A stretch of 64,000 nt of DNA from Gemmobacter sp. 24YEA27 (GTDB taxonomy: Bacteria > Pseudomonadota > Alphaproteobacteria > Rhodobacterales > Rhodobacteraceae). Both the position numbers and the translations under genes were made by a program. The notes below the pieces were generated by a model, which ran no database searches, was not told where the DNA came from, and saw only the letters and a program-made list of their open reading frames with translations. This document shows, piece after piece, positions 1 through 64,000 of this stretch (position 1 is its first letter; each line of letters starts with the position of its first letter). The stretch is taken from the NCBI RefSeq assembly GCF_030052995.1, contig NZ_JASJPW010000001.1, forward strand, positions 3,214,001 through 3,278,000. Direction: 5' to 3'.

Positions 1-939
1 CTGGCCGAAAAAACCGGTGCTGCGTTGCGGTTTGAGGCGGCTGTCGCCGGGGGTATCCCCGTGATCAAAGCGCTGACCGAGGGCCTTGCCGGCAACCGCA
101 TCAAACGCGTCATGGGCGTGATGAACGGCACCTGCAATTACATCCTGACCCGGATGCAATCGGCTGGCCTGCCCTATGAGACCGTGTTCGAGGAAGCCCG
201 CCAGCTGGGCTATCTCGAAGCCGATCCGAACCTCGATGTCGGAGGGATCGACGCCGGGCATAAACTCTCGCTCCTGGCTGCCATCGCCTTCGGCACCCGT
301 GTCAGCTTTGACAAGGTCGAGCTGGAGGGGATCGGCAATGTCTCGATCGACGACATCAACCTCGCCGATGATATGGGCTATCATATCAAGCTGCTGGGCG
401 TGGCGCAGATGACCGGGCGCGGCCTGGAACAGCGCATGACCCCGTGCCTCGTGCCGGCGGAAAGCCCGCTCGGCCAGCTCCAGGGCGGCACCAATATGGT
501 CGTGCTCGAAGGCGATGCGGTCGGCCAGATCGTGATGCGCGGCGCCGGTGCCGGCGAAGGCCCGACCGCAAGCGCGGTGATGGGCGATGTGATCGATATC
601 GCGCGCGGCTACCGCCGGCCGGTCTTCGGCATCCCCGCCGGGCAGCTGACCGATCCGGTGGCGGCACGTTCGGCAACGCCCGCGCCCTATTACCTCAGGA
701 TGCGGCTCCAGGACAAACCCGGTGCGCTGGCCAAGGTCGCAACCTGCCTTGGCGAAGCCGGGATCTCCATCGACCAGATGCGCCAGATCAACCAGCCCGA
801 TGCCGATGACGGCGATGCGATTGTGCTGATCGTCACCCATAAGGCGGCCCCTGCCGATGTGAGCCATGCGCTGACGCAGTTCAACGTGACCGGCGTCCTG
901 GTCGGGACCCCCGTCGCGATCCGCATCGAAGAAGTCTGA
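1..939 (+). CDS. hom: Homoserine dehydrogenase, 5'-truncated
   Basis: The enzyme reduces aspartate semialdehyde to homoserine with NAD(P)H, the branch step toward threonine and methionine in the cytoplasm. The frame is open from base 1, so the N-terminal Rossmann part lies outside the window and about 312 residues are visible. The conserved stretch LEADPNLDVGGIDAGHK carries the acidic and lysine residues of the catalytic domain. It is followed by a C-terminal ACT domain starting near YYLRMRLQDKPGALAKV, the usual site of threonine feedback control. It is followed by glpX after 101 bases, the usual order in Rhodobacterales. The identification is secure; only the missing start limits it. Confidence 0.96.
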   Translation: MAEKTGAALRFEAAVAGGIPVIKALTEGLAGNRIKRVMGVMNGTCNYILTRMQSAGLPYETVFEEARQLGYLEADPNLDVGGIDAGHKLSLLAAIAFGTRVSFDKVELEGIGNVSIDDINLADDMGYHIKLLGVAQMTGRGLEQRMTPCLVPAESPLGQLQGGTNMVVLEGDAVGQIVMRGAGAGEGPTASAVMGDVIDIARGYRRPVFGIPAGQLTDPVAARSATPAPYYLRMRLQDKPGALAKVATCLGEAGISIDQMRQINQPDADDGDAIVLIVTHKAAPADVSHALTQFNVTGVLVGTPVAIRIEEV

Positions 940-946
940 AAATACG

Positions 947-991
947 CCGCCGCCTCCGCTTTAGCGCTACCGCGCTTGCGGCAGGCGGCGG
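947..991 (+). terminator. GC-rich hairpin between hom and glpX
   Basis: Arms CCGCCGCCT (947-955) and AGGCGGCGG (983-991) are perfectly complementary and begin 8 bases after the hom stop. There is no T run after the stem, so it may be an attenuator or an mRNA-stabilising stem and not a classical terminator. Confidence 0.4.
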
Positions 992-1040
992 TGGCGGCTA
1001 AGCCTCGGGTTAACTCCACGCCATCAGGGATATCCGCAAA

Positions 1041-2006
1041 ATGGCCGATCAGGCTCAGTTCCAGGACCGTATGCTCTCACTGGGCCTTGCCCGCGTTTCA
1101 GAGGCCGCCGCTTTGGCCTCGGCCCATCTGATCGGGCGCGGCGACGAAAAAGCCGCCGACCAGGCTGCGGTCAATGCGATGCGCGATCAGCTGAATACGC
1201 TTGATATTAAAGGCGTCGTGGTGATCGGCGAAGGCGAACGCGACGAGGCGCCGATGCTGTTCATCGGCGAAGAGGTCGGCACCGGGAACGGGCCGGAAAT
1301 GGATATCGCGCTCGACCCGCTGGAAGGCACCACGCTGACCGCAAAAGACATGCCGAACGCGCTGACCGTGATCGCCATGGCACCGCGCGGCACCCTGCTG
1401 CATGCGCCCGACGTCTATATGGAAAAGCTGGCGGTCGGCCCTGGCTACCGCCCCGGCGTGGTGACGATGGATATGTCGCCCTCCGAGCGGATCTCGGCGC
1501 TCGCGGCGTCGAAAGGCGTCTCGACCGAAGACATCACCGCCTGCGTGCTGGAGCGCCCGCGCCATGAAGCCCTGATCGAGGAAATCCGGTCGACCGGCGC
1601 CTCGATCCGGCTGATCACCGATGGCGATGTGGCCGGCGTCATGCATTGCGCCGAACCGGAAGTGACCGGCATCGACATCTATATGGGGTCGGGTGGCGCA
1701 CCCGAAGGTGTGCTGGCCGCCGCCGCGCTGAAATGCATGGGCGGGCAGTTCTTCGGCAAGCTCCTCTTCCGCAACGAGGATGAAAAATCCCGCGCCAGCA
1801 AGGCCGGTATCACCAATTTCGACCGCGTCTATACGCGTGATGACCTCGTGCGCGCCGATGTGATTTTTGCGGCGACCGGCGTGACCTCGGGCTCGCTCCT
1901 TTCGGGCATCAAGCGCGAACCGGGCTGGGTGACGACCGAGACGATCCTGATGCGGTCAAAAACCGGGTCGGTGCGGCGCATGTCCTATCGCAGCCCGCTG
2001 CGGTAG
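1041..2006 (+). CDS. glpX: Class II fructose-1,6-bisphosphatase
   Basis: This is a GlpX-type phosphatase hydrolysing fructose-1,6-bisphosphate to fructose-6-phosphate in gluconeogenesis; in some autotrophs it also works on sedoheptulose-1,7-bisphosphate. The 321-residue length is normal for the family. Visible signatures are GEGERDEAPMLFIGEEVG near residue 67, the metal/phosphate motif DPLEGTT near residue 95, and GSGGAPEGVLAAAALKCMGG in the C-terminal half. The ATG at 1041 gives a standard N-terminus. It lies in the same direction as hom and recJ. I see no sign of a second FBPase or of Calvin cycle genes nearby, so a housekeeping role is the simplest reading. Confidence 0.97.
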   Translation: MADQAQFQDRMLSLGLARVSEAAALASAHLIGRGDEKAADQAAVNAMRDQLNTLDIKGVVVIGEGERDEAPMLFIGEEVGTGNGPEMDIALDPLEGTTLTAKDMPNALTVIAMAPRGTLLHAPDVYMEKLAVGPGYRPGVVTMDMSPSERISALAASKGVSTEDITACVLERPRHEALIEEIRSTGASIRLITDGDVAGVMHCAEPEVTGIDIYMGSGGAPEGVLAAAALKCMGGQFFGKLLFRNEDEKSRASKAGITNFDRVYTRDDLVRADVIFAATGVTSGSLLSGIKREPGWVTTETILMRSKTGSVRRMSYRSPLR

Positions 2007-2037
2007 GCGGGCTCAAAGGGGGCCCGGTCCCCCCTCT

Positions 2038-2080
2038 CCCTGCGGGAGAACCCCCGTGATATTTTGAGACAGAAAATGAA
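2038..2080 (+). repeat. Copy of the C-rich/ATATTT intergenic motif
   Basis: The segment runs from a C-rich half (GAACCCCCG) into GATATTTTGAGACAG and then a GAAA tract. Related copies occur near 37317-37400 (two, facing each other), 41733-41775 and 61048-61080. All are intergenic. Confidence 0.5.
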
Positions 2081-2099
2081 ACTTTTTACATTTTCTGTC
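2068..2099. repeat. Perfect 11-bp inverted repeat upstream of recJ
   Basis: GACAGAAAATG (2068-2078) and CATTTTCTGTC (2089-2099) are exact reverse complements separated by 10 A/T-rich bases. It lies 110 bases upstream of the recJ start, in a 202-base gap. It could be a protein-binding site or an RNA hairpin; the lack of a GC-rich stem argues against a strong terminator. Confidence 0.65.
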
Positions 2100-2208
2100 C
2101 TTAAATATCCCCAACGGAGGCACTCGCCGCCTCACCGGAGACGACCGGCATGGCAGGATCTCCCGGAACGCCCTTGAACCCGGCCCCGTTTTCCGCCAGC
2201 CATGAGGC

Positions 2209-3957
2209 ATGTCACAAGATCATGCATTTCTGGGTGTCGCGGCCTCTCTGAACGGGCGTCGCTGGGTTGGACCTGACGCAGGCGCAGAACGGCTTGCCGA
2301 GGCGATGGGGCAACAGACCCGCCTGCCATTGCCGCTTTGTCGCATTCTGACCGCCCGGGGCGTTGCCGCCGAAGATGTCCAGGCCTTTCTCAATCCGCAA
2401 CTGCGGGATCTCCTGCCCGATCCACGCCGGCTGAAGGATATGGAGAAAGCGGCAGCGAGATTTCTGACCGCACTTGAGCGGCGCGAGAGAATCGCGATTT
2501 TCGCCGATTATGATGTCGATGGCGGGTCTTCGGCGGCGCTGCTCCTGATCTGGCTGCGCGAAATGGGGCATCAGGCGACCCTCTACATTCCCGACCGCAT
2601 CGACGAGGGGTATGGGCCTAATGTGCCCGCGATGCAGGCGCTCGCGCGCGAGCATTCTCTGATCATCTGCGTCGATTGCGGCACGCTGAGCCATGATCCT
2701 GTGGCCGCTGCCCGGCCCGCCGATGTTGTGATCCTCGATCACCACCTTGGAGCCGAAACCCTGCCGGAGGCACTCGCGGTGGTGAACCCGAACCGCCAGG
2801 ATGAGGATGGCAGCCTTGCCCATCTCTGCGCCGCAGCGGTCGTCTTCCTCATGCTGGTCGAAGCCGGGCGCCAGTTGCGGGACGCAGGCCACAAGGGCCC
2901 GGATCTTATGGGGTTTCTTGATCTCGTAGCCCTCGCAACCGTGGCGGATGTTGCGCCCTTGACGGGCGTGAACCGTGCCTTTGTCCGCCAGGGCCTCCGG
3001 GTGATGGCGCGACGCGACAGGGTGGGCCTGCGCGCGCTTGCCGATATTGCCCGCATGGATCAGGCGCCGACGGCCTATGCGCTCGGCTTTCTGCTGGGCC
3101 CGCGGATCAATGCCGGTGGGCGGATTGGCGAGGCGGATCTTGGCGCAAGGCTGCTTGCGACCGCCAGCGAGACCGAGGCTCTGGCTCTGGCCAGGCGGCT
3201 CGATGATCTGAACACGGAACGTCGCGAGATCACCGACCGGGTGCGTGAGGAGGCCCTCGCGCAGGCCGAGGCGCGCGGCACCGAGGGGCCGCTGGTCTGG
3301 GCCGCAGGTGATGGCTGGCATCCCGGCGTCGTCGGCATCGTCGCCGCCCGGCTGAAAGAGGCGACCGGCCGGCCGGCTGTGGTGATCGGCTTCGACGGAG
3401 ATCACGGCAAGGGTTCTGCCCGCTCCGTGCCGGGGGTGGATCTCGGTGCCTCGATCCACCGGATCGCCGCCGAGGGGCTGCTGGAGAAAGGCGGCGGCCA
3501 CAAAATGGCTGCAGGGCTCAGCCTGACCCGCGCCATGCTGGAACCCGCCATGATGCGACTCGGCGAGTTGCTGTCGCGGCAGGGCGCCGGCGGAACCGGC
3601 CCCGAGCCCCTTCGGATCGACAGCATTCTTTTGCCCGAGGCGGCCAATGTCGAATTTGTCGAACAGATCGCGCAGGCCGGTCCCTTTGGGGCCTCAGCAC
3701 CGTCACCGCGATTTGTGATTCCCTCGGTTGCAGTTCAGGGCAGAAGAATCGGAACCACCCATCTGAAGCTCACCATCCGGGGCCAGGCTCAGGGCCCCGA
3801 GATCATGGCTTTTGGCGCTTTTGACGGCCCGTTGGGGCCACAACTGGAGAATAGCGGTCACCGGCTGTTCCATCTTGCGGGACGCCTGGAGATCAACACC
3901 TGGGGCGGAAAATCCAGGGTTCAGCTGCGTCTGGAGGATGCCGCAGCAGCTGATTGA
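2209..3957 (+). CDS. recJ: Single-stranded-DNA-specific 5'-3' exonuclease RecJ
   Basis: RecJ degrades single-stranded DNA 5' to 3' in RecF-type recombination, base-excision and mismatch repair. The 582-residue protein has the DHH phosphoesterase motifs in order: FADYDVDG near residue 97 (motif I), ILDHHLG near residue 175 (the family-defining DHH), and GGGHKMAAGL near residue 428 in the DHHA1 domain, followed by the C-terminal OB-like region. The ATG at 2209 has a short GAGGC just upstream and gives the expected N-terminus. It is probably transcribed alone or with glpX. Nothing looks unusual about length or motifs. Confidence 0.97.
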   Translation: MSQDHAFLGVAASLNGRRWVGPDAGAERLAEAMGQQTRLPLPLCRILTARGVAAEDVQAFLNPQLRDLLPDPRRLKDMEKAAARFLTALERRERIAIFADYDVDGGSSAALLLIWLREMGHQATLYIPDRIDEGYGPNVPAMQALAREHSLIICVDCGTLSHDPVAAARPADVVILDHHLGAETLPEALAVVNPNRQDEDGSLAHLCAAAVVFLMLVEAGRQLRDAGHKGPDLMGFLDLVALATVADVAPLTGVNRAFVRQGLRVMARRDRVGLRALADIARMDQAPTAYALGFLLGPRINAGGRIGEADLGARLLATASETEALALARRLDDLNTERREITDRVREEALAQAEARGTEGPLVWAAGDGWHPGVVGIVAARLKEATGRPAVVIGFDGDHGKGSARSVPGVDLGASIHRIAAEGLLEKGGGHKMAAGLSLTRAMLEPAMMRLGELLSRQGAGGTGPEPLRIDSILLPEAANVEFVEQIAQAGPFGASAPSPRFVIPSVAVQGRRIGTTHLKLTIRGQAQGPEIMAFGAFDGPLGPQLENSGHRLFHLAGRLEINTWGGKSRVQLRLEDAAAAD

Positions 3958-4057
3958 GAATTTTGTTATTTTTCCTCTTGTGCATCCTGTGAGCGCCGAC
4001 TAAACACCGCCTCACAGAGACGCTGGGATGAAAAAGAACAGCGGCGAAGAAGAAAGT

Positions 4058-4132
4058 GGCCCGTTCGTCTATCGGTTAGGACGTCAGGTTTTCAACCTGA
4101 AAAGAGGGGTTCGACTCCCCTACGGGCTGCCA
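4058..4132 (+). tRNA. tRNA-Glu (UUC)
   Basis: The cloverleaf is complete. The acceptor stem pairs GGCCCGT with ACGGGCT, leaving a G1-U72 wobble. The anticodon stem TCAGG/CCTGA encloses the loop TTTTCAA with anticodon TTC. The T arm is GAGGGGTTCGACTCCCC, and CCA is encoded at 4130-4132. An integrase gene ends 24 bases downstream, so the 3' end of this tRNA gene is the likely attachment site of that element. Confidence 0.97.
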
Positions 4133-4155
4133 CTTCTGTCTGTAAGAGATTGTTA

Positions 4156-5226
4156 TCACTCAGCATTTAGCGCCTTTACGTCCAACATATCAGAAAATTT
4201 GGACACGTTAGCCAGCTTGGCGAACCCACTGTCGGCAAGTTTCGAGCGGTTCGCCTTCTTGGTGTAAACATCAGCCTGCTTTGTATCGGCGTGTGCCAAA
4301 TAGGAGGCGATTTCCCAGTTTGTCGCCTGTGCGTTGGCCAGCCGGGTCGCCCCGGCTTTGCGTAATCCATGCAGAGAGCCGGGCACTTTCGCCTCAGCAC
4401 AGCGATCACGGAACCAGTTGCCAAGTGTCTCGGGCTTGTAGCCGATGGGCTTGGCGTCCTGCGTGATGAACAGCAGGCGGTCTTTCGGAAGTTCCGCCAG
4501 TTCCTCGGCCAGCTCGGGCAGGATCGGCAGATCAGCCGCAACCGAGGTCTTGGCTCGCTTGTATCCGATCCGCGCCTTGCCATCCTTATGAGAGACATGC
4601 TGCCAGCCCGCGCGGCAAAGGTCCGTGCGTGACATGCCAGTGTTGAGCGCCAGCAGCAGAACACGCCGCGCCTTCGATCCCGCCGGGTGACGGGCAAGGA
4701 AAAGATCGACCTCGGCATCCGTCCAGGTATGGTAGCCGTCCGGGTTCGTCTTCATCTTCTCGGCAAATCGCGCGGGGTTCGGGCCGGTATAGCCGAGCTT
4801 CTTGGCCGCAAAGTTGAAGAGCATCGCCATGTTCTTCTTCACGGTGTTGGAGGCTGTCGGCCCGGCCTTTTTCGACATCATCGCCTCGATGTGGCGAACC
4901 TCCAGACGGGCGAAGTGATACTTCCCCGCAGTGCCACGCAGCCAATCCAGTTCGCCCCGGATGCTGCGCTTGCGCGAAGGAGAGAGGTTCAGAAACTTGA
5001 GGCTGCCAAGATATTGCTCGATCAGCCAGGAGACGGTTCCAGCTTCGGTCGTCGACGCCGGGGCCTTCGCGCCTTTCAGGGCAGCTTCATACGCCGCCAG
5101 AAACTCGGGGCCACCATAAGGGCCGGGAATGTTGCAACGGAAGTCACCGGCCTCAAACTTCCAGTAGATGCGCCCTTTGACGATGTTCTTGCGAACGCCG
5201 GGATAGGGATTCTTGCGCCGGGTCAT
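4156..5226 (-). CDS. Tyrosine site-specific integrase at tRNA-Glu
   Basis: This 356-residue tyrosine recombinase would integrate and excise a mobile element. The catalytic domain shows HGLRKAG (the HxxR box), then LAHADTKQADVYTKKA with the second His and the nucleophilic Tyr near the C-terminus. The first catalytic Arg falls in NTGMSRTDLCRAG, one place later than in the common TGLR pattern. I recall the same shift (TGAARQD) in other alphaproteobacterial integrases, so I do not read it as inactivation. The gene faces the tRNA, ends 24 bases from it, and overlaps a 58-codon gene by ATGA. No second copy of the tRNA 3' end was seen, so the far border of the element is unknown. Confidence 0.94.
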   Translation of the reverse strand: MTRRKNPYPGVRKNIVKGRIYWKFEAGDFRCNIPGPYGGPEFLAAYEAALKGAKAPASTTEAGTVSWLIEQYLGSLKFLNLSPSRKRSIRGELDWLRGTAGKYHFARLEVRHIEAMMSKKAGPTASNTVKKNMAMLFNFAAKKLGYTGPNPARFAEKMKTNPDGYHTWTDAEVDLFLARHPAGSKARRVLLLALNTGMSRTDLCRAGWQHVSHKDGKARIGYKRAKTSVAADLPILPELAEELAELPKDRLLFITQDAKPIGYKPETLGNWFRDRCAEAKVPGSLHGLRKAGATRLANAQATNWEIASYLAHADTKQADVYTKKANRSKLADSGFAKLANVSKFSDMLDVKALNAE

Positions 5227-5399
5227 TTCAGCAACTCATCGGGATCAGGCCCTGCGGTGTCTTCGTCCACCTTCCCCGCAATAATGACATGCTTTCCCGG
5301 TAAGACTTCGACGCGCCATTCTGCAATACCTGCCGCCCGCAACGCTTTCGCGTATCGGGTCAGATCGGACTGCTTAAGAATTGCGCGGGGATGGGCCAT
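5223..5399 (-). CDS. Small protein coupled to the integrase (58 aa)
   Basis: The start ATG is at 5399 and the stop TGA at 5225-5223 overlaps the integrase ATG as ATGA. The product begins MAHPRAILKQSDLTRYAKAL and ends GPDPDELLK; the middle reads WRVEVLPGKHVIIAGK, a short beta-like stretch. Small genes of this size and opening pattern (RPRA...QADLTRAL...AAG) often precede integrases in Rhodobacterales as far as I recall, so an excisionase or integration cofactor is possible but unproven. The stop of the upstream 137-residue frame lies two bases before this start, so the three genes read as one unit. Confidence 0.75.
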   Translation of the reverse strand: MAHPRAILKQSDLTRYAKALRAAGIAEWRVEVLPGKHVIIAGKVDEDTAGPDPDELLK

Positions 5400-5401
5400 C
5401 C

Positions 5402-5815
5402 TCAGAACTTTCCCGGAAGCTCTGGATAAGCGGCATCCATAACTGCATTAGGGTGCCAGCCCTTATCGCTGGTCATGCGCATCAGACGGGCGCAGACCCG
5501 ATCAAAAATCGCTGATACATCAATCAAGACCGCAATCGCCTCGCTGTTCGCGAATGGCGATTCCAGCTCTGATTCCAATACAACATCTGTGCGCGCCTCG
5601 TGCATCACGAGGATGGTGCGCCCCCGGCTGTAGTGAAATGGCATGCCGGGCACTCGCTCATCGCGATAGTCGCGAGCATCGCCGACATATCCAGAAGCGG
5701 CATTTCCAATATATGCGAATCTCATTGCAGCATCGAATGCAACTTTAGAGTCTCGTGGCTTCAAACGGTTAACAATCTCATTGGCAACCGCCATCTGAAC
5801 AATACCGTAGGTCAT
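5402..5815 (-). CDS. Hypothetical protein, 5' end replaced by an IS
   Basis: I do not recognise the 137-residue product. It is a soluble, mixed-charge protein with no clear signal or membrane segment, and its base composition is lower in GC than the neighbouring host genes. The ATG at 5815-5813 and the next codon lie inside the terminal repeat of the IS5 element, so the native start is probably lost; an in-frame ATG follows at residue 8 but has no clear ribosome site. It ends two bases before the 58-codon gene that is coupled to the integrase, so it probably belonged to the integrated element. Joining across the IS continues the frame into mgtC (see findings). Confidence 0.5.
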   Translation of the reverse strand: MTYGIVQMAVANEIVNRLKPRDSKVAFDAAMRFAYIGNAASGYVGDARDYRDERVPGMPFHYSRGRTILVMHEARTDVVLESELESPFANSEAIAVLIDVSAIFDRVCARLMRMTSDKGWHPNAVMDAAYPELPGKF

Positions 5816-6640
5816 GTTGACAAATGGCGGAGCCAGAGCCTGATGCAGGCGACGTCGACGAAGCCCAGGAAGCTTTCGGCGGTTTTATCGTAGCGGGTTG
5901 CAAGGCGGCGGCTGTTTTTCAGGTTGTTGAAGCAGCGCTCGACCATGTTGCGCAGGGTATAGATGGTCATGTCGACAGCCTTGCGCACCCTTCGGTTCTT
6001 TCGCATCGGTATCATGGGCAGGGCGTTGCGGCTCTCGATGTCTTCCCGAATTTTATCAGAGTCATAGCCCCTGTCTGCGACCAGAACTGCTGGCTGCGGC
6101 AGGTTGTCGGCCATCACCAGATCATAGCCGGTGTAGTCGGAATCCTGCCCCGGCGTGATCTCGGTCCTCTTCGGGAGGCCTGCGCCGTTGACGCGGAGAT
6201 GGATCTTGGTCGAGAAGTGGAAGGTGGTCCAGAAAACGATCCAGTGGATCGTTTTCCCACCGGACGCTCTCGAACGGCCAGGAGCCTCTTGTCAGCAGTC
6301 CCCCTTTTGCGCCCGCCGCATGATGATGAGCGCGGATCACAGTGCTGTCGACCATCTGGAGCTTGTCTGGCGCGATCCCAGCGTGGTTCAGCGCATCCAG
6401 GATATCCTCCCACAATCCCGCCAAAGTCCACCGGCGGAACTGACGGTAGACCGAGGACCACTTGCCAAACTCTTTGGGCAGATCACGCCATGGCGCACCA
6501 GTCCTTGTGATCCAGGAAATTCCATCGAGAACAAGACGATGGTCCGCAGGTTTCCGCCCGTTAGAGTGCCGGGCGGCACGAATGAAGCCCTCGAAGAAGG
6601 TCCACTCATAGTCGGATATCAGGTTGCGCGCCAAGCCCAT
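5812..6640 (-). pseudogene. Broken IS5-family DDE transposase
   Basis: The N-terminal frame (from ATG at 6640) starts MGLARNLISDYEWTFFEGF and shows GAPWRDLPKEFGKWSSVYRQ and the first catalytic Asp in QMVDSTVIRAHHHAAGAKGG. The C-terminal frame resumes with FSTKIHLRVNGAGLP and then shows ADRGYDSDKIR (second Asp) and NMVERCFNNLKNSRR (Glu). Between KGG and FSTKIH there are about 46 bases more than family members have, as I recall them. This shifts the frame and includes a perfect palindrome at 6233-6255. Removing 46 bases leaves 783 bases (260 codons plus stop), a normal size. The element is therefore probably not self-mobile. Confidence 0.88.
6233..6255. repeat. Palindrome inside the IS5 transposase
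   Basis: Arms AAAACGATCC and GGATCGTTTT enclose AGT. An outer, imperfect extension pairs GGTGG with CCACC. It sits in the extra stretch that breaks the transposase frame. Confidence 0.7.
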
Positions 6641-6706
6641 CTCCCAAGTAGAGATGAGCTTGAATCATCGGACGCCTGCAAGCGGAATCCCTTTGGTCAA
6701 CACGAC

Positions 6707-7399
6707 CTAGCCCTCTTCCGGGGCCGACCATCGCAGGCGCAACAGCCCCGGCTCGGCCGCGATGCGTTGCACCGCCTGTTCCAGCCGGGTTTCGACAGTC
6801 GCATCACCACTGACGGTGGCAATCAGTTCCACTGCGTCGCCCATCTCGCGCAGTTCGATCCCCGTCAGATGCAGCCCGCTCAGCGCGAGCGTACCCAAAA
6901 GCAAGCTGCGGGCCTGCGCCTCCTGCGCCGCCGGCACCAGAATCCGCACAGTGAATGGCCGATGTCCGGCGCCCGCAGCCCCCATCCGACGCTTCATCCA
7001 CTGAACAAATGGCCGCAGCGCGAAATTCACGAAAACCACCAGCCCCGTGGCGACGAGAGCGTACTCCCAATGGCCGCCGCCCGCGAGCAATCCCACCGCG
7101 GCGGCACACCAAAGCGTCGCGGCGGTGGTCAGGCCATGGACATTGGCCCCGTCACGAAAAATGATCCCGGCACCCAGAAAGCCGATCCCGCTGACCACCT
7201 GCGCCGCCACACGGCTGGGGCTCATATCGCCGTCGATCAGGGTTGAAAACACCATATAAGCCGCCGCACCAAGGGCGACCAGAGCGTTGGTCCGCAGCCC
7301 GGCCTTGCGCTGCCGGATCTGCCGCTCCATTCCGATCAGCGCGCCGCAGGCCACGGCAACAGACATATTGGCAGCAGCGGCAAGCAGATCGGCAGGCAT
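6707..7399 (-). CDS. MgtC/SapB-family membrane protein
   Basis: The 230-residue protein has the MgtC/SapB core: N-terminal helices with GALIGMERQIRQRKAGLRTNA, then VSGIGFLGAGIIFRD and GLTTAATLWCAAAVGLLAGGG, followed by a soluble ACT-like C-terminal domain from about residue 150. Members sit in the inner membrane and are linked to growth at low magnesium and to F-type ATPase control. The ATG at 7399 has AGGGAG upstream. The stop codon TAG is made from the TA target plus the first base of the IS5 end, so the original protein continued further and its last residues have changed. It may still work, because the break lies after the conserved domains. Confidence 0.9.
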   Translation of the reverse strand: MPADLLAAAANMSVAVACGALIGMERQIRQRKAGLRTNALVALGAAAYMVFSTLIDGDMSPSRVAAQVVSGIGFLGAGIIFRDGANVHGLTTAATLWCAAAVGLLAGGGHWEYALVATGLVVFVNFALRPFVQWMKRRMGAAGAGHRPFTVRILVPAAQEAQARSLLLGTLALSGLHLTGIELREMGDAVELIATVSGDATVETRLEQAVQRIAAEPGLLRLRWSAPEEG

Positions 7400-7808
7400 C
7401 GGGCGCTCCCTCTGGGGAGGGCAACGTTACGCCATCACGCGCCACCTTGTCACCTGCTTGTGACGCCCCCTCCTCCGGGAGGCACGTTGTGCGAGGGCCG
7501 TGAGGATCTATGCGCCTTGGTCTGGGCGGCATGATGGGCCCTTCGACGCTGCTGCGCCCGCGTTCAGAACTTCCGCTGCGTTTTGCGGCCAGGCCGTCCC
7601 TGGATGCCCGTTCCAGGACTGTGGCCGCGAGGTTGGTCGCGGCATCCACAGGCCCAGGGAGGGTCAGACCGAACGGGCGACAAAGCACCCCGCCAGAACA
7701 TGCGCCCTCCCGACAGAAAGCGCCGCGCGGCAGCGACCGCAGAGCGCGTCCCGGACGAAAAGCCGGACCGCCCGAAATTGAAACCGTTCGCTTTAAGGGA
7801 TTCTGAGG
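7400..7808. other. Intergenic, no gene recognised
   Basis: Several overlapping frames are open here, but none has coherent protein character or a ribosome site. Near 7410-7425 a short stem (CTCCC/GGGAG) lies in the mgtC leader. A CCTCC-GGGAGG stem lies near 7471-7482. I see no magnesium riboswitch that I could support. Confidence 0.5.
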
Positions 7809-8009
7809 TCAGACCTTGCGCCGAAGCGCCTCTTTGTTTCGCTCGGCCTCAAGACCTGCCATGAAATCCTTGTGCTTCTTGCGGGCCGCCGTTGCCCTCT
7901 GGATTTCCGCGGGAGTCGCCGGGCGGGCCAGATGTTCGGCGAGATTGAATGGCGTTTTCTGGGAAAAATTGGTCAATGACGTCTCCAGTGCAGCCAGCTG
8001 CCAGCTCAT
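7809..8009 (-). CDS. Small charged protein (about 66 aa), unknown
   Basis: The C-terminal half reads as a real helical, charged protein (HLARPATPAEIQRATAARKK, ending in RNKEALRRKV). The ATG at 8009 gives MSWQLAALETSLTNFSQKTP. No good ribosome site precedes it, and the frame stays open upstream through a terminator-like hairpin, so the start is uncertain. It lies downstream of a cold-shock gene on the same strand. I do not recognise a family. Confidence 0.45.
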   Translation of the reverse strand: MSWQLAALETSLTNFSQKTPFNLAEHLARPATPAEIQRATAARKKHKDFMAGLEAERNKEALRRKV

Positions 8010-8050
8010 TGGCGGACAGATCAGGCGGAAAACGTCCGCCCCATACGCAG

Positions 8051-8085
8051 AAACGCCCGGAGTATTGTCCTCCGGGCGTCTTTTC
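8051..8085 (-). terminator. Strong hairpin terminator downstream of csp
   Basis: A perfect 10-bp stem, ACGCCCGGAG (8053-8062) and CTCCGGGCGT (8070-8079), has a 7-base loop. T runs flank both sides (CTTTT on the plus strand, TTTC on the minus strand), so it can work in both directions. It ends the unit that starts with the cold-shock gene at 8459. Confidence 0.8.
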
Positions 8086-8252
8086 TGTCTTCCGACCTTC
8101 CACCATTTTAACCGCGTTTGCGATTCGGCCCGAGCAGTAAACGCCAGCAAGACCGGCGCAGGATCGGCGATTTCGGCTGAGCAGATTGCCGTTTCAGGAT
8201 GGGCCGTGGTTCGTCTCGGAGATCCGTCACAACTGAACGGATCAAAAAAATA

Positions 8253-8459
8253 TCAGGCGAGCTTGATGTTGATCGCCGATTCGCGGCCATCGCGGCCTGC
8301 TTCGATGTCGAAGGTCACTGCCTGACCATCGTCGAGGCCACGGATGCCAGCGCGTTCCAGTGCGGTGACGTGAACGAACACGTCCTTACGGCCACCCTCA
8401 GGAGCGATGAAGCCGAAGCCTTTGGTTGCGTTAAACCATTTCACGGTGCCATTGGCCAT
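8253..8459 (-). CDS. Cold-shock protein (CspA family)
   Basis: This 68-residue single cold-shock domain is a small RNA/DNA chaperone that melts mRNA structure at low temperature or in slow growth. It opens [17 protein letters not shown] with RNP1 (KGFGFI) and has RNP2 as VFVHV. The ATG at 8459-8457 is chosen over the longer frame because AAAGGA lies 8 bases upstream and the family starts here. The long leader beyond 8460 fits the structured 5' UTR usual for such genes. A second paralogue lies at 10240-10449. Confidence 0.97.
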
Positions 8460-8679
8460 CGTGATATCCTTTTCTGATACATGCCGCCCACAGGAAGTGA
8501 CAGCCCGGCACAAGCGATTATCGAAAACTGCGCCGAATGGATCAGGGTTCAAAAACGTAGATGCAGGCGATTCTTACCACAAAAGCTTGCCTGTGGCAAA
8601 TCCCGGATCTTCCTGCCCGCATCCCCTCGGAAGAAACCGGCCGGTTGCAATCAGCCCGGGCAGTCTCCATATAAGCAGG

Positions 8680-8934
8680 ATGATAGAAACAGACTGGGGT
8701 AAACCCCTGCACATCGCCGTCACCCCCCAAGGTGATATTCAGAAATTCACCACAATCGAACAGGCGCGGTACTGGCTTCGCAAGCGTTGGCCGGTCGAAG
8801 ACGACGCGCGGACCACGGCGCTTACCCGGATCGAGGCCGCCATGGCATGCCTCGGGAGCGTTGGCTCCGCCAGGCGGGCCTTCCTTGCGGCAGCCAGTTC
8901 TGCCGGGTTCAGATCAGAAACCCTCGTCGCCTGA
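8680..8934 (+). CDS. DUF982-like small protein
   Basis: The 84-residue protein has the pattern I associate with DUF982: WGKPLHIAV near the start, a G..I..F motif, then EQARYWLRKRWPVEDDAR and a C-terminal Ala-rich helix with ARRAFLAAASSAGF. Function is unknown; such genes are frequent in Rhizobiales and Rhodobacterales, often on plasmids or islands. The ATG at 8680 has only a weak AGCAGG next to it, so expression is uncertain. A strong terminator follows. Confidence 0.7.
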   Translation: MIETDWGKPLHIAVTPQGDIQKFTTIEQARYWLRKRWPVEDDARTTALTRIEAAMACLGSVGSARRAFLAAASSAGFRSETLVA

Positions 8935-8956
8935 GGTTTGAAACGAGAGGTCAGAG

Positions 8957-8988
8957 CCGCCCCTGAACGCAGGGGGCGGTTTTTTTTC
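8957..8988 (+). terminator. Rho-independent terminator
   Basis: Stem CCGCCCCTG (8957-8965) pairs with CAGGGGGCGG (one bulged G) and is followed by eight T. It lies 23 bases after the DUF982-like gene. Confidence 0.88.
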
Positions 8989-9473
8989 GTTTGGGTGCCC
9001 CGCAGACCACGTGATCTCCGGAAATAATGCGCTTAAATCCGGATCAAATTGGGTTCGCTAAGTGATCTGAGAGAGACTGAAGCGCCCGTAGCCGGTGCCT
9101 GGTTGATGGCGACCTGACAGAGAGTCTCACGGAAATCCCGGTATCCTTGGGCGGGCGGGCAGTCATTACCCGCTATCCCAGGCCCGGCTGCGTCCGGCGC
9201 TGATCCCAAAAGTGCCCACTGGATCAGGCCGGGCTCCAATATCGCATGATCGGCGTGACCGAGGACGACATCGCCATGGGTTATGTCGGTAGCCGGGACT
9301 ACCGGCGTGCCCTGCCGTGGCCACCGATGGAGGCCAGTATTGGGCGAGGCCTCAGCCCGGCAGGATCGCCGCGCCGAAGGGCCCACAGGGAAAATAAACC
9401 GGACCTGAAAACCTGACCAAAGATGCTCTGCGGACAGAAGAGCCAGGCTGGTTTTCGCAGCTGAATGGATTGA
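8989..9473. other. Intergenic, nothing recognised
   Basis: About 485 bases without a convincing gene on either strand. Open frames across 9033-9386 and 9299-9592 lack family character and ribosome sites. The stretch may be eroded island DNA. Confidence 0.45.
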
Positions 9474-9848
9474 TCAGGCGGCAGCAGCGGCCTTGCGCTT
9501 CGCATAGCGGAGATCGCGCTCTGACTTGCGCGTTGCTTCATCGGCAACAACACGGGCAATACGCTCATCCAGATTAGCTTTCCGAAGCACAACCTCGCTC
9601 ACCTCAGCGGCGCGCTTTGCGGCCTCTGAAGCGGCGGCCTCATCGGCAAGCCTCTGTTGTTCTTCGAGCTTTGTACGATCGCGCTGCTCGCGGCGCTGCT
9701 CGCGAGCCTCCGCAACAGAGACACGTTCCGCCAGTCTGGCGGCCTTTTCCGGAGCGGCGGCGATTTGCGCGGCCCGAAATGCCTCAAGTGTCGCAGCTTT
9801 GGCAGATGCTGCATTTCCGCGACGGTCAGAGAACTCTTTATTTCGCAT
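9474..9848 (-). CDS. DUF6481-like coiled-coil protein
   Basis: The 124-residue, Ala/Arg/Glu-rich protein is almost entirely helical. It starts MRNKEFSDRRGNAASAKAAT, continues with EKAARLAERVSVAEAREQRR, and ends in RDLRYAKRKAAAAA. This matches what I recall of DUF6481 proteins, found near cold-shock genes in alphaproteobacteria. No signal or membrane segment is present. Its role is unknown, but the basic, rod-like composition suggests nucleic-acid or ribosome association. It is followed on the same strand by nothing obvious and is preceded by another small charged gene. Confidence 0.75.
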   Translation of the reverse strand: MRNKEFSDRRGNAASAKAATLEAFRAAQIAAAPEKAARLAERVSVAEAREQRREQRDRTKLEEQQRLADEAAASEAAKRAAEVSEVVLRKANLDERIARVVADEATRKSERDLRYAKRKAAAAA

Positions 9849-9902
9849 TTTTTCTCATTTTTATGAAGGTGGTTTGCAGGTCGCCGCGCAGATTAAAAAA
9901 AA

Positions 9903-10118
9903 TCAGGCGCGTTTTGATTTCGCTTCAGATCTGGCAACGAGCGCATCACTTTGCGCTTTTTCAAGCCTTGCCGCCCGGAGGCGACGTGTTTTCTCGTCGC
10001 GGTCCGCGGTAATGCTGTCAAGATCATCAAAAGCCCGTTGCCGCGCGAGAAACTGGGTCTGAACTTGCGCAAACGCCGCTTCGGCCTGTTGTCTGGGCTT
10101 ACTGATTGCTTCGGTCAT
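9903..10118 (-). CDS. Small charged protein (71 aa), unknown
   Basis: The product reads MTEAISKPRQQAEAAFAQVQ and then FLARQRAFDDLDSITADRDE, ending in LVARSEAKSKRA. It is helical and highly charged and resembles small proteins I recall next to DUF6481 and cold-shock genes in Rhizobiales. The ATG at 10118 is preceded by AGAAAGAT. It lies between the second cold-shock gene and the DUF6481-like gene, all on the minus strand, which suggests one stress-linked cluster. Confidence 0.65.
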   Translation of the reverse strand: MTEAISKPRQQAEAAFAQVQTQFLARQRAFDDLDSITADRDEKTRRLRAARLEKAQSDALVARSEAKSKRA

Positions 10119-10149
10119 GACTGATCTTTCTGATTAATTCGACAGCCCG

Positions 10150-10182
10150 AAATCAAAAAGGCCGGACATGATGCCCGACCTT
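10150..10182 (-). terminator. Terminator after the second csp gene
   Basis: On the minus strand an 11-bp stem with two G-U pairs (AAGGTCGGGCA with TGTCCGGCCTT) and a 3-base loop is followed by TTTTTGATTT. Confidence 0.8.
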
Positions 10183-10239
10183 CACGGATAGGGTTCTCGC
10201 AAATCCGGCTGATACCGGATACAGCGAAAACCCGAAAAA

Positions 10240-10449
10240 TTAAGCCGATTGCAGGTTGCAGGCCGACATTTTGCCGGATTTGCTGTCGCGCTCCAGATCG
10301 TAGCCGACTTTCTGCCCTTCCACGAGCTCGCGCAGGCCAGACCGTTCGATTGCGGAAATGTGAACGAAAGCATCATCGCCGCCGTTATCTGGCTGGATGA
10401 AACCGAACCCCTTGGTCGAATTGAACCATTTTACCGTGCCAGTGGCCAT
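10240..10449 (-). CDS. Cold-shock protein (CspA family), second paralogue
   Basis: This 69-residue cold-shock domain protein opens [20 protein letters not shown] and carries RNP2 as AFVHISAIE. The ATG at 10449-10447 has GAGGGGG upstream, so the longer in-frame extension was rejected. It differs from the paralogue at 8253-8459 in the C-terminal half ([20 protein letters not shown] here), so this is not a recent tandem copy. A long, A/T-rich leader runs upstream to about 10730, and a terminator follows the gene. Confidence 0.97.
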
Positions 10450-10764
10450 GATAACCCCCTCATAAGCGTTACAGATCTGCGACGCGAATGCGAAGCAGGT
10501 ATTTTTGAACGATGCTTTATAGGGGATGCGAGCCTGGTGCGTCGCATTTCTGACGCAGCAACCAAGATTCAACTGTAAATAATCGATGGTGCAACCAATA
10601 CTGGCGATTGGCTGGAATGTCAAGTTCAGTCGGTCCGGGTAGAGAAAACTCGCGGACCATATTCTGATGAGCAACTGATTCAACCCGGAATTATACATTA
10701 CTATTTCGCACCGGCGTTGTTGCAAAAGAAGAGGCGTGATCGGTCTTCCCCCTTCCGTTTGAGT

Positions 10765-10925
10765 TCAGGCCACGCGTTCGATCTCGGCTGTGCCGCGTGC
10801 ATTGAAACGATTCCTGAGCGCGATCTGGGTCTGGACTTCGGCTGTCTGGGGGGCCGGGTCGCGTGATGCGCTCACCGAATACCTTGAGGCACCTTATCTT
10901 CGCTTTGGCCCGACTTCGGGCATGA
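10765..10925 (-). pseudogene. C-terminal relic of an IS5-type transposase
   Basis: Read on the minus strand, one frame gives LKVFGERI and, after a one-base shift, the next gives QTAEVQTQIALRNRFNARGT then AEIERVA and a stop. This matches the end I recall of a group of IS5-like transposases (VFGERI..RD..RQTAEIQIRIALMNRFNALGTAEI). The N-terminal domains are absent. It is distinct from the IS5 element at 5810-6707. Confidence 0.7.
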
Positions 10926-10940
10926 TATCCGTTCCAACGG

Positions 10941-11683
10941 GGCCCGGCCAGGACGCTGCATGGCGCTGAACATCCCGTAGCGGGCCTGGCGGCGGTGCAG
11001 CCCTCCCGCCATCGTCACCTGCTCCTGCGCATGGCTATGACCACCGTGCCGCCGCGCTCCAGGATTACACTACGGCAGCGGCAGGTATCACAGGCGCCAT
11101 CGCCGGTCACGGTGCCGACCTGCCCACCCTCGTTTCGACGTGAACGCGCCGAGGATCAGCACCAGGGCTCTGCAGGCATGGATCCGGTCCGGAAAGCCCG
11201 TCCTGGCGAATATAGTGGGACTTGGTTTATGACAGGGCTTCAGGTCCTGGGCCGGCTCGCCGAGCCCCACTGGGCCTTCCGGCATCATCGAACGGTGGTA
11301 CCCTCGAAGACCCCACCATCTCGGGCCGCTCCTATGCCGAAGCCGATGCTATCGACTTTGCACAGTTTAACGCGCCCCATGTTTAACGCGCCCCAAATGC
11401 GTACGGAGGCTCCTGGCTCGGAGATACCTGTCCCGATACCGCGACACTGCCATAACCGCCTGCCGGTGGCTGCTCCCGTCGTGTCTCGGCAGGGCTGCGC
11501 TATGGGCCGGCGGGGTACCGGCTGGCCTGTGACTGTCGGGTCGGCAGTAAACGGGCTTCGATGTCAGATCCTTACAATCAGACTTTTTTGTCCAGAAGCT
11601 GAGCCACTTCCGTCCAGAAGCCGGGCCGCCGCAACAGCAGCCTGAGGCTGTTCCCCCGGCGTTCCCCAGGGTGAAAGTCAGAA
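10941..11683. other. Eroded DNA without a recognisable gene
   Basis: An open plus-strand frame (10995-11645) has no ribosome site and an implausible Arg/Pro-rich product. Stop-interrupted frames give fragments such as GTLEDPTISGRSYAEADAID, which hint at an old coding sequence I cannot name. CGCGCCCC repeats twice near 11371-11395 (TTTAACGCGCCCCA). Confidence 0.45.
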
Positions 11684-11718
11684 CTGAAAAAGGCTTAGAT
11701 GTTTCCACCTAAGCCTTT
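11684..11718 (-). terminator. Terminator of tRNA-Lys
   Basis: AAAGGCTTAG (11689-11698) pairs perfectly with CTAAGCCTTT (11709-11718). On the minus strand the stem is followed by a T run. It begins 9 bases after the tRNA 3' end. Confidence 0.82.
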
Positions 11719-11726
11719 GAATTCAG

Positions 11727-11802
11727 TGGTGAGCCCGACAGGATTCGAACCTGTGACCCACTGATTAAAAGTCAGTTGCTCTACCAACTGAGCTACGGGC
11801 CC
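11727..11802 (-). tRNA. tRNA-Lys (UUU)
   Basis: The minus strand reads GGGCCCGTAGCTCAGTTGG through the anticodon loop CTTTTAA (anticodon TTT) and the T arm CAGGTTCGAATCCTG to an encoded CCA at 11729-11727. All four stems pair, with one G-U in the acceptor. A terminator follows directly. Confidence 0.98.
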
Positions 11803-12745
11803 ACTGTGGATGTGGCGTTTAAGGAAGGTCGCCGGGAGGGTCAATAGCCACGGCTGAAATTTCTCAAACAAATTTCTCCGGGAGGCGATTTTCCTGAAAT
11901 CTGCCGCCATCTCAGCCAGTGATGCTCTGCACGCAGCCCGGCATTGCGGCCGGGAACCCGCCAATCGGGTCCGGATCAATGGTTCACGGGCGGCGGCTCT
12001 GCCGCATGTGAGATGGCAGTATTCAGTTTCGCGCATAATCGCCGAAGCGGGATCAGTCAGACTGCGCCGGCCCCTGATGCGACGCACGGCAAGGGACGAC
12101 GCTTTCCCGCGCCCGGGCGACCTGCCCCTGTCGATCAAACCCAGGTGAACGAAAGCGCGATTCTCGTGCGGGCAGCGCAGCATGCGGTCACGCGGCATAA
12201 AGCTTGCGGCGGCCCGGGCCTGTCGGTCGGGGGGATTGCAGGGAACAATTTGTAAGTCTCGTTTCCGAACAAAGATCACTGAGCCGATTGATCGGCTTGC
12301 GCCTAGCTGTCGGGAGCTTTGGCGACATACCTCTGCCAGCGGATCCTGCGGAAGCAGGTTATCCCTGACAGGCCGGAACAGTGCCAAAGCAATCGCCGTG
12401 ACGGAGCCGTGCTCGCAGTCGGAGAAGTCAGAGCCACGGACCTGATCAGACCACAGGCTTTCGGGCAGACGAAGCCGCCAGCGTCAGCCCCCTGGGTTAA
12501 CGGCCACCCGTCGGGGCGCTGCCACTGCCCGGCTTAAGGGTGATTCCTGTGGTGATTGGGAGGAGAGGGCCCGGGCCTCGCGTCAGCGCTGCGCCTGAGA
12601 GGCGCAGGGAAGGCCCGCACAGGGGCAGGCAGCGGGAGAGCGGGGCCTCATAAGGCGGCTGCGCCAGACGGCCGCTACATGGGCTATCCGGCGGCGAGGG
12701 AAGCAGCGCCTGGCTGTCACCGCGATATGGCGGGAGGTCGGGGCG
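11803..12745. other. Intergenic, nothing recognised
   Basis: About 940 bases without a supported gene. The long minus-strand frame that ends near 11695 owes its last 25 or so residues to translation through tRNA-Lys (the well-known VAQLVEQLTF artefact). The part next to the reductase gene is GC-rich and has several short hairpins but no clear terminator. Confidence 0.5.
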
Positions 12746-14083
12746 TCAATAGATATCCCGGCGCAGACGGCGCTCTGTCATCAGGCGCGCGGTCTCGTCC
12801 TTGCCCAGCACCTCTTCCAGCGCCTGCTGCACATCTGTGGCCATCCCCTCGCGCCGGCCACAGATCCAGATACCGCCACCGGCCGCGACATGCGCCCTTA
12901 CCGCCGCCGCCGAATCGCGCAGGATATGCTGCACGTAGCGCGGCCCTCCCTCCCCGCGCGAGAAGCTGCGGTCAAAACGCGCAAGCCCGCCACTGGCCAC
13001 GAGACCGGACAGTTCCTCTGTGAAAACAGCGTCATGGTCCGGGCTGCGCTCGCCATGGATCAGCCAGACCGGGCCGCTTTCCTTCAGGGCCGCGCGGTGG
13101 CGCAGATGCGCCAGCAGGCCCGCCAGACCCGAGCCATTGCCGATCAGCAGCATAGGCATCGTGTCATCCCCGGCATGAAAACCGGGATTGGCGCGGATCG
13201 ACAGGTCAATGGCACCGCCCTCGCCCAGCTGCCGGCAGAGCCAGTGCGAACCGAGACCGGGACGGCCCTCGCGGGAAATCACCTCGCGCAGAATCAGTTC
13301 AGCGCGTCCGGAGCCCTGCAGCGAGGCCAGCGAATAGTCGCGTCTGACCGGTCCGTTTTGGGTGGGGATGCTGATTTCGGCGATATCTCCGGCCTGCCAG
13401 TCCGGCAGGGGGCCTTCGGGATCCAGCACCAGATGCCAGAGCGGGCCGCCCGGGCTGCCGGGGTTCAGATGGCGCCGCGCCGCCAGACGCCAGCGCGCGG
13501 GTGCGGTGGCCGGGGCCGGCGCTCCGGTGCGCGTGGGCTCCCCCATCCTTGCGCGCCAGGTGGCAAGCGCGGTCGGATGGTCGCGGTCAACCTCGGTCAG
13601 CGGGAAACGGGGTGTAGCACCGCAGGCCCGCAGCCATTGATCCAGCCGATGCGCAAAACCGCAAAAGCGCGGATAGTGGCGGTCGCCCAGCGCGAGCATC
13701 GCATAGCTGAGCCCACCAAGCTCCGGGTGCAAGGTCATCACGCGCGCAAGGAAACCCGTGGCATTGTCGGGCGCGTCGCCATCGCCGGTGGTGCTGATGT
13801 AGAATTGCGCCTGCGCCGTATTGACGAGATCCGCTGCCCCGATCTGGTCCAGCGACAAAAGGCGCGCGCCGGGAGACTGCGCGGCGGCGGCGCGCGCCAG
13901 CGCCTCGGAACTGCCACTCTGGCTGGCATAGCCGATCAGAAGGCCGCCCGGCCCGGTTGCCGCCGCTGGCCCCGCCCGCCCCGCTCGTTGCGCGCGGATC
14001 AGGGTCCGGACTGTGAGCCCGGACCAGGCGGCACCGGTCAGCGCCGCCATCGTCCAGTGCAGCGGATCAGCGCTGAGGATCAT
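12746..14083 (-). CDS. CysJ-like membrane-anchored flavoprotein reductase
   Basis: The 445-residue protein is a diflavin reductase of the sulfite reductase flavoprotein/cytochrome P450 reductase type, passing electrons from NADPH through FAD to FMN. An N-terminal hydrophobic segment (about residues 8-30) should anchor it in the inner membrane. A flavodoxin domain follows (GYASQSGSSEALA near 50, STTGDGDAPDNATGF, ALGDRHYPRFCGFA), then the FAD/NADPH part with RDYSLAS, GLGSHWLC, IGNGSGLAG and the C-terminal aromatic in RRLRRDIY. It overlaps the end of apbE by 17 bases and is the last gene of the receptor-PepSY-ApbE unit. It is therefore the likely electron entry point for that unit rather than part of sulfate assimilation. 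Confidence 0.85.
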   Translation of the reverse strand: MILSADPLHWTMAALTGAAWSGLTVRTLIRAQRAGRAGPAAATGPGGLLIGYASQSGSSEALARAAAAQSPGARLLSLDQIGAADLVNTAQAQFYISTTGDGDAPDNATGFLARVMTLHPELGGLSYAMLALGDRHYPRFCGFAHRLDQWLRACGATPRFPLTEVDRDHPTALATWRARMGEPTRTGAPAPATAPARWRLAARRHLNPGSPGGPLWHLVLDPEGPLPDWQAGDIAEISIPTQNGPVRRDYSLASLQGSGRAELILREVISREGRPGLGSHWLCRQLGEGGAIDLSIRANPGFHAGDDTMPMLLIGNGSGLAGLLAHLRHRAALKESGPVWLIHGERSPDHDAVFTEELSGLVASGGLARFDRSFSRGEGGPRYVQHILRDSAAAVRAHVAAGGGIWICGRREGMATDVQQALEEVLGKDETARLMTERRLRRDIY

Positions 14084-15103
14084 CGTCGAGCATCTCCTGC
14101 AAGGCGGGGGAAACCTCGGTCACGGCACCTTCCGGCCCGCGCCGGATCATCACGGTGGCAACCCCGGAGATGCGCGCAAATGCCATGCCCCGCGCCGCGC
14201 CCATGACCAGAATCGCCGTCGCCAGGGCATCGGCCTGCATCACCGTTGGCGCCAGCACCGAGACCGAAGCGAGGTCATTTTCCACCGGCCAGCCGGTTGC
14301 AGGGTCGATCGTATGGGCATAGCGGCGCCCGCCATGCTGAAAGCCACGCCGGTAATCGCCTGAGCTTGCCAGCCCCCAGCCGTTCAGCGCGATCACCGGC
14401 GGGCGCTGGCCGTTACGGAGCCCCCCGGCGGCGATTCGATCCCGACCCACCAGGGCCGCATATCGGGCCTGAGGCCACGACCGTAGAATTCCCCGCCAAT
14501 TTCAATCAGATGCGAGCCGATCCCGGCCTCCGTCAGGCGCGCGCTGACCAGATCGACGGCATGGCCCTTGGCACTGCCGCTGAAATCGAAGCGTAGTCCG
14601 GGTGGGAAATGAAGCCGGGTGCCCTCCAGCCGCAGCCGCGCATGGCCGCTGAGTTCGCGCGCCTGCGCGATCTCTTGCGGCTGTGGCAGCGGAATATGAG
14701 CGGGACGCGGCCCCGGCGGGCCAAAGCCCCAGAGATCGACCAGCGCGCCCAGCGTCGGATCAGACGCACCTCCGGTCTCAGACGCCAGCTGCAAAAGCGG
14801 CGCGAGCAGTGCCAGAAAGTCTTCAGACAGCTCCGCCTTCCCTGCCCCGTTGCGATGGAGGCGCGAGACCTCGCTTTCCTGGGCCCAGGGGCTGAAGAGC
14901 GCGATCACCCGCGCGCATTCCGTCTCGACCAGGTGCTGCAGCCCGGGGCCCGCGCCGGGCGGCGCCCAGGCGATCAGCGACCAGTTTGTGCCCATGGTCT
15001 CGCCCGCAAGACGGGTCTCGACCCAGCCGGGCGGCGGCGGCAGAACCGGCCCCCGGGCCACCAGAGGCGGCAGGATAACGCGGTTGCGCAACAGGGTTTG
15101 CAT
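14067..15103 (-). CDS. apbE: FAD:protein FMN transferase ApbE (one-base frameshift)
   Basis: ApbE attaches FMN covalently to Thr/Ser of flavinylation motifs in exported proteins. Family motifs run in order through both frames: GETMGTNWSL, TLGALVDLWGFG, FDFSGSAKGHAVD, LIEIGGEFYGRG, then in the other frame SSGDYRRG, YAHTIDPATGWPVEN and ADALATAILVMG. The frames overlap at a run of six C (14421-14426). One extra base joins PWWVGIESPPGG to LRNGQRPPVI and gives 1038 bases (345 residues), so a miscalled homopolymer is more likely than a dead gene. No clear signal peptide or lipobox is visible at the N-terminus, which is unusual for a family usually active outside the cytoplasm. It lies 12 bases after the PepSY gene. 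Confidence 0.88.
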
Positions 15104-15115
15104 CGCGGACCGGCC

Positions 15116-15751
15116 CTAATGGATGAACAAAAGCGCGATGATCAGCGGCAGGGCAAAACTTGCCCAGCCGAGCGGCCAGGTGGCCGGGCGCGATTTCGCA
15201 TGCATCCACATCAGCGCAAAGCCGGTGAGGGTGAAGATGACGCAGGCCAGCGCCAGCAGGTCGATAAACCAGGACCAGACCGGCCCGGCATTGCGGCCTT
15301 TGTGCAGATCATTGAGCCAGGCCAGCCAGCCCCCATCGGTCAGCCGGTAGGTGACATCGCCACTGGCGCGGTCGATGGCCAGCCAGGCGTCGCCGCCGGG
15401 GCGCGGCAAGGCGATATAGACCTCATCGGCATTGGTCTCGGTCGGGCGATGGTCAAGCGTCACGCGGAACTCGCCGGCAGCCCAGGCGGCGACAGAAGCA
15501 GGCACCGGGGTCTCGCCCTCTTCCGGCATGGTACTCATCGCGGCCAGAAGGTCAGGCGGCAGGCTCGAGTGCTGCTCGACCGTCTCGGGGCGCGTGGCGA
15601 AGAGGCCGGCATTGTTGAGCGTGAAGCCGGTGACCGCGAACAGGAACATCCCCGCAAGGCTGATCGCTGCGGAAACCCAGTGCCACAAACGGAACTGGCG
15701 CAGCCAGAAGCTGCGCCCCGAAGCTGTCGCCAGCAGATTGTCTGCCTGCAT
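15116..15751 (-). CDS. PepSY-associated membrane protein
   Basis: The 211-residue protein has a first membrane helix at about 22-46 (LWHWVSAAISLAGMFLFAVT), a periplasmic PepSY-like domain (about 50-150), the family signature LHKGRNAGPVWSWFIDL, and two C-terminal helices with GFALMWMHAKSRPATWPLGW. Proteins of this kind work as inner-membrane reductases, for example in reductive iron release from siderophores (FpvG type). His residues in the helices (HW near 24, LH near 155, MH near 188) could bind heme. It sits between the DUF2271 gene and apbE with 14- and 12-base gaps, so it is probably co-transcribed. Confidence 0.86.
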   Translation of the reverse strand: MQADNLLATASGRSFWLRQFRLWHWVSAAISLAGMFLFAVTGFTLNNAGLFATRPETVEQHSSLPPDLLAAMSTMPEEGETPVPASVAAWAAGEFRVTLDHRPTETNADEVYIALPRPGGDAWLAIDRASGDVTYRLTDGGWLAWLNDLHKGRNAGPVWSWFIDLLALACVIFTLTGFALMWMHAKSRPATWPLGWASFALPLIIALLFIH

Positions 15752-15765
15752 AAGCTGCCCTTTCC

Positions 15766-16317
15766 TCAGGGTTTCGCGGTCACTTTCAACCGGGTGATCT
15801 CACGTTCGCCGGTCACCTCGGCGCTGTTTTCGGCGCCGCCCCAGCTGAAGGGCGCGCGCAGGGTTTCCCGCCCGCCATCCTCGCGCGAGACTTCGACGGC
15901 GAGCACATAGTCGCCGGCACTCAGCCCGGCGAGCGCGGCATTGGCGGGGGCAACCGCAACTTTATGGGTGCCTGGGCCACGGGTCGGCCCGCTAAGACCA
16001 TCGGCCGGAAGATCAAGCTTTTCCCCCTCGGCCCGCCACCAGCTGCGCAGATCGCGCAGGAAGCCGCGCCCGAGATTGTCGCGCAGCCTCGTGTCATACC
16101 AGACCGCCACGGTGCCACGGATCTCTTTCGAGCCCGGCTCTTCGATCCAGGCCGCGAGATAGGGGCGGTATGCGGGGCTGGCCTCGGGCTGCGGCAGCGT
16201 CACCTCGAATTCCAGCCCGGCGGCCAGAGCCGGGCCGCTCACCAGCGCCAGCGTCGCGGCAACGGCCAGGCGCGCGGCCGGCATCGGGCGGGCATTGTCA
16301 TCTGTCATCATCAGCAC
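15766..16317 (-). CDS. DUF2271 periplasmic protein, likely ApbE substrate
   Basis: The 183-residue product has a Sec-type leader (ARLAVAATLALVSGPALAA, cut near residue 33) and a DUF2271 body with YLAAWIEEPGSKEIRGTVAV and LRSWWRAEGE. Residues 106-112 read DGLSGPT. This fits the DxxSGxT pattern of ApbE flavinylation sites, with Pro where Ala or Ser is usual, making Thr112 the candidate FMN acceptor. The start may be the GTG at 16317 or one of the following ATG codons; no strong ribosome site separates them. It lies directly upstream of PepSY and ApbE, which supports a covalent-flavin electron carrier role in the periplasm. Confidence 0.82.
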   Translation of the reverse strand: MLMMTDDNARPMPAARLAVAATLALVSGPALAAGLEFEVTLPQPEASPAYRPYLAAWIEEPGSKEIRGTVAVWYDTRLRDNLGRGFLRDLRSWWRAEGEKLDLPADGLSGPTRGPGTHKVAVAPANAALAGLSAGDYVLAVEVSREDGGRETLRAPFSWGGAENSAEVTGEREITRLKVTAKP

Positions 16318-16412
16318 CAGTCATCGTCAGCACCCGGGGGCAAAAGCGGCATAAGTGCCTCGCGGCGGGCGGGAAGCCTTCACCCGCCGCGAGGCCAGGG
16401 ACGGAGCTGCGA

Positions 16413-17038
16413 TCAGTTGGCAGCGCCGTCCTTTTTCTCGTCTTTCTTAGCGGCCTGATCATTGCCGTCATCCTCGCGGACAGGCGCCGGATCGGCGGCC
16501 GAGACGAAGCCATCGCCATCGGTGTCATTGCGGGCAAAGGTCTTGCGGGCAGACTCGAGATCTTCTTCCAGCGACAGGAAGCCGTCCCGGTCGCGGTCGA
16601 GCAGCGCGAACCGCACAGCGGCCTGTTTCAGGCTGGCCTCAAAACGCTCGCCGCTCGGATCGCGGCCCTGATCTGCATATTGCTGGCGCAGGCGGCCCTC
16701 GAACTCAGCGACATATTCCGCCTCATTGAGCCTGCCATCGCCATCCTTATCGGCCCCCGGAACCGCTCGGTCCGCACCTCGATCAGCTCGTCAAGCGAGA
16801 CCTTGCCGTCGCCATTCTTGTCGTAAGAGGCGATAAAGGCCGCCTGGCTGTGGCCGCCGGCAATGCCCGGCTTCGGCGAGGCGTCGCCCGGATTGTCGGT
16901 CGCAGAACCGACAGTGGCGTCGGCCTGGGCCGGTTTGGCCTCTTCGCTCTGGGCGAAAGCGGCGCCGGAAAGGGCTGCGATCAGTGCGAGCCCCAGAACG
17001 GGGCTGAGGCTCAGGGTGGTTTTGCTGCGGTCGGCCAT
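16413..17038 (-). CDS. Secreted EF-hand protein (one-base frameshift)
   Basis: The N-terminal frame has a signal peptide (VLGLALIAALSGAAFA, cut near residue 29) and the first EF loop DKNGDGKVSLDE. The C-terminal frame holds DRDRDGFLSLEE and DTDGDGFVSAAD and ends in a Lys/Asp-rich tail. Between them, one added base in the C run at 16754-16758 restores another loop (DKDGDGRLNEAE) and gives 627 bases (208 residues). So four calcium loops are expected. The protein should be periplasmic. Its place between the TonB receptor and DUF2271 genes suggests a calcium- or metal-binding accessory role, which is unproven. Confidence 0.83.
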
Positions 17039-17129
17039 GGTGGGACTCCGTTCCTCTGGCTGTGGTCTGGCCGGGGTCCCGGCCGGGAAAGAGCGGGCCG
17101 GCCATCAAATGACGGCCGGCCCGGATGGA

Positions 17130-19132
17130 TCAGAAGGTCTTGATGATACCTACCTTGAAGTTGCGGCCCGGGCCGTTGCGGGTGGCCAGCGCCTGCATGT
17201 AATCGCGGTCGAAGAGGTTCTCGACGCCGAAGCGGATTTCGGTGCCTTCAAGCACGCCGTCCTGCGGACGGTAAGTTGCGCGCAGGTTGTGAACGGCAAA
17301 GCCCGGACGGATCACCGATTCGTCGTAACGGTCATAGGCGACCATTTCCCAGCTCAGATCGAGTTCGCGGTCCCAGCGCTTCCCGGCGACGACACGCAGC
17401 GAATTCGGCGGTGTCTGCGCATAGTTGGAGCGGTTCACAAGCTGGATGGTCTTTGACTCGAAGTTCACAATGCTGGTGCTGAGTTCGCCGTAATAGCCAC
17501 TTTCCATGCTATAGGCGGCCTCAAGCTCGAACCCGGTGCCCGCGATCCAGGCGGTGCTGGGCTCAGAGGTCGCGTTCCAGACATTGGTGTCGTAGATATT
17601 CCCTTTGATGCTGAAGGCATCCCCCGCCGAGAAGAGGTCGGCGGTACGCCAGGACGCCCCAAGTTCAATGGTGCGCGACTGCTCGTTGGTGGTCATGTAA
17701 TTGGCGCGCGTACCGCCGGCCCAGGGCTGGTTCTGATTCTCGAAGTCATCAAGGATCGGCAGACCCTCGGTATAGGCCAGGCTGCCGAACACCGCCGCGC
17801 CATTGGCGAATTCATAGCGCATATCAACGCCGCCCATCAGCGCGTCATTGTCAAAGTTAGTGACCGGGATCCGGGTCTGCGGATAATCTTTATAGGTGAT
17901 ATCCTGGGTCTCATACCGCATCGCGGGCGTGATGGTCAGGCCGTTGCCGAAATCGAATTTGTTGATCAGGAAGAAGGCTGTGCGGTCATCGGTGCCACCC
18001 GGAGCCGAACTGGCGGTCTTGCGCTCTTTCCGGATGAATTCGACACCGGCGCGCAGTTCGTTTTCGATGCTGCCGAAGGTAAAGCGCGCGGTGTTTTTCA
18101 CCGTGAGCTTGGTCGTCTCATACCGATGATCGGCATTCCTGAGCCCATCGGTGGGAACATAGGGCACCGAGGTGCTGTCGATCTGCTGATCGGCATAGGA
18201 CAGGATCACCCGCAGGTCGACCAGGTCATTGTCGAGCGGATTCCACCCATAGGTCAGTACCGCGTTGCGGCTTTCAACATCGCGGTCGACATTGCCAAAT
18301 GGATTGCCCCCGATCGCGTCATAGGGCACGTCGCGCTCGGCCATGGTGGTATTTGCCAGCGAGATGCTGACAAACTGGTCGCGTTCCTGGCCGAAGGTGA
18401 ACTTGCCCTTAAGACCCCATGACGGTGTTTTGAAGCCTTCGGCACCGAGGTCGGCACCCTTGCCATCGACCTGTTCGCCCAGGCGGCGCCAGACATAATT
18501 GGCCACGAATTCAGCGTTTTCCGAAGGCTGCCATGCCAGGATGGTCGATGAGGTGATGCCATCGCCATTCGTGTTGAAACTCAGCCCCTGGCGGAGCTTG
18601 TAGCCGATCTCGCCGCCGGTGAAATCCGAGGCATCCTTGGTTTCCAGCTGCACAATGCCGCCAACGACACCCGAGCCATATTCAAAGCTGCCGATGGTGC
18701 CGCGCATCACCGAAACGCTTTTAAACAGCTCCGGATCGGTGAAAAGCTGCGTGCCGATCCGGTATAGCTCTTCCGAACCCTGAGTCGCCCCGTCAATCGT
18801 GATCATCACCTTCTGGTTGGTGCCATATGTATTGCCGGCGCCAAAGCCGCGAATATTGATGCCGCCGCCAAGCGGCGTCGCGCCGTTGATCAGCGTGACC
18901 CCGGCACCGAGGAGATCAGCTCCGCGATGGTCGAGGCCTGGCGGTCATCCATCTCTTCCTGATCGATGGTGGTCACCGCAACGCCGGTATGGGTGGCCAC
19001 GTCACGTTTGGTGTCCAGGATGACGGTGCCGAGAGCCTCGGGCTCCGCTGTCGTCTGGGCGAGTGCCGCCACAGGGATAAGAAGCGCGCAACTGCTCAAG
19101 AGAGCCGCGCGCAATGAATTGCGTCCAGTCAT
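17130..19132 (-). CDS. TonB-dependent outer-membrane receptor (one-base frameshift)
   Basis: The protein is a gated outer-membrane channel for iron complexes, heme or similar ligands. The N-terminal frame (ATG at 19132, GAGGCGG upstream) has a signal peptide ending AALAQ and a plug start (VAVTTIDQEEMDDRQAS). The second frame carries the plug (GGGINIRGFGAGN, VMITIDGATQGSEELYRIG) and the beta-barrel, ending in the C-terminal aromatic of VGIIKTF. The frames meet at a C4 run (18899-18902); one added base gives 2004 bases (667 residues). It heads the unit that runs to the flavoprotein reductase. The ligand cannot be read from sequence; a heme/hemoglobin-type or siderophore receptor fits. Confidence 0.87.
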
Positions 19133-19624
19133 TACCGCCTCGCTTCGGGTCAGAATTTTGGGAGAGCGCTGGCGGTCTGATGCTGGCGGATGTGCCTGTT
19201 TCTGTCCTGATGCCTTGCACACTGAGTCTGCCGGCTGATCATGGGCACGGCGCATAACTGCTTAATCCTGGTGTAACTGTCAAGATTTGCAATCGAGCTG
19301 CCGGAACGTCGCGTTGCACTGGTGTGACATCCGGGTAACTCTGCCCCCTCGCCGCTGCCGTAAACGGCCTCAGGCGGGCCTTGGCATGTGCCTGGCGCCG
19401 GGCCGGGCCGTATGCCGGGCGGGGCCAGGCAGCGACAGGGGCGGCCAGCCGCAATGCCACCCCAGCGCGGCGGATGACCGGCCGCAAAGTCATTGCAGCT
19501 TGACATCCCCCCTCTGCTCGCGGTCTTTCGCGCATGGTATTCCGGTCCCCCGCCGTCGCGCCATGCGCCGCACCTGCCAGGTTCCAGCCGGTCCCTCTCG
19601 GTCAATCTGAACAGGAGTCATGTG
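19133..19624. promoter_or_regulatory. Divergent promoter region, TonB unit and YncE
   Basis: About 490 bases separate two divergent genes. A minus-strand TTGACA (19283-19278) faces the receptor gene, and a plus-strand TTGACA (19500-19505) faces the YncE-like gene; neither has a good -10 element. I looked for Fur, Irr or iron-rhodo boxes and could not support one. Short repeats of GGCCGGGCCG type occur near 19396-19406. Confidence 0.4.
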
Positions 19625-21052
19625 ATGGGTTTCCCTTTTCTGACAAACGGTTATCGTAAATCTGTCTTCGGGCTTACGCTTGCGGCCCTCACGCTGCCCG
19701 GCGCGGTTTTCGCCGAAAACAGCTTCCCCGCCCCGGTGGAATTCGAAGGTCGGTTCCGGGTCGTCCCCGCTGAACCCGGCAAGCCCGTCCTTCCCGGCAG
19801 CAGCGTCACCATAGAAGGCTCGGGCCTGAAACCGGGTCAGACGCTCGTGCTGCAACGCGGCGCTACGGTCCTGAGCAGCGATGCCCTGACCGCCGATGAC
19901 AAGGGCGCAGTCAGCTTTACCTTCACCCTGCCCGCAGATGCCGCAACCGGCCTGCATCCGGTGATTGCAATCATGGACCAGCCCTCCTCGACCTCGCTTT
20001 TCGATGTGAAAGTGTCAAAGGATGTGCCGCTTTCGGGCGCGGACGGGTTCAGCGTGACCCGCGTGAAATCTGCCCCCGGCCTCTATCAGTCGGTCTATAG
20101 CGCGAAATCGAATGCGCTCTTTGTGGCCGCCGCGAATTTCCGGCCGCCGGCTGCTGCACTGCTGAAGCTGAACCCGGAAACGCTGGACGTGGTCGCCGAA
20201 GTCACGCCGCCGCCCCTGCCCGAAGACCAGCGCCGCGCGCCGGCGGAAGGTCAGCCCGATAATGGCCCGCAGCCGGTGGCGCTGTTCGGCCTGGCGGTCG
20301 ATGACGAGAAAGGCACGATCTGGGGCACCAACACCTTTGACAATTCGGTCGCGGTCTATGCCCAGGACGATCTGGCGCTGATCAAACAATTCCCGCCGGG
20401 CGAGGTCTATCATGCCCGCGACGTCAAGGTGGATGCAAAGCGCGGCCGCGCCTATGTCTCGGCCTCGGCCACCAATGGCGTGCATGTGTTCGACACAGAA
20501 ACCCTTGAGAAGGTTGCGGTTATTGAGATCACCTCTGGCATTCGCGGCGGGGAATTCTCGCTGATGAGCATCGCGGTCGATCCGGACGGCAATCGCCTTT
20601 TCGCGGTCAGCCGCAAATCGAACGAGCTCGCGGAGATCGACCTGACCACGAATACCGTGACCCGGATTCTGCCGCTGCCGGGCGCGAAAAATGCCTCCGG
20701 CGTCGATTTCGACGCGGCGACCGGCACGATCTATGTCGCCTCGCAAGACAGCGACAACCTGCTGATCGTCGATCCGGCCTCGGGAGAGGTGAAGCATGAT
20801 GTCACCACCGGCGCCGGCGCGCTGAATGTGGTGTTTGACCCGGTGCAAAAGCTCGCTTTCGTGTCGAACCGCGGGGCTGGCACGGTGACGGTGGTGTCGC
20901 CCGAGGGCGAGGTCGTCGCCAATCTCGATGGCGGCAGCTATCCGAACCATGTGGCGCGTGACGGGAAAGGCAATATCTTTGCCGCCAACAAATCACTTGG
21001 CGCCGAGGATGCGACCGCCGACCATATCACCCTGATCCATAAGGCGAACTGA
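19625..21052 (+). CDS. YncE-like periplasmic beta-propeller protein
   Basis: The product (475 residues from the ATG at 19625; a GTG lies one codon earlier) has a signal peptide (SVFGLTLAALTLPGAVFA) and an Ig-like N-terminal stretch (VTIEGSGLKPGQTLVLQRG). A seven-bladed propeller follows, with repeated blades such as GRAYVSASATNGVHVFDTET, NRLFAVSRKSNELAEIDLTT and GTIYVASQDSDNLLIVDP. AGGAG precedes the start. In E. coli, YncE is iron-repressed and linked to a TonB receptor, and here the gene is divergent from a receptor operon, so a shared role in metal uptake is a reasonable inference. A strong terminator follows. Confidence 0.85.
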   Translation: MGFPFLTNGYRKSVFGLTLAALTLPGAVFAENSFPAPVEFEGRFRVVPAEPGKPVLPGSSVTIEGSGLKPGQTLVLQRGATVLSSDALTADDKGAVSFTFTLPADAATGLHPVIAIMDQPSSTSLFDVKVSKDVPLSGADGFSVTRVKSAPGLYQSVYSAKSNALFVAAANFRPPAAALLKLNPETLDVVAEVTPPPLPEDQRRAPAEGQPDNGPQPVALFGLAVDDEKGTIWGTNTFDNSVAVYAQDDLALIKQFPPGEVYHARDVKVDAKRGRAYVSASATNGVHVFDTETLEKVAVIEITSGIRGGEFSLMSIAVDPDGNRLFAVSRKSNELAEIDLTTNTVTRILPLPGAKNASGVDFDAATGTIYVASQDSDNLLIVDPASGEVKHDVTTGAGALNVVFDPVQKLAFVSNRGAGTVTVVSPEGEVVANLDGGSYPNHVARDGKGNIFAANKSLGAEDATADHITLIHKAN

Positions 21053-21084
21053 TCACCGCACCTCTGTGACGGCAATCCAGCTGA

Positions 21085-21120
21085 AAACCGCAGCCGGCAA
21101 CCCGGCTGCGGTTTTTTTTA
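21085..21120 (+). terminator. Rho-independent terminator after yncE-like gene
   Basis: A 13-bp perfect stem (AAACCGCAGCCGG with CCGGCTGCGGTTT), a 4-base loop and a T8 tail lie 32 bases after the stop. It may also serve the convergent hydrolase gene. Confidence 0.93.
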
Positions 21121-21150
21121 TGAGCATCGGATGCGGTGTGAGCTGTGCCG

Positions 21151-22809
21151 TCAAATACCCTGCCCGGCGAAAATCGCTTCGAGCCGCGCCATCATCTCCG
21201 GGTCATAGTCGCCGCCCAGAACCTCGGCCCAGGCCCTGAGATAGTGTTTCGCGGCATAGACATGGCCATGCCCCGGCGGCGTGGTGGTCGCGGTCATCAT
21301 GTCAAACCCAAGCTGAAGAAAGGTCACCACCGGCCACCATCTGAGGCTCGGGCTGACATCGGGGCCACGCGATCCCCTGAGCCAGGCCGGCGCGCGCCAC
21401 AAAGTCCCGGTCGAGAAAAACACAATCGGGTCAGAGGGATATTCAAGGTAAATCATTCGCATCACCCCCCAGGGGGCGTATATATGGGTCTGAGGCTCCT
21501 GCGTCATCACCCTGATGGCCGAACCGTCCCGGTAACGCGGGGCCCAGGCCGGGCTGTCCGGCACACGGCTGGCCAGCAGCTGCTGCCAGCCGCGCATGGC
21601 GAAGGGCGGTCCGGCCCAGAGCGCACCCTGGGGCGGGTCTGACAAAAGATCCTGCCAGGAGATCGGCAATTCACCATTGCGCGCCCCCAGCGAGAGGCCG
21701 AACAGATAAAGCTCGGGCCGGCCTGCCTCCGGCAGGTTGCGCCAATGGCCATAGATTTCGCGAAACACTGCGACTGCGCTTTCTGCGCCATATTCCGGTT
21801 GCAAAATCAATGACATCCAGCTGGGCAGATAGGAATACTGCACCGCCACCACCGCCAGATCGCCGCCGGTGAGATAATCCAGCGGCTGCATCCCCGCCGG
21901 GTCCATCCAGCCGGTGCCGGTCGGCGTTGCGATCACCAGCACGCGGCGGTCAAAAGCGCCGACGCGCAGCGCCTCTTCCAGCGCCAGCCGCCCCCGCTGA
22001 TCGGCGTCAGGGGCCGAATTCAGCCCGACATAGATGCGCAGCGGCTCCAGCGCCGGCGCCCCGGTGACCGCCGTGATCGCCGCCGCATCGGGCTCTGCAA
22101 GAACCCAGTCACGTCCCGCAGCGCCCAGCCCGTCCCATCCGACAAGCGAGGCGGCAGAACCCGATTTCAACGCATCTGCCGGCGCCGCCTTTTCCGGCGG
22201 GATCAGCCGGTCAAGGGCTGCATAGGTCTCGTCCAGCGCCTGCAAAACGCGGCCCAGCATCACATCATTGCCGATCGCCCAGAAAAGCAGCAGCGCCAGC
22301 GTGATCCCGGTCAGCTTCGCCAGTCGGCGCGGGATAAACGCTTCAAGCTGTGTCGCAATCACGCGCCAGAGCCGGCGGAACAGCCGGCCCAGAAACACCA
22401 GCACCAGCGCGACAAAGGCCGCGACCGCGAGAATCGTGAACGGGCGCGCGGTCTCGACCGGCGGGATCCCCATCGCGGCATGGATATCATTTTGCCAGCC
22501 CGTGACATTCCACAGCGCCCAGAGGATCGCCACCGCCGCGATCAACAGCCCAAGCGCCATCTTGATCTGCAGCACCCTGGGCGCGGCGGGACCGGATTCG
22601 ACCACCCAATGGCGCAGAACCATCAGCGTATAGCCAGCCAGATAGCCAATCGCGAAACAGATGCCGCCAAGCGCGCCCTGCACCAGAGCGGCGCGCGGAA
22701 TCAGCGAAGGCGATAGAGAGACCGCGAAGAAAAGCGCCCCCAATGCCAGACCCGCCGCCGAGGGCCGGCCAAAAAGTGAGGCATCTTTAACTCTGCGCCA
22801 ACGCAACAT
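21151..22809 (-). CDS. Membrane alpha/beta-hydrolase (Abhydrolase_9 family)
   Basis: The 552-residue protein has five or so N-terminal membrane helices (residues about 15-180), matching the N-terminal domain of this family. A hydrolase domain follows with the nucleophile elbow FGLSLGARNG near residue 372, an acid region, and a C-terminal His in PGHGHVYAAKHYLRAW. The catalytic part should lie at the membrane surface. Substrate and physiological role are unknown. It faces the yncE-like gene and is separate from the RpiR regulator gene, 70 bases upstream in the same direction. Confidence 0.8.
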   Translation of the reverse strand: MLRWRRVKDASLFGRPSAAGLALGALFFAVSLSPSLIPRAALVQGALGGICFAIGYLAGYTLMVLRHWVVESGPAAPRVLQIKMALGLLIAAVAILWALWNVTGWQNDIHAAMGIPPVETARPFTILAVAAFVALVLVFLGRLFRRLWRVIATQLEAFIPRRLAKLTGITLALLLFWAIGNDVMLGRVLQALDETYAALDRLIPPEKAAPADALKSGSAASLVGWDGLGAAGRDWVLAEPDAAAITAVTGAPALEPLRIYVGLNSAPDADQRGRLALEEALRVGAFDRRVLVIATPTGTGWMDPAGMQPLDYLTGGDLAVVAVQYSYLPSWMSLILQPEYGAESAVAVFREIYGHWRNLPEAGRPELYLFGLSLGARNGELPISWQDLLSDPPQGALWAGPPFAMRGWQQLLASRVPDSPAWAPRYRDGSAIRVMTQEPQTHIYAPWGVMRMIYLEYPSDPIVFFSTGTLWRAPAWLRGSRGPDVSPSLRWWPVVTFLQLGFDMMTATTTPPGHGHVYAAKHYLRAWAEVLGGDYDPEMMARLEAIFAGQGI

Positions 22810-22878
22810 TCCGGGCTCCGTCCTGAAGTGATGGGCAGTTTCGCCGCCCGCATGGCGGGGTCAAGGCCCGGCGTTCCC

Positions 22879-23757
22879 CTACCGCCCCTGGGCCATTTTC
22901 GGCGCGCGAAAGACACGGGTGCGGGCAAAACAATCTTCCAGCCGGTTCAGCCGGTCCCTAACCTGATCCGGCATATGGGACTGGATCTGCGCCAGCAGCG
23001 CCTCGACCACCATCAAAAGCACTGCGGTCGAATCCCAGGCCGCGGGCATTTCGATATGGCAGGGCAGCACATGGCGCGAATGCGAGGCCGCGGGCGAAAG
23101 CCAGCGATCGGTGATCAGCACCACCTCTGCCCCCTGGACCGCCGCGAATTCGGCAAATTGCACCGCATTCGATTCGTAGCGGCGGATATCAAAAATCACC
23201 ACCACATCACCGGGCGTGAGATCCAGCAGCGCCTGCTGCCAGTCGGTGAGGTGATCGGCGATCCAGGTAACGTCGGGGCGGATGACCCTGAGCAGCGTCG
23301 CCATGTAATCGGCCAGCGCATGGGTGAGCCGCCCGCCCATCACCACCACCCGGCGCGACATATCCGCCATCAGCGCCGCAGACCCGTTGAAATCCGCCGC
23401 CGGGATCAGATTCAGTGTGGCGCCGATATTGGCAACGACCTGCGCGGCAAAGCCCTGGAGCGGGTGGCTCCGCCCTTCTCCGGGTACCGCCGGGGCGCCA
23501 AGCGGGGTCACAAGAAGGTCTTCGACTTCGACCCGAAGCGCCGCCTGGTAATCCGACCAGCCCCTGAAGCCCAGCTTTTGCACCAGCCGCACGATGGTGG
23601 GCGAGGACACATCCGCCGCCCGCGCCAGTGTGGTGATCGAGCCGAGCGCCGACATCGGAAAATGCGACAGGATATGGGTCGCGACCTGGCGCTCGGCCCG
23701 GGTCAGATCATTGAGCGAGGCCCGCATTCTATTTTCGATGCTCAGGCCCTGATCCAT
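22879..23757 (-). CDS. MurR/RpiR-family transcriptional regulator
   Basis: The 292-residue protein has an N-terminal RpiR helix-turn-helix (residues about 5-80, with LARAADVSSPTIVRLVQKLG) and a C-terminal SIS sugar-phosphate-type domain (about 130-270, with VVVMGGRLTHALADYMA and DVVVIFDIRRYESNAVQF). It is divergent from the TRAP transporter genes, the usual arrangement for a local repressor or activator of a catabolic operon. The SIS domain suggests an effector from the pathway below, not necessarily a sugar phosphate. Confidence 0.9.
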   Translation of the reverse strand: MDQGLSIENRMRASLNDLTRAERQVATHILSHFPMSALGSITTLARAADVSSPTIVRLVQKLGFRGWSDYQAALRVEVEDLLVTPLGAPAVPGEGRSHPLQGFAAQVVANIGATLNLIPAADFNGSAALMADMSRRVVVMGGRLTHALADYMATLLRVIRPDVTWIADHLTDWQQALLDLTPGDVVVIFDIRRYESNAVQFAEFAAVQGAEVVLITDRWLSPAASHSRHVLPCHIEMPAAWDSTAVLLMVVEALLAQIQSHMPDQVRDRLNRLEDCFARTRVFRAPKMAQGR

Positions 23758-23827
23758 GCGTTCCCCTTTGCGGCAGCGTCCCCCGGGGCTTCGTTACCCC
23801 GGAAATGTCACGGACAGGGTTGCAGAA

Positions 23828-23868
23828 AAGATTGTAACAGGAAACAGCATTCTGAAATAATCTTGACA
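23828..23868 (+). promoter_or_regulatory. Candidate operator and -35 box of the TRAP operon
   Basis: AAGATT (23828-23833) and AATCTT (23859-23864) form an inverted repeat. The right arm overlaps TTGACA (23863-23868). It lies in the 255-base gap between rpiR and dctQ, a natural place for RpiR to bind. Support is positional only. Confidence 0.4.
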
Positions 23869-24012
23869 GCGCCCCCGCCACAGGGTGACCCTTGGGAAAA
23901 AATCAGGGAGCCGACTCGTCCATGTCCTTTCCGGGATCATCCTCCTGCCGGCTCTGCCGGGCGGGTCAAGTCTGTCGCCCTCTGTTCCCTGCCGGCTGCG
24001 GAGGCTGACCCG

Positions 24013-24519
24013 ATGCCACTCTTTTTTATCCGGCTCGTGCTGATCATCGAAAAGATCAACACCGTCATCGGCCGCCTCGCGATGTATCTGATCTTCGCGC
24101 TGGCCGGTGTCCTGCTGTACTCGGTGATCGCAAAGGCGTTTTTCCGCCCCGCGCTCTGGACCCAGGAAATGGCCCAGTTCACTATGGTCGGCTATTTCGT
24201 CCTTGGCGGTGCCTATTCGCTGATCCTTGGCGCCAATGTGCGGATGGACCTGCTTTACGGCCGCTGGAGCGTGAAAACCCAGGCGCTGGTCGATTGCGTC
24301 ACCGTTTTCTGCATGATCTTCTTCCTCGTCATCGTCCTGTGGGGCGGGATTGAAAGCACGATCTACGCATTCGAATTCGGCGAGCGGTCCCGCACTGTCT
24401 GGCGGCCCTATATGGCGCCGATCAAGATTGTGATCTGCTTCGGCGTCTTCCTGATGATCCTGCAATCCATCGCCTTTCTCATCCGCGACATTGCGACTTT
24501 GCGCGGAGTGAAAATCTGA
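24013..24519 (+). CDS. TRAP transporter small permease (DctQ)
   Basis: The 168-residue protein has four membrane helices (about 18-40, 50-75, 95-118 and 135-158) and the DctQ-typical region WTQEMAQFTMVGYFVLGGAY. It should form the permease with the large subunit that starts at its stop codon (TGATG overlap). The ATG at 24013 is taken because the helix pattern starts here; the longer upstream frame is not protein-like. It transports with the DctP protein encoded downstream, driven by a sodium or proton gradient. Confidence 0.9.
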   Translation: MPLFFIRLVLIIEKINTVIGRLAMYLIFALAGVLLYSVIAKAFFRPALWTQEMAQFTMVGYFVLGGAYSLILGANVRMDLLYGRWSVKTQALVDCVTVFCMIFFLVIVLWGGIESTIYAFEFGERSRTVWRPYMAPIKIVICFGVFLMILQSIAFLIRDIATLRGVKI

Positions 24520-25864
24520 TGCCCTACGAATATATCGCCATTGTCATGTTCATGGGCATGATGGCCATGCTCATGACCGGCCAGCGGGTCTTTGCCGGCA
24601 TCGGTTTTGTCGCCGTGGTCGCCACCATCGCGCTTTGGGGGGATCGGGGGGTTATGACATCGCCTTCACCACCACCATCAAGCTGATGAACTGGTATCCG
24701 ATGCTCACCCTGCCGATGTTCGTCTGGATGGGCTATGTGATGTCCGAGGCGCGCCTCGCCGATGATCTTTACAAGATGTTCCATGTCTGGTTCGGGCCGA
24801 TCCCCGGCGGTCTGGCGATTGGCACGATCCTCCTGATGGTGCTGATCTCTGCCATGAACGGGCTGTCGGTCGCGGGCCTTGCCATCGGCGCCACCATCGC
24901 CCTGCCCGAGCTTCTGAAGCGCGGCTATGACAAGCGGATGGTCACCGGCATCATCCAGGGCGGCTCATCCCTGGGCATTCTGGTGCCGCCTTCGATCGTC
25001 CTGGTGCTTTATTCGATGATCGCGCGCCAGCCGGTCGGGCAAATCTGGCTTGCAGGCGTCTTCCCGGGCCTGCTGATGGCCGGTTTCTTCCTGCTTTATG
25101 TGGTGATCCGCTGCGGCATCAACCCAAAGCTTGGCCCGCCGCTGAGCCAGGAGGAGCGCGATTCCATCACCTGGGGCGAGAAGATCCGGCTGCTGCGCGC
25201 CGGAATCCTGCCTGTCGTGATCTTTGCCTCGATGATGGGCCCCTTCGTGATGGGCTATGTCAGCCTGGTCGAAGCCTCGGTGGTCGGGGCGATGATTGCC
25301 ACCCTGGTCGCCCTGTTCAAAGGACGTATCACAAAAAAGGTCTGGGAGAACTGCCTCGTCAACACGCTGGGCGTCACCTGCATGTTCATGTGGATCCTGC
25401 TCGCCGCAATGGCCTTTGGGGCAGTTTTCGACGGGCTGGGTGCCGTGCGGGCCATCGAGGGCTTCTTCCTCGATGATCTGGGCCTTGGCCCCTGGGGCAT
25501 CGTGATCCTGATGCAGGTCTCGTTCCTGCTCATGGGCATGTTCCTTGACGACACCGCCATGCTGGTGATTGTGGCGCCGCTCTATATTCCGCTGGTCGCG
25601 AAACTGGATCTCGGCATGCCGCCACAGGATGTGCTGATCTGGTACGGGGTGCTTTACACCATCACCTGTCAGGTGGCCTATATCACGCCGCCCTTCGGCT
25701 ATAACCTGTTCCTGATGCGCGCCATGGCGCCGGACCATGTTTCACTCTCTGATATTTACCGCTCCATCGTACCGATTGTCGCGATTATGATCCTGACTTT
25801 GGCCGTGATCATGACCTTCCCCGAGATCGCACTTTGGCTGCCACATCAGGTTTATGGACAATAG
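24519..25864 (+). CDS. TRAP transporter large permease (DctM), one-base frameshift
   Basis: The protein has about 12 membrane helices. It shows DctM signatures such as GYVMSEARLADDLYKMFHVW, IIQGGSSLGILVPPSIVLVL and FLDDTAMLVIVAPLYIPL. The first 40 or so codons (MPYEYIAIVMFMGMMAM onward) are in a different frame from the rest. One base added to the G6 run at 24646-24651 reads LWGDRGGYDIAFTTTIKLM and gives 1347 bases (448 residues), the usual size. It overlaps dctQ by TGATG. I treat the break as a likely base-calling error because all else is intact. Confidence 0.88.
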
Positions 25865-25910
25865 CCGGGCAAACCGGCATTCAATTAAGAACCCACCAAC
25901 GGAGGTAAAG

Positions 25911-26954
25911 ATGACGACGAACAGACGGAAATTCCTGACCAGCGGGGCGCTTGCCGCCGGTGCAGCCGCCCTCGCCGCCCCCGCCGTTCGCGCGCAGGCC
26001 GCGCCGATCAAATGGCGTATGCAGACCTATGCCGGTGCGGCGCTTGGCGAGCATGTCTGCAAGCCCGCGATTGACAAGTTCAACCAGATTGCTGCCGGGC
26101 AGATGGAGATCGAACTCTATTACGCCGATCAGCTGGTTCCGACCTCGGAACTGTTCCGTGCCATGCAATCGGGCACCATCGACGCCGTGCAGTCGGATGA
26201 CGATTCCATGCAATCGCCGACCGAAGTGACCGTGTTCGGTGGCTATTTCCCCTTTGCCTCGCGCTATTCGCTCGATGTGCCGGTTCTGTTCAACCAATAC
26301 GGGCTGAAGCAGATCTGGGAAGAGGAATATGCCAAGGTCGGCGTGAAGCATATTTCGGCCGGCTCCTGGGATCCCTGCCATTTCGCGACCAAAGATCCGA
26401 TCAATTCGCTGAAGGATCTTGAGGGCAAGCGCGTCTTCACCTTCCCGACCGCCGGCCGCTTCCTCGCGCAATTCGGCGTCGTGCCGATGCAGCTGCCCTG
26501 GGAAGATATCCAGGTCGCGCTGCAAACCGGCGAGCTCGACGGCATTGCCTGGTCGGGTATCACCGAGGATTACACGGTTGGCTGGGCCGATGTGACCAAA
26601 TACTTCCTGACCAACAATATCTCGGGTGCCTGGATTGGCCATTTCTTCGCCAATGCCGACCGCTGGAACGAAGTCCCTGATCATCTGAAAGCGCTGATGG
26701 AAGTTTGCTTCGAGCAATCGCATTACTACCGTCAGTGGTGGTATTGGGGTGGCGAGGCCGATCTGCGCGTCAATGGCCCGAAACTGCAGCTCACCTCGAT
26801 CCCGGATGAGGAATGGAATACGGTCGAGGCGAAAGCCCGCGATTTCTGGGATGAGGTTGCTGCTGAATCCGAGACCAAAGCGAAGGTCGTCGAAATATTC
26901 AAGAAATACAACGATGTGATGTCTAAAGCCGGCCGTCCTTATCGTTACGGCTGA
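25911..26954 (+). CDS. TRAP transporter periplasmic binding protein (DctP), Tat-exported
   Basis: The 347-residue solute-binding protein has a twin-arginine leader (TTNRRKFLTSGALAAGAA, cut near AVRAQA). The fold then runs through ELYYADQLVPTSELFRAMQS, LKDLEGKRVFTFPTAGRFLA and ALQTGELDGIAWSG. The TRAP-typical Arg that binds carboxylates should lie near the KRVFTFPTAGR stretch. The start at 25911 is fixed by GGAGGTAAAG directly upstream. Tat export and size resemble TakP-type binders of 2-oxo acids, but the ligand cannot be read; the enzymes downstream suggest an amine- or amino-acid-like compound. Confidence 0.92.
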   Translation: MTTNRRKFLTSGALAAGAAALAAPAVRAQAAPIKWRMQTYAGAALGEHVCKPAIDKFNQIAAGQMEIELYYADQLVPTSELFRAMQSGTIDAVQSDDDSMQSPTEVTVFGGYFPFASRYSLDVPVLFNQYGLKQIWEEEYAKVGVKHISAGSWDPCHFATKDPINSLKDLEGKRVFTFPTAGRFLAQFGVVPMQLPWEDIQVALQTGELDGIAWSGITEDYTVGWADVTKYFLTNNISGAWIGHFFANADRWNEVPDHLKALMEVCFEQSHYYRQWWYWGGEADLRVNGPKLQLTSIPDEEWNTVEAKARDFWDEVAAESETKAKVVEIFKKYNDVMSKAGRPYRYG

Positions 26955-27156
26955 TCCGGTCGGGGCGGTGGTGGTAAGGTCCACCCTGCCCCGTTACATT
27001 CGGGCAGGTGAATGACCTGCGGGGAGAGAAAAGGACGTGATTGTGATGCGGATTGCTGAGGATTGCTGGCCCAGAAAGCCGGAATTCGGTGGTGGTGGGT
27101 TTTTATCCGCTCCCGCATCCAATTCCTGATCCTTCTGACAAAATACTGAGGCCAAT

Positions 27157-28524
27157 ATGCCCGCGAATCTTACGCTCGAAACCCTGAAAGCCGCCTTTGA
27201 AGCCGGAGAGATTGACACCGTCCTGGTCGTCGCCCCGGATATGCAGGGCCGGTTGATGGGAAAACGCTTCCATGCCGGCTTCTTCCTCGACAGCGGCTAT
27301 AATGAGACGCATTGCTGCAATTATCTGCTGGCACTCGACATGGAAATGAACACCGTGCCGGGTTATAAATCCGCCGGCTGGTCGCAGGGCTATGGCGATT
27401 ACGTCATGAAGCCCGATCTCGCGACCTTGCGCCGCCTGCCCTGGCTTCCCGGCACTGCGATGGTGATGTGTGATCTTCTGGATCACCACACCCATGAAGA
27501 GATCACCATCTCGCCGCGTGCGATCCTGAAGAAACAGGTAAAGCGCGCACGCGCCATGGGGTTTGAACCCATGATGGCGACCGAGCTGGAATTCTATCTT
27601 TTCGAGAACAGCTACGAAAATCTGCGCGACGATGGCTTCGGCAATCTGCGCCCGATTTCGGCCTATAATGAAGATTACCATATCTTCCAGACCTCGAAAG
27701 AAGAGCCGGTTATGCGCAAGTTGCGCAATGATCTTTATGCGGCCGGTATCCCGGTTGAAAATACCAAGGGCGAGGCCGACAGCGGTCAGGGTGAAGTGAA
27801 TTACCGCTATTCCGATGCAATGGATACTGCGGACAATCACACCATCATCAAACAGGCCGTAAAAGAAATTGCCTGGACCATGGGTAAATCCGTGACCTTC
27901 ATGGCGAAATATCAGACGGATAAGGCCGGCTCCGCAGCCCATGTCCACCAGTCGCTCTGGACCCTCGATGGCAAACCGGCCTTTTTCGACAAAGACGCCG
28001 ATCACAGCATGTCACAGGTCATGCGCCATTTCATTGCCGGCCAATTGGAAGCGGCCGAAGAAATGACGGTGTTTTTCGCCCCCTATGTGAACAGCTATAA
28101 ACGTTTCTGTGTCGGTCTCTTCGCCCCGACCAAAATCGTATGGTCCGGCGACAATCGCACTGCGGGCTTCCGCGTTTGCGGCGAGGGCACCAAGGCCGTC
28201 CGCGTCGAATGCCGTATCCCGGGTTCTGATGTGAACCCCTATGTCGCCTGCGCCGCGCTGCTCGCAGCGGGCCTTGACGGCATCGAGCGCAAGCTCGAGC
28301 TTGAGCCCGAAATGACCGGGGATCTCTACTCTGCCGCCGGCGTGCGCGAGATTCCGAAAAACCTCCGCGATGCGGCGGCAAAGCTGAAATCCTCGGCGAT
28401 GCTGCGCAAGGCCTTTGGCGATGACGTGGTCGATCACTACCATCATGCAGCGCAATGGGAAATCTCTGAGACCGATCGCATGGTTACAGATTTCGAACTG
28501 AAACGGCTGCTTGAACGCGCCTGA
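27157..28524 (+). CDS. Glutamine synthetase-like gamma-glutamyl ligase
   Basis: The 455-residue protein belongs to the glutamine synthetase superfamily, in the branch that joins glutamate to amines (PuuA, GlnA3 or IpuC types). Catalytic signatures are ATELEFYLFEN, SGQGEVNYRYSDAMDTADNH, KAGSAAHVHQSLW (the glutamate-binding His loop), WSGDNRTAGFRVC, and VECRIPGSDVNPYVACAALL. The Tyr-adenylation segment of canonical GlnA is not seen, and there is no GlnK or GlnB beside it, so housekeeping nitrogen assimilation is unlikely. Its place between a TRAP system and aldehyde/alcohol dehydrogenases supports amine catabolism through a gamma-glutamyl intermediate. Confidence 0.87.
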   Translation: MPANLTLETLKAAFEAGEIDTVLVVAPDMQGRLMGKRFHAGFFLDSGYNETHCCNYLLALDMEMNTVPGYKSAGWSQGYGDYVMKPDLATLRRLPWLPGTAMVMCDLLDHHTHEEITISPRAILKKQVKRARAMGFEPMMATELEFYLFENSYENLRDDGFGNLRPISAYNEDYHIFQTSKEEPVMRKLRNDLYAAGIPVENTKGEADSGQGEVNYRYSDAMDTADNHTIIKQAVKEIAWTMGKSVTFMAKYQTDKAGSAAHVHQSLWTLDGKPAFFDKDADHSMSQVMRHFIAGQLEAAEEMTVFFAPYVNSYKRFCVGLFAPTKIVWSGDNRTAGFRVCGEGTKAVRVECRIPGSDVNPYVACAALLAAGLDGIERKLELEPEMTGDLYSAAGVREIPKNLRDAAAKLKSSAMLRKAFGDDVVDHYHHAAQWEISETDRMVTDFELKRLLERA

Positions 28525-28551
28525 ACCGCTGCAAACCTGCACATTTCCGAC

Positions 28552-28572
28552 ATAGGGGGCGCAGCCCCCTAT
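28552..28572 (+). other. Intercistronic hairpin
   Basis: ATAGGGGGC and GCCCCCTAT pair perfectly around GCA, 27 bases after the ligase stop. No T run follows, so it more likely stabilises or attenuates the transcript than ends it. Confidence 0.5.
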
Positions 28573-28591
28573 CCTCTTCCACAGGTGAAAC

Positions 28592-29974
28592 ATGACCCCG
28601 ATCAAACTGATCTCGCCGGTTGACGGCTCGACTTATGTCGAGCGCCAGCCGCTCGACCACGCCAGCGCCGAGGCTGCGGTTGCCCGCGCCCGCGCGGCAC
28701 AACCTGGCTGGGCCGCGCGGCCTTTGGCTGAACGCATCGCGCTGGTGAAAGCCGGCGTCGCGAAACTGACCGGGCTGAAAGACGCAATCGTGCCGGAACT
28801 CGCCGCCCAGATGGGCCGCCCGGTCAAGTTCGGCGCTGGAGAATTTGGCGGCGTCACGGCGCGCGCCGACTATATGGCGTCCATCGCAGAAGAAACGCTG
28901 GCGCCCAAAGTCGTTGAAGACAGTGACAAATTCCGCCGCTATCTCGCACGCGAAGCCCTTGGGGTGATCTTTGTCATCGCGCCCTGGAACTACCCGTTCC
29001 TGACCGCAATCAATACGATCATCCCCGGCCTGATCGCTGGCAATACCATTGTTCTGAAACATGCGAGCCAGACCCTTGTGGCAGGTGAACGTCTTGCCGA
29101 GGCGTTCCACGCCGCCGGGATTCCGGCAGATGTGTTCCAGAATGTGGTGTTCGACCACGCCGTGACCGAAAAGCTGATCGCGGATCGCAGGTTCGATTTT
29201 GTCAATTTCACCGGCTCGGTGAATGGCGGCAAGGCGATTGAACGCGCGGCGGCCGGAACCTTCACGCCGCTTGGGCTGGAGCTTGGCGGCAAAGACCCGG
29301 GCTATGTCCGCGCCGATGCCAATGTCGATGCGGCGGTCGATACGCTGATGGACGGCGCAATGTTCAATTCAGGACAGTGCTGCTGCGGGATCGAGCGGAT
29401 CTATGTCCATGAATCGCTCTATGATTCCTTTGTCGAGAAAGCCGTTGCCTGGGTGAATGGCCTGAAGCTCGGCAATCCGAACGACCAGACCACCACACTT
29501 GGCCCGATGGCAAATGTCCGGTTCGCGAAAGTCGTGCGCGACCAGATCGCGGACGCCATTGCAAAAGGCGCAAAGCCGCTGGTCGATCCGGCGCAATTCC
29601 CTGCCGATGATGGCGGCGCCTATCTCGCGCCGCAGATCCTCGTCAATGTCGATCACTCCATGTCGGTAATGACTGAAGAGAGCTTTGGCCCGGTTGTCGG
29701 AATTATGAAAGTCTCCTCGGATGAGGAAGCGCTGAAGCTCATGAACGACAGCCCTTACGGCCTCACCGCGTCGATCTGGACCGAAGATTACGACACCGCT
29801 GCAGAACTGGGCCAACAGGTCGAGACCGGCACCGTTTTCATGAACCGCGCCGACTATCTCGACCCGGCTCTGTGCTGGACCGGCACCAAGGATACCGGCC
29901 GCGGCGGCTCGCTCTCCTATCTGGGTTACCATTCGGTGACCCGCCCGAAATCCTACCATCTCAAGAAGGTGTAA
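28592..29974 (+). CDS. NAD(P)-dependent aldehyde dehydrogenase
   Basis: The 460-residue enzyme oxidises an aldehyde to the acid. Motifs are VIAPWNYPFLTAINTIIPGL (cofactor/substrate channel), FTGSVNGGKAIE, LELGGKDPGYV with the general-base Glu near 228, and NSGQCCCGIERIYVH with the nucleophilic Cys near 262. It is a little shorter than the 480-500 of typical members and starts close to the cofactor domain. It ends one base before the alcohol dehydrogenase gene, so the two should be translated together. A likely substrate is the aldehyde formed by that enzyme or by the FAD oxidoreductase downstream. Confidence 0.93.
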   Translation: MTPIKLISPVDGSTYVERQPLDHASAEAAVARARAAQPGWAARPLAERIALVKAGVAKLTGLKDAIVPELAAQMGRPVKFGAGEFGGVTARADYMASIAEETLAPKVVEDSDKFRRYLAREALGVIFVIAPWNYPFLTAINTIIPGLIAGNTIVLKHASQTLVAGERLAEAFHAAGIPADVFQNVVFDHAVTEKLIADRRFDFVNFTGSVNGGKAIERAAAGTFTPLGLELGGKDPGYVRADANVDAAVDTLMDGAMFNSGQCCCGIERIYVHESLYDSFVEKAVAWVNGLKLGNPNDQTTTLGPMANVRFAKVVRDQIADAIAKGAKPLVDPAQFPADDGGAYLAPQILVNVDHSMSVMTEESFGPVVGIMKVSSDEEALKLMNDSPYGLTASIWTEDYDTAAELGQQVETGTVFMNRADYLDPALCWTGTKDTGRGGSLSYLGYHSVTRPKSYHLKKV

Positions 29975-29975
29975 T

Positions 29976-31145
29976 ATGTCCACCGTTGACAAACAGGGCG
30001 TTCCCGACCGCAACTGGTCTTACCCGACCGCGATCAAATTCGGCGTGGGCCGGATTGCCGAACTGGCCGAACATGCCAAATCCACCGGCATGAAAAAGCC
30101 GCTGCTGGTCACCGACAAAGCGCTCGCCACCCTGCCGATCACCGCGCAGGCGCTGGATGTGCTCGAGGCCGCCGGTCTTGGCCGCGCAGTGTTTTCCGAG
30201 GTCGACCCGAACCCGAATGACAAGAACATGGCTGAAGGCATCGCCGTCTATAAGGCCGGTGGCCATGACGGCGTGATCCTGTTCGGGGGCGGTTCGGCGC
30301 TGGATCTGGGCAAGATGATTGCGCTGATGGCGCATCAGCGCGCGGATCTTTCGGTCTGGGATCTGGAAGATATCGACGACTGGTTCACCCGCGCCGACAG
30401 CGACAAAATCGCGCCGATGGTGGCGGTTCCGACCACCGCCGGCACCGGGTCTGAGGTCGGGCGCGCCGGCGTTCTGACCAATCTCGCGACCCATAAGAAA
30501 AAGATCATCTTCCATCCGAAGCTCTTGCCGGCTGTCACCATCTGTGACCCGGCTCTGACCGTTGGCATGCCGAAATTCATCACGGCTGGCACCGGCATGG
30601 ACGCGCTGGCGCATTGCCTCGAGGCCTATTCCTCGCCCTTCTACCATCCGATGAGCCAGGGGATTGCGCTGGAAGGTCTGCGGCTGGTCAAAGAGAACCT
30701 GGTCACCGTTTACAACGATCCGGGCAATCTGCTGGCGCGCGGTCATATGATGTCAGCGGCGGCGATGGGGGCGGTAGCCTTCCAGAAGGGGCTTGGCGCG
30801 ATCCATTCGCTGTCGCACCCGGTTGGCGCGGTCTACGGCACCCATCACGGCACCACCAATGCCGTCGTGATGCCGATGGTTCTGGATTTCAACCGCCCGG
30901 TGATCGAAGACCGGATCAATGCCGCAAGCGCCTATCTGGGGCTTAAGGGCTTTGACGGGTTCCGCGCCTGGATCATGGAACTGCGCGAGCAACTGGCGAT
31001 CCCGGCCAATCTGACCGCGTTGGGGGTCGAGGCTGCACGCCTTGACGAGCTTACCGATATGGCGCTGGAAGATCCGTCCTGCGGTGGCAATCCGATTGCC
31101 ATGACGCGCGAGAATACCCGCGCGCTTTATCAGGCCTGCATGTAA
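29976..31145 (+). CDS. Iron-containing (group III) alcohol dehydrogenase
   Basis: The 389-residue protein shows the family signatures. The NAD loop is FGGGSALDLGKMIALM, with PTTAGTGSEVGRAG after it. Metal ligands fall in GTGMDALAHCLEAYSS (Asp near 209, His near 213), in HSLSHPVGAVYGTHHGTTNA (His near 280 and 294). It probably interconverts an alcohol and an aldehyde feeding the neighbouring aldehyde dehydrogenase. Its ATG follows the upstream stop by one base. A hairpin terminator lies 20 bases after the stop. Confidence 0.93.
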   Translation: MSTVDKQGVPDRNWSYPTAIKFGVGRIAELAEHAKSTGMKKPLLVTDKALATLPITAQALDVLEAAGLGRAVFSEVDPNPNDKNMAEGIAVYKAGGHDGVILFGGGSALDLGKMIALMAHQRADLSVWDLEDIDDWFTRADSDKIAPMVAVPTTAGTGSEVGRAGVLTNLATHKKKIIFHPKLLPAVTICDPALTVGMPKFITAGTGMDALAHCLEAYSSPFYHPMSQGIALEGLRLVKENLVTVYNDPGNLLARGHMMSAAAMGAVAFQKGLGAIHSLSHPVGAVYGTHHGTTNAVVMPMVLDFNRPVIEDRINAASAYLGLKGFDGFRAWIMELREQLAIPANLTALGVEAARLDELTDMALEDPSCGGNPIAMTRENTRALYQACM

Positions 31146-31164
31146 GATAATGTGAACTGAAACC

Positions 31165-31195
31165 GCCGGTCCCGCCTTTGCGGGGCCGGCATTTG
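31165..31195 (+). terminator. Hairpin terminator after the alcohol dehydrogenase
   Basis: GCCGGTCCCGC and GCGGGGCCGGC form an 11-bp stem with one G-U pair and a CTTT loop, followed by ATTTG. The short T tail makes it a partial terminator, so read-through into the FAD gene is possible. Confidence 0.6.
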
Positions 31196-31215
31196 TTCGA
31201 AAAGTGCAAGCAGGC

Positions 31216-32466
31216 ATGGGTCGTCTCTCCTCCGACATCACAATTATCGGCGCCGGTGTGATCGGCCTCACCATCGCCGCGCGGCTGAGCGCCGAAGGGC
31301 GCGAGGTCACCCTGATCGAGCCGGGCGAGCCGGGCATGGGCGCCTCTTATGGCAATGCCGGGACGGTGGCCGATTACGCGGTGGCGCCGGTTGGCACGCC
31401 GGATGTGCTGAGATCCCTGCCCTCGCTGCTTTTTGACCGCAATTCACCGCTGGCGATCCGCCATTCGGCCCTGCTTTCCCTGACGCCATGGCTGGTGAAA
31501 TTCGCGCGCCAGTGCCTGCCCGGCCCGGCACAGCGCAATTCGGCGGCGATTGCGGGGCTGCTTGCCGGCGCCAATCCGCTGTGGAAAGCGCTGGCGGCGG
31601 AGGCGGGCGCCACCGATCTGATCCAGCCGCGCGGCTGCCTCTACATCTTCCGCCAGGAAAGCCAGATCGGGCCCGCCAGGATCGAGATGGAGGAGCGCCG
31701 CAGGCTGGGCGTTCAGGTCGAGATGCTGACCGGCGGGCAGCTCGCCGGGCTGGAACCGGGCCTGCCCTTCCATGCCGGGGCCGCCTATTTCCCACAGGCG
31801 ATTTTCCTCTCGGATCCCGGGCGGATGATGCAGCGCCTTGCCGCCCTTGTGATGCCGCGCGCGCAGCTGATCCGGGGCCGCATTGACCAGCTCCGGCGCG
31901 ACATCACCGGTGTCGTGCTCAATGGCCGGTCCGATGACGGCAGCCCGTTGCAGATCCTCTCGCGCCGGGTCGTCATCGCCGCCGGCGCCCATTCCCGCGC
32001 CCTCGCGGCCCAGGCCGGCGACCGGATCCCGCTGGAAACCGAACGGGGCTACCATGTCGAATGGGATATGGCCGAGCTGCCGCTCACCCGCCCTGCCTGT
32101 GTGACCGAGCGCGGCTTTTACCTGTGCCCGATGCAGGGGCGGCTGCGGGTGGCGGGCACGGTCGAGCTTGGCGGCCTCAGGCTGCCCCCCTCGCCGCATC
32201 GCATCGCGAAACTGGTCGAGGGCGCGCGGGTGCTGTTCCCCGACCTGCCCGCCCCCTCGCGCAGCTGGATGGGGTTTCGCCCTTCGATCCCCGATTCAGT
32301 GCCGGTGATCGGCCCGTCGAAAGGCGGCGCCGATGTGCTCCTGGCCTTCGGGCATGGCCATATCGGCCTGACCCTGGCGCCAAAGACCGCCGATCTGATC
32401 ACCGACCTGATCCAGGGTCGCAGCCCGGGCGCGGAACTCACCCCCGCATTGCCGTCGCGATTCTAG
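31216..32466 (+). CDS. FAD-dependent amino-acid/amine oxidoreductase (DadA/PuuB-like)
   Basis: The protein is of the DAO fold. It has ITIIGAGVIGLTIAARLSAE (FAD Rossmann loop) at the N-terminus, RVVIAAGAHSRALA in the middle, and near the C-terminus WMGFRPSIPDSVPVIGPS and FGHGHIGLTLAPKTA, the closing FAD motif. The ATG (MGRLSSD) with AGCAGG upstream is preferred to a GTG four codons earlier. Members oxidise D-amino acids (DadA) or gamma-glutamyl amines (PuuB). Its place at the end of the TRAP-ligase-dehydrogenase cluster fits either, and the ligase nearby favours a gamma-glutamyl substrate. Confidence 0.86.
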   Translation: MGRLSSDITIIGAGVIGLTIAARLSAEGREVTLIEPGEPGMGASYGNAGTVADYAVAPVGTPDVLRSLPSLLFDRNSPLAIRHSALLSLTPWLVKFARQCLPGPAQRNSAAIAGLLAGANPLWKALAAEAGATDLIQPRGCLYIFRQESQIGPARIEMEERRRLGVQVEMLTGGQLAGLEPGLPFHAGAAYFPQAIFLSDPGRMMQRLAALVMPRAQLIRGRIDQLRRDITGVVLNGRSDDGSPLQILSRRVVIAAGAHSRALAAQAGDRIPLETERGYHVEWDMAELPLTRPACVTERGFYLCPMQGRLRVAGTVELGGLRLPPSPHRIAKLVEGARVLFPDLPAPSRSWMGFRPSIPDSVPVIGPSKGGADVLLAFGHGHIGLTLAPKTADLITDLIQGRSPGAELTPALPSRF

Positions 32467-32543
32467 GGACGGCCCCGCCGAAGCGGTGGCTTTCCCTTGC
32501 CGCAGCCAGCGGCTAGCATGAGCCCGGTTCAGACAAAGCGGCC

Positions 32544-33899
32544 ATGTATTATCTGTTCGAACATTTCCTGATCGTGTCTGGCGTTCTCGCGGTTGCGAGC
32601 GCCATGGTGCTGGCGTTGCAGCCCCGCCGCACGCCGCAAAGTTCGGCCGCCTGGATCCTGTTCATCATCATGCTGCCCTATGTCGCGGTGCCGGTGTTTC
32701 TGGTTCTGGGCTTTCGCAAATCGGGCCGCAGCTTTCCTGCGATCCGCTTTTCGCCACATCCCGCCCTGCCCGAGACCGAGCCGCCACCGCTTGCGCATAT
32801 CTTCACCAGTCTTGGCGCGCCGCCTGCGATGGGCGGCAATCTCATCCGCCTGCACGAGACGCCAGAGGCCGCGAGCGCCGCGCTGGACGAGGTGATCCTG
32901 GGCGCGAATGCGCGGCTGGATATCCTGATCTATGTTCTGGCCCGCGATGAAAGCGGCTACCGGTTTCTCGACCTTCTCAAGCGCAAGCTGCATGAAGGGG
33001 TCAGGGTGCGGCTCTCGGTCGACTGGCTCGGCAGCCATTCCCGCCCGCGCCGCGCGCTGCGCGAATTCGTCGCCGCCGGGGGCGAGCTGCGCTATTTCTC
33101 GCCGCTCGACCATCTGACCGACACCGCCCATCTGAACCTGCGCAATCACCGCAAGATGGTGATCGCCGATTGTGCCCGAGCCTGGTCGGGAGGGCGCAAT
33201 GTCGGCGATGAATACCTCGCCTCGCCGCCCGGCAAATGGGTGGATCTGAGCTTTACCGCCGAGGGGCCGGTGGTCGACAGTTTCAACGCGGTCTTCGCCT
33301 CGGATTGGGAAGTGGCGGGCGATCCCCTGTCTGATCCGGTGCCGCCCGCCGTCGCACCTCGCGGTGAGGCGCTGTTGCAGCTGGTCCCCGCCGGGCCGGA
33401 CGAGCCGCAGGATGTGCTTCACGACGGGCTGGTCGCCGCGATCTACCGCGCCCGACACCGGGTCTGGATCGCGACGCCCTATTTCGTGCCGACCGATGCG
33501 CTGGCCCAGGCGCTCGCGACGGCGGCGCGCAGCGGGGTCGATGTCCGGGTGTTTCTGCCGCTGAAGTCGAACCAATGGACCACCGATCTGGCGCGCGGCC
33601 CCTATATCCGCGCGTTGCAACCAACGGGCGTCGGCTTTCACTTTTTCCGCCCCGGGATGATGCATGCGAAATGCGGGCTGATCGACGATGGCTGCTGGAT
33701 CGGATCGGCGAATTTCGACGTCCGCTCGATGCTGCTGAATTTCGAACTGGCGGTGATGGCCTGGAATCCGGCCACTGTCGCGGCCATCAGCCGCTGGTTC
33801 GACCGTTTGCTGCCCGATTGCGATGACAGCCTGCCTACCCCCGGTTTCTTCCGGCGCCTGACCGAAGGCGTCTTCCGTCTCGGAGCGCCTATATTGTGA
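32544..33899 (+). CDS. Phospholipase D-family protein, cardiolipin synthase type
   Basis: The 451-residue protein has two N-terminal membrane helices (about 3-25 and 34-57) and two HKD motifs: NHRKMVIAD near residue 200 and HAKCGLIDD near residue 374, the latter followed by IGSANFD. This layout is that of ClsA/ClsB cardiolipin synthases, which join two phosphatidyl groups at the inner membrane. Its stop overlaps the GTG start of the next gene (GTGA), so both are probably one unit. Another phosphatidyltransferase role is possible. Confidence 0.88.
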   Translation: MYYLFEHFLIVSGVLAVASAMVLALQPRRTPQSSAAWILFIIMLPYVAVPVFLVLGFRKSGRSFPAIRFSPHPALPETEPPPLAHIFTSLGAPPAMGGNLIRLHETPEAASAALDEVILGANARLDILIYVLARDESGYRFLDLLKRKLHEGVRVRLSVDWLGSHSRPRRALREFVAAGGELRYFSPLDHLTDTAHLNLRNHRKMVIADCARAWSGGRNVGDEYLASPPGKWVDLSFTAEGPVVDSFNAVFASDWEVAGDPLSDPVPPAVAPRGEALLQLVPAGPDEPQDVLHDGLVAAIYRARHRVWIATPYFVPTDALAQALATAARSGVDVRVFLPLKSNQWTTDLARGPYIRALQPTGVGFHFFRPGMMHAKCGLIDDGCWIGSANFDVRSMLLNFELAVMAWNPATVAAISRWFDRLLPDCDDSLPTPGFFRRLTEGVFRLGAPIL

Positions 33900-34636
33900 C
33901 CGACACTTCCCTGCGCATCGCCAGCTACAATATCCGCAAAGCCCTTGGCACCGACCGGCGGCGCGATCCGGCCCGGGTCTTGCGGGTGATCGCCGCGCTC
34001 GGCGCTGATGTGGTCGCGCTGCAGGAGGCCGATCTGCGCCTCGGCCAGCGGCGCCCGATCTTTGACGAGGCCGAAGTGTTTCGCCGCACCGGCCTGCATC
34101 CGGTCCGTTTTGATCATGGCCGCGACAGCCTCGGCTGGCACGGGAATGCGCTGCTGGTCTCTCCCGGGTTCAGGGTGATCTCGTACAGCCATCACGATCT
34201 GCCCGGGCTGGAGCCGCGCGGCCTTGTCTCGGCTTTGCTCGAACGCGACGGCCGGCGCCTGCGGGTCACCGGTGTGCATCTGGGCCTCTTGCGCCATTCG
34301 CGGCGCCGGCAACTCTCGGCGCTGCTGGATATGCTGCCTGAAGAAGAAGACACCGCCATGCTGATCGCCGGCGATTTCAACGAACGCTCGCTGGAAGTGG
34401 GTCTCGGGCGGCTGTCGAAACGGTTCCGGATCCTCTCCGGTGGCCCGACCTATCATTCCCGCCACCCGGTCTTTGCGCTGGACCGTATCGCGATCTCGGA
34501 GGGGTTCACCATGGCCGAGGCCTCTGTCCATCGCAGCCCCGAGGCCAGCCGCGCGTCAGATCACCTGCCCCTGGTCGCAGATTTGCGCCTGTCGCATATG
34601 GCCGACGGTGGCGCAGATATCTCTCAGCTGCTGTAA
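33896..34636 (+). CDS. Endonuclease/exonuclease/phosphatase family protein
   Basis: The 246-residue protein has the EEP metal-dependent fold: SYNIRKALG (Asn), ALQEADL (the catalytic Glu), VHLGLLRHSRRRQL, AGDFNE (Asp/Asn), and SDHLPLVADL (Asp-His) at the end. It starts at GTG overlapping the stop of the phospholipase-type gene, so a lipid-linked phosphodiesterase role is possible. The pair of a PLD enzyme and an EEP enzyme is common in Rhodobacterales as I recall. The 3' end overlaps the convergent sulfotransferase gene by 13 bases. Confidence 0.86.
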   Translation: MTDTSLRIASYNIRKALGTDRRRDPARVLRVIAALGADVVALQEADLRLGQRRPIFDEAEVFRRTGLHPVRFDHGRDSLGWHGNALLVSPGFRVISYSHHDLPGLEPRGLVSALLERDGRRLRVTGVHLGLLRHSRRRQLSALLDMLPEEEDTAMLIAGDFNERSLEVGLGRLSKRFRILSGGPTYHSRHPVFALDRIAISEGFTMAEASVHRSPEASRASDHLPLVADLRLSHMADGGADISQLL

Positions 34637-35415
34637 CCGAAGCACTTCTGATAGGCGACAAGCGCCTCTCCCGCAGCGATATCATTGATGATGTCGGCAG
34701 CATCGGGCGGCAGGACGCGGGCCTCGCCCTCCAGCCTGCGCTTGACTTCATAGCCGCGTCCAAAGCTCTCGAAGCCCGCGAAAGGGTCACCATCAAGCGG
34801 CCAGTCCAGCCAGTCACCGAGACTGCGTTGCGCGGCCGGATCCAGCATCAGCTCTTCGAACCGACACACTCTGAGCCGGTCACCATGCATTCCGGCAAGC
34901 GATACCAGCGAGAGCGTTGCCGTCTGCAAATAGGCTTCGATCCAGGCGCGCCCATGGGTGGCTTCGGTATTCTGCCGGCTCTGTTTTTCAAGCAGGCTGC
35001 GGATGACATCTCGTATATCGCGCACGAGGACGATGATCTTCTCGGGTCGGATGGTTACAATGGTTGGCTCATGAAAATCGCCGCGCACCTCTTTCACGCC
35101 CCAGGCGTCGAGACCTGCCAGATGCGGCGCCAGAAAATCGGTATAGCGTCTCACAAACCCTTCATGGTTGCGCTGTGCGGGCGGTAAAAACCAGTCGGTG
35201 TCACGGTCCTCCCAAGCGAATTCTTTCCATCTCGCCCGGATGGTCTTCGACATTACCCCATGGATGAACCAGGGCTCACTCAGCAGCCAACGCTTCGGCG
35301 GCGTTGTCAGCATATTGGACAGCGCTGTGCTCCCCGAGCGCCCCATTGCAGCAATATAGAGCTTTGCGCTGAAAAGCGGAGGATCTTCACCGCTCAGAAA
35401 TCCGGTCTCTGCCAT
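34624..35415 (-). CDS. Sulfotransferase-like protein
   Basis: The 263-residue protein has the PAPS-binding P-loop type motif AAMGRSGSTALSNML near the N-terminus and a second motif with the conserved Arg/Ser pair in IIVLVRDIRDVIRSLLEKQS. It has no signal peptide. Such enzymes transfer sulfate from PAPS to small acceptors or glycans. It is convergent with the EEP gene, and the acceptor is unknown. Some proteins of this fold in Rhodobacterales act on lipids or polysaccharides. Confidence 0.75.
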   Translation of the reverse strand: MAETGFLSGEDPPLFSAKLYIAAMGRSGSTALSNMLTTPPKRWLLSEPWFIHGVMSKTIRARWKEFAWEDRDTDWFLPPAQRNHEGFVRRYTDFLAPHLAGLDAWGVKEVRGDFHEPTIVTIRPEKIIVLVRDIRDVIRSLLEKQSRQNTEATHGRAWIEAYLQTATLSLVSLAGMHGDRLRVCRFEELMLDPAAQRSLGDWLDWPLDGDPFAGFESFGRGYEVKRRLEGEARVLPPDAADIINDIAAGEALVAYQKCFGYSS

Positions 35416-35493
35416 CGGTAAACTTGGCCCCTCTTTCGCCCGGCTGTGTCAACGATATGGCAAAGCCCGTGATCAGCCCTGAAAGCCTCTGTC

Positions 35494-36480
35494 TTACATC
35501 ATCCCCGGGACAACCTGATCCGGCGGGCGGTGACCATCAGCGAAGGTCTTGATATTGATCAGAACTTTCTCACCCATCTCGATCCGCCCCTCGATGGTCG
35601 CCGATCCCATATGCGGCAACAGGACCACATTCGGCTCTTCGCGCAGGCGCGGGTTGATCTCATTGCCGCGCTCATAGACGTCAAGGCCCGCGCCCGCGAT
35701 CTCGCCGGCGCGCAGCGCACGGGTCAGCGCATTCTCGTCGATCACTTCGCCGCGCGAGGCATTCACCACCACCGCCGTGGGCTTCATCAGCTTGAGGCGG
35801 CGCGCGTTCAGCAGATGAAAGGTCGAGGGCGTATGCGGGCAATTGATCGAGACAATATCCATCCGGGCGAGCATCTGGTCGAGGCTTTCCCACCAGGTCG
35901 CCTCCAGCTCGGTCTCGATCTCGGGGCGCACGCGGCGGCGGTTGTGGTAATGGACCTGGCAGCCAAAGGCGCGGGCACGCCGCGCCACGGCCTGGCCGAT
36001 CCGCCCCATGCCCAAAATCCCCAGGCGCTTGCCCGCAAGTCGCGAGCCGAGAAAGGCCATCGGCGTCCAGCCCTCCCATTTGCCACTGGCCATAGAGGCG
36101 ATGCCTTCCGGGATGCGCCGCGTCACCGCCATGATCAGCGCCATAACCATATCGGCAGTGTCCTCGGTCACCACGCCGGGGGTATTCGAGACAAGAATGC
36201 CGCGCGAGCGCGCCGTGGCCACGTCGATATGATCGACCCCTGCGCCATAATTCGCGATCAGTTTCAGCCGGTCCCCCGCCTGGCCGATCAGCCCTGCATC
36301 AATCTGGTCGGTGATCGTCGGCACCAGAACGTCGCAGCTCTGCATCGCAGCCAGCAATTCATCGCGGGTCATTTTCACATCCGGATCCCGCAGCCGGACG
36401 TCGAACAACTCCTTCATCCGGGTCTCGACCGGCTCTGGCAAGCGTCGCGTCACGACAACAGTCAGGCGTGGCGATGGCAT
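35494..36480 (-). CDS. D-2-hydroxyacid dehydrogenase (glyoxylate/hydroxypyruvate reductase type)
   Basis: The 328-residue enzyme reduces a 2-oxo acid such as glyoxylate or hydroxypyruvate with NAD(P)H. It shows LKLIANYGAGVDHIDV, the dinucleotide loop GILGMGRIGQAVARR, the catalytic Arg in NASRGEVID, the Glu in the VYERGNEIN region, and the catalytic His in LLPHMGSAT. The ATG at 36480 is chosen because GAGGGAG precedes it and the family starts MPSPRLTVVVTRRLPEPVE. It is divergent from the SH3 gene. Confidence 0.92.
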   Translation of the reverse strand: MPSPRLTVVVTRRLPEPVETRMKELFDVRLRDPDVKMTRDELLAAMQSCDVLVPTITDQIDAGLIGQAGDRLKLIANYGAGVDHIDVATARSRGILVSNTPGVVTEDTADMVMALIMAVTRRIPEGIASMASGKWEGWTPMAFLGSRLAGKRLGILGMGRIGQAVARRARAFGCQVHYHNRRRVRPEIETELEATWWESLDQMLARMDIVSINCPHTPSTFHLLNARRLKLMKPTAVVVNASRGEVIDENALTRALRAGEIAGAGLDVYERGNEINPRLREEPNVVLLPHMGSATIEGRIEMGEKVLINIKTFADGHRPPDQVVPGMM

Positions 36481-36611
36481 GGCGTCTCCCTCAACTCTTC
36501 CATCAGGCGCGTCTTGGGTGCACAGTGGGGTCAAGAGTGGCGGACCACAAGCCCCCGTCTCTGAGGTCATAAAAAATGCGGGGTGACAGCCCGCAAGAGC
36601 AGGCAACGGAT

Positions 36612-37286
36612 ATGAGCATCGCATCTTTTAAGAACGGCCAGAAGCCGGAGCAGATGAGCCGCCAGACCAGACACCCGATGCTGGCGGCGGTCCTGTTGTC
36701 TGCCTCCCTCGTCCTGACCGGCGCGCCGAAAAGCGCGAATGCCGATGAAGCCACCGAAACCGCGATCGAAACCGCAGTGGCCGCCACCTCGTCCGCAGCG
36801 GCTTCGGGAACCGCTGGCACCGCCCCTACCGCGCGTACGGTCAAGGAATGCAAGCCCGGTATCGGCTGTGTCACCAATCTGCCCTTGCCGCGGTATGTGT
36901 CGCTCAAGGGCGATCAGGGCAATGCGCGGCGCGGCCCCGGGCTCACGCATCGCATCGACTGGGTGTTCACCCGGCCCGGGATGCCGCTGCGGGTGACCGC
37001 TGAATATGAGAACTGGCGTCGCGTTGAAGACCAGGACGGCGCCGGCGGCTGGGTGCATTATGCGCTGCTTTCAGGGGTACGCTCGGTGCTGATCACCACC
37101 GATATGGCCGAATTCCGCGACGCGCCGCGCACGGATGCACGGGTCAGCGCCCAGGCCGAAATGGGCGTGGTCGCGCGTGTCCTGCAATGCGACGCCGAGT
37201 GGTGCCGCATCTCGTCTGGCGGCGAGCGCGGCTGGGTGCAGAAGACTGCGATCTGGGGCGTCGACCCGGACGAAACCATCGAATAA
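36612..37286 (+). CDS. Secreted SH3-domain protein
   Basis: The protein (224 residues from this ATG) has a hydrophobic leader (PMLAAVLLSASLVLTGAPKS), an Ala/Thr-rich linker, and then two bacterial SH3-like repeats: YVSLKGDQGNARRGPGLTHR with GGWVHYALLSG, and ITTDMAEFRDAPRTDARVSA with RGWVQKTAIWG. Such domains bind cell-wall peptides, and the family is widespread in Rhodobacterales. Two Cys in CKPGIGC may form a disulfide. The start is a little uncertain (an ATG also lies at codon 15). Confidence 0.82.
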   Translation: MSIASFKNGQKPEQMSRQTRHPMLAAVLLSASLVLTGAPKSANADEATETAIETAVAATSSAAASGTAGTAPTARTVKECKPGIGCVTNLPLPRYVSLKGDQGNARRGPGLTHRIDWVFTRPGMPLRVTAEYENWRRVEDQDGAGGWVHYALLSGVRSVLITTDMAEFRDAPRTDARVSAQAEMGVVARVLQCDAEWCRISSGGERGWVQKTAIWGVDPDETIE

Positions 37287-37316
37287 TCACGCTCGGACAG
37301 CGCCACCACCCTCTGG

Positions 37317-37400
37317 CCGGCCTGCGCCTCCGGCAGGCGTATTTTCGTCAGGTGGATGTCACATTCCACTTGATAAAAATACCCCGGAGGAGGCATCCGC
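37317..37400. repeat. Two facing copies of the C-rich/ATATTT intergenic motif
   Basis: The left copy reads GCGCCTCCGGCAGGCGTATT then TTCGTCAGGTGGATG. The right copy, on the minus strand, reads GGCGGATGCCTCCTCCGGGG then TATTTTTATCAAGTGGAATG. Between them GTGGATGT and ACATTCCAC form an imperfect stem. The pair separates the SH3 gene from the cation efflux gene and could act as a bidirectional terminator or stability element. Confidence 0.6.
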
Positions 37401-37478
37401 CAGGATGACGGGGTCAGTGCCTCCCTTCAACGCCCCCACTTCAACGCCCCTCTGCGACGCCCTCCACAGGAGCCTGAC

Positions 37479-38381
37479 ATGCGAGAGAAAGACACCCGAA
37501 CCGGGCTGAGCCTTTCCGCCGGCATCGCATCGGTGGTGGTCGCGTCGGTCCTCGTCGGGCTGAAGCTCTGGGCGGTGGTGGCGACTGGCGCGCTTTCGGT
37601 TGCCGCCTCGCTGGCCGACAGCGCGGTGGATCTGGTGATGTCGCTCGCGGCCGCCAGCGCGATCCTTTACGCGGCGCGCCCGGCGGATGAGGATCACGCC
37701 TTCGGGCACAGCTCAGCCGAAGACCTGACCGCGCTGGCCCAGGCGCTTTTGATCACCGGATCGGCCGGCTACATCGCCTGGTCTGCCCTGGACCGGCTGC
37801 TCAATGGCGGCGTGGCGGGCCTCGGCGCCGAGGGCACCGGCACTCTGGTGATGGTCGTCTCGATCCTGCTCACGCTGGTGCTGGTCTGGTGGCAGGGGCG
37901 GGTCGCAAAGCTGACCGGCAACCGCGTCGTGGCGGCTGACCGGCTGCACTATCTTGGCGATCTGATGCCCGCGGTCGGCGCGGTGATCGCCTTGCAGGCC
38001 TCGCAGCACCTTGGCATCACCGGGCTCGATTCCTGGGTCGCGCTGCTGGCCGCAGGGGTCATGCTGATCGGCGGGGTGCGCATCGGCAAATCGGCCTGGG
38101 ATGCGCTGATGGACCGCCGCGCCGATCCCGAGATCATCCGGGGCATCGCCGAACTGGCCGGGAGCTGGCCCGGTGTGCGCGGTTTTCACGACCTCAAGAC
38201 CCGCACCAGCGGCAGCCGGATCTTCGTCAACCTCCATATCGAGCTCGACGGCGATCAGAGCCTGCGCGAGGCCCATGACATCGGTGCCGCACTGCGCCGT
38301 GAGATCCTGCGGCGCTGGCCCGGTTCAGATGTGATCATCCACAAGGATGTCGCGGCTGCGGATGGCCCGCCCGGCACCTGA
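37479..38381 (+). CDS. Cation diffusion facilitator (FieF/CzcD type)
   Basis: The 300-residue efflux protein exchanges divalent metal (zinc, iron, manganese or cadmium) for protons. Six helices carry the metal-site motifs LADSAVDLVMS (DxxxD) and ADRLHYLGDLMP (HxxxD), and a C-terminal cytoplasmic domain from about residue 205 reads GVRGFHDLKTRTSGSRIFVN. The DxxxD/HxxxD pair resembles FieF or other zinc/iron members. AGGAG lies just upstream of the ATG. Confidence 0.93.
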   Translation: MREKDTRTGLSLSAGIASVVVASVLVGLKLWAVVATGALSVAASLADSAVDLVMSLAAASAILYAARPADEDHAFGHSSAEDLTALAQALLITGSAGYIAWSALDRLLNGGVAGLGAEGTGTLVMVVSILLTLVLVWWQGRVAKLTGNRVVAADRLHYLGDLMPAVGAVIALQASQHLGITGLDSWVALLAAGVMLIGGVRIGKSAWDALMDRRADPEIIRGIAELAGSWPGVRGFHDLKTRTSGSRIFVNLHIELDGDQSLREAHDIGAALRREILRRWPGSDVIIHKDVAAADGPPGT

Positions 38382-38555
38382 GCCTTCGCGCTGAGCTTTC
38401 TCCGCCTCTGGCGGGCCGGACTGCGATCACAGCAATCCCGAAACCGGTCACGCAACGATCTTGCCGCGCAATGCTGGCTGTGTAAAATAGGCAATTATCC
38501 GATCGTGTAATTCCCGGCGGATCCCGTTCCCTGCTGCCGTCACAGAAAGGCGCCG

Positions 38556-39296
38556 ATGACCAGTTCCGACAGAGCGGATAAGAGAACCGCCCCGCCTGGT
38601 GACATGCGCCAGTCCGGCTCTGAACGCCGGCCCTATATTCGTGACACCGAAGAAAACCGCCGCGAAGCGCTTGTGGCAGCGGTGCAGGCTCTGGTGGCCG
38701 AGGGCGGGCGCCCGGCGGCAACGGTCAGGGCGATTGCGGCGCGGGCGGGGGTCACGCCGGGGTTGATCCGTCATTACTTCGGATCGAAAGAAGATCTGTT
38801 GCGCGCAGCCTATGTAGCGCTGATGGATGGCATGACCAACAAAGGCGAAGAGGCGCTTGCAGGCGCGGGTGCTGTGCCGGCCGAACGGCTGGCAGCCTTT
38901 ATTGCCGCCTCCTTACGCCCGCCGGTGCTGGATCCGAAGGCAGTCGGGCTCTGGGCCGGTTATCTGCACCAGGTTCAGTCTGATCCGGGGCTTCTGGCGC
39001 AGCATGAGAGTTCATATCTGCAATTTCGAGACCGCCTGCAGCAGCTGATCACCGATCTTGGCCGCCCTGTCACGGATGGGCAGCTGCGCCAGGAGGCCAT
39101 TGCCTGCAATGCGGTTCTTGACGGGCTCTGGCTCGAAGGTTCGGTTTTGCCCGGTCACTTCGCTGAAAGCGAGGTGATCCAGATCGGGTTGCGCTCAGTC
39201 GGTGCCATTCTGGGCGTCACGCTCGCAGTCATTACCCCCCCGCCGGCAGGCAGCTCAGACCAGGAGAGAAATGATGCGTTATTCCGCGGTATATGA
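38556..39296 (+). CDS. TetR-family regulator, BetI-like
   Basis: The 246-residue protein has an N-terminal TetR helix-turn-helix (about residues 35-80, VRAIAARAGVTPGLIRHYFG) and a C-terminal domain of the BetI kind (LWAGYLHQVQSDPGLLAQHE). It overlaps the next gene, an aminotransferase, by 26 bases in a different frame, so it probably controls or is co-expressed with it. No choline or betaine genes lie nearby, so the BetI label refers to fold only. Confidence 0.85.
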   Translation: MTSSDRADKRTAPPGDMRQSGSERRPYIRDTEENRREALVAAVQALVAEGGRPAATVRAIAARAGVTPGLIRHYFGSKEDLLRAAYVALMDGMTNKGEEALAGAGAVPAERLAAFIAASLRPPVLDPKAVGLWAGYLHQVQSDPGLLAQHESSYLQFRDRLQQLITDLGRPVTDGQLRQEAIACNAVLDGLWLEGSVLPGHFAESEVIQIGLRSVGAILGVTLAVITPPPAGSSDQERNDALFRGI

Positions 39297-40458
39297 ACGG
39301 CTGTCCGGCCTTGGTTCGGCGAAATGGGCGGTGCATCGCCTCGCGCGCGAGATGGCGGAGGAAGGGATCCCGGTCATCGAACTTACCATCGGCGAGCCGG
39401 ATTCCCCCACGCCCCCCGAACTGATCGAGGCCGCGAAATCCGCGATGCGCCCCGGGCGCTTGGGCTATTCCGATGGCAGAGGCGAGCCCGGCCTGCGCAC
39501 GGCACTGGCGAAACGTTACTCGGAACGGCGCGGCCGCGAGATCGATCCCGATCAGGTGATCTGCCTTCCGGGAACCCAGACCTGTCTCTATGGCATCCTT
39601 CGCACCCTTGTCGAAAGCGGCGATGAGGTGCTGATCGGCGATCCGATGTATGCGACCTATGAAGGGCTGATCCGCCAGACCGGGGCCAGACCGGTGCCGG
39701 TGGCGCTGCGCCCCGAACATGGCTTCCGGATGCGGGCGGCGGATCTGGCGGCAAAGATCACGCCCGCGACCCGGGTGATTTTCCTCAACACGCCCCATAA
39801 TCCGACCGGTGCCGTGCTGAGCCGCAAGGACATCGCGGAAATCGGTGCACTTGCGGTGAAACATGATCTCTGGATCGTCTCGGATGAGGTCTATGAGGAT
39901 CTGATTTTCCCGGGCGTCACCTTCACCTCGCCGCTTGACCTGCCCGAACTGGCAGAGCGTGTCATCTGCGCCGCCTCGATCTCGAAATCGCATGCTGCCC
40001 CCGGCTTCCGGTCGGGCTGGGTGATCGGGCCGCGCGAATTCACCGCCAGGCTGCTGCCGCTTTCCGAAATCATGCTTTTCGGCAACCAGCCCTTCCTGGC
40101 TGACATGACCGAACTTGCGGTTTCGCGGCCTTCGCCGATCGCGGCTGGCATGGTCGAACGCTTCTCGCGCCGGGCGGATCTGGTGGCGAATGCACTGGAG
40201 GGTCAGGCGGGGCTGAAGGTTCACCGCCCCGAAGCCGGCATGTTCGCCCTTGTGGATATCCGCACCACCGGCCTCTCGGGCCAGGACTTCGCGCTCGGGC
40301 TCCTGCGCGAGCGCCATGTCGCGGTCATGCCCGGCGAAAGCTTTGGCGACGGGCTGGCGGGCTGGCTGCGGCTTTCGCTGACCCAGCCCGATGAAGCCAT
40401 CGCCGAGGCCTGCACGCAGATCCTCGCCCATGCTCAGGCGCAGATGGCCGCTGCCTGA
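39271..40458 (+). CDS. Class I/II PLP-dependent aminotransferase
   Basis: The protein (about 395 residues) is of the aspartate-aminotransferase fold. ELTIGEPDSPTPPELIEAAK opens the domain, LNTPHNPTGAVLSR binds the cofactor, WIVSDEVYEDLIF is the Asp/Tyr region, and SISKSHAAPGFRSGWVIG carries the PLP Lys. The C-terminal Arg for the substrate carboxylate is in GWLRLSL. The ATG pair at 39271 and 39274 follows AGGAGA and is preferred to the longer frame. Substrate unknown; ArAT- and AspC-like activities are both possible. Confidence 0.9.
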   Translation: MMRYSAVYERLSGLGSAKWAVHRLAREMAEEGIPVIELTIGEPDSPTPPELIEAAKSAMRPGRLGYSDGRGEPGLRTALAKRYSERRGREIDPDQVICLPGTQTCLYGILRTLVESGDEVLIGDPMYATYEGLIRQTGARPVPVALRPEHGFRMRAADLAAKITPATRVIFLNTPHNPTGAVLSRKDIAEIGALAVKHDLWIVSDEVYEDLIFPGVTFTSPLDLPELAERVICAASISKSHAAPGFRSGWVIGPREFTARLLPLSEIMLFGNQPFLADMTELAVSRPSPIAAGMVERFSRRADLVANALEGQAGLKVHRPEAGMFALVDIRTTGLSGQDFALGLLRERHVAVMPGESFGDGLAGWLRLSLTQPDEAIAEACTQILAHAQAQMAAA

Positions 40459-40490
40459 AGCGGCTGCCCGAACCAGCCATCTGAAAATCC

Positions 40491-41636
40491 TCAGCTGCGC
40501 GCCGCCCTCCGCATCAGCGGCGCCAGCACCAGGATGAACATCAGCATCACGGCGGCAAAGATAAAGGCCGCGCGCAGGCTGAACGTGCCCGCGATAATCC
40601 CAAGCGCCGGCGGCCCGACGAAATAGCCGAAATAGCCGTAAAGCGTGGCCCGCGCCACGGCCCGCGCCCGGGTGCCTTCCGCCGAATGCCGCCCGACCAG
40701 CGAAAAGGCGGTCGGCGCGATCACCGAAGACCCCACCCCCAGGATGATAAACCCGGCATAGGCTGCATTAGGCGTCCCCGCCTGTGACGCGATCAGCGCG
40801 CCGCAGGCGGCAATCAGCGCGCCGCCCATCAACAGGCGGAACGGGTCCAGCCGCGCGACGAGCCCCTGCCCCATCAGCCGCGCGACCCCCATGGTCAGCG
40901 CCAGCACCGCCGGACCAAGCGCGCCCTCCTCCGGGCTGCCGCCCAGCGTTTTTTCAATATGCAAAGCCGACCAGCCTTCGGCGGCATTCTCGGTCAGGAA
41001 CGCGATCAGCACCATGCCGCCACCGATCAGCGGCACAAGGCCCAGACCCGGCCCGCCGGCCTCGGGCCGTTTCAGCCCGTGAATGGCGCCATCGCGCTCA
41101 AAGGTCAGAAGCGCAAAGACCAGCGCCAGCAGCGCCATCGTCCCCAGAACCAGATCCGGCGTCCATCCAAGCCCGCGCAATTGCCCGGTACAGATCGCCC
41201 CGCCGCCATAGCCGAAGGAATAGGCGGCATGGGCAAGGTTCATCAGGTGAACCTTGCGCGTGGTTTCCAGCTCCGCCGTGCGGGCATTCATCAGAACATC
41301 GGTCAGCCCGGTGCCAAAGCCGCAGACCATCATCGCAAGCGGGAACATCCAGGGCACAACCACCGTTCCCGGCAAGGTGAAAGCCAGTGCCATCGCCCCC
41401 GCCGAAAGCGGCAGCGCCACTTTACCAAGACGGTGCCCGATCAGCGGCGCAAGCAGCATGGCCGTCACCGCCGCCAGCGGGGTGAACAGCAAAAGCCCGC
41501 CCAGCCGTGCCTCATCGACGCCAAGCTGCGCCTTGAGATCCGGCATCACCGCCGCAAACGAGCCCCAGAGGATCCCCATCGCCGCAAAAGCAAAGACCAC
41601 CGCCCGCGCGGTCACTACGGTTTTCAGAAAAGACAT
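40491..41636 (-). CDS. MFS transporter, 381 aa
   Basis: The protein has about 12 membrane helices and MFS-type loops (LLLFTPLAAVTAMLLAPLIG, VGRHSAEGTRARAVARATLY). The ATG at 41636 has GGAGGCG upstream and gives MSFLKTVVTARAVVFAFAAM; the longer frame upstream is not protein-like. The substrate is unknown. It resembles the short YbjJ-type MFS group as far as I can tell from the DVLMNARTAELE motif in helix 4-5. Confidence 0.85.
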   Translation of the reverse strand: MSFLKTVVTARAVVFAFAAMGILWGSFAAVMPDLKAQLGVDEARLGGLLLFTPLAAVTAMLLAPLIGHRLGKVALPLSAGAMALAFTLPGTVVVPWMFPLAMMVCGFGTGLTDVLMNARTAELETTRKVHLMNLAHAAYSFGYGGGAICTGQLRGLGWTPDLVLGTMALLALVFALLTFERDGAIHGLKRPEAGGPGLGLVPLIGGGMVLIAFLTENAAEGWSALHIEKTLGGSPEEGALGPAVLALTMGVARLMGQGLVARLDPFRLLMGGALIAACGALIASQAGTPNAAYAGFIILGVGSSVIAPTAFSLVGRHSAEGTRARAVARATLYGYFGYFVGPPALGIIAGTFSLRAAFIFAAVMLMFILVLAPLMRRAARS

Positions 41637-41732
41637 GCGGCGCCTCCGATCCCCGCCCTTCTGCCAGGCCTGGCCACCCCCGTCCATCCCGTAAGCGACA
41701 TAGCCCATGGGGGATTTCGCTCGCGCCTTTCC

Positions 41733-41775
41733 TCTTGAGCGCAATACGCCCGCCGGGGGCATCCGCCGCCCGCCC
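41733..41775 (-). repeat. Copy of the C-rich intergenic motif
   Basis: On the minus strand the segment runs GGATGCCCCCGGCGGGCGTA followed by TTGCGCTCAAGAGGAAAGG. It lies between the MFS gene and rplY. Confidence 0.45.
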
Positions 41776-41878
41776 CCGCAAACAGGTTTTCCCTTTTCTT
41801 CCCCCCGCTTTCCCGCTATAGGCGCGCATCCGCCACGCACCCTTGGAGGGTGGCGGTTTTATCAAATGGAGAATACCA

Positions 41879-42478
41879 ATGGCACGCGAGATCCCTGATC
41901 TTCTGGCCGTGGTGCGGACGGGGACAGGCAAGGGGGCCGCCCGTCAAGCCCGTCGTGAGGGCAACGTACCCGGCATCATCTACGGCGACAGCAAAGAGCC
42001 GACGCCGATTTCGGTCAATTACAACTACCTGCTGAAGAACCTGCGCAAGGGTCGCTTCCTGCAGACGCTGTTCAACCTCAAGGTTGAAGGCCAGGCTGAT
42101 CAGCACGTGATCTGCCGCGGCGTGCAGCGCGATGTGGTCAAAGACCTGCCGACCCATGTCGACTTCATGCGCATCCACGACAATTCGCGCATCAACCTCT
42201 TCATCCATGTTGATTTCATCAATGCGGATAAAGCACCTGGCATCAAGCGTGGCGGCACCCTGACCGTCGTGCGCGCCGAGGTTGAGCTGGAAGTTGTCGC
42301 ATCCGACATCCCGGCCCAGATCACCGTGGATCTGGAAGGCAAGCAAATCGGCGATGTGATCCACATCGAAGATGTCACGCTGCCCAAAGGCGTGAAGCCG
42401 ACCATCGGCCGCAACTTCGTGATCGCGAATATCGCGGCGCCGTCGGGCCTTGCAGCTTCCGCTGACGAAGAAGAGTGA
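41879..42478 (+). CDS. rplY: 50S ribosomal protein L25/general stress protein Ctc
   Basis: The 199-residue protein binds 5S rRNA in the large ribosomal subunit and is of the long Ctc type with a C-terminal beta domain. It opens [20 protein letters not shown] and shows [27 protein letters not shown] and [14 protein letters not shown] good ribosome site (GGAG) precedes the ATG. A strong terminator follows. In many genomes it stands next to pth, which here lies 1.3 kb downstream. Confidence 0.97.
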
Positions 42479-42500
42479 TCCTTTCGGATCGCAGAATATG

Positions 42501-42535
42501 AAACGGGGGGCTTTTTGCCCCCCGTTTTCGTTTTA
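42501..42535 (+). terminator. Rho-independent terminator after rplY
   Basis: AAACGGGGGGC (42501-42511) and GCCCCCCGTTT pair around TTTTT and are followed by TCGTTTT. It can also end the convergent monooxygenase gene. Confidence 0.93.
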
Positions 42536-42561
42536 CGAGAATTGCGGCGCGGCTTTGCGGC

Positions 42562-42876
42562 TCAGGTGCCGATGAACTGTATGGATTCGAAGACTTCCAG
42601 TTTCGGATGTTCCAGGATCACCCCTTTATGCCCGCCGGCCCCTCCATGGGCCGCGCGAAACGCCTCTGATTTCGTCCAGTCGCGAAACGCTGCCTCGCTC
42701 TCCCACATCGTATGTGAGGCATAGAGGCGGACACCGTCGGCCTCGGCCCCTTTCATCAGGTGAAAGCTGACAAAGCCCGGCACCTGCGGCAGCTGGCTTT
42801 CGCGGTTTTTCCAGATCGCCTCGAATGTGGCCTCCTCGCCCGCCTTCACTTTGAAACGGTTCATGGTGAGATACAT
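42562..42876 (-). CDS. Antibiotic biosynthesis monooxygenase-domain protein
   Basis: The 104-residue protein has the dimeric alpha/beta ABM fold (NRFKVKAGEEATFEAIWKNR, then FVSFHLMKG, YASHTMWESEAAFRDW and LEVFESIQF). Members include heme-degrading IsdG/HmoA types and quinol monooxygenases; the W..R pattern near 22-26 is close to HmoA as I recall. It is 36 bases downstream of the FkbM-type gene and shares its direction. The precise substrate is unknown. Confidence 0.85.
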   Translation of the reverse strand: MYLTMNRFKVKAGEEATFEAIWKNRESQLPQVPGFVSFHLMKGAEADGVRLYASHTMWESEAAFRDWTKSEAFRAAHGGAGGHKGVILEHPKLEVFESIQFIGT

Positions 42877-42912
42877 GGCTCTTCTCCCTGTCTGTTCAAT
42901 TACGGCGCGCTG

Positions 42913-43608
42913 TCAGGCGCTGCCGATCCGGCGAAACACCACCGTTGCCCCGCGCGAGCCGTCCGGTTCATAGACGAAGCCCTGGCGCAACAGCGCGTCA
43001 AAGATCCGCCCGGTGCCCTCTGGCCCATAGCTGCCCGGATGGATTTCCGTCACGATCAGCCGCAGCGAGGCCGGCAGTTCGACCGCCAGCACCTCAAGCT
43101 CTGCCCCTTCGATATCACAGCTCAGCACCGTCGGCGCGAGATCCGCCAGAAGCGGCCCGGCGGCATGCGCCGGCACGGTCAGAACCTCGGTGCCGCGCAG
43201 CCAGGCCTCGCCCTTTTTCAGCCCTGATGACCAGAAGTTCCCCCTGAGGCCGAATTCGACCACATTGCCCGGCCGGGATGTGCCGACCACCGCGCCATGG
43301 ATCAGCCGGGCGACTGGAAAACCGTTCTGATCCAGCGTGTTGCGCGCCAGCGCAATCGTCGTTTCTCCGGCCTCGACGCCGGTGACATGTTCCGCCCCGA
43401 CCACCCCGGCAGCAAGCGCGCAAAGAAACCCTATCCCGGCGCCGAAATCCACGAACCGGTCCCCGGGGCGCAAATGTTTCAACAGCGCGGCGGCTTCGGT
43501 ATTCTCATAGCGGCCGGCTTCCAGCGCGTCCGCAAGGCGCCCCGAGAAAGTCCCCTCGGGCAGGGAAAGCCTGATCCCACGAATGGTGAAATGGGCGAGA
43601 CCGGCCAT
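42913..43608 (-). CDS. FkbM-type SAM-dependent methyltransferase
   Basis: The 231-residue protein has the Rossmann SAM motif FVDFGAGIGFLCALAAGVVG, the acidic residue in VTGVEAGE, and ELEVLAVELPA further on. SCDIEGAE is the FkbM signature. The start at 43608 is chosen because GAGG lies just upstream and the family pattern starts at MAGLAHFTIRG; the longer frame upstream overlaps pth leader DNA. It probably methylates a sugar or lipid-linked hydroxyl. It is divergent from pth. Confidence 0.82.
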   Translation of the reverse strand: MAGLAHFTIRGIRLSLPEGTFSGRLADALEAGRYENTEAAALLKHLRPGDRFVDFGAGIGFLCALAAGVVGAEHVTGVEAGETTIALARNTLDQNGFPVARLIHGAVVGTSRPGNVVEFGLRGNFWSSGLKKGEAWLRGTEVLTVPAHAAGPLLADLAPTVLSCDIEGAELEVLAVELPASLRLIVTEIHPGSYGPEGTGRIFDALLRQGFVYEPDGSRGATVVFRRIGSA

Positions 43609-43749
43609 ATTGCCTCGTAGAGGATGGATCGTGTCAGGTTGAGCGAGGCCCGTTCGGGCGCTATAGGCGAGGCTAAGCGCAATGACGGCCAAGGTCCAGC
43701 GCCTCCCGGGCGGGTCCGGGCGATGCGGCGGACAGCTATGGAGACGCGA

Positions 43750-44466
43750 ATGAAACTCTTTGTCGGCCTTGGAAATCCGGGCGCGAAATACGCCGGCAAC
43801 CGCCATAATATTGGTTTCATGGCGCTGGAACGGATCGCCGCGGATCACGGCTTTACGCCCTGGCGCAAGGCGTTTCAGGGCGAGGTGTCAGAGGGCCGTC
43901 TGGGGCGCGAGAAGGTCATCTTGCTGAAACCCGCGACCTTCATGAACCTCTCGGGCCAGTCGGTGCGGGCGGCGGTGGATTTCTACAGGATCGACCTCGC
44001 CGATATCACAGTTTTCCATGACGAGCTGGATCTGGCGCCGGGGAAGCTGCGGGTCAAACAGGGCGGCGGCCATGCCGGACATAACGGGCTCAGGTCGATC
44101 CATGCGCATCTGGGTGAGGCCTATGGCCGGGTGCGGCTTGGGATCGGGCATCCCGGTCATAAGGATGCGGTCGCGCATTATGTGCTGAGTGACTTCAGCA
44201 AGGCGGACCAGGGCTGGCTGGATGATCTTTTGCGTGGCATTTCAGATGGCGCGGTGGCGCTGGCAGAGGGCGACGGACAAAAGTTCATGAATGCGGTCAG
44301 CCTGCGTACCGCGCCGCCGCGCTCATCTGGCGGAACGGCTTCCGCTGGCCCGGCGGCGGGACCCCCGGGCCGCAAGCTGCCACCTGAGCCGAAACCTGCG
44401 CCAAAGCCCGAACCGGAGCCAGATGCGCGCAGCGCCATGCAAAAGCTGATGGATCGCTTTCGCTGA
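43750..44466 (+). CDS. pth: Peptidyl-tRNA hydrolase
   Basis: Pth releases tRNA from stalled peptidyl-tRNA. The 238-residue protein opens [20 protein letters not shown] with the catalytic His near residue 20, then shows [20 protein letters not shown] with the Asp, and HNGLRS. A Pro/Lys-rich C-terminal tail of about 45 residues extends beyond the usual 190-residue core; similar tails occur in related bacteria. The ATG at 43750 with GGAG upstream is preferred to one four codons earlier. Confidence 0.96.
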
Positions 44467-44535
44467 ACCCTATGAAATCATAGACCAACGGCCTGCTTTG
44501 CCTTATCCCGGAGCAAGGGAAAAGGGAAAGATATC

Positions 44536-44820
44536 ATGACATTCAGCCAGATCATCGTCTCGCAATTCGTGGATCCGTTCCGCATCATCCTGCTGATCGG
44601 CCTCGTCTGGACCATGATGCGGACCCGCGCAGCCAGCGGCACGCTGATCCCGCTCGGCGCCGGGATCGTCTTTGTCGCGGTGCTGATCCCGATGACCCTG
44701 ACGGCTGCAAGCGAGATCCCGGTCCGGGATCAGATCCTCGCGGGCCTCGTGACGAATACGGTGATCACCGGCATCGTCCTTGGGGTCTGGGAAGCGGTGA
44801 ACCGGGCACGGCGGCGCTGA
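44536..44820 (+). CDS. Small membrane protein (94 aa), unknown
   Basis: The protein has about three hydrophobic helices (IILLIGLVWTMM, IPLGAGIVFVAVLIPMTL and NTVITGIVLGVWEAV) with a short basic end. I do not recognise the family. GGGAAAGATATC precedes the ATG. A bidirectional terminator separates it from the MHS symporter gene. Confidence 0.7.
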   Translation: MTFSQIIVSQFVDPFRIILLIGLVWTMMRTRAASGTLIPLGAGIVFVAVLIPMTLTAASEIPVRDQILAGLVTNTVITGIVLGVWEAVNRARRR

Positions 44821-44842
44821 GCCTCTCCGGACAGCAAAAGGA

Positions 44843-44878
44843 AAACGGGCCGGGGAAATCCCCGGCCCGTTTCTTTTG
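44843..44878. terminator. Bidirectional terminator
   Basis: AAACGGGCCGGGG and CCCCGGCCCGTTT form a 13-bp perfect stem with an AAAT loop and T runs on both strands. It lies between two convergent genes. Confidence 0.93.
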
Positions 44879-44892
44879 TCGCCTGCGTCAGA

Positions 44893-46676
44893 TTACTGGT
44901 TCTGATCCGCGAAGATGTCTTTCTTATGCGTGCCGCCCGGGACAAACAGCGCCCCGATCACCACCGTCATCAGCGCAATGACGATTGCGTACCACAGACC
45001 CGCATAGATGTTGCCGGACTGCGCCGAGATCGCGAAAGCGGTCGCCGGCAGCAGGCCCCCGAACCAGCCATTGCCGATATGGTAGGGCAAGGACAGGCCG
45101 GAGTAACGGATCCGGGTCGGGTAAAGCTCGACCAGCATCGCGGCAATCGGACCATAAACCATCGTCACAAGGATGATCAGATAGGTCAGGGTCAAGACGA
45201 TGGTGATCTTCTGGCCGGTGAAGATGTCGAAGAAGTTTTGCGCCACAGCCACCGATTCATTCGCCTGGCCTGCAACCGGATAGCCGGCGGCGCTCATGGC
45301 GTCGTTCAGCTCTTTGTCGAAACGGGCCTTCTGTTCCGCCGCATCCGCTGCCGAGCCAGAATAGCCCTGGATCTCGGTCTCGCCGATTTTCACCGATGCG
45401 ATGGTGCCCGCAGGCGCATCGACCGTCTCTGAATTCGCCGAACGCGCGGTCAGACCGGCTTTCAGGATGTCGCAGCTGTTGGTGAACTTCGCGGTGCCGA
45501 CCGGGTTGAACTGGAACGAGCAGTCAGCCGGGTCTGCGGTCACGGTGATCTGGGTAAGATGCGCATTATAGAGCATCGGGTTCGCGGTCTTGGTCAGGAA
45601 CCCAAAGACCGGGAAATAGGTGATCGCCGCGATCAGGCAGCCACCGAGAATGATCGGCTTACGGCCGATGCGGTCCGAGAGGCGACCAAAGAAGATGAAG
45701 CCATAGGTGCCGAGGATCAGCGACCAGGCCACAAAGACATTGGCCGAAAAGCTGTCGACCTTGATGACGTTCTGCACATAGAACAGCGCGTAGAACTGAC
45801 CCGAATACCAGACCACAGCCTGTCCCGCGGTCAGACCGAACAGCGCAATCAGGGCGATCTTGCCGTTTTTCCAGTTGCCAAAGGCTTCGCGCAGCGGTGC
45901 TTTCGAGGCGGCTCCCTCTTCCTTCATCTTCTTGAAGGCAGGGGATTCGTTCATCGTCAGACGGATATAGAGCGACACCAGCAGAAGCGCGAGCGAGCCG
46001 ATGAACGGAATCCGCCAGCCCCAGGCGTTGAAGGCCTTCATCATCTGCGGTGTGCCGTCAGCCAGCAGAACCGGCTGGCTTGCCGCGTCCAGCACCGGCT
46101 GGTCGGGAAGTTGCCGTTCACATAGCCCTGCACCATCAGAATGACGATCAGCGACAGCAAGAGACCCAGCGTCGCCGTGGTCTGGATGAAGGCGGTGAAA
46201 TAGCCGCGCTGGTTTTGCGGCGCATGTTCCGCCACATAGACCGCCGCGCCGCCATATTCACCCCCGAGCGCCAGGCCCTGAAGCATACGCAGGATGATCA
46301 GGATGATCGGCGCCGCCACACCCCAGGAGTGGTAGCTGGGCAGGATACCGACGATGAAGGTCGAGAAGCCCATGATCAGGATGGTCATCAGGAAGGTGTA
46401 TTTCCGCCCGACAATATCGCCGAGCATCCCGAAGACCAGAGCGCCGAACGGGCGCACGATGAAGCCCGCCGCAAAAGCCAGCAGCGCGAAAACGTTGCGC
46501 GTGGCTTCGGGGAATGGCGTGAAAAATTGCGCACCGATGATCGCGGCCAGCGATCCGTAGAGGTAGAAATCATACCATTCAAAGATCGTGCCCGCAGAAG
46601 AGGCGAGAATGACCTTCTTCTCTTCCCGGGTCATGGGGCGTGAGCGGTCGCGCACGTCCGGTGTTGATGCTGCCAT
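44893..46676 (-). CDS. MHS-family metabolite:proton symporter (one-base frameshift)
   Basis: The MFS transporter of the metabolite:H+ symporter type shows TIFEWYDFYLYGSLAAIIG, GFIVRPFGALVFGMLGDIVG, RMLQGLALGGEYGGAAVYVA, and FFGRLSDRIGRKPIILGGCL. A segment of about 120 residues, probably periplasmic, lies between two late helices and has two Cys (CSFQFNPVGTAKFTNSC). The frames break near 46104, where one added base reads GNFPDQPVLDAASQ and gives 1785 bases (594 residues). GGAGGAAG precedes the ATG. It lies downstream of acsA-adk on the same strand, so a short-chain acid or related carboxylate is a possible cargo. Confidence 0.85.
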
Positions 46677-46958
46677 CTGGCTTCCTCCATGTCTGCCGCC
46701 CGTTCCGGGTCGGCCTCTCCCTGTTTCCCCCGCCCCCGCGCCGGAAATGGCGCAAAGACAGACCGGCGCCCGAAAGCGTCATGCGCCCGGACGGTCACCG
46801 GCAGATCACCCCGTTACCCGGGGCCCCTGCCAGCCGGCCCCTGGCGGGTCCGGCGGTTTTTGCTGGTGAGCGGCAGCCGGGCTTTCGCGCCCTGATCCTC
46901 TGCCGTCCACTCCCTTATCCGGTCACCGGGGGCCCTCCTCCGCCCGGAAACCGGTATT

Positions 46959-47630
46959 TCAGACCGCAACCCGGCCGGTGATCCGGCCCAGCGAAGCGGT
47001 CACCTCGGCGATGGGTTGCATCGCGTCGATCTTTTCCAGCACGCCCTTCGCCTCGTAAAAGGCGATCAGCGGGGCGGTCTGGGCGTGATAGGCCTTCAGC
47101 CTTTCGCGCACGGTGATGGCATTGTCATCGGCGCGGCGCTTCATCTCTGTGCCGCCGCATTTGTCGCAACTCCCGGCATGCGCGGGCCTGCGAAACCGGT
47201 CATGATAGCCCTCGCCGCAGGTTCCGCAGCTGTAGCGGCCCGAAACCCTCTCCACCATTGCCTCGTCATCGACCTCAAGACTCACCGCCGCCGTGATCCG
47301 CCGGTCCTGCGCCGCGAGCAGCTGGTCCAGTGCCGCCGCCTGGGCCTGGGTGCGCGGAAAGCCGTCCAGGATGATCCCCTTGCCGCAATCGGGCTGCGCC
47401 ATACGGTCCTGCAGGATCGCCAGCACGATCTCATCCGACACCAGCGCGCCGGCCTCCATCACCGCTTTCGCGGCAAGACCTGCGGGCGTGCCGGCGCTTA
47501 CCGCGGCGCGCAGCATATCGCCGGTCGAGAGCTGGACGAGGCCATGCTCTTCCTCCAGCATCCTGGCCTGGGTGCCTTTGCCTGCACCGGGCGGGCCGAG
47601 GAGGATCAGAACCGGGGTCTCGCGGGTCAT
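46959..47630 (-). CDS. adk: Adenylate kinase, zinc-lid type
   Basis: The 223-residue enzyme interconverts ATP + AMP and 2 ADP. It shows the P-loop [11 protein letters not shown] near residue 12, FPRTQAQA, and a LID with four Cys ([20 protein letters not shown] with two, then CDKCGG) that should bind zinc. Its ATG overlaps the stop of acsA as ATGA. Acs makes AMP, so pairing with Adk would recycle that product. Another adk normally sits in the ribosomal operon, so this may be a second copy, which the window cannot decide. Confidence 0.95.
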
Positions 47631-49591
47631 CCCTTGTTCATCCTGTTCTCGATGAGGTCCTCGACGACGGTCGGGTCTGCGAGGGTTGAGGTATCGCCCA
47701 GGGCGGCAAAATCGTTTTCGGCGATTTTGCGCAGGATGCGGCGCATAATCTTGCCGGAACGGGTCTTGGGCAGGCCCGGGGCGAACTGGATCAGGTCGGG
47801 CTTGGCGATCGGGCCGATCTCGGCGCGGACCCAGGCCTCCAGCTCGCGCTTAAGCTCGGGCGAGGGGGTGACGCCGTTCATCAGCGTGACATAGGCGTAG
47901 ATGCCCTGGCCCTTGAGGTCATGCGGATAGCCGACAACTGCCGCTTCGGCGACCTTCTCATGCGCGACAAGGGCGGATTCCACCTCTGCCGTGCCCATCC
48001 GGTGGCCGGAGACGTTAATGACATCATCGACGCGGCCGGTAATCCAGTAATAGCCATCCGCATCGCGACGGCAGCCGTCGCCCGTAAAATAATACCCTTT
48101 ATACTGGCTGAAATAAGCCTCTTCAAATCGCGCATGATCGCCCCAGAGCGTGCGCATCTGCCCGGGCCAGCTGTCGCTGATGCACAGCACGCCCTCGCAT
48201 TCGGTCTCGCTCAGCTCTGCCCCGGTCTGCGGGTCGAGAACCACCGGCTTCACCCCGAAGAACGGCACCGTCGCCGAGCCCGGCTTCGTCGCGGTGGCGC
48301 CCGGCAAAGGCGTCAGCATATGGCCGCCGGTCTCGGTCTGCCAGAAGGTGTCGACGATCGGCAGTTTCCCTTTTCCAACATATTTGTCGTACCAGGCCCA
48401 TGCTTCGGGGTTGATAGGTTCACCAACCGAACCAAGCAGCTTCAAGGACGACAGATCATGCTTCTCGACAAATTCCGGCCCCATCCCCATCAGCGACCGG
48501 ATCGCGGTCGGCGCGGTGTAGAACTGGTTGACCTTGTGTTTGGCGCAGACCTCCCAGAAACGGCCGGCATCGGGCCAGGTCGGCACGCCCTCGAACATCA
48601 GCGTGGTGCCGCCATTCGCCAGCGGCCCATAGACGATATAGCTGTGGCCGGTGACCCAGCCGACATCGGCCGTGCACCAGTAAACATCGCCGTCATGATA
48701 ATCGAAGGTATATTGATGCGTCATCGCGGCATAGGTCAGGTAGCCGCCCGATGTATGCACCACCCCTTTCGGCTTACCGGTCGAGCCGGACGTATAGAGG
48801 ATGAACAAAGGATCCTCGGCCCCGACCTCGACATAGGGGCAATAGGGCTTCGCCTCAGCCATTTCCGCCAGCAGATCGAAATCGCGGCCCGAGACCCAGG
48901 AGGTCTGCTCGCCCGTGCGTTTCACCACCAGGCATTTCACCCGGTCCGAACAATGCAAAAGCGCCTTATCGGTATTGTCCTTGAGCCCGGTCTTCTTGCC
49001 GGCGCGCGGTGCCCAGTCGGCGGTGATGACGATTCTCGCCTCGGAATCATTGATCCGGTTCGCCAGCGCATCCGGAGAAAATCCCCCGAAAACAACGGAA
49101 TGCACCGCGCCCAGCCGGGCGCAGGCCAGCATCGCATAGGCGGCCTCGGGGATCATCGGCAGATAAAGCACGACGCGGTCGCCCTTTTTCACACCATGCG
49201 ATTTCAACACATTGGCCATGCGCGAAACCTGCTCCAGCAGCGCGCGATAGGTGATGTGTTTCGCCGGTTCTTTCGGATCATCCGGCTCCCAGATGATCGC
49301 GGTCTGCTCCGCCCGGTCGATCAGATGGCGGTCGATGCAATTCGCCGCCACATTCAGCGAGCCGTCGCCAAACCAGCGGATCGAGATATTCCCCGGCGCG
49401 AAACTGGTCTCTTTGACCGTGCTATAGGGCTGGATCCAGTCCAGACGAAGCCCCTCACGCCCCCAGAACGCATCAGGAGACCCAACCGATTCGCCATAAA
49501 GACGCGCATAGCCCGCCGCATCAACATGCGCGCCCGCCGAAAATTCCAATGATGGCGCGCGGCCCCCGCGCGGATCGGGCTGGTCTTTCAT
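47627..49591 (-). CDS. acsA: Acetyl-CoA synthetase
   Basis: The 654-residue enzyme activates acetate to acetyl-CoA through acetyl-AMP. It has the AMP-forming signatures [53 protein letters not shown] and the C-terminal [17 protein letters not shown], whose Lys is the usual acetylation-control site. The ATG at 49591 with AGAGGA upstream is preferred to the longer frame. A/T-rich regulatory DNA lies upstream. It is translationally coupled to adk. Confidence 0.97.
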
Positions 49592-50009
49592 GGAATCCTC
49601 TCCCCTGGTCTTCTGGCAATCACGGCTGCAACCCTCTGCAACCGTCTGCATCACCCCATCACGGGCCCCGCCCGGTTCAGGGCGACCCTCTCCCGATCCC
49701 AGTTTACCGCGAGGTGAATTTTTACGTAACCCCTGTTATCACAATCATTTTTCTGTAAATTTTTTCACCATTTACGTGTCAATATTGTAAATATAAACAG
49801 GCTTTGCCACAAGTTTGACATTTTCTTTCAACACCCTGGCCCTTCACAGCTTCGCGAGCGGGCGTGAAAAAGCGGTATTCTCCGACTGAAGAACAGCGAA
49901 ACAACCCGTCGCCCGGAAAGATCCTTTCCGGATTCAACATTGATCACGCAAGAAAATGATTCGCACATCTGGCCGGCCATTCACCCGCCACTGCGCCCCG
50001 CCGCGCATG
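49592..50009 (-). promoter_or_regulatory. A/T-rich upstream region of acsA
   Basis: The stretch 49705-49830 is strikingly A/T-rich for this genome and includes CCTGTTATCACA and a distant AAACAGG, and TGTAAA and TTTACG near 49756-49774, which read as inverted half-sites. This looks like a regulated promoter of acsA. I cannot assign a regulator; a ScfR- or CRP-type site would be worth testing. Confidence 0.45.
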
Positions 50010-50038
50010 ACAAAAGGGCGGCCCGAAAGCCGCCCTTA
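50010..50038 (-). terminator. Terminator after the GH28-like gene
   Basis: AAGGGCGGC and GCCGCCCTT pair around a 6-base loop; on the minus strand a T4 run follows. It lies 22 bases past the stop. Confidence 0.85.
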
Positions 50039-50059
50039 TCCTGGCAACGCTGCCCGCGC

Positions 50060-52350
50060 TCAGGTCGGCAGATCCATCCGCATCGTCACCACGGCACGGC
50101 CCTTCACCGCCTCGCCCCATCGCAGTTGCACCTGATTGCCCCCCGCCCCCTGCCCCGGCAGAGCGACAGGCGAAATATAGCGCTGCACATTCGCCGCATT
50201 GGTCACGGCAGTTTCTGGCTGCGCCGCCTCGACCATACGGATCCGGCCGCCAAAGGGGATAAAGGCCGAGGCATCCACCGTCCAGGTATCGGCATTGGTG
50301 TTCTGCACATGCTGCACCACCACCGGGTTCGAGATCGACTGCGCCACCTGATTATAGGTATTGGCCGAGACCCGCACATCGCGCGAACGGGTAAAATCCA
50401 GCGTGGAATGGGTGGTATCGAGCCGGTCCACCCGGTCAATCGTGGCATTGAATACCCGGAACGTGTTGTTTTCCATGCAGAACCCGTTCAGGAAATGCCC
50501 CGGCCCATAGGGTTTGACCACCACCCAGCGAAAGGCGGAAGATACGTCCGAGGCAATGAAGATATTGCCGACGATGTTCAGCCCGCCAAACGAGAATTCA
50601 TTGTTGAATTCAGGGGCCGCATCATGCTCGTTGCCCCATTCGATAAAGCAGTTGTCGATGTAATTGCCGGTCACCACGGTCGCCACATTGGTCTGGGTAA
50701 AGACGATCCCGGCCAGCCGAACCCCCGCCGCCATGTCATCCCCCTGAAAGAAATGGTTCGACTGGATCATATGCGACGTGCCGTTCATCACCGCGAAATG
50801 GCGGAAACGGACGACGCGGTTGTTCCTCAGCTTGACGTCATTGGCGTTGACGTTCATCGCAATGGTGCTGCGGTTTTGCGCCGGCAGCGATTGCTCGTCT
50901 GACAGGAACTGGCAGTAATCGACATGCATCCCCTGGCAACCGGTACCGGACGAGGAAATGCCGCGATCCTTCGGGCGGTTGAAAGTACAATTCTCAAACC
51001 GGTTGACCGAACCTGCAGCGGGCATCATCACGCCCGAAGCAATCCCGAGGCAGTTAAATTCGACATCATGGATCTCGAAGCGGTTCAGCAAAGAAAACCC
51101 ACCGAAATCAAGCATATACTTGAATCTCCGGAAGGTGTAGGTGCGGGTCCCGGCAGCAGCGAACAGCGGTTCAGACAGCTCGATCCAGCCCGCGCCCACG
51201 TTTTTCGAGCGCACATAGACCTCACGCCCGACGCCCGCCCCCTCGACCAGCGCGCCGATCGGGATATTGGCGACATTGGTCACCGAGGTCAGCCGGGTGT
51301 GGTGCGTCGAAGGCGTATAGGTGCCAACCGAGGTGAAACTCTCGGTATTCCAGGCGGTGGAGCTTACCGCATTCAGCGAGCCGTTCCTGAGCACCCTGCG
51401 ATTGGCAAAGCTGGTCTGGCCTGACAAGGCCGAGACATCGACCGGCGCGGCGAGATCGACCCGGCGCCCGGACAGGTCAAAGGTGACATGGTCATTGAAG
51501 TAGAACAGCGCCTGCAACGCGCGCCGGAACCCTTCAGTATCGTCACCGAAGGCACGCGAATAGCTCTCCAGATCGAAATTCCGGGTCAACACCAGCCGGT
51601 TCGCCGCAGGCACACTCACCGTACCGACAAAGCGGATCGGAGAGCTGACCGTCAGATTGCCCTGGATCGGGTAGACCCCTGTGGGCACCAGAATAGTGCG
51701 GCCGCCCGCCGCCGCATCGGCGCGCTGAAACGCCGCCATGTCATTGGCAACGCCATCGCCCAGCGCGCCGTGATCCCTCACATCGACGACATCTGTCAGA
51801 TCACGCAGCCAGAACGATGTGACATCCTCGATCACGATATCGTCGATCCGCACCGTGCCGCCATTCGGGCCGGTCAGATCGAGGCCGAAATGCGCAAAGA
51901 CCGGCAGATGCCCCCAGACAAGATCCACCCCGGGCCGGTTCCCCGCGCCGATGATCGCCTGGACCGTGACCACCTCGCCATAAGAAGACAGACCGACCGC
52001 CGTGGCGGTCTGAGCCACCGATGCTGCATTCGTCCCCGCAGCAGTCCCGGCCCAGGCCGCGATCCGGACGGCCGGCAGGTTCCCCGAGACCGCCTTGATC
52101 CGCACCGTCACCCGCAAATACATATCCGGGCGCAGGGGGTCTGCGCAAAGGCCCGGATCCGCTGCGTGGCCGTGGTCTTCATCACTTCGAAACAGCCGCC
52201 GAAATCCTGGTCATTGCCAACCAGGGCCGCGCCCGCCACCCCGGTATAAGACGCATCCCCCGGCCGCCCGTTCGCTGATGACCAGTTCGCCAGCCCCGCA
52301 GCAAATGGCTCCGGCATCAAAGCCAGCCCCTCGGTAATCGCCTTGTTCAT
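50060..52350 (-). CDS. GH28-related right-handed beta-helix protein (one-base frameshift)
   Basis: The protein reads MNKAITEGLALMPEPFAAGL, then, after one added base in the G5 run at 52135-52139, RAFAQTPLRPDMYLRVTV and on through 700 more residues (2292 bases, 763 residues). VVDVRDHGALGDGVANDMAA is the typical opening of a pectate-lyase/GH28-like beta-helix, and the region from about 480 on has many short Asn/Val-rich turns (VKLRNNRVVRFRHFAV, TVVTGNYIDNCFIEW). There is no clear signal peptide. Closely similar long proteins are known to me from other Rhodobacterales, but I know no proven function; a surface polysaccharide or prophage tail-spike link is possible. No polysaccharide or phage genes lie beside it. 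Confidence 0.8.
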
Positions 52351-52746
52351 TGTCGCACCCCCGCCTGGATCATCACCTGCGCCGGACCAGTCCCGCGCCA
52401 GACCCCGAAGGAGTTACAAAAAAGCGTTAACCCGGGCTCATACTCCGCGCGCCGCGCCACCAGCCGGCGCAACAATAAAGAGGCCAAAGCCCCCCCTCTT
52501 CCTCCTGACCTGGCAGCTTCTGAGTTAGCCCCGCCCGGCGCTCGTCCTTTTTCTCAGATGCGGGATCTGTTTGTTCATCTGTTCTGGCTGAGGGCCCTGG
52601 TCGGTTACTGGCGTCTTTTTCTGAAAATGCCCGGGATCAGCTTTGGCAGTCTGGTGGGATTTCTGGCTGGCAGCGCCAGGATGACGCGGGCTCGTGCGCG
52701 CTCACTGTCGCGACAGGCATGGTAGGCTGTTCATAAGCGTGACGTC
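52351..52746. other. Intergenic, no supported gene
   Basis: A 55-codon open frame at 52558-52725 (MRDLFVHLFWLRALVGYWRL onward) has a hydrophobic start but no ribosome site, and may be chance. The rest shows nothing recognisable. Confidence 0.4.
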
Positions 52747-53040
52747 AGAGGCGCGCGCTCACTCTTTGGCCGAAAGCTTTTCATCGACACCCAGGATTTC
52801 ACCAGCGTGGCATCTACCGGGAAAATGTGGTCCTAAAAAAGTGGCCTCACCTCGCGATGGACCGGAATGGCAGCCATGACCTTGCGCGACATCCCTGTGT
52901 TCAGAAGCCGCTCGCGGTTCCTGGAGAAGACAGCCGGCCCCGGGTCAGGGTCATCAACCCCGAGAGCCAGGAACCGTCGAAACAGCAGGTTATACTGCAA
53001 CAAGCGACGCGCAGGTTCCCGTTCCTCCAGATCACCATGG
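52747..53040 (-). pseudogene. N-terminal relic of an IS5-type transposase
   Basis: The minus strand gives LLQYNLLFRRFLALGVDDPD, then SRNRERLL and SRKVMAAI, then, after a stop, DHIFPVDATLVKSWVSMKSF and RPKSE. This matches the N-terminal domain I recall of IS5-type transposases (YNLLFRWFVGL.IDDPVW..S.F.KNRDRLL). The catalytic parts are missing. It is not a fragment of either complete IS in the window. Confidence 0.75.
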
Positions 53041-53178
53041 CTGAACAGCGAACCGCGCGCCTTGTCCGTGCCCCGCATCCCCCTCGTCATCGACTTGCGA
53101 GGGGAAGCATGTTCCAGATGCCGCGGCGAGACCCGACGAAACCAGCACCCTGTTTACGACTGCCGCCGGTGGCGCAGA

Positions 53179-54771
53179 TCAGCCAACAAGCTCTCCGGCC
53201 AGCGCCCGGTCGATCAGCGCAATCGATTCCGACACCCCGTAAAGCGCGACAAAGCCACCAAAACGCGGGCCCTCGGAGGCGCCCAGCAGCACCTCATAGA
53301 GCGCCCTGAACCAGTCGCGCAGCGGATCAAAACCGTGATCCTTGCCGACCGCATATACGATTGTCTGCAGCGCCTCATCCTCGGCCTGACCCTCTTCCGG
53401 TCCGGCAAACGCGTCAAGCCGTCCGCGCAGATCAAGGATCGCGGCGCGCTCGGTGTCAGACGGGAGGCGGAACACCCGGTTCGGCGCGATCTTGTCCTGG
53501 AAGTAGCGCAGGGCGAACCCCGCCGCCGCATCGAGATCCGGGTTGGCTTCCGGTGACGCCTCCGGCGCGTAACGGCGGATAAAGCCCCAAAGCCCGGTCG
53601 CATCCTTGGCCCCCGCCACCGAGGCGAGGTTCAGCAGCATCGCAAACGGCACCACCATCGTCGATTTCGGCGGCTTGCCATTATGGATATGCCAGACCGG
53701 ATTGTTGACCTGCTGCTCAACCGGCTGATCGGGGTAGGCTTTCAGCTGCTGGTGATATTCGTCGACCGCCTTCGGGATCACATCCCACCACAGCCGCTTG
53801 GCCGTTTTGGGTTTCTGATACATAAAGTAAGACAGGCTCTCGGCCGAGGCATAGGTCAGCCATTCGTCAATCGTCAGACCATTGCCTTTTGATTTCGAGA
53901 TTTTCTGACCCTCGAAATCGAGAAACAGCTCATAGGTGAAATGGTTCGGCTTGCGGCCGCCCAGGACTTCACAGATCCCGTCATAGATCGGCGTATTGGT
54001 CGAATGGTCTTTGCCATACATCTCGAAATCGACATCAAGCTCTGCCCAACGTGCGCCGAAATCGGGCTTCCATTGCAGCTTCACATTGCCACCGGTCACT
54101 GGCAGCGTCCATTCGCGCCCATCCTCGTCGTCAAAGGTGATGGTGTGGTTCACCTTGTCGATGGATTTCATCGGCACATACAGAACCCGCCCGGTTTCGG
54201 GATGGATCGGCAGGAAGCAGCTATAGGTTTGCTGCCGTTCTTCGCGCAAAGAGGCCAGCATGATCGCCATGATCTCGTCATAGCGCTCGACGCACAGTTT
54301 CAGTGTCGCGTCAAACAGACCCGCACGGTAGAACTCCGTCGAGGAAATGAACTCATATTCGAAGCCGAACGTGTCGAGAAACCGGCGCAGCATGGCGTTG
54401 TTATGCGCGCCAAAGCTCTCATATTCACCAAACGGGTCCGGAACGCTGGTCAGCGGCTTCTGGATATTGGCCTTCAGCAGATCCTGCTGCGGCACATTTT
54501 CCGGCACTTTGCGCATCCCGTCGAGATCGTCGGAAAAACAGATCAGCCGCGTCGGGATATCCGAGATCGCCTCAAAAGCGCGGCGGATCATCGTCGTGCG
54601 CGCCACCTCGCCAAAGGTACCGATATGAGGCAGGCCGCTCGGGCCGTAGCCGGTCTCGAACAGCACATAGCCCTTTTCAGGCGCCTTCTTCTCATACCGT
54701 TTGAGCAGCGCGCGGGCCTCTTCGAAAGGCCAGGCTTTCGACTTCATCGCCGCATCGCGGAGCTCAGACAT
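53179..54771 (-). CDS. lysK: Class I lysyl-tRNA synthetase
   Basis: The 530-residue enzyme charges tRNA-Lys. It is of the class I type, shared by archaea and alphaproteobacteria, with the HIGH-type motif [12 protein letters not shown] near residue 46 and the KMSKS-type motif KISKSKGN near residue 290. The ATG at 54771 with AAGGAAA upstream starts [18 protein letters not shown]. The C-terminal anticodon region is intact. No class II lysS is seen here. A tRNA-Lys gene lies 41 kb away in the window. Confidence 0.96.
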
Positions 54772-54882
54772 GAGAATTTCCTTACCTGTCACCATCGGCG
54801 CCAGTGCCGACGGGAAGCCCCGCTGTATTGCCGCAGGCAGTTTTCGTCAATGTGCCGGGCAACGCTGCGCGCATCTTTGCCC

Positions 54883-54975
54883 CCATAGGCCTTGATGATG
54901 TGACCGCCCCCCCCGACGGCATCTGTTTGCCAGGTTGGGTCTGCGAGGATCCACACAGGAGAGCGGTCACATCAT
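54883..54975. repeat. Long palindrome, split by the IS110 element
   Basis: The left arm (54883-54907) starts CCATAGGCCTTGATGATG and ends GTGACCGC. Its last 13 bases pair with 54963-54975, across a 55-base loop. The rest of the right arm (CATCATCAAGGCCTATGG, 56333-56350) lies beyond the IS110 element. Without the element the arms would be about 25 bp long and perfect. Confidence 0.8.
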
Positions 54976-54989
54976 GTGTGGGTAGCCCC

Positions 54990-55227
54990 GGTTTTAGCGG
55001 GCTGTCGCCTCGGCTGGCATCATACGGTCGAATGCGTCCATGTGTCAGGCCTTTTGTCGGAACGCTATGCTCCTTGGCCGGTATGGGATCCGCGGGTTGT
55101 GGTCAAAACATCAAAGCGAGCTCGGAGCTCTCCATGTGACACTGGTTTCCCCAACCCCGATCTGTCCGATCGATTTCATACAAGCTTCAGCTTCTCCCGC
55201 ATTTTCGAGACGGTGCTGCTGACCTCG
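54990..55227 (-). ncRNA. Candidate bridge-RNA region of the IS1111-like element
   Basis: IS110-family recombinases use a structured RNA from the noncoding end of the element to choose target and donor. In the IS1111 group this RNA comes from the long 3' end, as placed here. I infer the region by position only; I have not shown a fold or the target-pairing loops. Confidence 0.35.
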
Positions 55228-56265
55228 TCAGTTCGCCATCAGCGGTCCCCCTCGAAACTCTTCGTTCTTCGTGATCATGGCCCACAGCATTCTGGCCATT
55301 TTGTTTGCCAGCGCGATGGCGGCCAGCATCCGTGGCTTGCGGGCCAGGATCCGACCCAACCAGGAGCTTTCCGCAGGGGGCCGGATCCTGGTGCCAGAGA
55401 TTACGACCATCGCGCCAATGATCAGCAAACGCCGGATATCGCGTTGACCCGATTTGCTCGTGCGTCCAAGCCTCTGCTTCCCGCCGCTGGAATGCTGTCG
55501 CGGCACGAGACCCAGCCAGGCCGAGAAGTCTCGTCCTTGGCGGAAGCTCTGCAGTGGCGGCGCGAACGCCGCCAGCGCCATCGCGGAAATGGGGCCAACA
55601 CCGGGCATCCTCTGCAGTCGGGCCGAGAACCGCGACCGTCTGCTGGCCGTCGCGACTTGTGCATCAAGCTCGGCGATGCGCTGCGACAGGCTGTCGATCT
55701 GATCAAAGCAAAGCTGCGCCATGTGGCCGACCACCGCAGGAAGATCATCTGCGCCCTCGGCGCCCGGCTCCAGAACGGCCCGCAGCTTATCCACGTTCTC
55801 CCGCCCCTTTCCGGCGACAAGCCCGAATTCGGCGAGATGTCCACGCAAGGCATTGATCACCTGCGTTCGTTGTCCGACCAGAAGATCCCGCAGCCTGAAG
55901 ATCATGCCGAGGCCCTGCTGCTCCGGTGTCTTCACCTCGACAAAACGCATGGTCGGCCGACTGCCCGCCTCTGCGATCGCCTCGGCATCCGCCATGTCGT
56001 TTTTCTGGCTCTTCACATATGGCTTGACGAATTTCGGGGCTATCAGGCGCACCTCATGCCCGATGGCCGCCAGCGTCCGCGCCCAGTGATGGGCCGTGGC
56101 GCAGGCCTCCATCGCAACGACGCACCCGGGCTGCGACTGCATGAACATGAGAAACTGCTTGCGCGACAGTTTCTTGCGAAACACAACCTCACCCTCTGCT
56201 GTCGCTCCGTGCAGTTGAAAGACCTGTTTCGCCAAGTCAACGCCGATGATCGAGACTTCCTTCAT
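55228..56265 (-). CDS. IS110-family transposase
   Basis: The 345-residue protein starts MKEVSIIGVDLAKQVFQLHG (first Asp of the DEDD RuvC-like domain) and continues with AMEACATAHHWART (Glu) and KNDMADAEAIAEA (two Asp). The C-terminal half shows MPGVGPISAMALAAF and SSGGKQRLGRTSKSGQRDIR, with the Ser-rich stretch used in the recombinase active site. The ATG at 56265 has AGGAGT upstream. It appears intact. Confidence 0.94.
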   Translation of the reverse strand: MKEVSIIGVDLAKQVFQLHGATAEGEVVFRKKLSRKQFLMFMQSQPGCVVAMEACATAHHWARTLAAIGHEVRLIAPKFVKPYVKSQKNDMADAEAIAEAGSRPTMRFVEVKTPEQQGLGMIFRLRDLLVGQRTQVINALRGHLAEFGLVAGKGRENVDKLRAVLEPGAEGADDLPAVVGHMAQLCFDQIDSLSQRIAELDAQVATASRRSRFSARLQRMPGVGPISAMALAAFAPPLQSFRQGRDFSAWLGLVPRQHSSGGKQRLGRTSKSGQRDIRRLLIIGAMVVISGTRIRPPAESSWLGRILARKPRMLAAIALANKMARMLWAMITKNEEFRGGPLMAN

Positions 56266-56329
56266 AGGGGTTACTCCTGATCCTTTCTGGATCACTGTGG
56301 CACATAAGTGCCGTCGGAGGGGCTACCCA

Positions 56330-57246
56330 ACCCATCATCAAGGCCTATGGAGACGGACCGAAACCTCCATACCGGTCGCCGAAGCCCCAAGACCACGCAG
56401 CGATGCCCTGGTCAAAAGCGCGTGATAGGTATCCCGGGCGAAATGAGCCACCACCTTGGCCCGCCCCGGCGCGATATGGGCGCGCAACGCCTCGAGCGAG
56501 GGCAGAAAGTGGATCAGCCCACGCAGGATCCCCGCATCCCCCTTGGCACCTATCAGCGCCTGTGTCGCGTCCTAGCCGATCTCTTTCAGGCCGCTCGCCG
56601 CAGAAATCGCCACTGGATTCAGCCCGACCGGCAGCTAGCCGCTGATCCTCGCCCCGCCAGCGGCGTCAAAGCCTGAAGCCCACGCGGAAGGTGACCCGTT
56701 ATCCGGCACGGTCAGCCTGTCGTCCGAGAGCTGCGCCTGGCTGAAATCTGCTGGGACAAGCGCTTCGCAGCCCTCGGGCACCCCGCAGCCAGCACCAGCG
56801 CGCCTGCCTGCTGCGCACCGAGCCGGCCCCGAGGCTTGCGCGCGAAGTACCTCGCCCGGGACCGGGCTGGCGAGGGCCAGCAAGGCGGCGCCTCCGGCCT
56901 TTGTCAGTCCCATCTCACAGGGGCGGTCCGCGGCCAGCGGGGTGATCTGGTCACTCACCACGCGCCGCCCAGCCAGCTTGTCCAGCGCGGCCAAAGCGCC
57001 AGCCCGCCAATGCCCCGCCACAAGAGCCAGAATACCAGGCGGCTTGCGCAAATCAGCCGAGCGGGGTCTGTCATGACAGCGAGACTGCATAGCGATCCCA
57101 GAGCGAACAAGGGGAAAGGCCCATGCCGGCGTCTCTCCCGGCGGCGCTTCGCAAGATTGAGGCGTTGGCCTTGCCGCGAAAGGCGGCAACGATTAGCTTC
57201 GCCGCAGACAAACTTACCTTGCGCAAACACCTGCGCAGACTTCGGA
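56330..57246. other. Decayed or noncoding DNA between IS110 and the TerB-like gene
   Basis: The minus strand has several protein-like stretches in different frames, for example KGDAGILRGLIHFLPSLEAL and MGLTKAGGAALLALASPVPG, broken by stops. This is what a decayed gene would look like, but I cannot name it. No intact gene is supported. Confidence 0.4.
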
Positions 57247-57681
57247 GTGAGTGACTTGCAGCAGACCGCCCCCCCTTCGATGTCGGCCCAGGATGCCCTC
57301 GTCGCCGTGATGATCGCCTGTTCGGCCTCGGACCAGAATATGCGTACGGCCGAGCTGGTGGCGATTCAGAGCATGGTCAATCTGATGCCGGTTTTCTCGG
57401 GCTATGATACCGACAGGATGCGGCGCGTGTCGCAGACGGTCTTTGACCTCTTCGAGGAAGAAGACGGGCTTGATGCGTTTTTCGGCCTGATCCGCGATGC
57501 CCTGCCCGAACGGCTGCATGAGACCGCCTATGCGCTGGCCTGTGATGTCGTGACCGCAGACGGGCGCCACAGCCAGGAAGAACTCCGGATGCTCGAAGAG
57601 CTGCGCGAGGAACTTCGGATCGACCGCCTCCATGCCGCCGCGATTGAATGGGCGGCGCGGGTGCGGCATTTGCGGGCCTGA
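57247..57681 (+). CDS. TerB-like (tellurite resistance TerB family) protein
   Basis: The 144-residue helical protein matches Rhodobacterales members I recall: AQDALVAVMIACSASDQNMR, SGYDTDRMRRVSQTVFDLFE and LHETAYALACDVVTADGRHS. TerB-family proteins are cytoplasmic or membrane-surface metal-binding scaffolds, and a tellurite role is not implied. The GTG at 57247 (reading VSDLQQTAPPS) is the likely start, but the ribosome site is weak. Confidence 0.82.
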   Translation: MSDLQQTAPPSMSAQDALVAVMIACSASDQNMRTAELVAIQSMVNLMPVFSGYDTDRMRRVSQTVFDLFEEEDGLDAFFGLIRDALPERLHETAYALACDVVTADGRHSQEELRMLEELREELRIDRLHAAAIEWAARVRHLRA

Positions 57682-57716
57682 ACAGGCGGGACCGCCCGGG
57701 TGCCCTCCGGGCGATC

Positions 57717-58489
57717 TTAGCCCCCGAACGGATCCGCCGGATAGCCAACTCCGGTCAGATAAAGTCCCTCGGGCGGGCAGACCGGGCCACAGGCGGCGCG
57801 GTCTTTCGCCTCCAGGGCCTCTTTCACGCGGGCCGGCGGCCAGCCGCCCGCCCCCACCCGCTCCAGCGTACCGACGACCGAACGGACCTGATTGTGCAGG
57901 AAACTGCGGGCGCGCAGGTAAAAGCGGAATTCCTGCCCCCCCGCGCAGGGGACTTCCTCGATTGAGATTTCATCGATCGTCTTCACCGGGCTTTGCGCCT
58001 GGCACATGGTCGACCGGAAGGTGGTGAAGTCATGAAGCCCGATCAGATGCGCAGCCCCTGCCCGCATCGCCCCGAGATCCAGCGCTCCCCGCACCTGCCA
58101 CATAAGCCCCGCCTCCAGCACCGCCGGCGCGCGCCGGGCCATAAGGCGGAACATGTAGCGCCGTTCCAGCGCCGAAAACCGCGCATGGAAATCGGGTTCC
58201 ACCCGCGCGCAGGCGGTGATCGCCACCGGCTGTGGTCTCAGATGCCAGTTGAGTGCCTCGGCAAGTCGAAACGGCTCCCAGTCTTTCGCAAGATCGGCAT
58301 GGGCCACCTGCCCCGTCGCGTGAACGCCTGCATCGGTCCGGCCGGCGGCGGCGATGCGATGCTCGCCCGGTTCCAGCTTCGCCAGGGCCTCTTCAATCGC
58401 CTGCTGCACCGAAGGCTGCCCCCCGCCTGGCGCTGCCAGCCGTTGAACGGAGCCCCGTTATACTCGATCCTGAATGCAAAGCGCGCCAT
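57717..58489 (-). CDS. truA: tRNA pseudouridine38-40 synthase (one-base frameshift)
   Basis: TruA makes pseudouridine at positions 38-40 in the tRNA anticodon stem. The first frame reads [20 protein letters not shown]; the second holds [20 protein letters not shown] with the catalytic Asp and continues to the end. The frames meet at a C6 run (58419-58424); one added base gives 774 bases (257 residues), a normal length. A real null in a well-kept housekeeping gene is unlikely, so this is probably a sequence error. Confidence 0.9.
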
Positions 58490-58580
58490 TCCCGCCGCTT
58501 AGCCCAGAAGCCCCCCTTCGTCCACCTTCCCAAGCAGCAAGGCGCGCCCTATCTTCCCACCGACAGAACAGGGGGCGGGT

Positions 58581-60008
58581 TTGGCACTTTTCGGCATCAC
58601 CGACGGCATCGCGCGCGGGATCGATCAGACCCAGGCGGGGATCTCCGGCCTCTTGTTTGAACCCGTGCTGCGACTGGGCGTCACCGGCCTGTCGCGCGCC
58701 GGGAAGACCGTCTTCATCACCTCGCTGATCGCCAATCTTTTGCACCGGGGCCGGATGCTGCAACTGAGCGCCGCGCGCGAGGGGCGGATCGAGACCGTCC
58801 ATCTTCAACCGCAACCCGACCTGACGCTGCCGCGTTTCGAGTATGAGACCCATCTTGCAGCGCTGACCGGCGATGATCCGCGCTGGCCGGCCTCGACCCG
58901 CTCGATCTCCGAGCTGCGCCTGTCGTTTCGCACCCGTCCCTCGGGATGGTTCGCGGGGTTTCGCGGGCCACAGATCCTGCATCTGGATATTGTGGATTAT
59001 CCCGGCGAATGGCTGCTGGATCTGGCGCTGATGGAAAAAACCTTCGCCACCTGGTCCGAAGACACCCTTGCACTGGTGGCGAAACGCGCGCCCCGCCTGG
59101 CCGAGGCGCGCGAGTTTCTGGCGCTGGCCCGGGCCGAAGATGGCGCGCTGCCGCTGGACGAGGCCCGCTTACAGCTGCTGACAGCGGGCTTCACGCGCTA
59201 TCTGACCGCCGCCCGTGCCGCCGGCTGGTCGGATTGTACACCCGGCCGGTTCTTGCTGCCCGGGGATCTCGCCGGCTCGCCCGTCCTGACCTTTGCCCCG
59301 ATCCCCGAGCCGTCAGAGGCCGGGCGCGGATCGCTCTGGCGCGAGATGGCACGGCGGTTCGAGGGTTATAAGGCTAAGGTGGTGACGCCGTTTTTCCGCG
59401 ACCATTTTTCCCGGGTTGATCGCCAGATCGTGCTGATGGATGTGCTGGGCGCGATCCATAAGGGGCCGCAGGCGGTCGAGGATCTGCGGAAGGTCATGGC
59501 CGAGGTGCTGACCGCCTTTCGCGTCGGGCGTGCCTCCTGGCTGTCATCGCTGATCGGGGCCAGGCGGGTGGCCAGGATCCTTTTCGCGGCGACCCGAGCC
59601 GACCATCTGCACCATGAACAGCACCCTGCCCTGACCGCCATCACCGAGGCACTGGTCGCCGATGCGAAGGGGCGCGCCGAATTTGCCGGTGCCGAGGTGG
59701 CGGCTTTGTCGCTCGCGAGCCTGCGGGCCACGGTTGAGGAGACCGTGGAACGTGGCGGCGTCCCGCTGCCCGCCGTGCGTGGGCGGCTTCTGACCAGCGG
59801 AAAACAGGCGGTGATGTATCCCGGCGCGCTGCCCGCAGATCCGGCGCGGATCCTCTCGCCGGCGCGCGAGGGTGCATCAGACTGGCTCGACGCGGAATTC
59901 GGCATGATGGAATTCGCGCCCGCGCGGCTTTCGCTGAAACCGGGCGACGGACCGCCGCATATCCGCCTCGACCGCGCCGTCGAATTTCTGATCGGAGACC
60001 GGCTGTGA
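58581..60008 (+). CDS. ycjX: YcjX-type P-loop protein (DUF463)
   Basis: The 475-residue protein has a Walker A motif in TGLSRAGKTVFITSLIANLL near residue 35 and the family blocks FEYETHLAALTG and LDIVDYPGEWLLDL. The TTG at 58581 has AGGGGG upstream. The function is unproven; members are stress-linked in gammaproteobacteria. It is translationally coupled (GTGA) to a DUF697 membrane protein gene, the usual pairing. Confidence 0.88.
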   Translation: MALFGITDGIARGIDQTQAGISGLLFEPVLRLGVTGLSRAGKTVFITSLIANLLHRGRMLQLSAAREGRIETVHLQPQPDLTLPRFEYETHLAALTGDDPRWPASTRSISELRLSFRTRPSGWFAGFRGPQILHLDIVDYPGEWLLDLALMEKTFATWSEDTLALVAKRAPRLAEAREFLALARAEDGALPLDEARLQLLTAGFTRYLTAARAAGWSDCTPGRFLLPGDLAGSPVLTFAPIPEPSEAGRGSLWREMARRFEGYKAKVVTPFFRDHFSRVDRQIVLMDVLGAIHKGPQAVEDLRKVMAEVLTAFRVGRASWLSSLIGARRVARILFAATRADHLHHEQHPALTAITEALVADAKGRAEFAGAEVAALSLASLRATVEETVERGGVPLPAVRGRLLTSGKQAVMYPGALPADPARILSPAREGASDWLDAEFGMMEFAPARLSLKPGDGPPHIRLDRAVEFLIGDRL

Positions 60009-61004
60009 CCCAATCCCCCACCGCCCCTTTGTCGAGGAAATCCATGCGGATGACATCCCCGAGGCCGATCCTGGCGCCGCACCGCCGATCAGCGATCTGC
60101 CCGGGGCGGATCTCATGCTGGAGCAGCTGGCACGCGCTGCCGGAGCGCGGCGCTCGGGTCTGACACGCGCCGCGATCTGGGTGTTTTCAACGCTTTTCAC
60201 CTTTGTTCTCGGGTCGCGGCCTGGGATTTCACCGCCTCGCTTTTCACCCGCAATGCGGTTCTGGGCTGGATCGCCTTTGTGCTGATCGCGCTGGCGGTTC
60301 TGATCGCGCTGATCATGGCCGCGCGTGAGGCAATGGGTTTTGCCCGGATCGCGCGGCTTGACCATCTGCGCGCCCGCGCGGTTTCGGCGCATGTGAATGC
60401 CGATCTGAAGGCCGCGCGCAGCGTGACCGGAAGCATCACCAACCTTTACAGCGCGCGTGCCGAGGCCGCCTGGGGGCTGAAACGGTTTGAGGACCATCAG
60501 GCCGAGGTGCTGGACGCCGATGCGGTGCTGGCCCTGGCCGAGACCGAGATCCTCGCGCCGCTCGATGCCGCTGCACGGGCCGAAATCGAGGCCGCTGCGC
60601 GGCGCGTCGCTCTGGTGACGGCGCTTGTGCCGCTGGCTTTGGCGGATGTGGCGGCGGTTCTCTATTCCAATCTCGCGATGATCCGGCGGATTGCGATGAT
60701 CTATGGCGGCCGGTCGGGAACACTGGGCAGCTGGAGCCTTTTGCGCCGGGTGTTTTCCTCGCTGCTGGCGGCGGGGGCGGTGTCGCTGGCGGATGATCTG
60801 ATGGGATCTGTGGCAGGCGGCGGGGTGCTGTCAAAACTGTCGCGCCGCTTTGGCGAGGGGGTGGTCAATGGCGCGCTGACGGCCCGGATCGGGGTGGCCG
60901 CAATGGAGCAATGCCGGCCATTGCCGTTTCGTGCCCTGCCCCGGCCCGGGGTTTCGGGGCTGGTGTCGCGGGCGCTTGCAGGGCTGATCCCGCGCGGGGG
61001 GTGA
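60005..61004 (+). CDS. DUF697/TIGR01620 membrane protein (two one-base frameshifts)
   Basis: The protein has two membrane helices in the middle (VFSTLFTFVLG... and NAVLGWIAFVLIALAVL), LVPLALADVAAVLYSNLAMI and a C-terminal GVAAMEQCRPLPF. The start GTG at 60005 overlaps the ycjX stop. One base is missing near 60024-60027, before FVEEIHADDIPEADPG, and one near 60211-60219 (VLGS then AAWDFTASLF). Adding both gives 1002 bases (333 residues). It is the usual partner of YcjX. Confidence 0.82.
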
Positions 61005-61047
61005 TTGTTGCGCGCATGGGGGCGCTGCCCCCGTCTGCCTTTGGCAG

Positions 61048-61080
61048 ACTCCCCCGGGATATTTAAGGCCAGATGAAAGA
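61048..61080 (+). repeat. Copy of the C-rich/ATATTT intergenic motif
   Basis: The segment reads GACTCCCCCGGGATATTTAA followed by GGCCAGATGAAAG. It is 44 bases after the DUF697 gene stop. A short GTCTGCC/GGCAGAC hairpin precedes it. Confidence 0.55.
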
Positions 61081-61086
61081 CGCAGA

Positions 61087-61121
61087 AAAAGGCCCCGGAA
61101 GACGTTTCCGGGGCCTTTTGT
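61087..61121. terminator. Bidirectional terminator
   Basis: AAAAGGCCCCGGAA and TTTCCGGGGCCTTTT pair around GACG, with A and T runs on both sides. It separates the convergent DUF697 and katG genes. Confidence 0.93.
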
Positions 61122-61127
61122 TTCGTA

Positions 61128-63401
<2,274 letters not shown>

Positions 63402-63416
63402 TCAGGTCTAGCCAGG

Positions 63417-63434
63417 TTTTGGAATAATTCAAAA
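63417..63434. promoter_or_regulatory. Candidate OxyR operator between katG and oxyR
   Basis: TTTT-G-GAAT-A-ATTC-AAAA is a near-perfect dyad in the 163-base gap between the divergent genes, 35 bases upstream of the oxyR ATG. The position fits an OxyR site, but the match to a full four-half-site pattern was not established. Confidence 0.45.
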
Positions 63435-63468
63435 TTGCAAAAACTTACTTCTGCGATAAGGTGTTCTT

Positions 63469-64000
63469 ATGAATGCACTGTCTATGAAACATCTGCGCTA
63501 TTTCGAAGCGCTCTCACGGATCGGCCATTTCGGGCGTGCCGCCGAGGCCTGTGCGATCTCACAGCCGGCGCTGTCGATGCAGATCCGCGAGCTGGAGGCT
63601 CTGATCGGCGCGCCGCTGGTGGAACGCGCGGCACGACAGGTCCGTCTGACCGCTCTGGGCGAGGAATTTGCCACCCGTGCCCGTGATATCCTGCGGCGCG
63701 TCGACCAGCTTGGCGATCTGGTGCGCGCTGCGGGCGACGAGCCGGGCGGCATTTTGCGGATCGGTGTCATTCCGACGGTCGCGCCCTATCTTCTCCCCGG
63801 CCTGATCCAGCATCTGACCCGACGCTGGCCCGCGCTTGATCTGCGCCCGCGCGAGGCGGTGACGCGCACCCTTTTGACCGATCTGACCGAGGGGCGGCTT
63901 GACCTTGCCATCCTTGCCTTGCCGGTCTCGGAACCCGCGCTTGAGGAGGTGCCGCTGATCGAGGAGGAATTCCTGCTGGTCCGCCCCCGCTCGGATGCCG
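63469..64000 (+). CDS. oxyR: LysR-family regulator, OxyR-like, 3'-truncated
   Basis: The LysR helix-turn-helix is in the first 65 residues (LRYFEALSRIGHFGRAAEAC, ISQPALSMQIRELEALIG), followed by the start of the effector domain (ILRIGVIPTVAPYLLPGLIQ). The window ends after 177 residues, before the two redox Cys of OxyR, so the name rests on similarity and on the divergent katG. AAGGTG lies upstream of the ATG. Confidence 0.85.
   Translation, partial: MNALSMKHLRYFEALSRIGHFGRAAEACAISQPALSMQIRELEALIGAPLVERAARQVRLTALGEEFATRARDILRRVDQLGDLVRAAGDEPGGILRIGVIPTVAPYLLPGLIQHLTRRWPALDLRPREAVTRTLLTDLTEGRLDLAILALPVSEPALEEVPLIEEEFLLVRPRSDA

Follow-up and report, generated by a model that had tools for sequence, protein, structure and literature searches.

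PepSY-like gene clusters were surveyed by Meheust et al. 2021 (eLife), who report 3220 of them, 2833 with DUF2271, 1500 with DUF4198, and 231 with a TonB receptor. As that survey defines them, PF03929 or PF16357 is clustered with ApbE, FMN-bind, DUF2271, or DUF3570, and at least one target gene has a signal peptide or lipidation site. Published work shows a DUF2271 protein flavinylated at its motif threonine (PMC8238504). In Caulobacter, iron limitation reportedly raises expression of CC_3059-3063 12- to 44-fold, with Fur binding the promoter and repressing it, and insertions in CCNA_03155-03159 lower fitness in EDTA (PMC3751524, PMC11870441). The same reports place an EF-hand gene with DUF4198 in the Fur regulon, beside a TonB receptor gene by locus number (CC_2193/CC_2194). 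HiuA/HiuB, a receptor and PepSY pair, is reported to serve ferrioxamine use (PMC13001220). Few complete chains that use reduced flavin beyond the inner membrane for metal uptake are available so far.

The locus described here lies in a 64,000-nt stretch of Gemmobacter sp. 24YEA27, contig NZ_JASJPW010000001.1, hereafter called the window. It likely belongs to the PepSY-like flavinylation systems as a receptor-linked form and serves to pass electrons outward for metal reduction.

Gene order and integrity of the cluster

The minus strand carries, in order, genes for a TonB receptor, an EF-hand protein, a DUF2271 protein, a PepSY protein, ApbE, and a diflavin reductase, with a propeller gene divergent (Table 1). 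Intergenic gaps from the receptor to ApbE measure 91, 95, 14, and 12 bp, and the apbE and reductase genes then overlap by 17 bp. Genes, domains, motifs, order, and recurrence are read from sequence; profile matches and open frames bear out the gene content, order, strand, and coordinates of the original prediction.

Table 1. Features of the cluster in window coordinates
Feature	Position	Strand	Evidence and remarks
Diflavin reductase	12746..14083	-	Flavodoxin domain 77.8 bits, cut-off 25
ApbE FAD:protein FMN transferase	14067..15103	-	PF02424 142.8 + 93.7 bits in two pieces, cut-off 25.6
PepSY_TM_like_2 membrane protein	15116..15751	-	PF16357 233.2 bits, cut-off 27; 211 aa
DUF2271 protein	15766..16317	-	PF10029 114 bits, cut-off 27.3; predicted FMN site DGLSGPT
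EF-hand protein, secreted	16413..17038	-	Four canonical EF loops D-x-[DN]-x-D-G; frameshift near 16755
TonB-dependent receptor	17130..19255	-	Barrel 78.3 bits, cut-off 27
YncE-like propeller, secreted	19625..21052	+	Divergent from the operon

The six-gene order occurs in five of seven family loci, the window counted, spread over two genera. Two loci (L034 and L069) have the identical order at 42-75% protein identity, a recurrence beyond chance. The receptor and EF-hand genes stay with the redox cassette in relatives, and in the compared loci the propeller accompanies the receptor, not the cassette. The original prediction had named a gene set not conserved together in relatives as grounds for its own rejection; that comparison, run here, found the set kept together, though in few genomes. 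The window PepSY protein itself is rare, occurring in 2 of 394 family genomes with the window included.

In a scan of 24 loci seeded with the window reductase, PepSY and DUF2271 genes lay near 21 of the loci, all from genome contigs, with ApbE as well in 19. The dedicated reductase, once thought unusual, is thus a regular partner, and one is also named in the Caulobacter operon. DUF4198 is the usual companion at reductase loci carrying PepSY and DUF2271 and was found in all 15 scanned gap ORFs, and the EF-hand profile gave no convincing match at the 22 other reductase loci. The core of PepSY, DUF2271, ApbE, and diflavin reductase is the already known PepSY-like flavinylation system. What distinguishes the window is the merging of a receptor and an EF-hand protein with this cassette and the absence of DUF4198.

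Three of the six genes (receptor, EF-hand, and ApbE) are each cut by a single-base frameshift, near 18900, 16755, and 14426, a feature that the original prediction overlooked. Each of these genes reads as one uninterrupted frame in Paracoccus sp. IB05 (L033). The same holds for genome G404 (L064), with the exception of a stop that precedes the probable receptor start; because of that upstream stop, the true receptor start is probably at about 19132 (MTGRNSLR..). ApbE is intact in L033, L064, L034, and L069. Since relatives have intact genes, the three frameshifts are probably consensus errors of this assembly. Real frameshifts in a decaying cluster, with ApbE, receptor, and EF-hand protein lost, would fit the clustering of three coding frameshifts inside about 4.5 kb. 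An 8,731-column alignment with L033 has single bases missing at six window sites (three coding) and at none in L033, and just one single-base gap occurs in 10,587 neighboring bases aligned with the same strain (L088). Against G404, single-base gaps over 19,135 neighboring bases (L087) number 9 in the window and 10 in G404, so there is no clear excess of lost bases across the window, a balance that also counts for decay. Decay is unlikely, however: the fragments of the receptor and ApbE genes and the N-terminal part of the EF-hand gene have dN/dS of 0.09-0.35, near the 0.05-0.28 of intact genes, and each of the three missing bases falls within or next to a run of G, as consensus errors could produce. 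A further single-base loss outside the cluster, near the start of another gene (presumably for a TRAP transporter subunit), also fits consensus error.

Predicted flavin attachment and electron path

The DUF2271 protein has a hydrophobic, signal-like N-terminus, judged by hydropathy and by eye. Its DGLSGPT motif lies at residues 106-112, as predicted, when counting starts from the GTG, with the threonine codon at 15984-15982. Among 22 aligned DUF2271 sequences, a set chosen as cassette loci, the motif reads DG[LVI][ST][GS][AP]T and the threonine is invariant (22/22). The window has SGPT in place of the conserved [S/T]GA[S/T], with proline replacing alanine, and the motif is counted as present.

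Window ApbE retains its catalytic motifs GETMGT, DFSGSAKG, IGGE, HTIDPATG, and ADALAT, spread over two frames, and the genome search turned up no second ApbE. Six of eight genomes have the cluster ApbE alone and gave no FMN_bind protein; FMN_bind turned up in the other two, which are also those with a further ApbE elsewhere. DUF2271 is therefore the one obvious ApbE client in these genomes, in a search that covered FMN_bind and DUF2271 as client families. The invariant threonine and published flavinylation (PMC8238504) likewise uphold the predicted pairing of ApbE with DUF2271.

A simple hydropathy test detected no export or lipobox signal on window ApbE; such a signal is absent in 22 of 25 loci and present in 3. 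This absence, on which the original prediction did not remark, fits badly with periplasmic flavin loading and raises the question of where the flavin is attached. One tentative reading, itself rather unlikely, is that in this branch a signal-less ApbE flavinylates DUF2271 in the cytosol before Sec export, and that the EF-hand protein replaces DUF4198 as a partner on the receptor side and takes the reduced metal. In the six of eight genomes noted above, the sole ApbE, with no FMN_bind found, is this signal-less enzyme.

Three long helices enclosing one PepSY-like domain are predicted for the PepSY protein. His24 and His150 are invariant in all 21 aligned sequences, also chosen as cassette loci, and His211 is nearly so. 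A Foldseek comparison of the PepSY model ranked FoxB first (7abw_A; E 4.4e-3, probability 0.90, with a weak TM-score of 0.24), and VIA-align did not list FoxB 7abw for this model. The reductase has a weakly hydrophobic N-terminus and carries RDYS (FAD), GNGSG (NADP), a CysJ-like S-R..YxQ, and a C-terminal RRDIY motif; among solved structures, CysJ chains match it best. Classification as a true CysJ was rejected: the L033 protein, which shares 90% identity with the window reductase, scores 156.9 bits on TIGR01931, whose cut-off is 668.15. The pairing of the reductase with PepSY is reinforced by PepSY_TM and flavodoxin sharing one open frame at all four scanned DUF2271 loci of the same family.

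We infer the electron direction, heme content, metal, ligand, and EF-hand role. On the cytosolic side, electrons would pass from NADPH to the two flavins, FAD and FMN, of the CysJ-like reductase anchored in the membrane, and from there to the histidine-ligated heme or hemes of the three-helix PepSY protein, which would carry them across the membrane. The predicted acceptor is covalent FMN, which ApbE would load onto Thr112 (numbered from the GTG) of DUF2271 in the periplasm. Either DUF2271 or PepSY itself may then reduce a metal complex delivered by the adjacent receptor, most likely of Fe(III), and the metal would be released. The EF-hand protein may fill the place that DUF4198 has in other clusters, as a partner on the receptor side that binds metal or has a structural role in the periplasm. 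The predicted route from NADPH through reductase and PepSY to the DUF2271 FMN is supported in outline, and its metal and ligand are putative. With donor, membrane carrier, flavin carrier, flavin-attaching enzyme, and receptor side by side, the path can be tested with five or six proteins.

Metal and ligand

Published work on relatives supplies DUF2271 flavinylation and, for the Caulobacter operon, repression by Fur and a fitness role under chelation. The latter two make iron the likely target of the metal release proposed earlier, and by analogy the metal reduced by the chain is most likely iron. Four simple iron-box patterns, a weak test with exact strings, gave no matches at the window's receptor promoter; the TGA-N9-TCA pattern was found in L034 alone. 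The FeoB_N cut-off of 27 bits is passed in all eight genomes, and in seven the best matches (47.5-55.5 bits, frames of 342-385 aa) are read from sequence as generic GTPases, leaving no convincing FeoB by this profile in the window genome and six family relatives. Genome G646 has a match of 179.8 bits in a frame of 668 aa. That the window genome shows no convincing FeoB was not noticed in the original prediction, and, if the cluster serves iron, it makes the entry route of released Fe(II) a question.

The same two negative results would suit a chain serving copper, in which Cu-chelates enter by the receptor and PepSY supplies respiratory oxidases by reducing Cu(II), after the model of Bordetella CrtA/CrpH. 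In its order, receptor gene first and PepSY_TM gene after it, the layout matches the published CrtA/CrpH arrangement. However, the nearest complete cassette relatives are reported as Fur- and iron-regulated in Caulobacter, CrpH is described with two large periplasmic domains, in contrast to the window's 211-aa PF16357 type, and CrpH is reportedly independent of the copper complex that CrtA imports. On these comparisons, copper is improbable.

The receptor falls in the heme-receptor superfamily, under that family's cut-off, and its plug domain is divided between two pieces that each score below cut-off. Heme import, with the chain reducing heme iron or aiding heme use, would agree with ShuA-type heme receptors being its best solved relatives (E 8.6e-17) and with the position of two receptor relatives, L083 (47% identity) and L085 (31%), next to genes resembling those of heme transport. 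At L085 both the ATPase and the receptor exceed a family cut-off, the former that for heme ABC transporters and the latter that of TIGR01785 (TonB-dependent heme receptor). However, the L033 ortholog reaches 218.8 bits against the TIGR01785 cut-off of 316.85. The F-x-A-P and N-P-x-L motifs, marks of heme receptors, are absent from L033, L034, L067, and L081, although L069 has NPLL. The L034 receptor holds merely two histidines in 672 residues, and the operon is without a heme ABC transporter, making a heme function doubtful.

The EF-hand protein is a predicted calcium binder; its first piece in the window scores under the profile cut-off, and the intact L033 copy scores over it. A lanmodulin-like role, with the receptor importing lanthanide complexes, draws on a match of the L033 ortholog to the lanmodulin model (E 1.2e-9) and on the reported inclusion of PepSY domains, EF-hands, and TonB receptors in the lanthanome. 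This role is very improbable, however, as the lanmodulin family NF053806 gives 38.4 bits against a cut-off of 135 for the L033 ortholog, and lanthanides need no reduction. Proline at position 2 of the EF loop is the lanmodulin signature and occurs in none of the four loops. LanPepSY is reported to be periplasmic, 19 kDa in size, and built of two PepSY domains, unlike the window's membrane protein. Iron stays the preferred metal. The EF-hand gene is also less unusual than first claimed, since like genes occur in the Caulobacter Fur regulon and in Sphingobium, which carries a similar EF-hand/DUF4198 pair.

Comparison with known systems

HiuABC of Caulobacter and FoxB of Pseudomonas resemble the window in joining a TonB receptor with a PepSY inner-membrane reductase (PMC13001220; 7abw), but the descriptions consulted name no flavinylated protein, ApbE, or dedicated reductase alongside, and the FoxB chain in 7abw has 360 aa versus 211 in the window PepSY protein. 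Fusion clusters within the same family (L006, L013, L023, and L026) carry the same modules near DUF2271, with PepSY and flavodoxin in one frame and a PepSY part of PF03929 type.

In the window, PF16357, PF10029, and PF02424 genes are adjacent and the DUF2271 N-terminus is signal-like, which places the locus within the Meheust et al. 2021 definition; the clusters described there share with it PF16357, DUF2271, and ApbE with a TonB receptor alongside. Their description, in the portions consulted, does not mention a separate CysJ-like reductase or an EF-hand protein, and DUF4198 is absent from the window. The best relative of the window cassette among published systems is Caulobacter crescentus CC_3059-3063 (CCNA_03155-03159), described as sharing a PepSY-family protein (COG3295), DUF2271, ApbE, and a sulfite-reductase-type flavoprotein. 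That operon has DUF4198 and, as described, lists no receptor or EF-hand gene, whereas these lie in the separate Fur-repressed CC_2193/CC_2194 region.

Cluster layout and interrupted frames

The cluster lies in a genome of 5.08 Mb assembled in 12 contigs. Its intergenic gaps of 91, 95, 14 and 12 bp, followed by a 17-bp overlap (taken from the coordinates), make at least the last four genes look like one transcription unit. The homologous locus of Paracoccus sp. IB05 (L033) is 94% identical to the window in DNA across 8.7 kb. The ortholog in Pseudogemmobacter faecipullorum (L034) is more distant and, because its genome is classed in the same genus as the window, that genus is taken to be Pseudogemmobacter.

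Positions of the cluster and of related features, in window coordinates unless another locus is named
Feature	Coordinates	Strand or orientation
TonB-dependent receptor, EF-hand protein, DUF2271, PepSY_TM_like_2, ApbE, diflavin reductase	12746..19255	minus
YncE-like propeller	19625..21052	plus, divergent from the minus-strand cluster
Frameshift in receptor	near 18900	
Frameshift in EF-hand gene	near 16755	
Frameshift in apbE	near 14426	
Absent base outside the cluster	about 24653 (in 24519-24700)	
Interrupted PepSY gene of L067 (genome G394)	8702-9550	
Second receptor-propeller pair, L086 (window genome, contig C6)	8161-11739	

Taken as it is, the window sequence splits three genes, those for the receptor, the EF-hand protein and ApbE, over two frames each. 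A single 8,731-column alignment with L033 reveals six single-base absences in the window, half of them within these genes, against none in L033. All three genes are open in L033 and L034, as are their matched stretches in L069; L064 has an uninterrupted EF-hand gene and apbE, and the single stop in its receptor stretch precedes the likely start. Single-base gaps in window and relative number 1 and 0 over 10,587 aligned bases (L088), 4 and 2 over 8,505 (L089), 9 and 10 over 19,135 (L087), and 6 and 4 over 12,415 that include the cluster (L064). Base loss is not clearly in excess across the whole window, but in the cluster it hits coding sequence. The dN/dS values are 0.09-0.35 for the split pieces, excluding the misframed C-terminal part of the EF-hand gene, and 0.05-0.28 for intact neighbors. 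The frameshifts are probably consensus errors in or beside G runs rather than decay. One further base is absent relative to both close relatives, close to the start of an apparent TRAP transporter large-subunit gene; this is perhaps another consensus error.

The core cassette and predicted flavin loading

Scanning genome contigs with the window reductase as seed gave 24 loci, one of which (L044) is truncated by a contig end. Relatives of PepSY and DUF2271 occur at 21 of these, with ApbE as well at 19; L040 (a 786-aa open frame) and L055 (841 aa) may be fused forms. An extra open reading frame separates DUF2271 from ApbE in 16 of 19 loci examined, and all 15 such frames scanned are DUF4198. The annotated order in Acidovorax sp. 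DW039 is PepSY, DUF2271, DUF4198, FAD:protein FMN transferase and "sulfite reductase subunit alpha", and Caulobacter CC_3059-3063 comprise the same gene set as the DUF4198-bearing cassette, according to PMC3751524. The dedicated cytosolic-side reductase, singled out as unusual in the original prediction, is thus a regular member of the cassette. PepSY-like flavinylation systems are defined in PMC8238504, which also describes a DUF2271 protein flavinylated by its own ApbE, a modification abolished when the motif threonine is replaced. The core of the window cluster is therefore a system already known in print.

In alignments comprising cassette loci only, so that conservation is not independent of that selection, the DUF2271 motif D-G-x-[ST]-[GS]-[AP]-T has an invariant threonine (22 of 22) and the PepSY protein has invariant His24 and His150 (21 of 21). 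In the structural model of DUF2271 (mean pLDDT 75.5, about 62 near the motif), the motif follows a helix (83-95) and precedes a strand (115-121). In the predicted PepSY model (mean pLDDT 83.1), three long helices accompany a single PepSY-like domain; the top Foldseek row for this model is FoxB, a weak match. The window reductase retains RDYS and GNGSG, presumably for FAD and NADP, respectively, as in CysJ, along with a CysJ-like S-R..Y-x-Q stretch and a C-terminal RRDIY. Identification as CysJ itself was rejected: with 156.9 bits, the L033 ortholog stays under the CysJ cut-off of 668.15.

DUF2271 is present in 53 of 248 sampled genomes of the same family, the window included. In the family search, excluding the window, a flavodoxin-like match adjoins DUF2271 in 24 of 29 loci, and all four scanned loci carry flavodoxin and PepSY_TM domains in one open frame. 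This fusion of the same modules supports electron flow between PepSY and the reductase.

ApbE and FMN_bind were searched in eight genomes bearing the cluster or a variant. The cluster ApbE is the sole copy found in six, being the split copy in the window genome. FMN_bind proteins were found only in G394 and G397, the two genomes with ApbE outside the cluster; of the two client families searched, FMN_bind and DUF2271, the remaining six thus gave DUF2271 alone. A home-made hydropathy script, complemented by judgment by eye in L033, L047, L064 and L081, detected no hydrophobic export signal on ApbE in 22 of 25 loci, the exceptions being L041, L042 and L045. The N-terminus of the window DUF2271 protein resembles a signal peptide and lacks twin arginines. 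Together with the signal-less ApbE, this makes flavin loading before export a live possibility. An N-terminal NRVL[IV]P stretch recurs in the cassette ApbE of four loci from Brevundimonas and a Caulobacterales MAG (L035, L036, L037, L053); within 70 codons, or the whole frame, before the first conserved motif, ATG/GTG/TTG codons number two in L035 and zero in the others.

Receptor, propeller and metal

Among solved structures, ShuA-type heme receptors come closest to the receptor, as represented by its L033 ortholog, which falls under the heme-receptor family cut-off. The F-x-A-P and N-P-x-L motifs are absent from the receptors of L033, L034, L067 and L081; NPLL is present in that of L069. Receptor relatives at 47% and 31% identity (L083, L085) adjoin heme ABC transporter-like and HutX-like genes. 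A second receptor-propeller pair (34% and 53% identity) lies on another contig of the window genome, in a stretch with no match to any cassette protein; the propeller is therefore associated with the receptor. In the window, L033, L064 and L067 this propeller gene diverges from the cluster, whereas that of L034 lies behind the cluster in convergent orientation. The stretches of L066 (cut short), L069 and L081 yielded none.

Iron limitation raises Caulobacter CC_3059-3063 12- to 44-fold, a fur mutant derepresses them and Fur binds their promoter, as reported in PMC3751524; insertions in CCNA_03155-03159 reduce fitness in EDTA, according to PMC11870441. No iron box was recognized in the window receptor promoter, a weak test, and copper stays a rival as the metal of the cluster, with CrtA/CrpH of Bordetella as a precedent. 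By tool count, all eight genomes exceed the 27-bit FeoB_N cut-off. The window genome and six relatives in its family give best matches of 47.5-55.5 bits in frames of 342-385 aa, which are read as small GTPases, and the search found no convincing FeoB ferrous iron transporter in these seven; G646, from another family, has a match of 179.8 bits in a 668-aa frame.

The receptor and EF-hand variant

Conservation of the gene set in relatives was borne out by a search of other genomes, though in few of them. Seven distinct loci of this type were found in the family (the window, L033, L064, L034, L069, L066 and L067), and the order receptor, EF-hand, DUF2271, PepSY, ApbE, reductase is seen in the first five. 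L069, from a different genus, encodes proteins 42-59% identical to those of L033, and its reductase extends past the contig end; L066 begins within DUF2271 at a contig end. L067 is interrupted within PepSY, with apbE and reductase absent from the fetched stretch beyond the break. This PepSY gene breaks at about window residue 174 and continues into sequence that by eye resembles a phage tail protein; the only ApbE found in the same genome is on another contig, about 2.6 kb from an FMN_bind gene.

With the window counted, the PepSY protein was detected in 6 genomes out of 13 from the genus and in 2 out of 394 from the family; close EF-hand and receptor relatives turned up in 3 and 5 of 385 class genomes, respectively. 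A receptor profile built from five of the receptor-bearing cluster loci also picked up, weakly and at 15.9-34.1 bits, six of the other 22 reductase loci (L037, L038, L040, L050, L052, L055). The EF-hand profile gave nothing across the same 22 except L056 (17.0 bits, about 5 kb away).

In the literature searched, PepSY, sulfite reductase, TonB-dependent and ApbE were not found described together, nor were EF-hand, DUF4198 and TonB, although the spelling "EF hand" (e.g., PMC3751524) escapes the latter search. Unlike the core, the receptor and EF-hand arrangement was thus not found there. EF-hand, PepSY and TonB-dependent do occur together in three papers, one of them on the lanthanome. Compared with DUF4198 cassettes, the window-type cluster is without DUF4198, which is absent from the whole window genome as searched, and gains the receptor and EF-hand protein. 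An eighth locus (L081, in G646) has the order PepSY, DUF2271, ApbE, reductase, receptor, TonB, DUF4198, EF-hand. An EF-hand gene also lies beside DUF4198, with a receptor nearby, in L082, in Sphingobium sp. RAC03 and, by locus number in PMC3751524, in Caulobacter CC_2193/2194. The window cluster is thus a merger of two modules kept apart under one regulator in Caulobacter.
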